This document shows, piece after piece, positions 1 through 39,609 of a stretch of DNA of 39,609 nucleotides. Under the pieces are notes generated by a model. That model was not told the origin of the DNA and did no database searches. It worked only from the letters and a program-made list of their open reading frames with translations. The first letter of the stretch is position 1; every line of letters starts with the position of its first letter. The position numbers and the translations under genes are program-made. The DNA lies in contig JAJVII010000069.1 in NCBI GenBank assembly GCA_022072085.1, forward strand, positions 1 through 39,609, given 5' to 3'. This stretch comes from Phycisphaerae bacterium (GTDB lineage Bacteria > Planctomycetota > Phycisphaerae > JAJVII01).

Positions 1-536
1 ACGGCCAGCCGCCGGCCGCGCGGCGCGACCAGCCAGGCGTAGAGCGTGGAGTCCGCGGCCCCGCGCGCCGTCCAGCCCAGCAGCAGCCACGCCGGGGCCG
101 CGCCGCCGCCGGCCGTCGGCACGCGGGCGACCTGCGTGAACATCGGCTTCCAGTGGGCGTCGGGGAACTCGCCCCCGGGCCAGGAGAACAGAACGTCGGC
201 CACCCCCGGCGCGTCGCAATGCAGGCGGACCTGCACGCAGTAGAAGTTGTGCTCAGGGTTGCGCGGCGCCAGCGTGGTGACAGCCAGTTGGCCGTCGGGG
301 CTCAGCAGCGTTTGCTCGCGGTAGAAATCGCCGTCCAGCGTCTGCCACGCCGGAGCGCCACGGGCGTCGACGGCCGGCGCCAGCGTCGTCGGGGCAGGCT
401 GTTCGCCGGGACCGGCCGACGCGACCGGTGAAGACACCGGACCCGATGCGGGGGCGGCGTCCTGATCGCACCCGGACACCGCGCACAACCCGGCTGCAAT
501 CAGCATCAGCCCTGCACGGAATGGACGGTCCGACAT
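1..536 (-). CDS. Putative lipoprotein, C-terminal part beyond the window
   Basis: The reading frame opens at an ATG at 536 and stays open to the window edge, giving about 178 residues. The N-terminus (MSDRPFRAGLMLIAAGLC) is a basic start plus hydrophobic stretch ending in a lipobox, AVSGC, with the lipidated cysteine at residue 23. This predicts a lipid-anchored exported protein. A proline/alanine-rich linker of about 30 residues follows, then a soluble part containing WQTLDGDFYREQ and PEHNFYCVQVRLHC. I recognise no family. Composition matches the neighbouring genes. The next gene starts its coding downstream on the same strand with a gap of about 50 bases, so the acyltransferase and this gene could share a transcript. 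Confidence in coding is high because of the clean lipobox; function is unknown. Confidence 0.75.
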   Translation of the reverse strand, partial: MSDRPFRAGLMLIAAGLCAVSGCDQDAAPASGPVSSPVASAGPGEQPAPTTLAPAVDARGAPAWQTLDGDFYREQTLLSPDGQLAVTTLAPRNPEHNFYCVQVRLHCDAPGVADVLFSWPGGEFPDAHWKPMFTQVARVPTAGGGAAPAWLLLGWTARGAADSTLYAWLVAPRGRRLA

Positions 537-588
537 GCGGTGGCTTCCCGTGGGGTCCAGATGATTCTACCGTCTCGCGAGCCCGCGT

Positions 589-1524
589 CTATGACTCGGC
601 CTGCCCCGGCGGAGGCAGGAGCGAAGCGACCAGCAGCGGCGAGCACTGCTCCGGGTCGGCCGCGATCCAGGGGGTCCACTGCTCCACCACCCGCTCGCAC
701 GCCTGCCGGTGCAGCGCCCGGCTGGCGACGAGTTGGTCGGGCACGGGCGTCCCGATCCGGATCACCGCCCGCAGCGGTCCGGTCACCGTCAGCAGACAGG
801 GCAGCACCGCGGCGCCGGTCATTCGGGCCAGGCGCAGGAACCCGCTTCGCAGGCGGATGGAGCAGCCGGGCCCGGGAACCACCGGATCGTCCTCCCCCGC
901 GCCTTCGACGGCGATCAGCAGTATCCGCCCGCCCGCGGCGTCTGACCTGCCGGCCAGGAAGTCGTGCGCCTTGCGGAGGCGGGCCAACTCGAACACGTGC
1001 GGCAGGCCCTCCAGCCCGCTGACCCGGTCGGCCAAGTCGTCCAGGCGGACGCGGAAGGGCAACTGCCGTCGCGGATTCCACGCCAGCAGGAATGCCGCCG
1101 GCAGCCCGCGGGCCCGCAACACATGGAAGATCTCGGCCATGCCGCCGAAGTGCAGCGTCGCCAGGACGATCGGCCTGCCCGTCGCCCGGATCGCCTCCAG
1201 ACGATCCAACCCTTCGATCCGGCAGCGGGCCCGCCAGCGCGGCCGGCCCAGTCGTTCGGGGATGAATCGCATGAAATGCGACATGCGCATGGCCAGGCGC
1301 TTGATGAAGAAGCGGCCGCATCGTCGCAGCCGGCCGCCCCGGGGCCTGACGCCCCCGGGCAGACGGAGGAGGAGGGCCGGCGTTGGCGACCGCCGATTGA
1401 GCCCGAGCAGATCGGCCAGGGCCAGCGGGGCGGCCGCCGCGCAGAGCAGGCCGCGGAAGAGCGCCGGCGGCAGGCAGCGCTCGGCCAGCCGCAGCGTCGC
1501 GACGACAATTCGGACCCGAGTCAT
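589..1524 (-). CDS. Lysophospholipid acyltransferase-like protein (LpxL/HtrB-related)
   Basis: About 311 residues. A stretch GRPIVLATLHFGGMAEIF near residue 125 resembles the catalytic block of bacterial lipid A/lysophospholipid acyltransferases, which move an acyl chain to a membrane lipid at the inner face of the inner membrane. An IAVEGAGEDDPV stretch and an RMTGAAVLPCLLT segment further on fit the acceptor side of that fold. The family hallmark is H-X4-D/E; here the acidic residue lies one position further (HFGGMAE), so catalysis is not assured. The N-terminus is arginine-rich with a hydrophobic segment. I prefer the ATG at 1524; a TTG at 1560 would add 12 residues. No strong ribosome binding site is visible. 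Family-level call only. Confidence 0.6.
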   Translation of the reverse strand: MTRVRIVVATLRLAERCLPPALFRGLLCAAAAPLALADLLGLNRRSPTPALLLRLPGGVRPRGGRLRRCGRFFIKRLAMRMSHFMRFIPERLGRPRWRARCRIEGLDRLEAIRATGRPIVLATLHFGGMAEIFHVLRARGLPAAFLLAWNPRRQLPFRVRLDDLADRVSGLEGLPHVFELARLRKAHDFLAGRSDAAGGRILLIAVEGAGEDDPVVPGPGCSIRLRSGFLRLARMTGAAVLPCLLTVTGPLRAVIRIGTPVPDQLVASRALHRQACERVVEQWTPWIAADPEQCSPLLVASLLPPPGQAES

Positions 1525-1608
1525 CGACGCAAGTCTATCTGCGGTCTTCGACGCGGACAATGGGAGGGGAGGGTGCGGCTGAGCAGTGGGAAGCGAAGGC
1601 GCCTGGGA

Positions 1609-2703
1609 TCAACTGTAGCGACCCAATTCGCGGCAGGCGTCAAACAGCGCCTCGACATTCTCCGGCCGTGTGTCGGCCTGGATGTTGTGGGCTGAGCAGA
1701 AGATGTACCCGCCGCCTGGTCCGAGGGTCTCGAAACGGTCGCGGACCTCGGCCCGCACGCCCTCGGGCGTGCCGTAGGGCAGCGTCTGCTGGATCGAAAT
1801 CGCCCCATGGAAACAGAGCCGGTCGCCATACTGTCGTTTGATGGCGCCATAGTCCATGCCGGCGACGCCCGGCTGCAGCGGGTTGAGGATGTCCAGCCCG
1901 CACTCGATGAAGTCGGGGATCAGGGCCGCAATCGATCCGCAGGTGTGGTGGGCGACCTTGCACCCGAAGGTGTGGCCGATATCGATGAAGCGTTTGAAGC
2001 CCTCGCGAAGCTGGACCCGCCAGACGGCCGGCGACATGAACGGTCCTTCCTGCGTGCCGAAATCGTCGCCAGTGAACAGGATGTCAATCGCCCCGCCCGC
2101 AGCCTCCAGCGTGCGGGCAGCGTATTCGGCATAGAAATCGGCGATGCGCCCGAAGACAGCAGCGGCGATATCCGGGGCGGCCGCCAGATCGATCAGGATC
2201 TGCTCGACCCCGCGGAGATACATCGCCGGCTTGAGCTGGGCACAGCGATTGAGCCGGTCGCCCATGAAGACGACGACCCGGCCCGCGTCGCGGGCGCGGG
2301 CCGCCTGCTCGCGAACGGGGGCATAGTCGAAGTGATCGGGGCTCGGCCAGCGTGGGTAGGCCAGCACTTCCTCGACGCAGGTCGCACTGGCCAGGGGGGA
2401 GGCGGCCACCTCGCTGTAGCTGCCGGCGGTCGGTCCGCTGCCATAGTGCACCACGCGGCGAGGGACGCCGAAGTGATCTTCCCACCCCCCATCGGGTCCG
2501 CGGGCCAGCGGCGGACCGACGTATCGAGGCCCTTCGATGTAGCGGAAGTCCACATCAAAACGATTGAGGATCGCCTCGCGGCCGGCGCCGCCGTAGCGGG
2601 CCGAGAGCTTGTCCCAGGTCTCCTTGCTCAGCCAGCAGTCCATGGGGGCTCGATCTGGGGTCTGGTGCGACAGGCAGAGGGCGACACGTTGGCGGGAATC
2701 CAT
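1609..2703 (-). CDS. Uroporphyrinogen decarboxylase (URO-D)/MtaA-type domain protein
   Basis: 364 residues starting MDSRQRVALCLSHQTPDRAP, a typical opening of URO-D/corrinoid methyltransferase-like proteins. A frame upstream of this ATG is open, but GGAG about 10 bases before 2703 favours this start. The C-terminal half has the family pattern VAHHTCGSIAALIPDFIE followed by CGLDILNPLQPGVAGMD, then a FHGAIS and a GGGYIFCSAHNIQ segment close to the end. In the MtaA/CmuA branch, His and Cys in such motifs bind zinc for methyl transfer to a thiol or corrinoid, whereas true heme-pathway HemE acts on uroporphyrinogen. Planctomycetes carry many members with unknown substrates. No corrinoid protein or heme gene is adjacent, so the substrate is unknown. 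It runs divergently from ppdK. Confidence 0.8.
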   Translation of the reverse strand: MDSRQRVALCLSHQTPDRAPMDCWLSKETWDKLSARYGGAGREAILNRFDVDFRYIEGPRYVGPPLARGPDGGWEDHFGVPRRVVHYGSGPTAGSYSEVAASPLASATCVEEVLAYPRWPSPDHFDYAPVREQAARARDAGRVVVFMGDRLNRCAQLKPAMYLRGVEQILIDLAAAPDIAAAVFGRIADFYAEYAARTLEAAGGAIDILFTGDDFGTQEGPFMSPAVWRVQLREGFKRFIDIGHTFGCKVAHHTCGSIAALIPDFIECGLDILNPLQPGVAGMDYGAIKRQYGDRLCFHGAISIQQTLPYGTPEGVRAEVRDRFETLGPGGGYIFCSAHNIQADTRPENVEALFDACRELGRYS

Positions 2704-2886
2704 GGCGAAGCTCCAAGTCCGGCGGCCTGTGGCATTGTATCGGTGGGGCCGCACGGCAGGAACTCGAATCGCCCCTTCTCGCCCGCCGCAAGCGGGTTGC
2801 GCGAGCTGGAACGGACTTTTCCGGCCAGTCCGGAGCCGCGCCACGCACGGTCTTGAAAGGGGCCTACGCCCGCCAAATCTGGCTTG

Positions 2887-2915
2887 TTGACACCGGGCAG
2901 AGCGGCGCTTAGACT
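2887..2915 (+). promoter_or_regulatory. Sigma70-type promoter of ppdK
   Basis: A perfect -35 hexamer TTGACA (2887-2892) is followed after exactly 17 bases by TAGACT (2910-2915). Transcription would start near 2922, leaving a leader of about 50 bases with AAGGAG shortly before the ppdK ATG. Spacing and position make it one of the clearest promoters in the window. Confidence 0.75.
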
Positions 2916-2974
2916 GCCCCCTTTATTTGCCAACCAGGACGTGACCCTCACGCGATACCGCAAAGGAGCAGACG

Positions 2975-5767
2975 ATGGCAGCCAAGAAGGCTAAGAAGAC
3001 GACCAAACCCGCCAAGGCCAAGAAGGCGGCCAAGGCGGTCAAGTATGTTTACTCGTTCGGCGGCGGAAAGGCCGACGGCCGGGCCGACATGAAGAACCTG
3101 CTGGGCGGCAAGGGCGCCAACCTGGCCGAGATGGGCAAGATCGGACTGCCCGTTCCCCCCGGGTTCACCCTGACCACCGAGGTCTGCACCGCCTACTACG
3201 CCAACAACCGCAAGTATCCGGCCGAGGTCAAGCCGCAGGTCGAGGCGGCGATGGTCAAGGTCGAGAAAGTCATGGGCCTGGCCTTCGGCAGCCCGGACAA
3301 GCCGCTGCTGGTCTCGGTGCGCAGCGGCGCCCGCCAGAGCATGCCCGGCATGATGGAGACGGTGCTCAACGTCGGCCTGACCACGAAGACCATCCCCGGC
3401 CTGGTGGCGATGACCGGCGGCAACGAGCGGTTCGTGTGGGACGCCTACCGCCGCCTCATCATGATGTACAGCGACGTGGTGATGGAAAAGGCCGCCGGCG
3501 TCGAGCCGGCCGAGGGCATGGGCATCCGCATGCAGCTCGAGCACCTGATGGAGCTCAAGAAGGAGCAGCGCGGCATCACCCAGGACACCCAGATGTCCGT
3601 CGAGGACCTCAAGGATCTCTGCGCCCAGTTCCGCGCGAAGGTCAAGCAGGTCCTGGGCAAGGAGTTCCCCGACGACGCGACCGAGCAGCTCTGGGGCGGC
3701 ATCGGCGCGGTCTTCCAGAGCTGGATGGGCCGACGCGCGGTCGCCTACCGCCGCATCGAAGGCATCCCGCAGGAGTGGGGCACCGCGACCAACGTCCAAG
3801 CGATGGTCTTCGGCAACATGGGCGACGACTCGGCCACCGGCGTGGCCTTCACCCGCAACCCGGCCACCGGCGACCGCAACTTCTACGGCGAGTGGCTGGT
3901 CAACGCCCAGGGCGAGGACGTCGTCGCCGGCATCCGCACCCCCAGCCCGCTGAACAAGGCCAACAAGACCGAGCACACCCGGGATCTGCTCAGCCTCGAA
4001 GAGGCCATGCCGGCCACCTACAGGCAGCTCGTCCAGGTCCGCAATCAGCTCGAGAAGCACTACCGCGACATGCAGGACATCGAGTTCACCATCCAGCAGG
4101 GCAAGCTCTACATGCTCCAGACGCGCACGGGCAAGCGGACCGGATTGGCCGCCGTCCACGTCGCCGTCGACATGGTCAAGGAGAAGCTCATCGACAGCAA
4201 GACCGCCCTGCTGCGGGTCAGCTCGGCACAGCTCGACGAACTGCTGCACCCGTCGCTGGACCCGGCGGCCGAGCAAAAGGTGTCCGCACTCACCAAGGGC
4301 CTGCCCGCGGGCCCGGGCGGTGCGACCGGCCAGATCGTCCTGACCGCCGACAAGGCCGAGCAACTCGGCAAGACCGGCCAGAAGGTCATCCTCGTCCGCA
4401 ACGAGACCAGCCCCGAGGACGTCCACGGCATGTATGCCGCCGCGGGCATCCTGACGGCCAAGGGCGGCATGACCAGCCACGCGGCGCTGGTCGCCCGCGG
4501 CTGGGGCAAGTGCTGCATCGTCGGTTGCGGGGCGCTCAAGATCAACACCGCTGCCGGCACGGTCACCGCCGGCGGCAAGACACTCAAGGAAGGCGACTGG
4601 ATCAGCCTCAACGGCAGCCGCGGCCTGGTCTACGAAGGCCAGCTCGCCCTCAAGGCCGCCGACCCCGACAGCGACCCGGCCTACAAGCAGTTGATGAAGT
4701 GGGCCGACGCGACCCGGCGCCTCGGCGTCTGGGCCAACGCCGACACCCCCGAGGACGCCCGACGGGCCCTGGGCTTCGGCGCTGAGGGCATCGGCCTGCT
4801 CCGCACCGAGCACATGTTCTACGGCAAGGGCGCCGAGGAGCCGCTGTTCCGCCTCCGCAAGATGATCCACTCTGACTCGGTCGATGAACGCCGCAAGGCC
4901 CTCGACGAACTCTTCCCCTACGTCAAGTCCGACATGAAGGGCGTGCTGGAGTCGATGAACGGCAAGCCGGTCACGATCCGCCTGTTGGACCCGCCGCTGC
5001 ACGAGTTTGTCCCGCAGGGCGCCGAGGAACGCCAGAAGCTGGCCACCAGCCTGGGCATCAGCCTCGATGACCTGGCCAAGCGGGCCGAGGGGCTGCACGA
5101 GACCAACCCGATGATGGGCCACCGCGGCGTGCGGCTGGGCATCACCTACCCGGAGGTCAGCGAGATGCAGATCCGGGCGATCCTCGAAGCGGCCGCCGAA
5201 CTGCTCAAGGCCGGCAAGAAGCCGATGCCCGAGATCATGATCCCCGTCACCTGCGACGTGAACGAGCTGAAGAACCAGGAGGCGATCGTCAATCGCGTCG
5301 CCGCCGAGGTGAAGGCCAAGTACGGCGCCAAGAAGCTGCCGTTCCACTTCGGCACGATGATCGAAATTCCGCGGGCCGCGCTACTGGCTGATGAGATGGC
5401 CGAGTCGGCCCAGTTCTTCAGTTTCGGGACCAACGACCTGACGCAGATGAGCTACGGCTTCAGCCGCGACGACATCGGCGGGTTCGTGCCCGACTACATC
5501 GCCGGCAAGATACTGCCCGGCGACCCGTTCCAGTCGCTGGACCAGAAGGGCGTCGGCCAGCTCATGAAGATGTCCGTCACTGCCGGCCGCAAGACGCGGC
5601 CCGACCTGAAGGTCGGCATCTGCGGCGAGCACGGCGGCGATCCGCGGAGCGTGGCGTTCTGCCACCGGATCGGCCTGAACTACGTGAGCTGCTCGCCGTT
5701 CCGCGTCCCGGTCGCGCGCCTCGCTGCCGCCCAGGCCGTCGTCGGCAAGCTGCCCGAGGAGAAGTGA
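2975..5767 (+). CDS. ppdK: Pyruvate, phosphate dikinase
   Basis: 930 residues; interconverts pyruvate, ATP and phosphate with phosphoenolpyruvate, AMP and pyrophosphate in the cytoplasm. From N to C: a nucleotide-binding domain (FGGGKADGRADMKNLLGGKG, then VSVRSGARQSMPGMMETVLN), a mobile phosphohistidine domain with catalytic His502 in GGMTSHAALVARGWGKCC, and a PEP/pyruvate TIM barrel with LRTEHMF, GTNDLTQMSYGFSRDD and catalytic Cys883 in VGICGEHGGDP. All key blocks are intact. The start is fixed by AAGGAGCAGACG before the ATG. Unusually, the first 23 residues hold ten lysines (MAAKKAKKTTKPAKAKK...), an extension ahead of the usual start of the fold, making the protein longer than the common 870-900 residues. 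It stands alone with its own promoter and terminator, pointing to gluconeogenic or glycolytic PEP/pyruvate control. Confidence 0.97.
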   Translation: MAAKKAKKTTKPAKAKKAAKAVKYVYSFGGGKADGRADMKNLLGGKGANLAEMGKIGLPVPPGFTLTTEVCTAYYANNRKYPAEVKPQVEAAMVKVEKVMGLAFGSPDKPLLVSVRSGARQSMPGMMETVLNVGLTTKTIPGLVAMTGGNERFVWDAYRRLIMMYSDVVMEKAAGVEPAEGMGIRMQLEHLMELKKEQRGITQDTQMSVEDLKDLCAQFRAKVKQVLGKEFPDDATEQLWGGIGAVFQSWMGRRAVAYRRIEGIPQEWGTATNVQAMVFGNMGDDSATGVAFTRNPATGDRNFYGEWLVNAQGEDVVAGIRTPSPLNKANKTEHTRDLLSLEEAMPATYRQLVQVRNQLEKHYRDMQDIEFTIQQGKLYMLQTRTGKRTGLAAVHVAVDMVKEKLIDSKTALLRVSSAQLDELLHPSLDPAAEQKVSALTKGLPAGPGGATGQIVLTADKAEQLGKTGQKVILVRNETSPEDVHGMYAAAGILTAKGGMTSHAALVARGWGKCCIVGCGALKINTAAGTVTAGGKTLKEGDWISLNGSRGLVYEGQLALKAADPDSDPAYKQLMKWADATRRLGVWANADTPEDARRALGFGAEGIGLLRTEHMFYGKGAEEPLFRLRKMIHSDSVDERRKALDELFPYVKSDMKGVLESMNGKPVTIRLLDPPLHEFVPQGAEERQKLATSLGISLDDLAKRAEGLHETNPMMGHRGVRLGITYPEVSEMQIRAILEAAAELLKAGKKPMPEIMIPVTCDVNELKNQEAIVNRVAAEVKAKYGAKKLPFHFGTMIEIPRAALLADEMAESAQFFSFGTNDLTQMSYGFSRDDIGGFVPDYIAGKILPGDPFQSLDQKGVGQLMKMSVTAGRKTRPDLKVGICGEHGGDPRSVAFCHRIGLNYVSCSPFRVPVARLAAAQAVVGKLPEEK

Positions 5768-5801
5768 CCCTCGGAAAGCCTCCGCTGATTGGATGTAAAC
5801 A

Positions 5802-5835
5802 AAGACGCCCAGGGAAGGCCTTCCCTGGGCGTCTT
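5802..5835. terminator. Perfect palindromic bidirectional terminator
   Basis: A perfect 34-base palindrome, arm AAGACGCCCAGGGAAGG, sits between two convergent genes. It is flanked by A residues on the left and by CCTTT on the right, so it can act as a factor-independent terminator for ppdK on the plus strand and for the glycerol-1-phosphate dehydrogenase operon on the minus strand. Confidence 0.8.
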
Positions 5836-5866
5836 CCTTTGCGCCATGCCCCATCCGTCGAACGCG

Positions 5867-7222
5867 TCAGGCGTCGCCGCGCCGGGCTACCGCGTCGCGA
5901 GCCCAGTCTTCGAGCACGCCCAGGTCCGCCAGCAGGTGCAGGACCGTGTAGCGGGCGCGGACGTGGTGGGCGTGGGTTACGGCCGCCAACGCCCGCTCGC
6001 GGCCGACGCCGATCTGCGAGAATTGCGTAGCCGCCCCGGCCTGCTTCAACTCCGCCTCCAACGATTCCACTTCCACCAGCCGCTCAGCCAGCCGCGGACG
6101 CAACACGGGCCAGCGGTCCACGAGACGCTTCAGCCGGTCCGCCAGCGCGTCGCCTTCGGCGTAGAGCTTGCGGGCCTCGCCGATGACGACCGGCCCCAGC
6201 GTCGGGCCGAAGTGGGCGGACAGGCCGGCTTCAACCTCCGCCCACGGGCGACGCGACGTGACGCGGGCGGCCACGTCCAGCGTCGCGGGGTCCCACGCCA
6301 GCAGGCGGCGGTAGAACTCCGCCGTCACCAGCGTCGCGACGCCCACCTGGAGCCCGTGCAGGTCGTGGCCTCCCGCCCTGGCCCCGCCGGCCAGCGCGGT
6401 CATGTCCAGGTAATGGCTGATCAGGTGCTCGCCGCCGCTGGCGGGGCTGCTCTTGCCCGACACCGCCATCGCCAGGCCCGAGACGAACAGTGACTCGAAC
6501 AGCGCCGCGACGACCGCCGGCTCGCGCGCGGGCAGACGCGGGGCGATCCCCTCCGCCAACCCAGCTGACGCCTCCACAACGGCCAACCCGTCGGGACTGA
6601 TCGCGTCGCCCAGCAATTCGTTGGCCAGCGTCCAGTCGGCCGTCGAAACCGGCTTGGCCAGCAGGTCGGCCAGCCCAGCAGCGATCATCCTCGCCGGAGC
6701 CGCGCACAGCACGTCCAGGTCCGCCAGCACCACGACCGGCGGCGGGGCGGGGTCGGTCCGCTTGATGCCGTCGCGCAGGACGGCCGCGATGACCGACGGG
6801 TAGCCGTTCATCGACGGCGCCGTCGCGACGGCGGCGGACGGCAGACCGGCTGCCCCGGCGGCCAGTTTCACCGTGTCGCAAATAGTCCCCGACCCGACGG
6901 CCACGACGGCGGACGCCCGCTCAGCCGACAGGCCTTTGGCGACTTGCGCAACCAGCGCCGTGTCGCAGACCAGGGGTTCGGCGCCCGCGCCGTCCTGGAG
7001 GACCAGCCGCGACGACGCCGCACCGGCTGCCGACAACGCCACCGACAACGCCTCGCCCTGGGCGGCCCAGGTGTTCGCGTCAGCGACCAGCAGCCACCGG
7101 CCCTTCGGCAGGAAATCAGCCAGCAGTGCGGGCATGCGCGTCGTCAGGCCCGGCTCGCAAACGACGCGGCGTGTGGCCAGGCGGTCGGCGTATCGGGCCA
7201 GGATTTCGTTGGCGGTCTTCAT
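5867..7222 (-). CDS. egsA: sn-glycerol-1-phosphate dehydrogenase (AraM/EgsA type)
   Basis: 451 residues of the iron-containing alcohol dehydrogenase/dehydroquinate synthase superfamily. The NAD(P)-binding motif GSGT (110-113) in VAVGSGTICDTVKLAA and the SMNGYPS block (137-143) are typical of glycerol-1-phosphate dehydrogenases, which reduce dihydroxyacetone phosphate to sn-glycerol-1-phosphate. Probable metal ligands are Asp186 (GLADLLAK), His266 (SGGEHLISH) and His289 (HDLHGLQVGVAT). Archaea use this enzyme for membrane lipids; the Bacillus homologue AraM makes G1P for a heptaprenylglyceryl lipid. The C-terminus is longer than in many family members. The ATG overlaps the stop of the upstream HAD gene by four bases (ATGA), so translation is coupled. 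The exact substrate is inferred from family membership; a glycerol dehydrogenase role is less likely. Confidence 0.85.
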   Translation of the reverse strand: MKTANEILARYADRLATRRVVCEPGLTTRMPALLADFLPKGRWLLVADANTWAAQGEALSVALSAAGAASSRLVLQDGAGAEPLVCDTALVAQVAKGLSAERASAVVAVGSGTICDTVKLAAGAAGLPSAAVATAPSMNGYPSVIAAVLRDGIKRTDPAPPPVVVLADLDVLCAAPARMIAAGLADLLAKPVSTADWTLANELLGDAISPDGLAVVEASAGLAEGIAPRLPAREPAVVAALFESLFVSGLAMAVSGKSSPASGGEHLISHYLDMTALAGGARAGGHDLHGLQVGVATLVTAEFYRRLLAWDPATLDVAARVTSRRPWAEVEAGLSAHFGPTLGPVVIGEARKLYAEGDALADRLKRLVDRWPVLRPRLAERLVEVESLEAELKQAGAATQFSQIGVGRERALAAVTHAHHVRARYTVLHLLADLGVLEDWARDAVARRGDA

Positions 7223-7950
7223 CGTTGCAGCATCCTCAGCAGGTCGGTCAGTTCATGGATGACGAGGTCCGGCCGGATCGGCCACCACCAGCGGACCCGC
7301 CGGCCGGGCCGAAGGCGCAGAACCGTCGTGATGCCCGCCCGCCGGGCCCCCAGCACGTCAGCCAGCAGGTCGTCGCCGACATGCCAGGTCTCGTCGGCTG
7401 ACACGTTGATCGCCGCAAGCGCCCGGCGGAAGAGCGTCAGGCTCGGCTTCTTGACGCCCTCGCTGGCCGAGTAGAAGCGTTCGGGGAACCAGTCGATCAA
7501 CCCGACGCGGGCCAGGTGGGCATCAATCGCGAAGTCTGGCACGAAGGTGTTGGAGATCAGCGCCATGCGGATGCCGGCATCGCGGATCGCCCCCAGCACG
7601 GCTTTTGCCTGCGGGTCGGCCCGGCCGACGTTGGCCAGCGGATCATACATCCGCATGACAAACTCCCGCCAGACCGCCGGCGGCATCCGCCGCTGGAGGT
7701 GGCCGGTGACCAGGCCGAACAGGTCGGCAATGTTCACCTCGCGTCGGCTGATGCGATTGATGAGAAGGGCCTTGCGACCGCGTGCGACCAGCCGCCGGAC
7801 AAAGGACTCCCGCTTGCCCAGGCGGAAGCCCTGGGCAGTGAGGTAGGCGTGCCCGGCCCGCGCCCCGCGTTTGAACGCGCCCAGCCGATCGACGCCGCCG
7901 AAGAACAGCAGCGTCTCGCCGAGATCGAACAGGATAGCCCGGGGCTTCAC
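7219..7950 (-). CDS. HAD-superfamily hydrolase
   Basis: 243 residues starting with GTG at 7950, which overlaps the elbB stop by four bases (GTGA). Motif I is AILFDLGETLL, with the nucleophile Asp and the usual second Asp replaced by Gly-Glu, a known variant among phosphatases. Motif II is MALISNTF, motif III is the lysine in SEGVKKPS, and motif IV is TWHVGDDLLADVLGARRAG. A helical cap lies between motifs I and II. The C-terminus (RPDLVIHELTDLLRMLQ) is typical of phosphoglycolate-phosphatase-like members. It overlaps egsA at its other end (ATGA). Such tight coupling suggests action on a phosphorylated metabolite linked to the dehydrogenase, possibly glycerol-1-phosphate; that is inference. Confidence 0.85.
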   Translation of the reverse strand: MKPRAILFDLGETLLFFGGVDRLGAFKRGARAGHAYLTAQGFRLGKRESFVRRLVARGRKALLINRISRREVNIADLFGLVTGHLQRRMPPAVWREFVMRMYDPLANVGRADPQAKAVLGAIRDAGIRMALISNTFVPDFAIDAHLARVGLIDWFPERFYSASEGVKKPSLTLFRRALAAINVSADETWHVGDDLLADVLGARRAGITTVLRLRPGRRVRWWWPIRPDLVIHELTDLLRMLQR

Positions 7951-8615
7951 CCGCACAGTTGCAGCACCTTGGCGACGAGCTTGCCGACGCCGGCGTCGAC
8001 GTCCGCCGGCCCGCGCGCCAGCATGTAGGCCGGCGTCGAGACGATCTTGTTGGCTTCGTCGGTTACGATCTGGTCGACGGCGCAGTTGACGTGCCGGGCG
8101 CCCATGGCCTCGATGGCCTTGGCCGTCTCGGCGTCGTTGCCGATGGTCAGGGACACCTTCGGCTCGACGCCGCCCAAAACCTTGGCGGCCACGACCGGCG
8201 CGATGCAGATGACGCCGATGGGTTTGCCGGTCTTGCGGGCGTCGCGCAGCAGGCGGGCCACGTCGCCGTTCACCTCGCACGCGGGGCCGGCGGCGGCGAA
8301 GGTGCAGAGGTTCTTCGCGGCCCCAAACCCGCCGGGCAGGATCACCGCGTCGACCGCGCCGGCGGAAACCTCCGACAGCGGCTTGATGCGGCCGCGGGCG
8401 ATGCGGGCCGACTCGATGAGCACGCGCCGTTTCTCGCCGGCCTGCTTCTCCTTGCATACGTGGTTGACGACGTCGGCCTGGGGAATCTCCGGGGCGCAAC
8501 AGACGATTTCGGCGCCGGCGCGGTCCAGGTGCAGAAGCGTGATGACCGCCTCGTGAATCTCCGCCCCGTCGAGGAATCCGCAGCCGGACAAGACCACCGC
8601 CACGCGTTTGCCCAT
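7947..8615 (-). CDS. elbB: ElbB-like glyoxalase/DJ-1 superfamily protein
   Basis: 222 residues matching the ElbB branch of the DJ-1/PfpI superfamily (isoprenoid biosynthesis glyoxalase ElbB). Family signatures are VAVVLSGCGFLDGAEIHEAV at the start, ARGRIKPLSEV, DAVILPGGFGAAKNLCTFA, and GVICIAPVV with the nucleophile-elbow Cys137. ElbB proteins have been reported to have weak glyoxalase activity and were named for raising lycopene yield in E. coli. The ribosome binding site AAAGGAG precedes the ATG. First gene of a three-gene operon with a HAD hydrolase and a glycerol-1-phosphate dehydrogenase. The partnership suggests a link to triose-phosphate/methylglyoxal or isoprenoid-lipid metabolism, which is inferred from context. 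Confidence 0.9.
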   Translation of the reverse strand: MGKRVAVVLSGCGFLDGAEIHEAVITLLHLDRAGAEIVCCAPEIPQADVVNHVCKEKQAGEKRRVLIESARIARGRIKPLSEVSAGAVDAVILPGGFGAAKNLCTFAAAGPACEVNGDVARLLRDARKTGKPIGVICIAPVVAAKVLGGVEPKVSLTIGNDAETAKAIEAMGARHVNCAVDQIVTDEANKIVSTPAYMLARGPADVDAGVGKLVAKVLQLCG

Positions 8616-8653
8616 TGCTCGCTCCTTTGCTCGTGTGCCCGAAGTGCGCGGCG

Positions 8654-8682
8654 ATTATAGCCGATGCCGACGGGCCGATTGA
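8654..8682 (-). promoter_or_regulatory. Probable promoter of the elbB operon
   Basis: A perfect TATAAT lies at 8654-8659 on the minus strand, 38 bases before the elbB ATG. The -35 region is poor (TTCAAT with an 18-base spacer) and falls in the edge of the ATTCG-type repeat. Predicted start of transcription is near 8647. Confidence 0.55.
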
Positions 8683-8754
8683 ATGACGAATTCCGAATGA
8701 GCGAAGATGCCCTCGGGGCATTCGTCATTCGCCATTCGACATTCGACATTGATT
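8681..8754. repeat. ATTCG-type dispersed repeat forming a long imperfect hairpin
   Basis: Left arm 8681-8713 (GAATGACGAATTCCGAATGA...) is the imperfect reverse complement of the right arm 8715-8748 (GGGGCATTCGTCATTCGCCA...), built from the recurring word CATTCG/CGAATG. The hairpin overlaps the last codons and stop of the radical SAM gene and abuts the elbB promoter. A one-armed copy occurs near 9889-9921. Such words are frequent between planctomycete genes as I recall them; mechanism of spread is unknown. Confidence 0.7.
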
Positions 8755-9792
8755 CTCGAACACTCCCGCGCACTGCACGCCGCAGTCCGGGCAGTTCGCG
8801 CCGCGCAGTCGGTTGGCCAGGATCGCATAGCCGCGCCGCCGGATCAGCGTCGCCCCGCAACCGTGGCAGCGGGTCGATTCGCTGTCGTCGCCGGGCAGGT
8901 TGCCGGCGTAAACGTAGCGCAGGCCCGCGTCGCGGCCGATCTCAACCGCCCGGCGGATCGTCTGCGTCGGCGTCGGCCCGCGGTCGGTCATCCTGTAGTC
9001 CGGGTGGAACCGCGAAACGTGCCAGGGGACTGCCGGGCTCAACTCGCCGGCTATGAAGTCGGCCAACTCGCGAAGCTCGCCTTCGTCGTCGTTGGCGCCG
9101 GGAATCACCAGCGTGGTGATTTCGATCCAGACGTCCGTTTGCCGGGCGAGATAGCGCAGGCCGTCCAGCACCGGCGCCAGCACGGCCTTGGTCGTCTGGC
9201 GGTAGTAGCGGTCGCGGAAGGCCTTGAGGTCCACGTTGATCGCGTCCAGGTGCGGGGCGATCAGGTCGATGGCCTCGGGGGTGAGGAATCCGTTGCTGAC
9301 AAAGACGTTCCGCAGCCCCGCGGCCCGCGCCAGCCGGGCGCAGTCGGCGGCGTATTCCATGAAGATCGTCGGCTCGGTGTAGGTGTAGGCCATCGAGCGG
9401 CAGCCGGCGGCGACGGCCGACTCGACCATCGCCTCGGGCGGGATGGATCGGCCGTGCACGACCTTCAGGTCGCGCGGCGCCTGGCTGATCTGCCAGTTCT
9501 GGCAGAACGAGCAGCGGAAATTGCACCCCGCGCAGGCCAGCGAGAAGATGTCGCTGCCCGGCAGGAAGTGGAACAGCGGTTTCTTCTCGACCGGGTCCAC
9601 GTGCGACGCAGTCACCGCGTGGTAGTTCAGCGTGTAGAGCCTGCCGCCGTCGTTTCGGCGGACCTGGCAGATGCCGACTCGGCCGGGCCGGATCAGGCAG
9701 CGGAACGCGCAGAGATTGCAGCGCACCGAATCGCCGCCCTCGTTCTCCCAGAGCACGGCCTCTTTCGGCGGCGGCGTGGAAGCGGTCGTCAT
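8725..9792 (-). CDS. amrS: AmrS-type radical SAM enzyme (AmmeMemoRadiSam system)
   Basis: 355 residues. The radical SAM cluster motif CX3CX2C is Cys90, Cys94, Cys97 in CAGCNFRCSFCQNW. The N-terminus has the family's CNLCAFRCLIRPGRVGICQV block; the C-terminal half has HVSRFHPDYRM and a zinc-ribbon-like CHGCGATLIRRRG...CPDCG end. This is the PflA-like subfamily that pairs with Memo and AMMECR1 proteins elsewhere, but neither partner is visible here, so its substrate is unknown. I chose the ATG at 9792 with GAGG a few bases upstream; a GTG at 9798 adds two residues. The final residues (NQCRMSNGE) and the stop codon are encoded by the ATTCG-type repeat, suggesting the repeat landed in the gene end and replaced the original tail. 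Confidence 0.88.
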   Translation of the reverse strand: MTTASTPPPKEAVLWENEGGDSVRCNLCAFRCLIRPGRVGICQVRRNDGGRLYTLNYHAVTASHVDPVEKKPLFHFLPGSDIFSLACAGCNFRCSFCQNWQISQAPRDLKVVHGRSIPPEAMVESAVAAGCRSMAYTYTEPTIFMEYAADCARLARAAGLRNVFVSNGFLTPEAIDLIAPHLDAINVDLKAFRDRYYRQTTKAVLAPVLDGLRYLARQTDVWIEITTLVIPGANDDEGELRELADFIAGELSPAVPWHVSRFHPDYRMTDRGPTPTQTIRRAVEIGRDAGLRYVYAGNLPGDDSESTRCHGCGATLIRRRGYAILANRLRGANCPDCGVQCAGVFENQCRMSNGE

Positions 9793-9819
9793 CCTCACCT
9801 CGCCAGGTACGGATTCACT

Positions 9820-9846
9820 CGCAGATTACGCAGATCGCCCAGATTT
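9820..9846. repeat. Three tandem 9-base CGCAGAT-type units
   Basis: CGCAGATTA, CGCAGATCG and CCCAGATTT stand in direct tandem. This intergenic word is familiar to me from planctomycete and verrucomicrobial genomes. It lies upstream of the radical SAM gene and downstream of the FG-GAP lipoprotein gene. Confidence 0.5.
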
Positions 9847-9888
9847 CCTAACCCGAAACCTGCACAGCCCCCCTCGCCTCTCGCCCGT

Positions 9889-9921
9889 TCATTCGACACT
9901 CGACATTCGTCATTCGGCATT
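9889..9921. repeat. One-armed copy of the ATTCG-type repeat
   Basis: The stretch TTCATTCGACACTCGACATT and its continuation CGTCATTCGGCATT repeat the CATTCG word of the element at 8681-8754 but without the opposite arm. It begins only a few bases past the stop of the FG-GAP lipoprotein gene, again at a gene 3' end. Confidence 0.6.
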
Positions 9922-9924
9922 GCT

Positions 9925-11736
9925 TTACCGCCGCCGCTGGATCACCAGGCTCTTGCCCTGGAAGTAAAGCAGATCGAGTCGGCCGTCACCGTCAACGTCG
10001 GCCAGGCCCACCATCGTCACGTCCGTGCCCAGCGCGATCCGCTCGACGGCCGGGCCGAAGGGCCAGCGACACCACGCGAAGATGGCGGCGCCCTCCGCCT
10101 GCCCCTCGCGCAGCAGCGCCTCGTCGCGTCCGTCCCCGTCCCAGTCGCAGACCAGGGGCGCGTCGCCGGCAGCCGGGGCCCAGGCCGCGTCCGTCCGCGC
10201 CCCCTGTCGCAGCGCCCCTTCGTCCGCGCAGCCCAGGCCGTCCAACAGCAGGGCGCTGGGCGTCGGCGGCGGGCCCGTCCGCTGGAAGGCGACGCGGAGC
10301 CCCTCGGACTGCCCGAGGAAGAGCCCGGCCATCACGGGCGCGGCGCCCGCCGGTTTGCTTCGCTCCCACAGCAGTCCGCCGCCGTCGAGCGCCGCGACGG
10401 ACTCTCCGCCGGTCGCAACGACGACCAGCCGCCCGCTCCGCCCGCCGGGCAGCGGGCCGACCAGCGGGCCGCCGGCGGCGGGCAGCGTCCAGCGGACGCG
10501 CCCGTCGCTGCCGATCGCAACGCCGTCGCGCAGCAGTTCGTCGCGGCCGTCGCCGTCGAGATCAGCAACGATCGTCGGCTCAGCCAGCCCGCCCTGGCGG
10601 AGGCAGACCTGCCAGAGCATGCTGAAGTCCCAGGTCAGCGCCAGCACCTGGCGGCCGCAGGTGACGACGATGTCGCGGCGCCCGCGGCCGCGCAGGTTCG
10701 CCAGGCAGACCCGCGCAGGCCGCCCCTGCACGTTCGCGTCAAAGAGCGGGCGGCCGTCCAGGTCGCGCAGCGGGTCGCTCCGCCCGCGAAGTTCGCCGGT
10801 GCCGACGCGAATGCAGATCCGCCCGCCGCGGTCGGCGTAGACGATCTCGGCCAATCCATCGCCGTCCACGTCGGGCAGCGGGCCGTCGGGGATGCAGAGC
10901 GGGCGGTCGTCGCCGACCAGCGGCCGCTGCCAGACCATGCGGCCGTCATGCGCGTAGAGCGTCATACGGACGGTGACCGCGCCGACATGGTCGTAGGCAG
11001 CCGGCAGGCCCGGCGAGGAGCCGTCGATCACGAGGTAGTCCAGCGTGCCGTCGCCGTCCAGATCGCCCAGGCGGACCGCGCCATGCGCGACGACCGGCAC
11101 GGTGCGAACCGGCTGGGGGTATGGCGCGACGCGGCGGGGCCCGGGGCTCGGCGGCGCAGGGGTAACCTTCCAGCCCGGCCCGTCGAACAGGTCCGCGCCG
11201 CGGACCGGCCTGGGGTCGTCCCAGCGGGCGAGGAAGGCGGAGAGCCGATCGCCGACCGGTGCGAAGTCCGCGTCACGCCGCCCGTTAGCCAGCGTCCGCA
11301 GACGATCCAGCGCGGCACGCATATCCAACTTCCCTTCGCCCAGGCCGGACCGGTTGGTCAGCAGGTTCATCAGCGATTGCGCCTGGGCGTCGGCGACGGC
11401 CGGCCGCCGCTCGGCCGACAGGGCGGCCGTCAGCGCCTCGACGGCCTTGGCGGACGCGGCGTCGTCGCGGCGGGCAGTCCAGCGGCCCAGCGCGCGGGCG
11501 GCGGCCAGGGCGACGTCGTCGTTGGGGTCGGCCAGTCGGGCCGACGCGGCGTCGGCGTCGGCATCGAAGCCCAGGAGCATGCGCATCCGCAGCCGGGCGG
11601 CGTCGGCGCGGGCAGCGTCGGCCTGCACGACGGCCTGGCCCGGCGGCAGCGGCGAAAGGTCCGGCCCGCACCCGGACAGGGCCACAGCAGCCGCAACCCA
11701 CGCGGCGGCCAATCGAAACAGACGGGAATCGTGCAT
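9925..11736 (-). CDS. FG-GAP/VCBS-repeat lipoprotein
   Basis: 603 residues. The signal peptide ends in the lipobox ALSGC with the lipid-modified Cys23, so the protein is exported and membrane-anchored. Residues about 25-170 are alanine-rich and helical (ADPNDDVALAAARALGRW), like HEAT-type repeats. The rest carries five calcium-binding-like DxDGDG loops: DLDGDGTLDY, DVDGDGLAEI, DLDGDGRDEL, DWDGDGRDEA and DVDGDGRLDL, the pattern of FG-GAP beta-propellers. Role unknown; such proteins commonly bind other proteins or polysaccharides outside the cell. GGAG sits about 10 bases before the ATG, and a TATAGT -10 element lies at 11775-11780. Confidence 0.88.
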   Translation of the reverse strand: MHDSRLFRLAAAWVAAAVALSGCGPDLSPLPPGQAVVQADAARADAARLRMRMLLGFDADADAASARLADPNDDVALAAARALGRWTARRDDAASAKAVEALTAALSAERRPAVADAQAQSLMNLLTNRSGLGEGKLDMRAALDRLRTLANGRRDADFAPVGDRLSAFLARWDDPRPVRGADLFDGPGWKVTPAPPSPGPRRVAPYPQPVRTVPVVAHGAVRLGDLDGDGTLDYLVIDGSSPGLPAAYDHVGAVTVRMTLYAHDGRMVWQRPLVGDDRPLCIPDGPLPDVDGDGLAEIVYADRGGRICIRVGTGELRGRSDPLRDLDGRPLFDANVQGRPARVCLANLRGRGRRDIVVTCGRQVLALTWDFSMLWQVCLRQGGLAEPTIVADLDGDGRDELLRDGVAIGSDGRVRWTLPAAGGPLVGPLPGGRSGRLVVVATGGESVAALDGGGLLWERSKPAGAAPVMAGLFLGQSEGLRVAFQRTGPPPTPSALLLDGLGCADEGALRQGARTDAAWAPAAGDAPLVCDWDGDGRDEALLREGQAEGAAIFAWCRWPFGPAVERIALGTDVTMVGLADVDGDGRLDLLYFQGKSLVIQRRR

Positions 11737-11774
11737 GGGCGTTCTCCGGCGAATGAGGTCGTCCCGCCATGAAC

Positions 11775-11780
11775 ACTATA
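11775..11780 (-). promoter_or_regulatory. Possible -10 element of the FG-GAP lipoprotein gene
   Basis: TATAGT on the minus strand, 38 bases before the ATG at 11736. No matching -35 hexamer is seen at 16-18 bases, so the call is weak. Confidence 0.35.
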
Positions 11781-11801
11781 CACGCTGGGGGGCGAATCGC
11801 G

Positions 11802-11807
11802 TAGAAT
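11802..11807 (+). promoter_or_regulatory. Possible -10 element of the 82-residue membrane protein gene
   Basis: TAGAAT on the plus strand, 35 bases before the ATG at 11843, arranged divergently with the -10 element at 11775-11780. No convincing -35 hexamer is present. Confidence 0.3.
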
Positions 11808-11842
11808 GCCGTGGTCGGTTCCGTCTGAAGAAGGAGCGCGAG

Positions 11843-12091
11843 ATGAGCGACAGGACAATGCGGTTTGCCGCCCGAATGATCGCGGTGGGGCTGCTGGGCG
11901 TAGCCTGGACCATCGGTACGCTGACGCTGGTGATCATACGCCAGTCGCCCGTGCAGGATCCGCGCGGGCAGTGGATCGCTTGGCTCGGCCTGGCGCCGGT
12001 GGGGCTGATGCTGATCTACGTTACACTGACGGACTTCGCGGACTACCAGCGGCACAGGCAGTCGGGCGGCGATCGCGGGGACAAGGAATAG
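11843..12091 (+). CDS. Small membrane protein, two predicted helices
   Basis: 82 residues starting MSDRTMRFAARMIAVGLLGV, with AAGGAG about 7 bases before the ATG. Two hydrophobic segments, about residues 9-31 (MIAVGLLGVAWTIGTLTLVI) and 45-62 (WLGLAPVGLMLIYVTLTD), are joined by a short polar loop (RQSPVQDPRGQ). The tail is basic and polar. No family recognised. It precedes another two-helix protein gene by 33 bases on the same strand, so the two are probably co-transcribed and may form one membrane complex; that is inference. Confidence 0.75.
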   Translation: MSDRTMRFAARMIAVGLLGVAWTIGTLTLVIIRQSPVQDPRGQWIAWLGLAPVGLMLIYVTLTDFADYQRHRQSGGDRGDKE

Positions 12092-12124
12092 CCCGGAGGC
12101 GGGCAGGCGGCGAAAGGAGCGGGC

Positions 12125-12352
12125 ATGAGCAACTCCGGATTCATCGCGGCCATGGGCGGCGTGTCGGCGGCCATCTTCTTCGTCGCCGCCGTGATCTGCG
12201 GAATGGCCAGCCATCCGACCAACACCAGCCGCATCATGTTCGTCATCGCGCTGGTGCTGTCGTCCATCTACCTGTTCGTCAGCCTGTTCTGGGGCGTACG
12301 TGCGACCATGCTGGAAGGCCACCAGGTCGCACGGCGCGAAGAAGAGGACTGA
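12125..12352 (+). CDS. Small membrane protein, two predicted helices
   Basis: 75 residues. AAAGGAG lies 6 bases before the ATG. Helix one spans about residues 6-28 (FIAAMGGVSAAIFFVAAVIC) and helix two about 37-58 (IMFVIALVLSSIYLFVSLFW); the end is charged (ARREEED). No known family. Both termini would lie on the same side of the membrane. It is the second gene of the small-membrane-protein pair and meets convergent genes, with a hairpin between them. Confidence 0.8.
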   Translation: MSNSGFIAAMGGVSAAIFFVAAVICGMASHPTNTSRIMFVIALVLSSIYLFVSLFWGVRATMLEGHQVARREEED

Positions 12353-12379
12353 CCGCCGCGGCCATGAGAACGAAACGCC

Positions 12380-12411
12380 GCGAGCCGTGCGGAAATCCCC
12401 ACACGGCTCGC
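12380..12411. terminator. Hairpin between convergent genes
   Basis: GCGAGCCGTG (12380-12389) pairs perfectly with CACGGCTCGC (12402-12411) around a 12-base loop. No T-run follows on either strand, so it may be a weak or factor-dependent terminator, or a transcript-stabilising end. Confidence 0.5.
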
Positions 12412-12430
12412 AGCGTGAATCGCGCCCCAC

Positions 12431-12448
12431 GCCTGACCGTCGTCAGGC
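12431..12448. terminator. Hairpin directly after the stop of the 108-residue protein gene
   Basis: GCCTGAC and GTCAGGC pair around a CGTC loop immediately downstream of the minus-strand stop at 12449. It lacks a T-run. Together with the hairpin at 12380-12411 it probably ends the sigma-factor cluster transcript. Confidence 0.45.
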
Positions 12449-12775
12449 TCACTCCCGTTCCTTCAACTCGCGCTCGATGTAGCTCCAGCGCCCCTCTCCG
12501 GTGGCTTCCGGATAGACCACAGCGCAGGGCAGCGGGCTGTAGGCGCCCAGCACGCCCGGAGGCGTCGGGACCGGCGGCGCATAGGAATACTCATACCGCT
12601 CGCCCTGGCCGCCCTGGCCGACCTTCACCACCGTACCGCCGGGGTTCTGGGCCTGGGGCTGGCCGTTGACGACGACCGTCACGCCCTCGCCGCCCTCGGC
12701 CATCGCCATGGCCGCCGGCAACACGACCAGCACAGCCAACCCGATCAACAGCATTGCGATCCACAGCTTGTCCAT
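12449..12775 (-). CDS. Small exported or membrane-anchored protein
   Basis: 108 residues, ribosome binding site AAAGGAG just before the ATG. A single hydrophobic segment (about residues 4-24, LWIAMLLIGLAVLVVLPAAM) followed by AMAEGG looks like a signal peptide or anchor. The remainder is glycine/proline-rich, with tyrosines (RYEYSYAPPVPTPPG) and a charged end (ERELKERE). No family recognised. It follows the LTxxQ-motif protein gene by 50 bases on the same strand and is probably the last gene of the ECF sigma cluster, hence a candidate regulon member acting in the cell envelope. Confidence 0.75.
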   Translation of the reverse strand: MDKLWIAMLLIGLAVLVVLPAAMAMAEGGEGVTVVVNGQPQAQNPGGTVVKVGQGGQGERYEYSYAPPVPTPPGVLGAYSPLPCAVVYPEATGEGRWSYIERELKERE

Positions 12776-12825
12776 CGATTCGCTCCTTTCAAAGACTGGC
12801 TTGTTCAGCCGCTAGAGTTTCAACT

Positions 12826-13968
12826 TCAACGTACCTTGGCCCTCTGGTTGTCGGTCAGCAACTGCTTGATGTCCTCGCGAAGCTTGGCGGCCAGCGCATT
12901 GCGGCCGTCCGTGTCGTACAGGTCCGTCTTGAGCATCGCCTCGGCGGCCCCGTTGGCCAGATCCTTCGCCTTGGCCATCTGCTCGTCGGTCATCCCGGCC
13001 GGGGCAAACGACTGGAGAGTCCTGTCCACCCAGGCGTAGACCGACTTCTTCCACACGTCCTCACGCCCGGCAGCCGCCTGCCGTTTCTGTTCGTCGGTCA
13101 ACTGCCCCTCGACGGCTTCGTTCATTTCCTTGGCCAGGCCCGTCCGCAGTTCCATCATCCTGGGCGCGAACTCCGCGGAGGCCTTCTGATAGGCGGTCTT
13201 GGGGTCTTCCTTGTAGAGCTGCATCATCTTCGCGCCCTGCTGCCGCTGGGCCTCGCCGATCAGCTTGCCGTACTTCTCCTGGATCGGCGCCAGCACAACT
13301 ACGATCTTCTCCCGCTGATCGAGCGTCAGCGTCACGCCGGGGGTCACCTGGCGGATCCAGTCGCGGGCCATGGGCCTGTTCCGCACCTTGTTGTCCGGGC
13401 TGCTCCGCTCGAACTGGTCCTTGATCGAGACGATCTGCTCGGGCGTGCAGACCCCCTCCAGGGCCGCCGCCAGACGGTCTCTCCGCTGCTGCATCCCGTC
13501 CATGGACGCCTTGTTCTGGGCGGTCATCTCCGCCAACAGGGCCTTGATATCCTCCTGCTCGCCGGGGTTCTTCACCCCGTTGGATCGGGCTTTCTCGTAG
13601 GCGGTCTGCATCTTCGTCAACAACTCCATCCGCTTGGCCACCTCCGCGTCGCCTTCCTTGCTCAACTCGTCGATGGTTGGCTGAAGCTTCTGCAACTGCT
13701 CATCGCTCACCTTGGCCTGCCGCAGTGCCATGGTGATCGTCCAGTCGCCGCCGACCGGCTTCATCGTCGCCACGGTCACCGGGGGCGCCGGCTTGACGGC
13801 GGGCGTATCGGTCGTCTGCGGCTGGCCGACCGTCCCGTCGGGCTGCGTCGTCGTACCGGGGCTGTCGGGGTTGATGCTCTTGACGATAACGTCCTCGGCC
13901 ACGGCTGAACCGAGGCAGGCCAACAGCGCCGCCGCGATCGCAGCCGCTAACTTCGATGCGCTCGACAT
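12826..13968 (-). CDS. Exported protein with six LTxxQ-like motifs
   Basis: 380 residues beginning MSSASKLAAAIAAALLACLG, a signal peptide with a likely cut after AVA-E near residue 24-25. A threonine/proline linker (about 30-65) follows, then a helical, highly charged body. Six LTxxQ-like motifs are spaced along it: VSDEQ 87-91, CTPEQ 174-178, LTLDQ 214-218, LTDEQ 290-294, MTDEQ 326-330 and LTDNQ 371-375. LTxxQ is the hallmark of the Spy/CpxP periplasmic chaperone and stress-sensor family, whose members usually carry two; here the array is tripled. AGGAG precedes the ATG at 13968. It sits 40 bases downstream of the FecR-like gene and the ECF sigma gene. A role as periplasmic sensor or chaperone in the same stress response is inferred. 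Confidence 0.85.
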   Translation of the reverse strand: MSSASKLAAAIAAALLACLGSAVAEDVIVKSINPDSPGTTTQPDGTVGQPQTTDTPAVKPAPPVTVATMKPVGGDWTITMALRQAKVSDEQLQKLQPTIDELSKEGDAEVAKRMELLTKMQTAYEKARSNGVKNPGEQEDIKALLAEMTAQNKASMDGMQQRRDRLAAALEGVCTPEQIVSIKDQFERSSPDNKVRNRPMARDWIRQVTPGVTLTLDQREKIVVVLAPIQEKYGKLIGEAQRQQGAKMMQLYKEDPKTAYQKASAEFAPRMMELRTGLAKEMNEAVEGQLTDEQKRQAAAGREDVWKKSVYAWVDRTLQSFAPAGMTDEQMAKAKDLANGAAEAMLKTDLYDTDGRNALAAKLREDIKQLLTDNQRAKVR

Positions 13969-14007
13969 CGCCCTGTCTCCTTCCGCGTTGGGATCGTTCA
14001 CCGACGT

Positions 14008-14859
14008 CTATTGTTCGCGTTCGGCCTCGCCGGCCCGTAGACTCGTCACCGCGGGCAGCCCCGGCCCGCCCGGCGGGACCGGCACTGACGGTATCGTCTC
14101 CTGCTCCCGGCCCTGCCCGCCCTGCCCGGGCTGCTGCCCGCCTGGCGGAACCTTCACCTTCGGCGGCTCGGCCGGCGGCCACGATCGCTCCTCCCCCTCG
14201 GCCAACTGCACGTCGGCATCCGCCCCCAGCAGCGTCGCCCCGCCCGCCTGCACCGCGACGGTCAGCCGCGGCTCGGACAAGCCGCCCGCCGGCGTCAACG
14301 TCACTCGCACAGCGCCGGGCCCCGCATCGGCCACCACCCTGCCACGGGGGGTCTCGATGACGATCCTGCCGCCGGCGTCGGTTCGGCAGACCACGCGGCC
14401 GCTGTCCAGCCTGACGCGCCCGCTGTTGCCGGCATCCACAAGCTGAAGCCGAGTCCGCGGCGCCAACTCGACAGCGGCCCGGTCGCCCACGCGCAGCGTC
14501 GCGACCTGCTCGTCGGTCGCGACCCAGGCCCCCGGCCTCAGCCGCGTCGGGTTGCCCGCGTCGTCGGTCACCTTCGCCTGCCCGTCCAGCCGATAGGGCG
14601 GCTGCGCGTAGTGGATGTAGGCCGCCGCCAAGCCGATCACGATCACCGCGGCGGTCGCCAGTTCCAGCGCCGCGCGGATTCGCCGATGCCACATCGACCG
14701 CGCCAGCCGTCCGGCCAGTCCGCTCGGCGCCGCCAGCCCGCCGGCCGCCAGCCGCAGCAGGGCGTCCATCTCCGCCTGCTCGCGCAGCTCGCGATCCGAC
14801 GCCGCCCCCTCGCCCGGCGTCAGGTCGTCGAACCCGTGTTGTCCCTTGCGGTCCGGCAT
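14008..14859 (-). CDS. FecR-like one-pass membrane protein, probable anti-sigma factor
   Basis: 283 residues. The N-terminal 60 are cytoplasmic and charged (SDRELREQAEMDALLRLAAG), followed by one membrane helix (about 64-84) and a periplasmic beta-rich part. Residues about 115-205 resemble a FecR domain: WVATDEQVATLRVGDRAAVE, then LDSGRVVCRTDAGGRIVIET, then PRGRVVADAGPGAVRVTLTP. The C-terminus is a glycine/proline/glutamine-rich tail. FecR-type proteins relay an outside signal to a sigma factor. The gene starts 10 bases after the sigma gene ends, an arrangement typical of sigma/anti-sigma pairs. No classic zinc-binding HxxxCxxC motif of ZAS anti-sigmas is visible, so sigma binding would be through another N-terminal fold. 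Confidence 0.8.
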   Translation of the reverse strand: MPDRKGQHGFDDLTPGEGAASDRELREQAEMDALLRLAAGGLAAPSGLAGRLARSMWHRRIRAALELATAAVIVIGLAAAYIHYAQPPYRLDGQAKVTDDAGNPTRLRPGAWVATDEQVATLRVGDRAAVELAPRTRLQLVDAGNSGRVRLDSGRVVCRTDAGGRIVIETPRGRVVADAGPGAVRVTLTPAGGLSEPRLTVAVQAGGATLLGADADVQLAEGEERSWPPAEPPKVKVPPGGQQPGQGGQGREQETIPSVPVPPGGPGLPAVTSLRAGEAEREQ

Positions 14860-14869
14860 GGCTTGCCTG

Positions 14870-15382
14870 TCAGTCCTCGCGGCCGATCTGCCGCTGGATG
14901 CACTCCCTCAGATTCTTCCGGGCCAGCCAAAGCGTCTGGTAGACCGTCTTGGCCGCCAGCCCGAGTTCCCGGGCGATCTCGTCGGCCGACCGGCGGCCGT
15001 CGTAGAACATCTCGACGACCCGTCGCTGCTGATCGGGCAACCGTCGGCGGCACTCGCGGAGTTGGACGAGCAGCCGCTCGCCTCCGTCGTCCGTCGGCCC
15101 GACCCACTCGAACGCCCCATCGCCGTCGACCTGCTCCCACCCAGCCAGCCGGGCCGGGTCCTGCCGCCGCATCGCACGGAAGGCGTGATGCCTGGCGACC
15201 GTCCGCAGCCAGGCGGCCGGGTTTCGCAACCGGTCGCCTGCCTTGCGCCGCTGCCGGTAGGCCGACAGGAACGTCTCCTGTAGCAGGTCCTCAGCCAGCG
15301 GGCGGTCGCGGACAATGGCATACAGATATGCCAGCAGCATGGAGGCGTGCTCGTCAACAACCTTGCGGAACCCGTCATCCAT
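14870..15382 (-). CDS. ECF-type RNA polymerase sigma factor
   Basis: 170 residues from the ATG at 15382 (MDDGFRKVVDEHASMLLAYL). Region 2 is YAIVRDRPLAEDLLQETFLS, including the RpoD-contact pattern AEDLLQETF and a NPAAWLRTVARHHAFRAMRR helix; region 4 is the helix-turn-helix DEIARELGLAAKTVYQTLWL. Length and two-domain layout fit the ECF group common in planctomycetes. AAGGA lies about 10 bases upstream of this ATG; a GTG at 15415 would add 11 residues but leaves almost no leader from the predicted promoter. First gene of a likely four-gene operon with a FecR-like regulator and an LTxxQ-motif exported protein. Regulation is probably autogenous through the promoter at 15439-15465. Confidence 0.92.
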   Translation of the reverse strand: MDDGFRKVVDEHASMLLAYLYAIVRDRPLAEDLLQETFLSAYRQRRKAGDRLRNPAAWLRTVARHHAFRAMRRQDPARLAGWEQVDGDGAFEWVGPTDDGGERLLVQLRECRRRLPDQQRRVVEMFYDGRRSADEIARELGLAAKTVYQTLWLARKNLRECIQRQIGRED

Positions 15383-15438
15383 GCAGCGGCGGTCCTTACA
15401 GAGAAATGGAGTCACGCGGACGGGCGACTTCTAATTGC

Positions 15439-15465
15439 AAAACGCCGGGCCGGCCCGGTTGTTTC
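15439..15465 (-). promoter_or_regulatory. ECF-type promoter upstream of the sigma gene
   Basis: On the minus strand GAAAC (15461-15465) is followed after 16 bases by CGTTTT (15439-15444). This matches the general ECF pattern (for example the sigmaW consensus TGAAAC-N16-CGTA). Predicted transcription start is near 15430, 48 bases before the ATG. It implies the sigma factor drives its own operon. Confidence 0.5.
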
Positions 15466-15582
15466 CCCCATTTCCATCCCGCATGCAGGCCAGTCAGCCA
15501 ACAACGCCTTGGTGCGACATGATTTACGGACACGCCCCGGCATCTCTCGCCGGCCATCGCCTGACTCGGCCGACGGGTCGCG

Positions 15583-15611
15583 TTGCAGACGCCGGTCGGG
15601 TCGGCTAAGCT
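15583..15611 (+). promoter_or_regulatory. Weak sigma70-type promoter candidate of the NHL protein gene
   Basis: TTGCAG (15583-15588) and TAAGCT (15606-15611) with a 17-base spacer, 27 bases before the ATG. Both hexamers are poor matches; spacing and position are right. Confidence 0.3.
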
Positions 15612-15637
15612 CATGCGAAATGGAGGAACCATCAGCC

Positions 15638-18322
15638 ATGAGTATCCGAGCCACGCGATTCGCGTTGTCGATCTCGCTCGCGTTCGCCGCCACGTTCGTG
15701 CTCGCCTCGGCGGGGCCGGCGCGGGCGGCCACGTACGATGCTCCGCTGGACACACGCAAGGAGGGCAAGGTCGCGTTCACTTCGCCCCCCAAGGCCGAGT
15801 CGGCTGGCGACAAGATCAAGGTCTCCTTCGCGGTTTCGACAGCCACCGATGTCGAGGTGGCCGTCCTGGACGCTGCCGGCGGCGTGGTCCGCCACCTGGC
15901 CGCCGGGCTGCTGGGCCCGCACGCGCCCGCGCCGCTGACCAAGGACGCGCTGGCACAGGTGCTGTTCTGGGACCGCACCGACGACATCGGTCAACCGGCC
16001 GGCAGCGGGCCCTTCACCGTCCGCGTCCGCCTCGGGGCGACGCCGCGGCTGGACCGCCACGTCGGCTGGGACGGCAACACATTCGCCGGCATCGTGGGCC
16101 TGGCCGTGGGGAAAGGCGGCGAGGTCTTCGTGCTGACGTCCGAAATCTACCGCGGCGGCACGGAGCTGCGCGTCCTGGACGCGCGCGGCAAGTACCTCCG
16201 CACGATCATGCCGTATGCCGCCGACACGCCGAAAGAACGCCTCGCGACGGTCGGCCAACTCGATATCGACGGCGAGCGGCTGCCGATCATCTTCAACGGG
16301 CTGGGCCGAACGACCTACCCCCTGACCAGCGGCATGCGCCGCCAGAGCATGGCCGTTCACCCCAAGGGTTACCTGGTGATGGTCAGCGCACTGGGCACGA
16401 TGGCCGAGCATGGCCCGCCGCGACATCTGCTGGCGGTCGATCCGCGCGGCGGCGCGCCCGAGGGCGTGAACCTGGTCGGTCCGCGCGTCCGAAAGGCCCG
16501 CGGCTTCATGGGCGGCGCAGGCGAAGGGTCGGCCGGCTGCTTCGACCACGTGGCCGCCAGTCCCGACGGGCAGTGGGTCTACCTCTCGGTCGGCCCACGC
16601 AGCCGCCTGGACGGCAAACGCAACGGCGTGCTGCGGATGAAGTGGTCCGACGCCGCCGCCGGGGACCTGTGGCTGGGCAAGGACGAGCCCGGCGACGACG
16701 ACGCCCACTTCAATTCGCCCGAGGGGCTGGCCACCGACGCCAGAGGCAACCTCTACGTCTGCGACTGGGGCAACAACCGCGTAATGGTCTTCGACCCGGA
16801 CGGCAAACTGCTGGGCAAGCTGGCCGTCGACAAGCCGCAGCAGATCGCGGTCGACGCGGCCAGCGGCGACGTCTACGTCCTCTCGCTTAACCTCCAGCCC
16901 CGCTGGGGCCTGCTGTGGGGCGGCGAGAGCGTGCTGCGGAAGTTCAAGTTTGCATTCGCGCCGGGGGCCGCGGGCGAAGCGAAGGAACTGGCCCGGCTGG
17001 ACAACAAGGGGATGTATCTGATGGCGCTGGACCCGTCGGCGTCGCCGGCGCGGCTGTGGATCGCGGGGCCCGGGCTATACCCGGTCGCGGACAAGGGCGA
17101 CAGGTTCGAGGCCGGCCCGTCGGCGGCTAACCGCGACGGGCTGGAACTGCCGTGGTTCATCGCCGGCGACCCGGACCGCAACCGCGTCCTGATCTACGAG
17201 CATTCCGAAGCGGGCAAGTCGTCGCCGGGCATCATCGCGATGGACCTGACGACGGGCAAGAAGTCCGCGCTGTGCAAGGGCACCGACATGGCCCTGGACC
17301 GCGGGGGCAACGTCTACGCGATGGGCGGGCGCGACAACGCGATCTACCGCTACGACCCGTCCGGCAAGCCGCTGCCGTTCAGCGCCCTGGGCACGAACAA
17401 GCTGATGACCAAGGGCTACCGCGGCTACGGGCCGTTCCTGGGCCTGCCCGGCCTGGCCGTCGCGCCCAACGGCGACATCTACGTCATGCGGACCTCCAAC
17501 TACGGCGACGCCCAATCCTACGGCGGGCGGGTGGACGTCTTTTCCTCCGATGGCAAGCCCAAGGCCGAGAGCATCATCGACGGGCTGGGCTACGGCGACT
17601 GCGGACTGGGCGTGGACGCAGCCGGCAACATCTACGTCGGCGCCAACGTCAAGCCGGCCGACAAGCTCTTCCCGCCCGCGTTCGTCGGCAAGTTGCCCGA
17701 CAAGGGCTGGGTGTGGTGGAAGGCGGAGCGGCCGTTCCCGTGGAACTACCCCTACTACTACAGCTACCTCTATCACTGGGGCTCGGTGTTCAAGTTCGGA
17801 CCCGGGGGCGGGGCCTTCTATGGCCAGAATGCCCGGCAGGCGAAAGACCCGAAGTACGGGCCGCCCAAGCCCGCCGACTCGCTGGCCAACGCCCCGGCCG
17901 ACGCGGTCACCTATCGCTCGGGCTACCTGGCATGGGACGTGAAGGAGGCCGGCGCCCAGTGGCGATACGCCGGCTGCGGCATCGTCCCGACCTCCGACTG
18001 CAACTGGGGCGACCCCTACTGCATCTGCCACCAGTCGCACCTGGCGGTGGACGAGTACGGCCGGTCGTTCGTGCCCGACGTGTTTCAGTTCTCGGTGATG
18101 ATGCTGGACACCAGCGGCAACCAAGTCGCGCGGATCGGCCGATACGGCAACGCCGACAGCGCCGGGCCCGGCAGCACCATTCCCGACCCGGAGATCGGGC
18201 TGGCCTGGCCGGCCTACGTGTCGGTCCGCGGCGGCAAGCTGTTCATTTCGGACGCCCTGAACCGGCGGATCACGGTGGTGAAGTTCGAGCCCTCAGCCGA
18301 GGCGACCTGCACCGCCAGATGA
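15638..18322 (+). CDS. Large exported NHL-repeat protein
   Basis: 894 residues with a signal peptide (MSIRATRFALSISLAFAATF, ending GPARAA). GGAGG lies 11 bases before the ATG at 15638. An immunoglobulin-like N-terminal part (about 35-130: VSFAVSTATDVEVAVLDAAG) is followed by repeated NHL/SMP-30-like blades: FNSPEGLATDARGNLYVCDW, GLGVDAAGNIYVGANV and LAVDEYGRSFVPDVFQFSVM. Near the C-terminus a cysteine-rich stretch, CNWGDPYCICHQSH, precedes the last blades; the CxCH is one residue short of a heme CxxCH. Similar proteins are common in planctomycetes and may bind or process extracellular polymers, but the activity is unknown. It is transcribed divergently from the sigma-factor operon. Confidence 0.9.
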   Translation: MSIRATRFALSISLAFAATFVLASAGPARAATYDAPLDTRKEGKVAFTSPPKAESAGDKIKVSFAVSTATDVEVAVLDAAGGVVRHLAAGLLGPHAPAPLTKDALAQVLFWDRTDDIGQPAGSGPFTVRVRLGATPRLDRHVGWDGNTFAGIVGLAVGKGGEVFVLTSEIYRGGTELRVLDARGKYLRTIMPYAADTPKERLATVGQLDIDGERLPIIFNGLGRTTYPLTSGMRRQSMAVHPKGYLVMVSALGTMAEHGPPRHLLAVDPRGGAPEGVNLVGPRVRKARGFMGGAGEGSAGCFDHVAASPDGQWVYLSVGPRSRLDGKRNGVLRMKWSDAAAGDLWLGKDEPGDDDAHFNSPEGLATDARGNLYVCDWGNNRVMVFDPDGKLLGKLAVDKPQQIAVDAASGDVYVLSLNLQPRWGLLWGGESVLRKFKFAFAPGAAGEAKELARLDNKGMYLMALDPSASPARLWIAGPGLYPVADKGDRFEAGPSAANRDGLELPWFIAGDPDRNRVLIYEHSEAGKSSPGIIAMDLTTGKKSALCKGTDMALDRGGNVYAMGGRDNAIYRYDPSGKPLPFSALGTNKLMTKGYRGYGPFLGLPGLAVAPNGDIYVMRTSNYGDAQSYGGRVDVFSSDGKPKAESIIDGLGYGDCGLGVDAAGNIYVGANVKPADKLFPPAFVGKLPDKGWVWWKAERPFPWNYPYYYSYLYHWGSVFKFGPGGGAFYGQNARQAKDPKYGPPKPADSLANAPADAVTYRSGYLAWDVKEAGAQWRYAGCGIVPTSDCNWGDPYCICHQSHLAVDEYGRSFVPDVFQFSVMMLDTSGNQVARIGRYGNADSAGPGSTIPDPEIGLAWPAYVSVRGGKLFISDALNRRITVVKFEPSAEATCTAR

Positions 18323-18356
18323 GCGGCGAAGCAGCGGGAGCGGTTACGCGTGTTCC

Positions 18357-18378
18357 GCCCCCGTGTGGTGGCGGGGGC
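18357..18378 (+). terminator. Hairpin after the NHL-repeat gene
   Basis: GCCCCCG (18357-18363) and CGGGGGC (18372-18378) pair around an 8-base loop 34 bases after the stop. No T-run follows; a weak terminator candidate between convergent genes. Confidence 0.4.
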
Positions 18379-18411
18379 TGTCATGTACACCGAACGCTGA
18401 TGCGAATGGGT

Positions 18412-18912
18412 CTATGCGGACTCGCCGCCGGAGGCGCGGTTGACCGCCGCCACGAGCTTGTCCAGCATGTCCAGATTCAGCCGGATCAGGCGCCCTTCGC
18501 GGACGCAGACGATGCCGTAGGCCGCCATCCCGCCCACGGCAGCCACCTCGTGCATCCACACGGACACGGCGGACATGCTGGCCGCCAACGCTCCGCCCAG
18601 CCAGGCGGCCAGGAAGACCGCAGCCAGCCCGCCCAGCACGAGAAAGGTCGCGTTGCGCTTGAGCACGCGCGAGCGGCGGTAGTAGCCCAGGTCGAGCTTG
18701 TGGGCCTGCGTGGCCTCGGCGACCCATCGGCCGGTCCCCAGGAAGTAGGTGAAGCAGACGCACTGAACCAGGGCGCTGGCCAAGGCCGAACCGACGCCCA
18801 GCGCCACGTGCAGTCCGAGCAGGCCCAACGGGCCGACGAGATAGCCGACAACGAGCGCGGACCCCAGCAGGGCCATGTTGAATACAATCAGTGCGGTGAA
18901 CAGGCGGGACAT
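18412..18912 (-). CDS. Membrane protein with four predicted helices
   Basis: 166 residues. Hydrophobic segments at about 5-27 (FTALIVFNMALLGSALVVGY), 30-58 (LGLLGLHVALGVGSALASAL then CVCFTYFLGTG), 88-108 (ATFLVLGGLAAVFLAAWLGG) and 112-134 (SAVSVWMHEVAAVGGMAAYG). A polar, basic loop (TQAHKLDLGYYRRSRVLKRN) sits in the middle, probably cytoplasmic. The C-terminal helix is amphipathic. I recognise no family. It starts four bases after the EIIA-like gene ends, so the two are co-transcribed; a functional link to the phosphotransfer protein is plausible but unproven. Confidence 0.78.
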   Translation of the reverse strand: MSRLFTALIVFNMALLGSALVVGYLVGPLGLLGLHVALGVGSALASALVQCVCFTYFLGTGRWVAEATQAHKLDLGYYRRSRVLKRNATFLVLGGLAAVFLAAWLGGALAASMSAVSVWMHEVAAVGGMAAYGIVCVREGRLIRLNLDMLDKLVAAVNRASGGESA

Positions 18913-18916
18913 GGCC

Positions 18917-19393
18917 TCACCCGCGGGCGTCGGCCATCTGGGCTTCCTGCCGCTGGATGATGGAGAACAGGGCCTGGCCGGACTCGGCGGCGATCAGACG
19001 GTCGCGGAAGCTCTCGATGGTCATCAGGCGGCTGATGCGGGCCAGGGCCTGGATGTGCGGACCGGTCTGGTCAAACGGCGAGGCCAGCAGCACGATAAGG
19101 CTGACCGGCTTGCCGTCGATGGCTTCAAACTCGATCGGACTGGCGGGCTTGCCGATCGCCATCACCAGTGCGCTGACGCTGGCACTCTTGCCGTGGGGGA
19201 TGGCCAGTCCGTTGCCGATGCCGGTGGTGCGGGTGGCCTCGCGCTCCATGACGGCCTGGAGAAGCTTGGCCTTGTCGCTGGTCTTGCCCTGGTCGGCCAG
19301 GACGGCGACGAGTTCCTCGATGGCCCCGCGCTTGTCGGAGGCCTTCATGGGCGCCAGGATGCAGTTCGGATCAAGGATTTCGGTGAGAACCAC
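18917..19393 (-). CDS. ptsN: PTS EIIA domain protein (PtsN/fructose type)
   Basis: 158 residues from the GTG at 19393, which has GGAG nine bases upstream; another GTG at 19408 would add five residues but has no ribosome binding site. The opening VLTEILDPNCILAPMKASDK is typical of EIIA-Fru/PtsN. The phosphorylated histidine is His67 in GLAIPHGKSASV, and PVSLIVLLASPFDQTGPHIQ with ALARISRLM completes the fold. Such cytoplasmic domains take phosphate from HPr or NPr and either pass it to a sugar permease or act as regulators. No EIIB/EIIC permease is adjacent, so a regulatory role is favoured. A promoter candidate lies at 19471-19499. The symbol is by similarity. Confidence 0.88.
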   Translation of the reverse strand: MVLTEILDPNCILAPMKASDKRGAIEELVAVLADQGKTSDKAKLLQAVMEREATRTTGIGNGLAIPHGKSASVSALVMAIGKPASPIEFEAIDGKPVSLIVLLASPFDQTGPHIQALARISRLMTIESFRDRLIAAESGQALFSIIQRQEAQMADARG

Positions 19394-19470
19394 GGCGACG
19401 GTCTCCACGGTCAGGGCAACTGGGGGGGCGGCCTCTCATGCCGGCCGGCCGGACACTGTGCAAGCGTTGA

Positions 19471-19499
19471 AGTTTACTGTCACCAAAGGGCGGTTGCAA
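19471..19499 (-). promoter_or_regulatory. Promoter candidate of the EIIA-like gene
   Basis: TTGCAA (19494-19499) and TAAACT (19471-19476) on the minus strand with a 17-base spacer; four of six matches in each hexamer. Start of transcription would be near 19464, about 70 bases before the GTG. Confidence 0.4.
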
Positions 19500-19850
19500 G
19501 GGTCGATTGAGTCGGCCGGACGGGGGTCGCGGATCGCGAATCGGCCAATACGGGTTGTCCGGGGGAAATCTTTCAGCGGCACACCGGTGCGGGTCGATAT
19601 TAGCGCAGGAAGGGCCGTCCCGGCGGGCATCCGGCCCGTCCGATAAACCGCCGGGCACTGGACTTCGGCAGATTCGCGGAAATAATGGGAAACCGGGCCC
19701 GGCTGACCGGTTTATTACAAGTACACGGACCGAGTTTCGCGTTGGGTTCACGTCACCGCGGGGCGGGCGGCGTCGGCGAATCGAGTCGGACAAGCTGCAA
19801 ACATAACGACATCACACGAGGGCGATCCCATCGCGCGGAGGCGAAAAGCC
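19500..19850. other. Intergenic stretch without a visible gene
   Basis: Between divergent genes. Reading frames here are short and lack ribosome binding sites. I see no RNA gene or strong promoter for the plus-strand gene at 19851, only a purine-rich CGGAGG shortly before its ATG. Confidence 0.5.
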
Positions 19851-20684
19851 ATGAAACCCGAAACGCGGAAATCCATCGAGCGGGTCGCATCCCTGGCGGT
19901 GATCGGAGTGTGCCTGGCCCTGTTCTTCGGAGGGCTGGACACCGAGATCGCCATCCTCAAGAGCGATGTCCAGGGCATCCGTTACGACCTGGCCGACCTC
20001 AAGCTGCGCGTCGCGGACCTGGAGCGCGGCGGCGTGTCCCAGTCGGCCCTGCCGACGTCGGAGAAGGACCGCATCACCGACGAAGAACTGGCCAATCGCC
20101 GTCAGCTCAAGATTCACATGGAGGACGCCTCGGCGCCGGCCATCAAGACCGCGCCGCGAAACTTCCAGTACATCGATCCGGACTTTTACGTCGGCAACGT
20201 GCAGATCGCCGCCCGCATTTCGCACGTGACCACCTACAGCCAGGGGCAGAACTCCTCCAGCGGCTCGTCGACCAGCCACAGCGAATCCGACAGCAAGAAC
20301 AACACCAAGGGCCCCAACTGGAGCGACAGCAGCAACACCTCGACACACGAGAGCCAGGGTCAGTCGGTCAACGATACGGTACAGGTGGAGAACAGCACGA
20401 TCGTTATCACCGGCGAGATGATCAATCGCTCGCAGCAGAACTACAAGTCGTCGCAGTTCGCGATCACACTCTACGACGGCCGCAAGCGGGTGCTCGGCTT
20501 CGGCAACTTCGCTCTGGGCATGCACCGCAGCACGGTCGCCCTGCCCTTCACCGTGACTATCGCCAACGTCGACCGCCGCGAGGTGGACAGCTACAAGATC
20601 GTCTTCATCAACGGCAGCAAGGAACCGGCCACCGCGCCCCAGCCCAAGGACGCCGAGTCGATCCGGAAGATGCAGGGCAAGTAG
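19851..20684 (+). CDS. Membrane-anchored protein with FxLYD-like domain
   Basis: 277 residues. One N-terminal membrane helix (about 12-28, VASLAVIGVCLALFFGGLD) is followed by a short coiled coil (about 32-60, IAILKSDVQGIRYDLADLKL). Then come a conserved-looking patch (RNFQYIDPDFYVGNVQIAAR), a low-complexity serine/asparagine-rich linker (about 130-170) and a C-terminal beta-rich domain (about 178-255) with STIVITGEMINRSQQNY and FAITLYDG, the FxLYD-type pattern seen in bacterial surface proteins. The topology suggests most of it lies outside the cytoplasm. Function unknown. A clear terminator hairpin follows; the gene seems to be a single transcription unit. Confidence 0.85.
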   Translation: MKPETRKSIERVASLAVIGVCLALFFGGLDTEIAILKSDVQGIRYDLADLKLRVADLERGGVSQSALPTSEKDRITDEELANRRQLKIHMEDASAPAIKTAPRNFQYIDPDFYVGNVQIAARISHVTTYSQGQNSSSGSSTSHSESDSKNNTKGPNWSDSSNTSTHESQGQSVNDTVQVENSTIVITGEMINRSQQNYKSSQFAITLYDGRKRVLGFGNFALGMHRSTVALPFTVTIANVDRREVDSYKIVFINGSKEPATAPQPKDAESIRKMQGK

Positions 20685-20717
20685 CCGCCGGGCCTCGACT
20701 CAGCCCTCACAAACGAC

Positions 20718-20750
20718 AACGCCCGTCGGCCTTAGCCGGCGGGCGTTCTT
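20718..20750 (+). terminator. Intrinsic terminator after the FxLYD-like protein gene
   Basis: AACGCCCGTCGGC (20718-20730) pairs with GCCGGCGGGCGTT (20735-20747) around a CTTA loop with one G-T pair, followed by CTTC. It lies between convergent genes and can serve both. Confidence 0.75.
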
Positions 20751-20769
20751 CATGCGCTCCGTTTCGCGT

Positions 20770-21069
20770 CTACTCCAGCCCCAGCCGGCGGCGGGCCTCC
20801 GGCTCGCTGACGCCGACCAGCCGCAGCACCTTCCGCGGCGATCCGCCCCCGGCGTGCACCGTGACCGAACGCGGCGGAACGCCCAGCGCCGCAGCCAGCA
20901 GGCGGCAGAGCGCCGCGTTGGCTTTTCCGGCCTCGGGCGGGGCAGCCACCGACACCTTCAGCGCATCGCCGTGCGGGCCGACTATGCGGTCGCGGCTGGC
21001 GCCGGGGACCGCCTTGACCGCCAGCAGCAGCGAGCCGTCAGCCTGGCTCCGCAGGCTCACCGCGCCCAT
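20770..21069 (-). CDS. DUF167/YggU family protein
   Basis: 99 residues. Matches the small DUF167 (YggU) fold: AVKAVPGASRDRIVGPHGDA, then LKVSVAAPPEAGKANAALCR, LLAAALGVPPRSVTVHAG and a basic SPRKVLRLVG near the end. This family is widespread, often next to YggT or PLP-enzyme genes, with unknown biochemical role; here neither neighbour is present. It begins 10 bases after the stop of the GH38 mannosidase gene on the same strand, so it is co-transcribed, probably by chance. Ribosome binding site is GAGGGCAGGG-like. Confidence 0.88.
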   Translation of the reverse strand: MGAVSLRSQADGSLLLAVKAVPGASRDRIVGPHGDALKVSVAAPPEAGKANAALCRLLAAALGVPPRSVTVHAGGGSPRKVLRLVGVSEPEARRRLGLE

Positions 21070-21078
21070 GCCCTGCCC

Positions 21079-24000
21079 TCACTTCCATTGCACCTTCAGC
21101 GTCACGATCTGGAACGGCCGAACGGAAAGTGTCACCGCGTCGCCCTTCACCGCCGCCGGCTGGTCGTTGGTCTCGTCGGCCCGCGTCTGCCACGCCGCCT
21201 TGACAGGCCGACCCAGCCGCAGTGTCACCTGCCCGCGCCCGCCGTGGGCCTCGTAGCCGCGGATGACCGTGCGGCCGTCGTCCTCTGCCTTCTTCACCGT
21301 CGAGACGTGGAAGCCCGGCGACGCGTGCGACAGCAGCGACCATCGGGCTGCCAGCGGACCGGCGTGCGGCTCGGTCCCGACCGCCAGCGCCGGCAGGTTC
21401 AGCTCTGCGGCCGCCGCGATCGTGCCGCCTCGCCAGTCGCCCGTGTGCGGCAGCAGGCTGTAGCAGAAGCGGTTCTCGCCCTGGTCGCTGATCGACTTCG
21501 GCTGGCGCGAGCGGGACGCGCCGCGCAGCAGCGACACGCGCATCACGTTGCCTCGCACGTCGTGGCCGTACTTGCAGTCGTTCATCAGGCTCACACCGTA
21601 GCCGTCCTCGCTCAGGTCGATCCATCGCTGGGCGGGGACTTCGAACATCGCCAGGTCCCAAGGCGTGTTGCGGTGCGTCGGGCGGTCCACCGTGCCGAAC
21701 TGGATCTCGCAGGCCACCCGCGGCGAGAAGACCTCCACCGGGAACGCCGCCTTGAGCAGCAGATCCTGCTCGTGCCAGTCGCACCAGGTCGCGAAGTCGA
21801 TGCGGGCGATCGCCGCGTAAATCCGCACGTCCTGCACCAGCCGGCTCTGCCCGAAGCGGTAGTGCATCCGCAGCGCGGCCCGCACAGGGCCCGTCTCGAC
21901 GACCTCGACCCGCTCAGCCGACAGCGTTCGACCGGACTGGTCCACGTCGTGATAGCTCACGTCCCAGGCCGGGAACTGGCAGGGCTGATCGGTCAGCAAT
22001 TGCAGGGCGTTGCCCAGGGCGCCGCCGGCCAGCACCTCGCGGGCGGCCCTCTTGTCGGTCAGCCGCGTGATCCGCCCGCCGGCGTCCAGCTCGATCCGCC
22101 AGAAGTCGTTCTCCAGCAGGTCAGCCCCGGCGGTCAGCGTCGACCTGGCCGCCTTGGAGGCCGGGGCCACGTCAGCGACGCTCCAGCCCAGGGCCGGCAG
22201 TTCGCCCGCATCGGCCAACCGGTAGCGGCGGCCGTCCGGGTCGCTCGCTGCCTGGCTGGCGCCGGCTGCGCCGTCGGCCAGCTTCAGCGTGACGTCGACG
22301 TCGGTCAGTTCAGCCGGCAGCTCGACCGAGTCGCGCCGTGGGCGGTCCAGCGTGTTGAACAGCAGCAGCGGGGCCTTGGCGGCCGAGGTGTCGATCGCGC
22401 TGGCCAGTCGGGCAGCCGCTCGGTCGCGGACCTCGTTAGCCAGTCCGACGATCCAGTCGTATTCTTTCTCCGCAACGTCGTAGACCTCCTGGATGCTGCT
22501 GCCGGGCAGGATGTCGTGGAACTGGTTGAGCAGCAGCCGCTGCCAGCAGCGGTCCAGCGTTTCCTTGTCCCACGCCCCGCCCAGCGGCAGGGCCAGCGTC
22601 GCCAGCAGTTCGGCATCGTGCAGGGCGTGCTCGCTGCGGCGGTTGCCCCGCTTGGTGCGGGCGTCGGTGGTGTAGGTCCCGCGGTGGAACTCGAGGTAAA
22701 GCTCGCCGCTCCAGACCGGCAGGCGGTCGCCCCGTGCGGCCAGGTCGTCGAAGAACTCGGTCGGGTCGCGGAAGGTCGCCCGCGGCAGGCCGGGCATGTC
22801 CGTCATCCGCTGGCCGAACTGCACCTGCCGCCGGTCGGGCCCGCCGCCGCCGTCGCCGTGGCCGAAGCTGACCAGGAAGCGGTCGCTGACGTTCTTGGAC
22901 TGGAACCGCCGCCAGCCGTTGAGCAGGTAGCTCGGCTGGAGGTTCGCGTTGTAGGTGATGAACCGCGTGCCGACCTCGCGCACGCTGCCGAAGTGCGTCA
23001 GCACGCTGCTGCCGTCGATGCCCCGCCAGTGGAATGACTCGAAGGGCAGCTCGTTATACTCGTTCCAGCTGATCTTGGTGGTCATGAAGTAGTCGATGCC
23101 GAACTCGCGCAGCAGCTGCGGCAGAGCGGCCGAGTAGCCAAACACGTCGGGCAGCCAGAGCATCCGCTCGGCCAAGCCGAAATGCTCGCGCACGAACCGA
23201 GTGCCGTAGAGAAGCTGGCGGACCAGCGACTCGGGGCCGGTGACGTTGGTGTCGGCTTCGACCCACATCGCCCCCTGCACGACCCACTGTCCGCTGCGGG
23301 TCTTCTCCTTCACCCGCTCCCAGGTGTCGGGGTGCTCAGCCATCAGCCACTGATAGGACTGCGGCTGGCTCCAGAGAAACTTGTGGTCGCCCAGGTCGTC
23401 CATGAGGTTGAGCTGCTGGACAACGGTGTGCAGCGTCTTGAAGTGCGACGCCTGGACCGGCCAGAGCCAGCCGAGGTCCAGATGTCCGTGGCCGATCAGG
23501 TGGGCGCTGGGCCGATTCTTCGGCAGGTCGATCTTCGCCAGCGCGTCGGCCAGCGCCTGGCGGGCCGCCGGTACTGAAGCGTAGAACGCATCGCCGACCG
23601 GCCGGGAGAGGTCCAGTTCGGCGGCGGCCTTCTCGCACGCGTCCAGCAACTGCCAGCGGTAGTAGTCCTCGATGTCCAGCGCCTCGGCCGTCCGCACCGC
23701 GGTGGCGAAGTCGGCTGACAGCGCGTCGGTCTGCATGTCGCGCTGGCCCAGCGAAAGCTGCCTGGCCGGTCCGGGCGTGACGTCCATGCCCGACCAGACC
23801 AGCACGAGCACGTCGATGCGTTGGCCGGGCGTCGGGGCCGCCGCCAGACGCGCCTCGTGGTGGCGCGTGTCCAGCCCGCCAACCGGCACGCCGTCGACCA
23901 GGACAATGCCCTGGGGGTGTCGCGCGTTCCAGGCCAGGTCGCTCAGCACGCCGCGCAGAAAGACCGGCCCGTCGTCAGGCCAATCGGGACAGGTCGCCGA

Positions 24001-24240
24001 CAGCCGCAACCAGTAGTAGGAATCCGGCGACGACCAGGTGAACGGCAGGCGGACCATCGTGAACCGGGCGTCAGGCGCGGGGGACAGGTTCGGATAGGCC
24101 GGCGGCCCGCCCAGCGGCGCGATCTCGATCGGATCGACCGGGGCGCTGCGCCGCCAGGCGAGGTCGGCCAGCTCGTCGGCCAGGTGCAGCATCCGCTTGA
24201 GAGTCATGTGCGGGTCGCGGCGATTGAGCGTGCGTTCCAT
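21079..24240 (-). CDS. Glycoside hydrolase family 38 alpha-mannosidase
   Basis: 1053 residues, usual for GH38. These zinc-dependent retaining enzymes cleave alpha-mannosidic bonds. Residues 1-230 form a substrate-side beta domain. The catalytic barrel starts with AHLIGHGHLDLGWLWPVQAS, giving His253 and Asp255 as likely zinc ligands, and the nucleophile is Asp365 in MLWLPDVFGYSAALPQLL. Further signatures are NQFHDILPGSSIQEVYDVAE and, in the C-terminal beta part, HEQDLLLKAAFPVEVFSP and TPWDLAMFEVPAQRWIDLSE. No signal peptide is present, so it is probably cytoplasmic. GGAGATCCC precedes the ATG at 24240. The canonical ligand motif has Ala where this protein has Gly. Physiological substrate is unknown; no transporter is adjacent. 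Confidence 0.93.
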   Translation of the reverse strand: MERTLNRRDPHMTLKRMLHLADELADLAWRRSAPVDPIEIAPLGGPPAYPNLSPAPDARFTMVRLPFTWSSPDSYYWLRLSATCPDWPDDGPVFLRGVLSDLAWNARHPQGIVLVDGVPVGGLDTRHHEARLAAAPTPGQRIDVLVLVWSGMDVTPGPARQLSLGQRDMQTDALSADFATAVRTAEALDIEDYYRWQLLDACEKAAAELDLSRPVGDAFYASVPAARQALADALAKIDLPKNRPSAHLIGHGHLDLGWLWPVQASHFKTLHTVVQQLNLMDDLGDHKFLWSQPQSYQWLMAEHPDTWERVKEKTRSGQWVVQGAMWVEADTNVTGPESLVRQLLYGTRFVREHFGLAERMLWLPDVFGYSAALPQLLREFGIDYFMTTKISWNEYNELPFESFHWRGIDGSSVLTHFGSVREVGTRFITYNANLQPSYLLNGWRRFQSKNVSDRFLVSFGHGDGGGGPDRRQVQFGQRMTDMPGLPRATFRDPTEFFDDLAARGDRLPVWSGELYLEFHRGTYTTDARTKRGNRRSEHALHDAELLATLALPLGGAWDKETLDRCWQRLLLNQFHDILPGSSIQEVYDVAEKEYDWIVGLANEVRDRAAARLASAIDTSAAKAPLLLFNTLDRPRRDSVELPAELTDVDVTLKLADGAAGASQAASDPDGRRYRLADAGELPALGWSVADVAPASKAARSTLTAGADLLENDFWRIELDAGGRITRLTDKRAAREVLAGGALGNALQLLTDQPCQFPAWDVSYHDVDQSGRTLSAERVEVVETGPVRAALRMHYRFGQSRLVQDVRIYAAIARIDFATWCDWHEQDLLLKAAFPVEVFSPRVACEIQFGTVDRPTHRNTPWDLAMFEVPAQRWIDLSEDGYGVSLMNDCKYGHDVRGNVMRVSLLRGASRSRQPKSISDQGENRFCYSLLPHTGDWRGGTIAAAAELNLPALAVGTEPHAGPLAARWSLLSHASPGFHVSTVKKAEDDGRTVIRGYEAHGGRGQVTLRLGRPVKAAWQTRADETNDQPAAVKGDAVTLSVRPFQIVTLKVQWK

Positions 24241-24374
24241 GGGATCTCCAGGCGCTGACCGAGGACTGCTGTCGCGGGCGTCGGCCTGCGGCGAATGCGG
24301 CCATGATACCCGTCGCCACGGCGGAATCCAGACCCCGCGGCGCGGCAGCGGGCAATCGCGAAGTCATGAATGCA

Positions 24375-24420
24375 GAGGGGCTCAGGGCTGAGGGGGTAAG
24401 GGGCTGAGGGGGTGAAGGGA
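24375..24420. repeat. Degenerate G-rich direct repeat
   Basis: Copies of GGGGCTGAGGGGGT/GGGGCTCAGGGCTGAG follow each other in the divergent gap between the mannosidase and the histidine kinase genes. Nothing else is visible in this gap (24241-24570) apart from a -10-like TAGAAT. Confidence 0.5.
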
Positions 24421-24555
24421 CGTCTTCATCTCAAGGAATTCAGCGCTCTGTCGGACCTCTGCCACTCATCCGCTCAGTGTTCGCTCCGGGCCGCCGGACT
24501 TCCCGATCGGCCTGGCCCGGGCGGGCATTCCCGTGGCGGGGCCCGGATGTAACGG

Positions 24556-24561
24556 TAGAAT
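24556..24561 (+). promoter_or_regulatory. Possible -10 element of the histidine kinase gene
   Basis: TAGAAT ends only nine bases before the ATG at 24571, which would make the transcript nearly leaderless if it is used. No clear -35 hexamer and no strong ribosome binding site are visible. Confidence 0.3.
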
Positions 24562-24570
24562 GGGGGCATC

Positions 24571-26271
24571 ATGAAGTTCCCCGTGTTCCGGAAGATCTCG
24601 CTGGCAGCCAAGGTGCGGCTGCTGTTCGGGGCGGCGCTGCTGCTGATTATCGCGGCGGCCCTGTTCGTGCCGTGGGACCGGATGGAACGGCTGTCGCGGC
24701 AGCAGGACATCGTCGAGGCCCAGCGGGCTGCGACGCTCGTGCTGCTGGAGCGGTGCTCCGGGGCAGCGGCCCCCAGGCCGGCGGCCCAGGGCGAGCCGGC
24801 GCACCCCCTGGAGCCGCTGTGGCAGAAGCTGCGGATGGGCGCGTCGTCGTCGCGGCAGCCGCGGACGGAATTGCTGGTCCCCCCGCCGCCGCGCAACCAG
24901 GCCAAGGGACTGGTCGCCGCGGCCCTGGAGCACTTCGAGCAGAACCCCCGAGACCTGGAGGCATTCCCGTCAGCCGACTCGGGCAAAGGCAGAAGCGGCG
25001 GGCAACGGGAGATCGAATACTTCCGGGCCCTGCGGATCACCGGCTCCTGCGTCCAGTGCCACGTCGGCGAGAACGCGGTGGCGACGACGCGGTTCAACAC
25101 CAACGAGCTGGCCGGCATCATCCACGTGACGATTCCGGCGGCCACGACGTCGGCCCAGACGCGCTGGAACCGGATCAGCGTCGTCGGCGCCGGGCTGCTG
25201 GCGCTGATCCTGGGCGTGCTGGTCTTCTACGTCATCATGCAGAGCCTGGTGTTGTCGCCGGTGCGGCGGCTGCGTCGGCTGGCCGACCGCATCGGCGAGG
25301 GCGAGCTGAGCGTCCGCTCGACGATCAGCACGGGCGACGAGTTCGAGCGGCTGGCCAAGGCGTTCAACCAGATGCTCGAGCGTCTCCAGAGCGGCCAGCA
25401 GCAGATGCGGCAGATCAACGAGTCGCTCAACAGCAAGATGGACGAGCTGGCCCGGGCGAACATCGCGCTGTTCGAGAGCAACCGGCTCAAGAGTGAGTTC
25501 CTGGCGCGGGTCAGCCACGAGCTGCGGACGCCGCTGAATTCGATCATCGGCTTCGCCGAGGTGCTGCGCGACCAGATGATCGAGCAGCAGCGGCGCAACC
25601 CCGAGGAGACGCAGGCCGGCAAGGCCGCCCGCTACGCCGACAACATCCTGACCAGCGGGCGGATGCTACTGGAGCTGATCAACGACCTCCTGGACCTGGC
25701 CAAGATCGAGGCCGGCAAGATGGTTGTGCGGCTGGAGAAGGTGGTCATCCGCGAGTTGGTCGAGGCCGTGGTGAACTTCATGCGGCCGTCTGCTGACAAA
25801 AAGAACCTGAGCGTGCAGGTCGCGATCGACGCCGACCTGCCGCTGGTGACCACCGACGGCGGGAAGTTCCAGCAGATCCTCTACAACCTGTTCTCCAACG
25901 CGGTGAAGTTCACCCCGCCGCGCGGCAAGGTGGTTGTGCGGGCCCGCCGACTGGAGGAGGGGCAGATGCAGTTGTCGGTCAGCGACACCGGCCCGGGCAT
26001 CCCGCCGGAGGACCACGAGGCCATCTTCGAGAAGTTCCACCAGCTCGACACGTCGGCCACGCGCGAGCACGGCGGGACCGGGCTGGGCCTGGCCATCAGC
26101 CGCGAGCTGGCGTCGATGCTCGGCGGCCGCCTGGGCGTGTCCAGCAAGCTGGGCGAGGGCTCGACCTTTTCGCTGACCATTCCGCTGGAGCCGCCGCCCA
26201 AGGACGAGGGCGATCGTCCAGCCGGCCAGCCGCCGGATGCGGCGTCCGACGCGCCGGCGGAGAAGGTCTGA
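24571..26271 (+). CDS. Sensor histidine kinase with periplasmic CxxCH heme motif
   Basis: 566 residues. Helix one about 15-32, periplasmic sensor 33-200, helix two about 203-224, then a HAMP domain ([20 protein letters not shown]), a coiled coil, the dimerisation domain with phospho-acceptor His316 in [20 protein letters not shown], and an ATPase domain with Asn443 (N box, [10 protein letters not shown]), DTGPGIPP and [10 protein letters not shown]. The sensor contains [13 protein letters not shown], Cys160-Cys163-His164, a c-type heme attachment motif, after YFRALRITG; this fits DUF3365/Tll0287-like heme sensors, which report redox or gas ligands. No receiver domain and no response regulator gene are adjacent, so its partner is elsewhere. 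The FkbM gene follows 42 bases downstream. Confidence 0.93.
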
Positions 26272-26313
26272 GACTTCCCAACCATCACGTTCCAAAGAGG
26301 CCAGCCGCCAGCC

Positions 26314-27219
26314 ATGTCGCGAGCGACCCGCATGTTCCGAAGGATTCCTTTCCTGGGCCGGCTGGCCCGGCAAGTCTACGAGCGCTATCTGCTGGGACAG
26401 TGGCCCCGCCCCCGCCGGCAGTCCCGGCCGCAGCCGGGCGGGCTGGTTGAGATTGAGACGGCGTCGGGCCATCGGATGTTGATGGAAGCCGAGGATCGGA
26501 GCGTGCTGCCCCGGCTGGCCTACGACGGCTTCTGGGAGGACGGGGTCACACGGCGGTTCTGTCGCCTGCTGCGGGCCGGAGCGAACGTCATCGACATCGG
26601 CGCCAACGCCGGATACTACACGCTCCTGGCGGCCGGGCGCGTCGGGCCGGGCGGGAGGGTGTTCGCCTTCGACGCCCACCCGCGGATGGTCGAACTGCTG
26701 GGGCGCAGCCTGTCAATCAATGGGCTGGCCGATCGGGTCGAGCTGGTGAACGCCGCCGTCGCCGACCGGGCCGGCCGGATCGGGTTCAACGTCCTGCGGC
26801 ACTACGCGGGCAACAGTTCGATCGCCCACACGCCGGACCCTGCCTGGACGCATGGCGCCCGCGTCGAGAGGATCGAGGTCCCCTGCGTTTCGTTGGACGG
26901 GTTTTTTCGCGGGCGTGAGGTCCGCATCGACGTGATCAAGATGGACGCCGAGGGGAGCGAGCCGCTGATCCTGGAGGGGATGGGCGAACTGCTGGCCCGC
27001 TGCCCGGCGGTGCGGCTGATCTGCGAGTTCAACCCGCTGATGATCCGGCAGGTCGGCGGCGACCCGACGGAGTATCTGCTCCGGCTCCGGTCGCTGGGCT
27101 TGGAGCTGCGCGTCGTCACGGCGACGGGGCGATGCCCGACCGTGACGCCGGACGAACTGGCCGGGCGGGAGGCGAGCCTCTACCTGGCGCGACCCTCGCG
27201 GCTCAGTACCAGAGGTTGA
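26314..27219 (+). CDS. FkbM-family methyltransferase
   Basis: 301 residues. The SAM-binding motif I is NVIDIGANAGYYTLLAAGRV (from residue 91) and the acidic loop after strand two is VFAFDAHPRM. The family hallmark IKMDAEGSEPLILEGM (about 208-223) is followed by RLICEFNPLMI. FkbM-type enzymes methylate oxygen or nitrogen of polyketides, sugars and polysaccharides. The N-terminus is basic (RMFRRIPFLGRLARQVYERY) and could lie along a membrane. It follows the histidine kinase gene closely and its end overlaps by 17 bases the end of the convergent zinc-ribbon gene. Acceptor substrate unknown. Confidence 0.92.
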   Translation: MSRATRMFRRIPFLGRLARQVYERYLLGQWPRPRRQSRPQPGGLVEIETASGHRMLMEAEDRSVLPRLAYDGFWEDGVTRRFCRLLRAGANVIDIGANAGYYTLLAAGRVGPGGRVFAFDAHPRMVELLGRSLSINGLADRVELVNAAVADRAGRIGFNVLRHYAGNSSIAHTPDPAWTHGARVERIEVPCVSLDGFFRGREVRIDVIKMDAEGSEPLILEGMGELLARCPAVRLICEFNPLMIRQVGGDPTEYLLRLRSLGLELRVVTATGRCPTVTPDELAGREASLYLARPSRLSTRG

Positions 27220-27748
27220 GGATCAGGTTGGGCTCGGGATGCTTGCCGGCCATGACGCCGATAGCCGACGTGACGAACTTGACCTCGACGTCGGGGTTCT
27301 CGTCGAGCCACTCGTTGATGGCCTGGTCGAGAAAGTCGATGGACTCGACCTGAATCTTGGAGTGGAACGTCCGCACGCGCGTCGCGCCCTTGCCGGTCAC
27401 GACGGTCGGCCGCTTGAATTCCTTTCGCCGGCGGATCGTGGAACGCTTCTGGCTGAAGCTCTGAATCTTGGAGCCGGCCGGCTCGCTTTCGTCAACGTCC
27501 ACCAGGCTGATCGGCTCGTCCTCGATCGGCTCGCCTTCGAGGGCGGCCACTTCGCTGACTTCCTCCGTCGGCGCTGGGGCGTCTTCGGGCGACACGGCCG
27601 ACTTGCCGACGTCCTCGATCGCCGACCGCTTTTCCGCGTAGCAGACCGCGCACAGGAGTTGCCCGGCCCATCGGCCGGCCCGGCCCTGGTCAACGTGCTC
27701 GGGATAGACGCTCGCGCCGCATGCCTCGCAAACCTGCATCTCAGCCAT
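27203..27748 (-). CDS. Zinc-ribbon protein of unknown function
   Basis: 181 residues starting MAEMQVC, with a near-perfect AGGAGG eight bases before the ATG. Two CxxC pairs, Cys7/Cys10 (CEACGAS) and Cys33/Cys36 (CAVCYAEKR), make a zinc ribbon. Residues about 45-90 are acidic and low in complexity (APAPTEEVSEVAALEGEPIE). The C-terminal 60 residues (RVRTFHSKIQVESIDFLDQA and INEWLDENPDVEVKFVTSAI) form a compact domain I associate with planctomycete proteins without a known role. Its stop lies inside the end of the convergent FkbM gene. A regulatory or nucleic-acid-binding role is possible but not shown. Confidence 0.85.
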   Translation of the reverse strand: MAEMQVCEACGASVYPEHVDQGRAGRWAGQLLCAVCYAEKRSAIEDVGKSAVSPEDAPAPTEEVSEVAALEGEPIEDEPISLVDVDESEPAGSKIQSFSQKRSTIRRRKEFKRPTVVTGKGATRVRTFHSKIQVESIDFLDQAINEWLDENPDVEVKFVTSAIGVMAGKHPEPNLILNLWY

Positions 27749-27889
27749 GATGTGGACCTCCTGCAACGGGCGGTGGAGAAATGACCGGGCGCATTATACG
27801 GGGTCCGGGGTGGGGCGTGCAAATGGGCTGCGGGCCCGTGTCGCCGAGCGATCCGGTCAGTTGCGTCGAGGAAACGCCGGTTGAAATGC

Positions 27890-28597
27890 TCAGGCGGTCG
27901 TGCCGATCAGTCGCTGCTGGCCGGTGGAAGACGCGCTGGTCTGGCCGACGGCGGGGCCGGCTGGGGGACGGTATTTCACCACACGGGCCGGCTGGCCCAC
28001 GCAGGTCGTGAACGGCGGCACGTCGCGCAGGACCACGCTGCCGGCGCCGACGACGGCCCCCTGCCCGATCGTCAGCCCCTGGATCACCACCGCGCCGATG
28101 CCGACGAAGGCAGCCGGCCCGACCGTGACGTGGCCGGCCAGCTTGGTGCCGGGGCAGATGTGGGCGGCCTGTCCGACGGTGCATTCGTGCTCGACGATGC
28201 AACCGGTGTTGAGGATGGCCGAGTCTGAAACTTTCACATGCGGGCAGACCATCGCCCCGGCGGCGATGACGACGTTGCTGCCGATCTCGACGGTGTGCGA
28301 CAGGGCAGCCGTCGGGTGGATGGCGTTGACCAGTTCGATGCCGTGGTTGCCGACGACAGACGCGTAGAACTTGCGGGTGGGGTTGTCGCCGATGGCCACG
28401 ATGGCCCCGCTGATGCCGCGGCTGCGCAGCTCGTTCAGCAGCGTCACGTCGCCGAGGACGGGGTAGCCGTCCACGTATTGCCCGTGCAGGGCCTTGTTGC
28501 CGTCGAGGAAGCCCTTGACGTGGTAGTGCTTGGACGTCAGCAGGATGTCCAGGACCACGCGCCCGTGGCCGCCCGCGCCGATGATGACAACGTCCAT
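27890..28597 (-). CDS. NeuD/PglD-type sugar O- or N-acyltransferase
   Basis: 235 residues. The N-terminus (MDVVIIGAGGHGRVVLDILL) is the Rossmann-like sugar-binding part of the NeuD/PglD family, followed by a left-handed beta-helix of hexapeptide repeats (IGSNVVIAAGAMVCPHVKVS and VTVGPAAFVGIGAVVIQGLT). The catalytic base is His137 in GCIVEHECTVG, which deprotonates the sugar amine or hydroxyl for acetyl transfer from acetyl-CoA. Members acetylate sialic acids or bacillosamine-type sugars of surface glycans. The C-terminal tail (about 215-235) is unusual for the family and low in complexity. It lies alone; AAGGGTGTCGC precedes the ATG. Confidence 0.92.
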   Translation of the reverse strand: MDVVIIGAGGHGRVVLDILLTSKHYHVKGFLDGNKALHGQYVDGYPVLGDVTLLNELRSRGISGAIVAIGDNPTRKFYASVVGNHGIELVNAIHPTAALSHTVEIGSNVVIAAGAMVCPHVKVSDSAILNTGCIVEHECTVGQAAHICPGTKLAGHVTVGPAAFVGIGAVVIQGLTIGQGAVVGAGSVVLRDVPPFTTCVGQPARVVKYRPPAGPAVGQTSASSTGQQRLIGTTA

Positions 28598-28739
28598 GCG
28601 ACACCCTTGGCCCGGCGGGCCGATAGCGGCGAACGTTACGCTTTATCGGACATCGGCAACGGCGGGGTTAACGCAAAATCAGGCCCGGACCGCCCCGCGG
28701 CGGCGGCCTATGCGGGCTGAATGGGCGGATGAAGCGGGC

Positions 28740-30983
28740 TCAGTGCATGGCCGCCGGCCGGGGCCAGTGGTCGATTGCCCAGGAGACGACGCCGGGCAGA
28801 ATCTCGTCGGCGCGGGCCTTGGCCAACTGATCGTCGGCCGGCTCGCCGGCCGACTGGGCCCGGCGGGCCCGGGCGAAGTCGAGAACGGCCTGAAGGTTCA
28901 GGACCATGTCGGCCAGTTCGGGAGACTCGGCGCCCTCAAGAGCAAACGCCCGCAGCACGGCCGGCGCACAACTGCTGGAATATATCCGCGAGGCCAGCCG
29001 ATCGACCAGGGCGGATTCGTTGAGACGCCCGGCTTCGCACAGCAGAAGCAGCCGGTGTTCCTCCGGCAGCGTGTCCAGGAGAGGGTCGCCCCCCTTGCGA
29101 ACGATGGCGACGGCCCGATCGGGCGAATCCGCGATCGCCATCATCAGCTCCAGCATATCGCGGGCGGTCGGGTCCTCCACCTGCTCCAACCCGGGCAGAG
29201 CAGGAACCCCGCCCCGGACCCGGAGGGCGAAGTTGAATCGAGCGACCGGCGGGGCTTCTTCTCCGCCCATAACAAACTTGCGGAGAACATACTCCTCGTC
29301 CTGGGCCGGATAGACGTTGGGATAGCGCCGCAGCAGGCGGGCATAGATGACGGCCAGTTCGTAATCCAACTCGTCGGCGTGAGCGTCGACAAACCTGGCG
29401 ACGCTCCGCAGCGCGTCCTCGCCGCGGCCGGCGGCCGTCAGGCACAGCGCGTAGATACTCCGCAGCGCGGAATCGAATTCGTCCTCGGACAGATCGGCCA
29501 ACTGATCGAAGGCCGGGATGGCCTCGTCAAACCGCCGCAACACGTAGAAGCCCCACGCGCGGGCGCGAACGATGTAGACATCCTTCGGAAATCGCTTGGC
29601 CAACCCGTCCAGCAGCACAATGGCGGCCTCCGGCTGCTCGATCCTCGCCCTGAGGTAGGCGGCCGCCGGGGAGTCGGGCTGCTCCTCGGCCATCTTGCGA
29701 TAGATGGCGCGGGCCTGCTCGACCTGGCCCGCGGCCTGGAGCGAATCCTGGTAGACGCGGTGCAGGTCCACGCTGTCGGGATGGGTCTTGAGCAGGGGGG
29801 CGAGCAGGTCCGCGGCAGCCTGCGGCCCGCGGGAACGACGCGCGAAACCGGCGGCAAGGCTCACGGCCGCCAGGTTGTCCGGCTCGGCCATGGCCACAGG
29901 CTCGAGGAATCGGGCGGCCTTCTCGAAGTCCCCCCCGGAAGTCATGTAGCGCAGAGAAGCCATCCATCCGCCGGGCGCAACGTCGACGCAGATCCGCTCG
30001 ACGACCTGAAGCTTGGCGTCCATCTCGATTGTCCGCGGCGGCTGCTTGAAGGGGTAGTCCGCCGTGTCGAAGACGACCACGCGCCGGCCGATCAGCCACG
30101 TCACGTCATTCGGGTTGCCCTTGACCTCGCCGGGGGCCTTGCCGGCGTAGTAATGAATCTTTTCCTGGTAGAGCGGCGCCGCCCCGAGAACGTTGTAGAC
30201 CACGAGTTTCTTCCAGGCGGGAATCCGGTCGTCGTGCTCGTCGAGGACCCGGCCGCCCGAGTCGGTCACTTTGATCCGGCAGTCGCCGGTGGGGACTCTG
30301 AGCGTCTCGTGGCCGCCGGGCGCGACGCGGACGCTCCTGTCGCCCACGTCCACGACCACGGAGACGTCCAGCGCGTTGAGGACGTGCAAGTCCGCTCGCG
30401 TGCCGGTCCGGTACACGGTCCAGGCACTCGCGAGAGCCACCAGCAGCAATCCGACCAGCAAGCTGCGACCGTATATTCTGGGCCCGCCGGTCATGGGGAC
30501 CGAGCCGAAGAAATACCAGCCGCGCGGCTGGGCATCGCGGACGAGGTACTGGCGAACCGGAAACAGAGGGATGAACAGGAAGGTGAACCAGAGGGTGGCG
30601 ATGTAGGTGTTGTCCCGCGGGTCGAAATCGGTCCGGCCCATCAGGCAATGGCCGATCCCATTGACGCGGCTCAAGCCCGGCGCGCCCGCGCGCTGGATGA
30701 ACAGGCGGCGGTTGCTCAGCAGTTCGCGGATGACGACGCGCTGCTCCGGGTCGGCGCAGGCCTTGAGCTTCTTCTCGAGGAGCCGATGTATGCGGGCGGG
30801 CTTGCCGGCGTCAATCGCCTGCCGGACGGCGGGGTCGTCGAGCACGGCCTTCTGGGCCGGGGTGAACTCGTCGGGCGACGGTTCGGACGCCGTCTGCTCC
30901 GTCGGGGAAAGCACCACGGGCTCGGAAGCCGAGAGATCGTCCCCGGCCAGGCGATAGAGGTCGTCCTTGAAAGGATCGGACAT
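28740..30983 (-). CDS. TPR-repeat membrane protein
   Basis: 747 residues. The cytoplasmic N-terminus (about 1-125) is acidic then helical (DDPAVRQAIDAGKPARIHRL). Two hydrophobic segments lie at about 127-145 (TYIATLWFTFLFIPLFPVRQ) and 172-192 (GRSLLVGLLLVALASAWTVY). A beta-rich part (about 200-330) precedes the TPR-like helical repeats, from about residue 355 to the end, for example VDLHRVYQDSLQAAGQVEQA and AWGFYVLRRFDEAIPAFDQL. TPR arrays bind partner proteins; no enzymatic motif is visible. TACAAT 51 bases before the ATG (31034-31039) may be its -10 element. Function unknown, possibly scaffold or stress-related in the envelope. Confidence 0.85.
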   Translation of the reverse strand: MSDPFKDDLYRLAGDDLSASEPVVLSPTEQTASEPSPDEFTPAQKAVLDDPAVRQAIDAGKPARIHRLLEKKLKACADPEQRVVIRELLSNRRLFIQRAGAPGLSRVNGIGHCLMGRTDFDPRDNTYIATLWFTFLFIPLFPVRQYLVRDAQPRGWYFFGSVPMTGGPRIYGRSLLVGLLLVALASAWTVYRTGTRADLHVLNALDVSVVVDVGDRSVRVAPGGHETLRVPTGDCRIKVTDSGGRVLDEHDDRIPAWKKLVVYNVLGAAPLYQEKIHYYAGKAPGEVKGNPNDVTWLIGRRVVVFDTADYPFKQPPRTIEMDAKLQVVERICVDVAPGGWMASLRYMTSGGDFEKAARFLEPVAMAEPDNLAAVSLAAGFARRSRGPQAAADLLAPLLKTHPDSVDLHRVYQDSLQAAGQVEQARAIYRKMAEEQPDSPAAAYLRARIEQPEAAIVLLDGLAKRFPKDVYIVRARAWGFYVLRRFDEAIPAFDQLADLSEDEFDSALRSIYALCLTAAGRGEDALRSVARFVDAHADELDYELAVIYARLLRRYPNVYPAQDEEYVLRKFVMGGEEAPPVARFNFALRVRGGVPALPGLEQVEDPTARDMLELMMAIADSPDRAVAIVRKGGDPLLDTLPEEHRLLLLCEAGRLNESALVDRLASRIYSSSCAPAVLRAFALEGAESPELADMVLNLQAVLDFARARRAQSAGEPADDQLAKARADEILPGVVSWAIDHWPRPAAMH

Positions 30984-31061
30984 TGTCAGCGTCTCCCCAG
31001 GAAAATGAGTCCGGCAGAAGCCGGCCGGGGAGAATTGTATCGCCGTGAGCGGGGCGGCGGG

Positions 31062-31102
31062 AGCAAAAAGAAAAAGCCCGCTCGCCGAAGCGAACGGGCT
31101 TT
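31062..31102 (-). terminator. rRNA operon terminator
   Basis: On the minus strand, AAAGCCCGTTCGC pairs with GCGAGCGGGCTTT across a short TTCG-type loop and is followed by a T-rich tract (TTTTTCTTTTT). It stands just after the 5S rRNA end and is a textbook factor-independent terminator. Confidence 0.9.
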
Positions 31103-31111
31103 GTGTATAAA

Positions 31112-31227
31112 TCCCGGCACCAACCTACTCTCGCTGGGCATGACGCCCAACTACCATCGGCGAACCGGGCTTAACTTCTGAGTTCGGAATGGGATCAGGT
31201 GTTTCCCCGGCTCCATGGGCACCGGAA
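31112..31227 (-). rRNA. rrf: 5S ribosomal RNA
   Basis: About 116 bases on the minus strand. The conserved CCCATTCCGAACTCAGAAGT core and GAGAGTAGGT block are present. The ends pair to form the outer stem (TTCCGGTG with TGCCGGGA, with G-T pairs), which sets the coordinates. Last gene of the rRNA operon. Confidence 0.93.
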
Positions 31228-31334
31228 AGTCGTTGGACGGCGCCGCCGAGGCGGGCCGGTGACCTTCAGGTGAAGACGATCAAGCGTGGGTGGCGTTCAG
31301 CCACGAAGCGTTATGAGATCGAGAGCGAATCATC

Positions 31335-34330
<2,996 letters not shown>

Positions 34331-34480
34331 GATGGTTCGCTGTCGACTTTCTGACAACCTCCACCCAGGCAATCGCCTTGAACGATTCGCCTCATAGCGC
34401 TCTTGCCTCCGCCCGACGATGACATACATCCATCGCCGTGCGGAGACTGTGCGGTGAACACCTACACACGTCTTGATCGT

Positions 34481-34499
34481 TCTTCACTTGTCAAAGAGT
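34481..34499 (-). promoter_or_regulatory. boxA-like antitermination site before 23S
   Basis: On the minus strand CTCTTTGACAAGTGAAGA matches the leader element CTCTTTGAAAAGTGAACA at 37236-37253 in 16 of 18 bases. In E. coli, boxA in the leader and in the 16S-23S spacer recruits NusB/S10. Its repetition here supports antitermination across the whole operon, including the inserted protein gene. The rest of the 307-base gap between 23S and tRNA-Ala holds no gene. Confidence 0.65.
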
Positions 34500-34636
34500 C
34501 CGGCGATCCGATGATCCGGATCGCCCCGGGCTATTCCGGGCGTCCGGGTCGCCGCAGCGGCCCGGACGCTCGGACTGCCCGCGGTCGCGGGCAGGCCGGG
34601 CAAGTCTATTCTGTTGTGTCGGCCGACTCCATCGGA

Positions 34637-34709
34637 TGGAGACGACCGGGATCGAACCGGCAACCCCCAGCTTGCAAAGCTGGTGCTCTCCCAATTGAGC
34701 TACGTCCCC
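34637..34709 (-). tRNA. tRNA-Ala (anticodon TGC)
   Basis: 73 bases on the minus strand, GGGGACGTAGCTCAATTGGG at the start and TTTGCAA in the anticodon loop. The acceptor stem GGGGACG/CGTCTCC contains the G3-U70 pair that identifies alanine tRNA. The CCA end is not encoded. It lies 28 bases downstream of the membrane protein gene stop. Confidence 0.95.
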
Positions 34710-34737
34710 GGTTCGACGACTGCTCAGATGTCGAGGC

Positions 34738-35196
34738 CTACAACCGGCTCTCCGGCGGATTCTCGCCGGGCTTGGGGGCCGAGGGGGCCGCCTGACCGCT
34801 GGCCGGAGCACTGCTCGCTCCGCCCGCCAGGTCGGCAACCGCATCGCCGCCGCACTGACTCCAGAACGCCCCGAGCACGGCGATCACGCCGTCCAGGACG
34901 ATGTAAACGTTCATGCCACCGAAATCTGCCAGCCGGCTGGGCGTCATGGCAGCAGCCGTCGCAGCGATGGCAACCAAACCAAGCACTTTGGCCAGTTTGT
35001 CATACATCAGCACGGCGCCTACGGCCACCGCACCACCCAGGATCATAATGATGATGCCCTGGAAGATGCCGTTGGCCTTCGCCCCGCCGCCCTGGCCATA
35101 GGTCTCAAAGGAGGCGACCAGGATCAATCCGATGAGGCTGAAGACAGCGACGATCACACCGCCACCTGCGGTGACCCACTTGCCCAGGTCCTTCAT
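34738..35196 (-). CDS. Four-helix membrane protein gene inside the rRNA operon spacer
   Basis: 152 residues from the ATG at 35196; AAAGGGA lies five bases upstream. An ATG at 35211 and a TTG at 35220 are in frame but have no ribosome binding site. Hydrophobic segments lie at about 8-29 (VTAGGGVIVAVFSLIGLILV), 44-64 (IFQGIIIMILGGAVAVGAVL), 69-85 (KVLGLVAIAATAAAMTP) and 96-114 (NVYIVLDGVIAVLGAFW). The last 30 residues are alanine/proline/serine-rich. Codon choice resembles the other genes here. It is on the same strand as the rRNAs, 44 bases after tRNA-Ile and 28 before tRNA-Ala, with no separate promoter or terminator visible, so it must be read from the rRNA promoters. Cutting out the tRNAs would release it as an mRNA with short ends. 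I recognise no family; its function is unknown. The intact frame, start site and helices argue for a real gene. Confidence 0.85.
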   Translation of the reverse strand: MKDLGKWVTAGGGVIVAVFSLIGLILVASFETYGQGGGAKANGIFQGIIIMILGGAVAVGAVLMYDKLAKVLGLVAIAATAAAMTPSRLADFGGMNVYIVLDGVIAVLGAFWSQCGGDAVADLAGGASSAPASGQAAPSAPKPGENPPESRL

Positions 35197-35240
35197 GGGA
35201 GTCCCTTTCATGGGTGACAACGGGCCGACTGGAATTCAAA

Positions 35241-35317
35241 TGGTGGGCCCGGGTAGATTCGAACTACCGACCTTGCCCTTATCAGGGGCACGCTCTAACC
35301 AACTGAGCTACGAGCCC
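35241..35317 (-). tRNA. tRNA-Ile (anticodon GAT)
   Basis: 77 bases on the minus strand, from GGGCTCGTAGCTCAGTTGGT to GGGCCCACCA. The anticodon loop CTGATAA gives GAT; the stems pair fully and CCA is encoded. Together with tRNA-Ala it forms the classical spacer pair, here separated by a protein gene. Confidence 0.95.
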
Positions 35318-35469
35318 GTGAGGGCCCGCCGCCGGTCGGCAACGGGCGCCAATCGCGTCGCCATGCCCGCCTGGAGGCGGGCAGAAAATATTGGAGAACA
35401 GTTAGGAGGGCGAGAAGGTGCTGACGTACAACCGGATCCCTTGCGGGTCCCGGCGTCTAGATAATCCTC

Positions 35470-37050
<1,581 letters not shown>

Positions 37051-37109
37051 TTATCTTCACGATCCCTTCCGCCGAAGCGGTCGGGCTCCATGTCGATAAA
37101 AACGTAGGC

Positions 37110-37145
37110 TCAAACATTCTGTCGAGACGTGTCGAGAATGTTTGA
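37110..37145 (-). other. Leader hairpin upstream of 16S
   Basis: TCAAACATTCT and AGAATGTTTGA form an 11-base stem (37110-37120 with 37135-37145) about 60 bases before the 16S 5' end. A smaller hairpin, CACACCATAGTGTG, lies at 37151-37164. They are probably leader folds used in pre-rRNA processing. Confidence 0.55.
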
Positions 37146-37241
37146 GGTTTCACACCATAGTGTGATTGTCTCACCCGACCCCGCGCTCAACACGTGACGC
37201 GCGGACTCGAGCCACATTCTCGCTCGCTCCTAACTGTTCAC

Positions 37242-37253
37242 TTTTCAAAGAGC
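37242..37253 (-). promoter_or_regulatory. boxA-like antitermination site in the rRNA leader
   Basis: GCTCTTTGAAAA on the minus strand resembles the bacterial boxA consensus TGCTCTTTAACA. It lies downstream of the proximal promoter and of a small leader hairpin (ACCGCCC/GGGCGGT, 37258-37279). A near copy precedes 23S. Confidence 0.6.
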
Positions 37254-37287
37254 TTGCACCGCCCGAACAATGGGGCGGTAAGGGTCA

Positions 37288-37316
37288 ATGATGCCAAAAT
37301 TCCGGCACCAAGTCAA
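37288..37316 (-). promoter_or_regulatory. rRNA promoter P2 with UP-like A-tract
   Basis: On the minus strand TTGACT (37311-37316), a 17-base spacer and CATCAT (37288-37293). Directly upstream lies an A-rich tract with eight A's in a row (37342-37349) and GGAAAAGCG, resembling an UP element. Start of transcription near 37281. Confidence 0.6.
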
Positions 37317-37569
37317 CCCCTTGTATCGCTTTTCCGCAACCTTTTTTTTCGTCGCCCGACTCACGCGGCGACGACACCATCGGCCTGGCCTTGCAGGCCC
37401 GTTGCGGTTTCGACTTTTCAAGGGATATCGGCCAGCCCTTGCGGGCCAACCCGGTCCCGACGGACATCTGTGTCCTGCCGCCGTTCGCTCACAGCGGCCT
37501 GTCCTGTCGGAACTCGAAGTGCTTCCGACACCTTGTCGCCCGATGCGGTATTCCCATCGAGCGTGCATC

Positions 37570-37597
37570 ACTATAGCCGGCGTTTTCCCGCTGTCAA
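37570..37597 (-). promoter_or_regulatory. rRNA promoter P1
   Basis: On the minus strand a perfect TTGACA (37592-37597), a 16-base spacer and TATAGT (37570-37575). Start near 37562, about 280 bases upstream of the P2 start. Tandem strong promoters are typical of rRNA operons. The frames between P1 and P2 do not look like genes. Confidence 0.75.
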
Positions 37598-37880
37598 GAG
37601 AATGTTTCTATCGGACGAACTTTGTTTCCATCTTCAGACATTTCCGCCCCCGCCATCCGGGCGCAGCCTGACCGATGTTCGGCGGCATGGGGCTACAGGC
37701 GTCCCTAAGTATTGTTTGCGTCAGCTCTTGCAGCCGCCACTCAATCCGGAATTTCCGTCGCTCGGCGGAGCCTCCACATGGGCAATCTGGCGGGTCGCCG
37801 GGCCGGTCTCATTCGCTCGCCAGCCGATTCTCTTCAAGAAAAATGATGTCGCCGGCGGGATGCTTCGGCGACTTGCCGGG
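37598..37880. other. Gap upstream of the rRNA promoters, no gene seen
   Basis: I see no ribosome binding site, RNA gene or repeat in this stretch between the rRNA promoter P1 and the terminator of the PEP-CTERM gene. It may hold binding sites for rRNA regulators, but none can be named. Confidence 0.5.
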
Positions 37881-37915
37881 GCAAGAATAAAGCCCAGCCA
37901 CGGCTGTGGCTGAGC
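37881..37915 (-). terminator. Terminator of the PEP-CTERM protein gene
   Basis: On the minus strand AGCTCAGCCAC pairs with GTGGCTGGGCT (37891-37915) around AGCC, followed by TTATTCTT. It lies 73 bases past the stop and isolates the gene from the rRNA promoters. Confidence 0.75.
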
Positions 37916-37988
37916 TCTGGGGAGAAGATCGGTCCAGACGCCCCCTGCCCTCGCGGCTCGCGACGATCGCGCAGCCGCGCAGCCCTGC

Positions 37989-39137
37989 TCAGGCGTAACG
38001 GCGGCGGGCCTTGCCGGCGATCAGAGCGACGCCGCCCAGCAGCAGCAGGCCCATCGTCGCCGGCTCGGGGACTTCCTGGGCGACCATGTAGTCGCCGGCG
38101 ACGCGCATGTAATTCAGTTCCACGGCCCCGCTGGCGTAGGTCAGGTGCGTATAGGCGTCGTAGCCCATCGCGCCGACCGTGTCGCCGGAGGCCAGGTGGT
38201 TCGGGTCGTCGGTGAGACTGAAGGCGTAGAAATCCTCGTACTTGTTCCAGCCGCTGGTGCCGATCGCGACGACGCGGCCGTCGTCCAGGGCCACCACGCT
38301 AGTGCCGCTGGTGAAGGCGCTGCCGTCGGAGTTGGTCAGGTGCCCGACGATGCCCGAGGTGTTACTGCCGTCCATGGTGGCGTCGTTAAAGACGACGTAG
38401 CCGGTGCCGCTGTAGTTGGCCATGATCCAGCCGTTGGGCAGCAGGGCGTTGTTCACGCCGGTCTGGTCGCCGCGGAATCCGCCGGTGGTGGTGTCGGTGT
38501 AGGCGGCCAGTTTGGCCAGCGTGCCCGAGCCGTTGTCGCCGACGCGCGTGGTATACATGTAGTTGCCGCCCCAGGCGGCCTCAGACCTGCCGTCAGCGGT
38601 GCGGATGCCGGCTGGCTGTGTGGGGAACGCGCCGATGTTGATCGTGCTCTCGGTGAAACTGCCCGCGCCGTCGGGCTTGAAGAAGCTCAGCGTGCTGCCT
38701 TCAGTCTGGTTCACCACGAATCCGCCGTCGGCAGTCGGGGCGATGACCGGCGAATAGGGACCGGTGGTCCAGCCGGCCAAACAGTCGACAGTGAGATCCA
38801 GCGTGGCCCCGGTAAGGGCGCCGCCGGAGTCGTACGTGAGCGTGAGCAGGGAGACCTGCGTCGTGTTGGTGGCGTTGGCCTTATGGACGACGGCCACCTG
38901 TCCGCTCTTGAGGATGGCCACGTCCTGCGTCTGGGGGGCGTAGCCGAACAGCGGGTCAAGGTCAACGATGCCCAGTCGCTCCACGGAGTTGTCGGCGTTG
39001 ACGCGCCAGACGGCCACATCCTGATAGGCGCCGTAGCCCGACGAATAGATGTTCGTGCCAACGATGATGTTCGCCTGGACGGTGGCCGCGGTCGCCATCG
39101 CCACCCCGATGCACACGCAGACGCTCAACCTTCTCAT
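37989..39137 (-). CDS. Exported PEP-CTERM sorting-domain protein
   Basis: 382 residues. The ATG at 39137 has GGAGA seven bases upstream, preferable to a GTG-type start further out. The signal peptide is MRRLSVCVCIGVAMATAATV, cut near QAN. The body is a beta-rich, threonine/glycine-rich domain with propeller-like repeats (VAILKSGQVAVVHKANATN, VVALDDGRVVAIGTSGWN). The C-terminus is a PEP-CTERM signal: VPEPATMGLLLLGGVALIAG with an arginine-rich end (KARRRYA). Such tails are recognised by exosortase, which cleaves at PEP and links the protein to the surface or matrix. The exosortase gene is not in this window. Function of the body is unknown. Confidence 0.93.
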   Translation of the reverse strand: MRRLSVCVCIGVAMATAATVQANIIVGTNIYSSGYGAYQDVAVWRVNADNSVERLGIVDLDPLFGYAPQTQDVAILKSGQVAVVHKANATNTTQVSLLTLTYDSGGALTGATLDLTVDCLAGWTTGPYSPVIAPTADGGFVVNQTEGSTLSFFKPDGAGSFTESTINIGAFPTQPAGIRTADGRSEAAWGGNYMYTTRVGDNGSGTLAKLAAYTDTTTGGFRGDQTGVNNALLPNGWIMANYSGTGYVVFNDATMDGSNTSGIVGHLTNSDGSAFTSGTSVVALDDGRVVAIGTSGWNKYEDFYAFSLTDDPNHLASGDTVGAMGYDAYTHLTYASGAVELNYMRVAGDYMVAQEVPEPATMGLLLLGGVALIAGKARRRYA

Positions 39138-39440
39138 GTGATTCTCCTCACCGCCCCTGGCCGTTGGAAATGTAACCGGCTCGACCACAAGTAATCACTC
39201 GCGGCCGCCTCCCTGGCGGAAGTCGCCGCTTGAGGGGATTAGTTCAGCAAACGGCGTACCAGAGGTCCGCCTCATCGACATCCAGATTATTACAGTATTT
39301 GTAAGCTATTTCTGATAATAATCTTAGGCGTGTTTCAGAATCCATTGTTGCAGTGTTTGTGTGGCGATTTGCGTTGCTTTTCCGCAACGCCCAGATGGCT
39401 GGGCGGCAACACGCGTGCCCCCTCGGGATAGACATGAAAG
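39138..39440. other. AT-richer gap without a supported gene
   Basis: Base composition drops, for example TTATTACAGTATTTGTAAGC near 39289. A GCGTTGC/GCAACGC hairpin is at 39371-39390. Short frames here lack a ribosome binding site and are not annotated. The change in composition next to a possible transposase end hints at inserted DNA. Confidence 0.4.
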
Positions 39441-39467
39441 AGGCCCGGACTGCCTCGGTCCAGGCCT
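39441..39467 (-). terminator. Terminator after the partial gene at the window end
   Basis: On the minus strand AGGCCTGGAC pairs with GTCCGGGCCT (one G-T pair) around a 7-base loop and is followed by CTTTC, 50 bases past the stop at 39518. Confidence 0.6.
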
Positions 39468-39517
39468 CGGAAATCCTGTCTGGGAGCTATTGTCAAAAGT
39501 TGTTGATGGCATCATGA

Positions 39518-39609
39518 TCAGGCGGCGATCTGTTTGACTCCATCAACGAACGCGACGCCGGCGATCACGTCGGCAATCAGCTTGCTGCCGTTCAATGCTC
39601 GCCAACTCT
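39518..39609 (-). CDS. C-terminal end of a gene, possibly a transposase
   Basis: Only the last 30 codons are inside the window: SWRALNGSKLIADVIAGVAF then VDGVKQIAA before the stop. The pattern of a conserved LNGxxLIxxVIxGxxFxDG close to the C-terminus reminds me of transposase ends seen in planctomycetes, but the piece is too short to be sure. A terminator hairpin follows, and the adjacent DNA is AT-richer than the rest of the window, as expected near a mobile element. It could equally be the end of an ordinary gene. Confidence 0.45.
   Translation of the reverse strand, partial: SWRALNGSKLIADVIAGVAFVDGVKQIAA

Follow-up and report, generated by a model that had tools for sequence, protein, structure and literature searches.

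The window analysed here is the whole 39,609-nt contig JAJVII010000069.1 (assembly GCA_022072085.1) of a Phycisphaerae bacterium. Its reverse strand carries a 16S, tRNA-Ile, tRNA-Ala, 23S and 5S operon with an open reading frame (ORF) lodged between the two tRNA genes (Table 1). The frame begins with ATG, spans 152 codons and has no internal stops. Its predicted product, P0001, starts with MKDLGKW, has three to four hydrophobic segments and ends in a Pro/Ala-rich tail whose last residues are PPESRL. By the ARAGORN tRNA coordinates, 44 bases separate tRNA-Ile from the ORF and 28 separate the ORF from tRNA-Ala. An earlier, sequence-only reading of this DNA had described an intact frame of this length on the rRNA strand at these distances, with its own start and ribosome binding site. 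The coordinates match exactly, and TGAAAGG precedes the ATG.

The ORF-bearing operon was the only one found in the 5.49-Mb assembly (96.95% complete), and a pattern search detected its tRNA-Ile as the sole Ile-GAU gene of the genome. Because the only 16S gene and the only Ile-GAU gene found both lie in it, the operon is very probably indispensable. A separate protein gene occupies positions 37989-39188 (-) upstream of the rRNA operon; its end resembles a PEP-CTERM sorting signal (VPEPATMGLLLLGGVALIAGKARRR).

Table 1. Features of the rRNA operon and the gene between its spacer tRNAs, in the order of transcription; positions are those of the window.
Feature	Position	Strand	Basis or remark
Probable rrn promoter (TTGACA-16-TATAGT), some 520 bases 5' of 16S	37570..37597	-	sigma-70 scan
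boxA-like TCTTTGAAAA, 16S leader	37242..37251	-	also in G001
5' arm GAACAGTTAGGAG of presumed 16S processing (RNase III) stem	37227..37239	-	exact 13-base arm
16S rRNA, single copy in assembly	35473..37049	-	Rfam
3' arm CTCCTAACTGTTC of the same presumed stem, 5' of tRNA-Ile	35396..35408	-	exact 13-base arm
tRNA-Ile(GAU), CCA encoded	35241..35317	-	ARAGORN
Shine-Dalgarno-like TGAAAGG, 5' of ATG	35203..35209 (approximate)	-	sequence; same TGAAAGG before the start of the G001 homologue
Protein gene P0001, 152 aa	34738..35196	-	frame, same-place homologue in G001 and coding tests
tRNA-Ala(UGC), CCA not encoded	34637..34709	-	ARAGORN
boxA-like TCTTTGACAA, tRNA-Ala/23S spacer	34488..34497	-	also in G001
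23S rRNA	31338..34325	-	Rfam
5S rRNA	31112..31226	-	Rfam

A first search of 61 genomes returned a match in one other genome, G001, which belongs to another genus of the same family; no further genome of that family was among those searched. The G001 homologue is divided between two contigs. Contig C532 (JAQTVL010000011.1, from the metagenome-assembled genome 'Phycisphaerae bacterium isolate STB_87') carries 16S, tRNA-Ile and the N-terminal part of the frame up to the contig end. Contig C299 starts inside the frame and continues with the C-terminal part, tRNA-Ala and 23S. At a coverage of 3.1 for C532, the frame was probably divided by a coverage break. It thus has the same tRNA-Ile/tRNA-Ala setting in G001, a placement for which the sequence-only reading had proposed to search in other planctomycete genomes. 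Misassembly, the danger it had named, is ruled out, since both junctions are present in a second, independent assembly.

The G001 protein, a composite of two contig pieces whose ends share a few bases at one and the same residue, with the exact joint not seen, is 45% identical to P0001. Both proteins keep the start, the FQGI region and a final PPES(R/K)L. Identity between the 16S genes of the two genomes is 90%, with the next genome at 84%; the gene has therefore stayed in place over a long time, from before the split of two genera of this Phycisphaerae family.

The aligned pair indicates that the frame has evolved as a protein-coding one. Identical residues occupy 60 of the 132 positions aligned in frame, and at 24 of these the two genomes use different codons. 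The alignment core has 50 identical residues, compared with 35.4 ± 3.6 in column shuffles, and none of 5000 shuffles reached 50. Under BLOSUM62, frame 0 scored 295 and the remaining five frames 99-214; frame 0 is free of stops in both genomes. Codon scores pointed the same way, with 0.30 per codon in frame 0 and at most -0.12 in any other frame; the undoubted genes of the window score 0.35-0.79, so that the ORF falls just under the range of real genes. The NG86 method gave dN of about 0.53 and dS of about 1.0, an estimate of selection that comes from the single pair formed by the two known family members, with synonymous sites near saturation. Given the homologue in the same place and these coding tests, we take it as certain for practical purposes that the ORF is a genuine protein gene.

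The family is small. A two-row profile search of 397 genomes of the class and of a 392-genome sample of the phylum recovered only the two known members, and a search of public genome contigs matched only the G001 record. The gap between tRNA-Ile and tRNA-Ala measures 531 bp here and 10-238 bp (median 89) at 33 other loci of the class. No gene was found in the gap at any of those 33 loci, where the longest sense frame has 38 codons against the 152 here. The longest gap among the other genomes, 238 bp in G002 (contig C58, locus L037, 1296-1533), has no ORF of more than 8 codons.

Linked rRNA operons were a minority among the comparators. Many near relatives (16S loci L079-L108) showed no Ile-Ala-23S block within about 3 kb downstream of 16S. 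In relatives that block was found together elsewhere (loci L044-L067), and 16S is unlinked in much of the class; linkage of 16S to tRNA-Ile was seen in G000, G001, G002, G006 and G015. Unlinked rRNA genes are known in planctomycetes from the work of Brewer et al. 2020, as cited in PMC11261877.

Hydropathy analysis of P0001 gave two strong membrane segments (residues 12-30 and 47-65) and two moderate ones (68-86 and 92-115). The sequence-only reading had proposed a four-helix membrane protein. Such a protein is plausible, with the qualification that the fourth hydrophobic segment falls under the threshold in the G001 homologue. By the positive-inside rule, the N-terminal lysines and the YDKLAK loop would put the N- and C-terminus on the cytoplasmic side.

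Searches of Pfam, NCBIfam and PHROGs gave no match to P0001 at curated or significant score. An NCBIfam match to Scm1 (E 0.006) lay far below the cut-off, and the best match in a PDB sequence search that returned nothing significant was a pilin (E 0.15); both were judged to be chance similarities of hydrophobic segments. AlphaFold2 models were of low confidence (pLDDT 59 and 49), and Foldseek, with these low-confidence models as queries, found no match at E<=0.001. P0001 is best explained as a small protein of the inner membrane that belongs to an orphan family.

The surroundings of the gene are those of an rRNA operon. The ORF has the position of an rRNA-operon gene, on the same strand and between 16S and 23S, as judged with a consensus scan for promoters. 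A sigma-70 scan of the operon strand from 16S to the ORF found no promoter-like site, the only strong one being upstream of 16S; this absence is one of matches to the sigma-70 consensus, from which planctomycete promoters may deviate. No terminator-like site was found in the spacer. The statement that the gene has no promoter or terminator of its own therefore agrees with the consensus scan, which finds neither for the ORF.

Several of these elements recur in G001, where TTGACA-TATAGT lies at -512. The exact 13-base arms that flank 16S (GAACAGTTAGGAG / CTCCTAACTGTTC) are altered in G001 yet paired again (GAACAGTTGG / CCAACTGTTC and GGTGCGAGGATGCG / CGCATCCTCGCACC). Total duplex energy of the 16S leader plus spacer was not above that of shuffles; it is the exact 13-bp arms that support the presumed 16S processing stem. 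Together, the promoter, boxA and 16S stem anatomy suggest that the ORF is co-transcribed with rRNA.

These observations are best explained as a whole, we think probably correctly, by an orphan membrane-protein gene that would be transcribed from the rrn promoter and freed by rRNA and tRNA processing. The rrn promoter would transcribe the ORF as part of the pre-rRNA, and RNase III, acting on the processing stems of 16S and 23S, would release a spacer piece with the ORF inside. RNase P would cut before tRNA-Ala, and a tRNA 3'-processing nuclease would cut after tRNA-Ile. Maturation of tRNA-Ala requires an RNase P cut at its 5' side. An encoded CCA hinders RNase Z in some bacteria; tRNA-Ile has its CCA encoded, which leaves the cut behind it, and with this cut the mRNA 5' end, uncertain. 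The product would be an mRNA of roughly 530 nt with a 44-nt leader, translated from the GAAAGG site; a free message of about this length would be a natural consequence of processing. Its supply would then track rRNA transcription, up and down.

That coupling to growth rate would require the rrn promoter to supply most of the message, and position alone is insufficient to establish it, because E. coli has a promoter within 16S. From this promoter a spacer tRNA is transcribed independently of P1/P2 and on starvation (PMC5179076, where promoters inside 16S are cited for other bacteria too). The resulting riRNA is like the present case in that 16S-23S spacer RNA can be an expression unit of its own; it differs in yielding tRNA, not protein, and in starting at a promoter inside 16S (PMC5179076). 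A comparable arrangement here, with a real gene whose promoter lies within 16S or in the spacer, is a serious rival, although we consider it unlikely. Its output would be constitutive or relatively higher in slow growth and not proportional to rRNA synthesis. The unlinked operons of related Phycisphaerae favour it: where Ile-Ala-23S lies apart from 16S, the block must have its own promoter. Against it is the absence of a sigma-70-like site on the operon strand from the 16S interior to the ORF, with the reservation that planctomycete promoters may differ.

Transcription from the rrn promoter thus remains our preferred reading of how the message arises. Its further consequence, that the dose of the membrane protein is hard-wired to ribosome production with the mRNA as a by-product of pre-rRNA maturation, is a tentative proposal that we consider rather unlikely.

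The gene might also be a harmless passenger, a relic of a mobile element or phage inserted in the spacer, with little or no function regulated by its location. Its confinement to one family and the enlarged Ile-Ala gap would fit such an origin, and protein genes are known to enter this part of an rRNA operon. In Campylobacter jejuni subsp. doylei, C. coli and C. hepaticus, blocks of several genes are inserted between 16S and 23S; C. hepaticus has them in two of its three operons (PMC5118423, PMC6371046). The glc (Entner-Doudoroff) locus is a horizontally transferable region of this kind, and an oligopeptide-transporter insertion also occurs (PMC5118423, PMC6371046). Those insertions hold several known metabolic genes, whereas the present locus has one small gene that lacks known relatives, lies between the two spacer tRNAs of the sole operon detected, occurs in two genera and shows no signs of mobility. 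No integrase, flanking target duplication or tRNA fragment was found, and the ORF borders carry no repeats except tRNA self-similarity and short imperfect pairs. Searches of plasmids, phages, viral contigs and PHROGs gave no significant match to P0001. Constraint on the frame across 10% 16S divergence makes a neutral passenger less likely, and we regard this origin as improbable.

Least credible of all is a non-coding frame left open by chance in a GC-rich spacer: length on its own is weak evidence for a gene, as a sense frame 152 or more codons long occurs in 653 of 20000 spacers (3.3%) simulated with a first-order model of matching composition, but the homologous frame at the same place in another genus, with protein-like substitutions and a conserved start, Shine-Dalgarno motif and C-terminus, together with the coding tests, rules this explanation out for practical purposes.

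Parallels to a gene that shares its transcript with tRNAs exist. In E. coli, tRNA-mRNA composite operons include thrU-tyrU-glyT-thrT-tufB and tyrT with its tpr reading frame. As proposed for the present gene, they place a reading frame on a transcript with tRNAs, from which tRNA processing frees it; they are, however, tRNA operons with the frame at the transcript end, whereas the frame here lies between two tRNAs inside a pre-rRNA. The unlinked rRNA genes of planctomycetes (Brewer et al. 2020, cited in PMC11261877) occur in the same phylum and show an unusually fluid rRNA gene order; here, by contrast, 16S and 23S are linked, with a gene fitting snugly in the spacer.

The sequence-only reading had called such a gene undescribed. 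In the open-licence literature we found no paper on a conserved single protein gene between two spacer tRNAs, and in that narrower form the statement stands; as a statement about genes between 16S and 23S in general it gives way to the Campylobacter insertions (PMC5118423, PMC6371046).

The locus suggests that an rRNA operon can double as a protein-coding operon. Bacterial 16S-23S spacers are usually taken as non-coding except for their tRNAs, and they serve as taxonomic markers. The gene offers a directly testable case of a protein message that may come from rRNA and tRNA processing and be scaled to ribosome synthesis. In the strongest version of the tentative dose proposal, if true, making the protein on pre-rRNA that is still being transcribed would also anchor the rRNA operon, and the early steps of ribosome assembly, at the membrane. 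The comparison also defines an orphan membrane-protein family whose members may escape gene callers, as rRNA regions are frequently passed over.

Elsewhere in the window, a 799-codon frame at 2948-5347 (-) runs antisense to 2975-5767 (+), a pyruvate phosphate dikinase-like gene. It is probably a shadow frame arising from high-GC codon usage.
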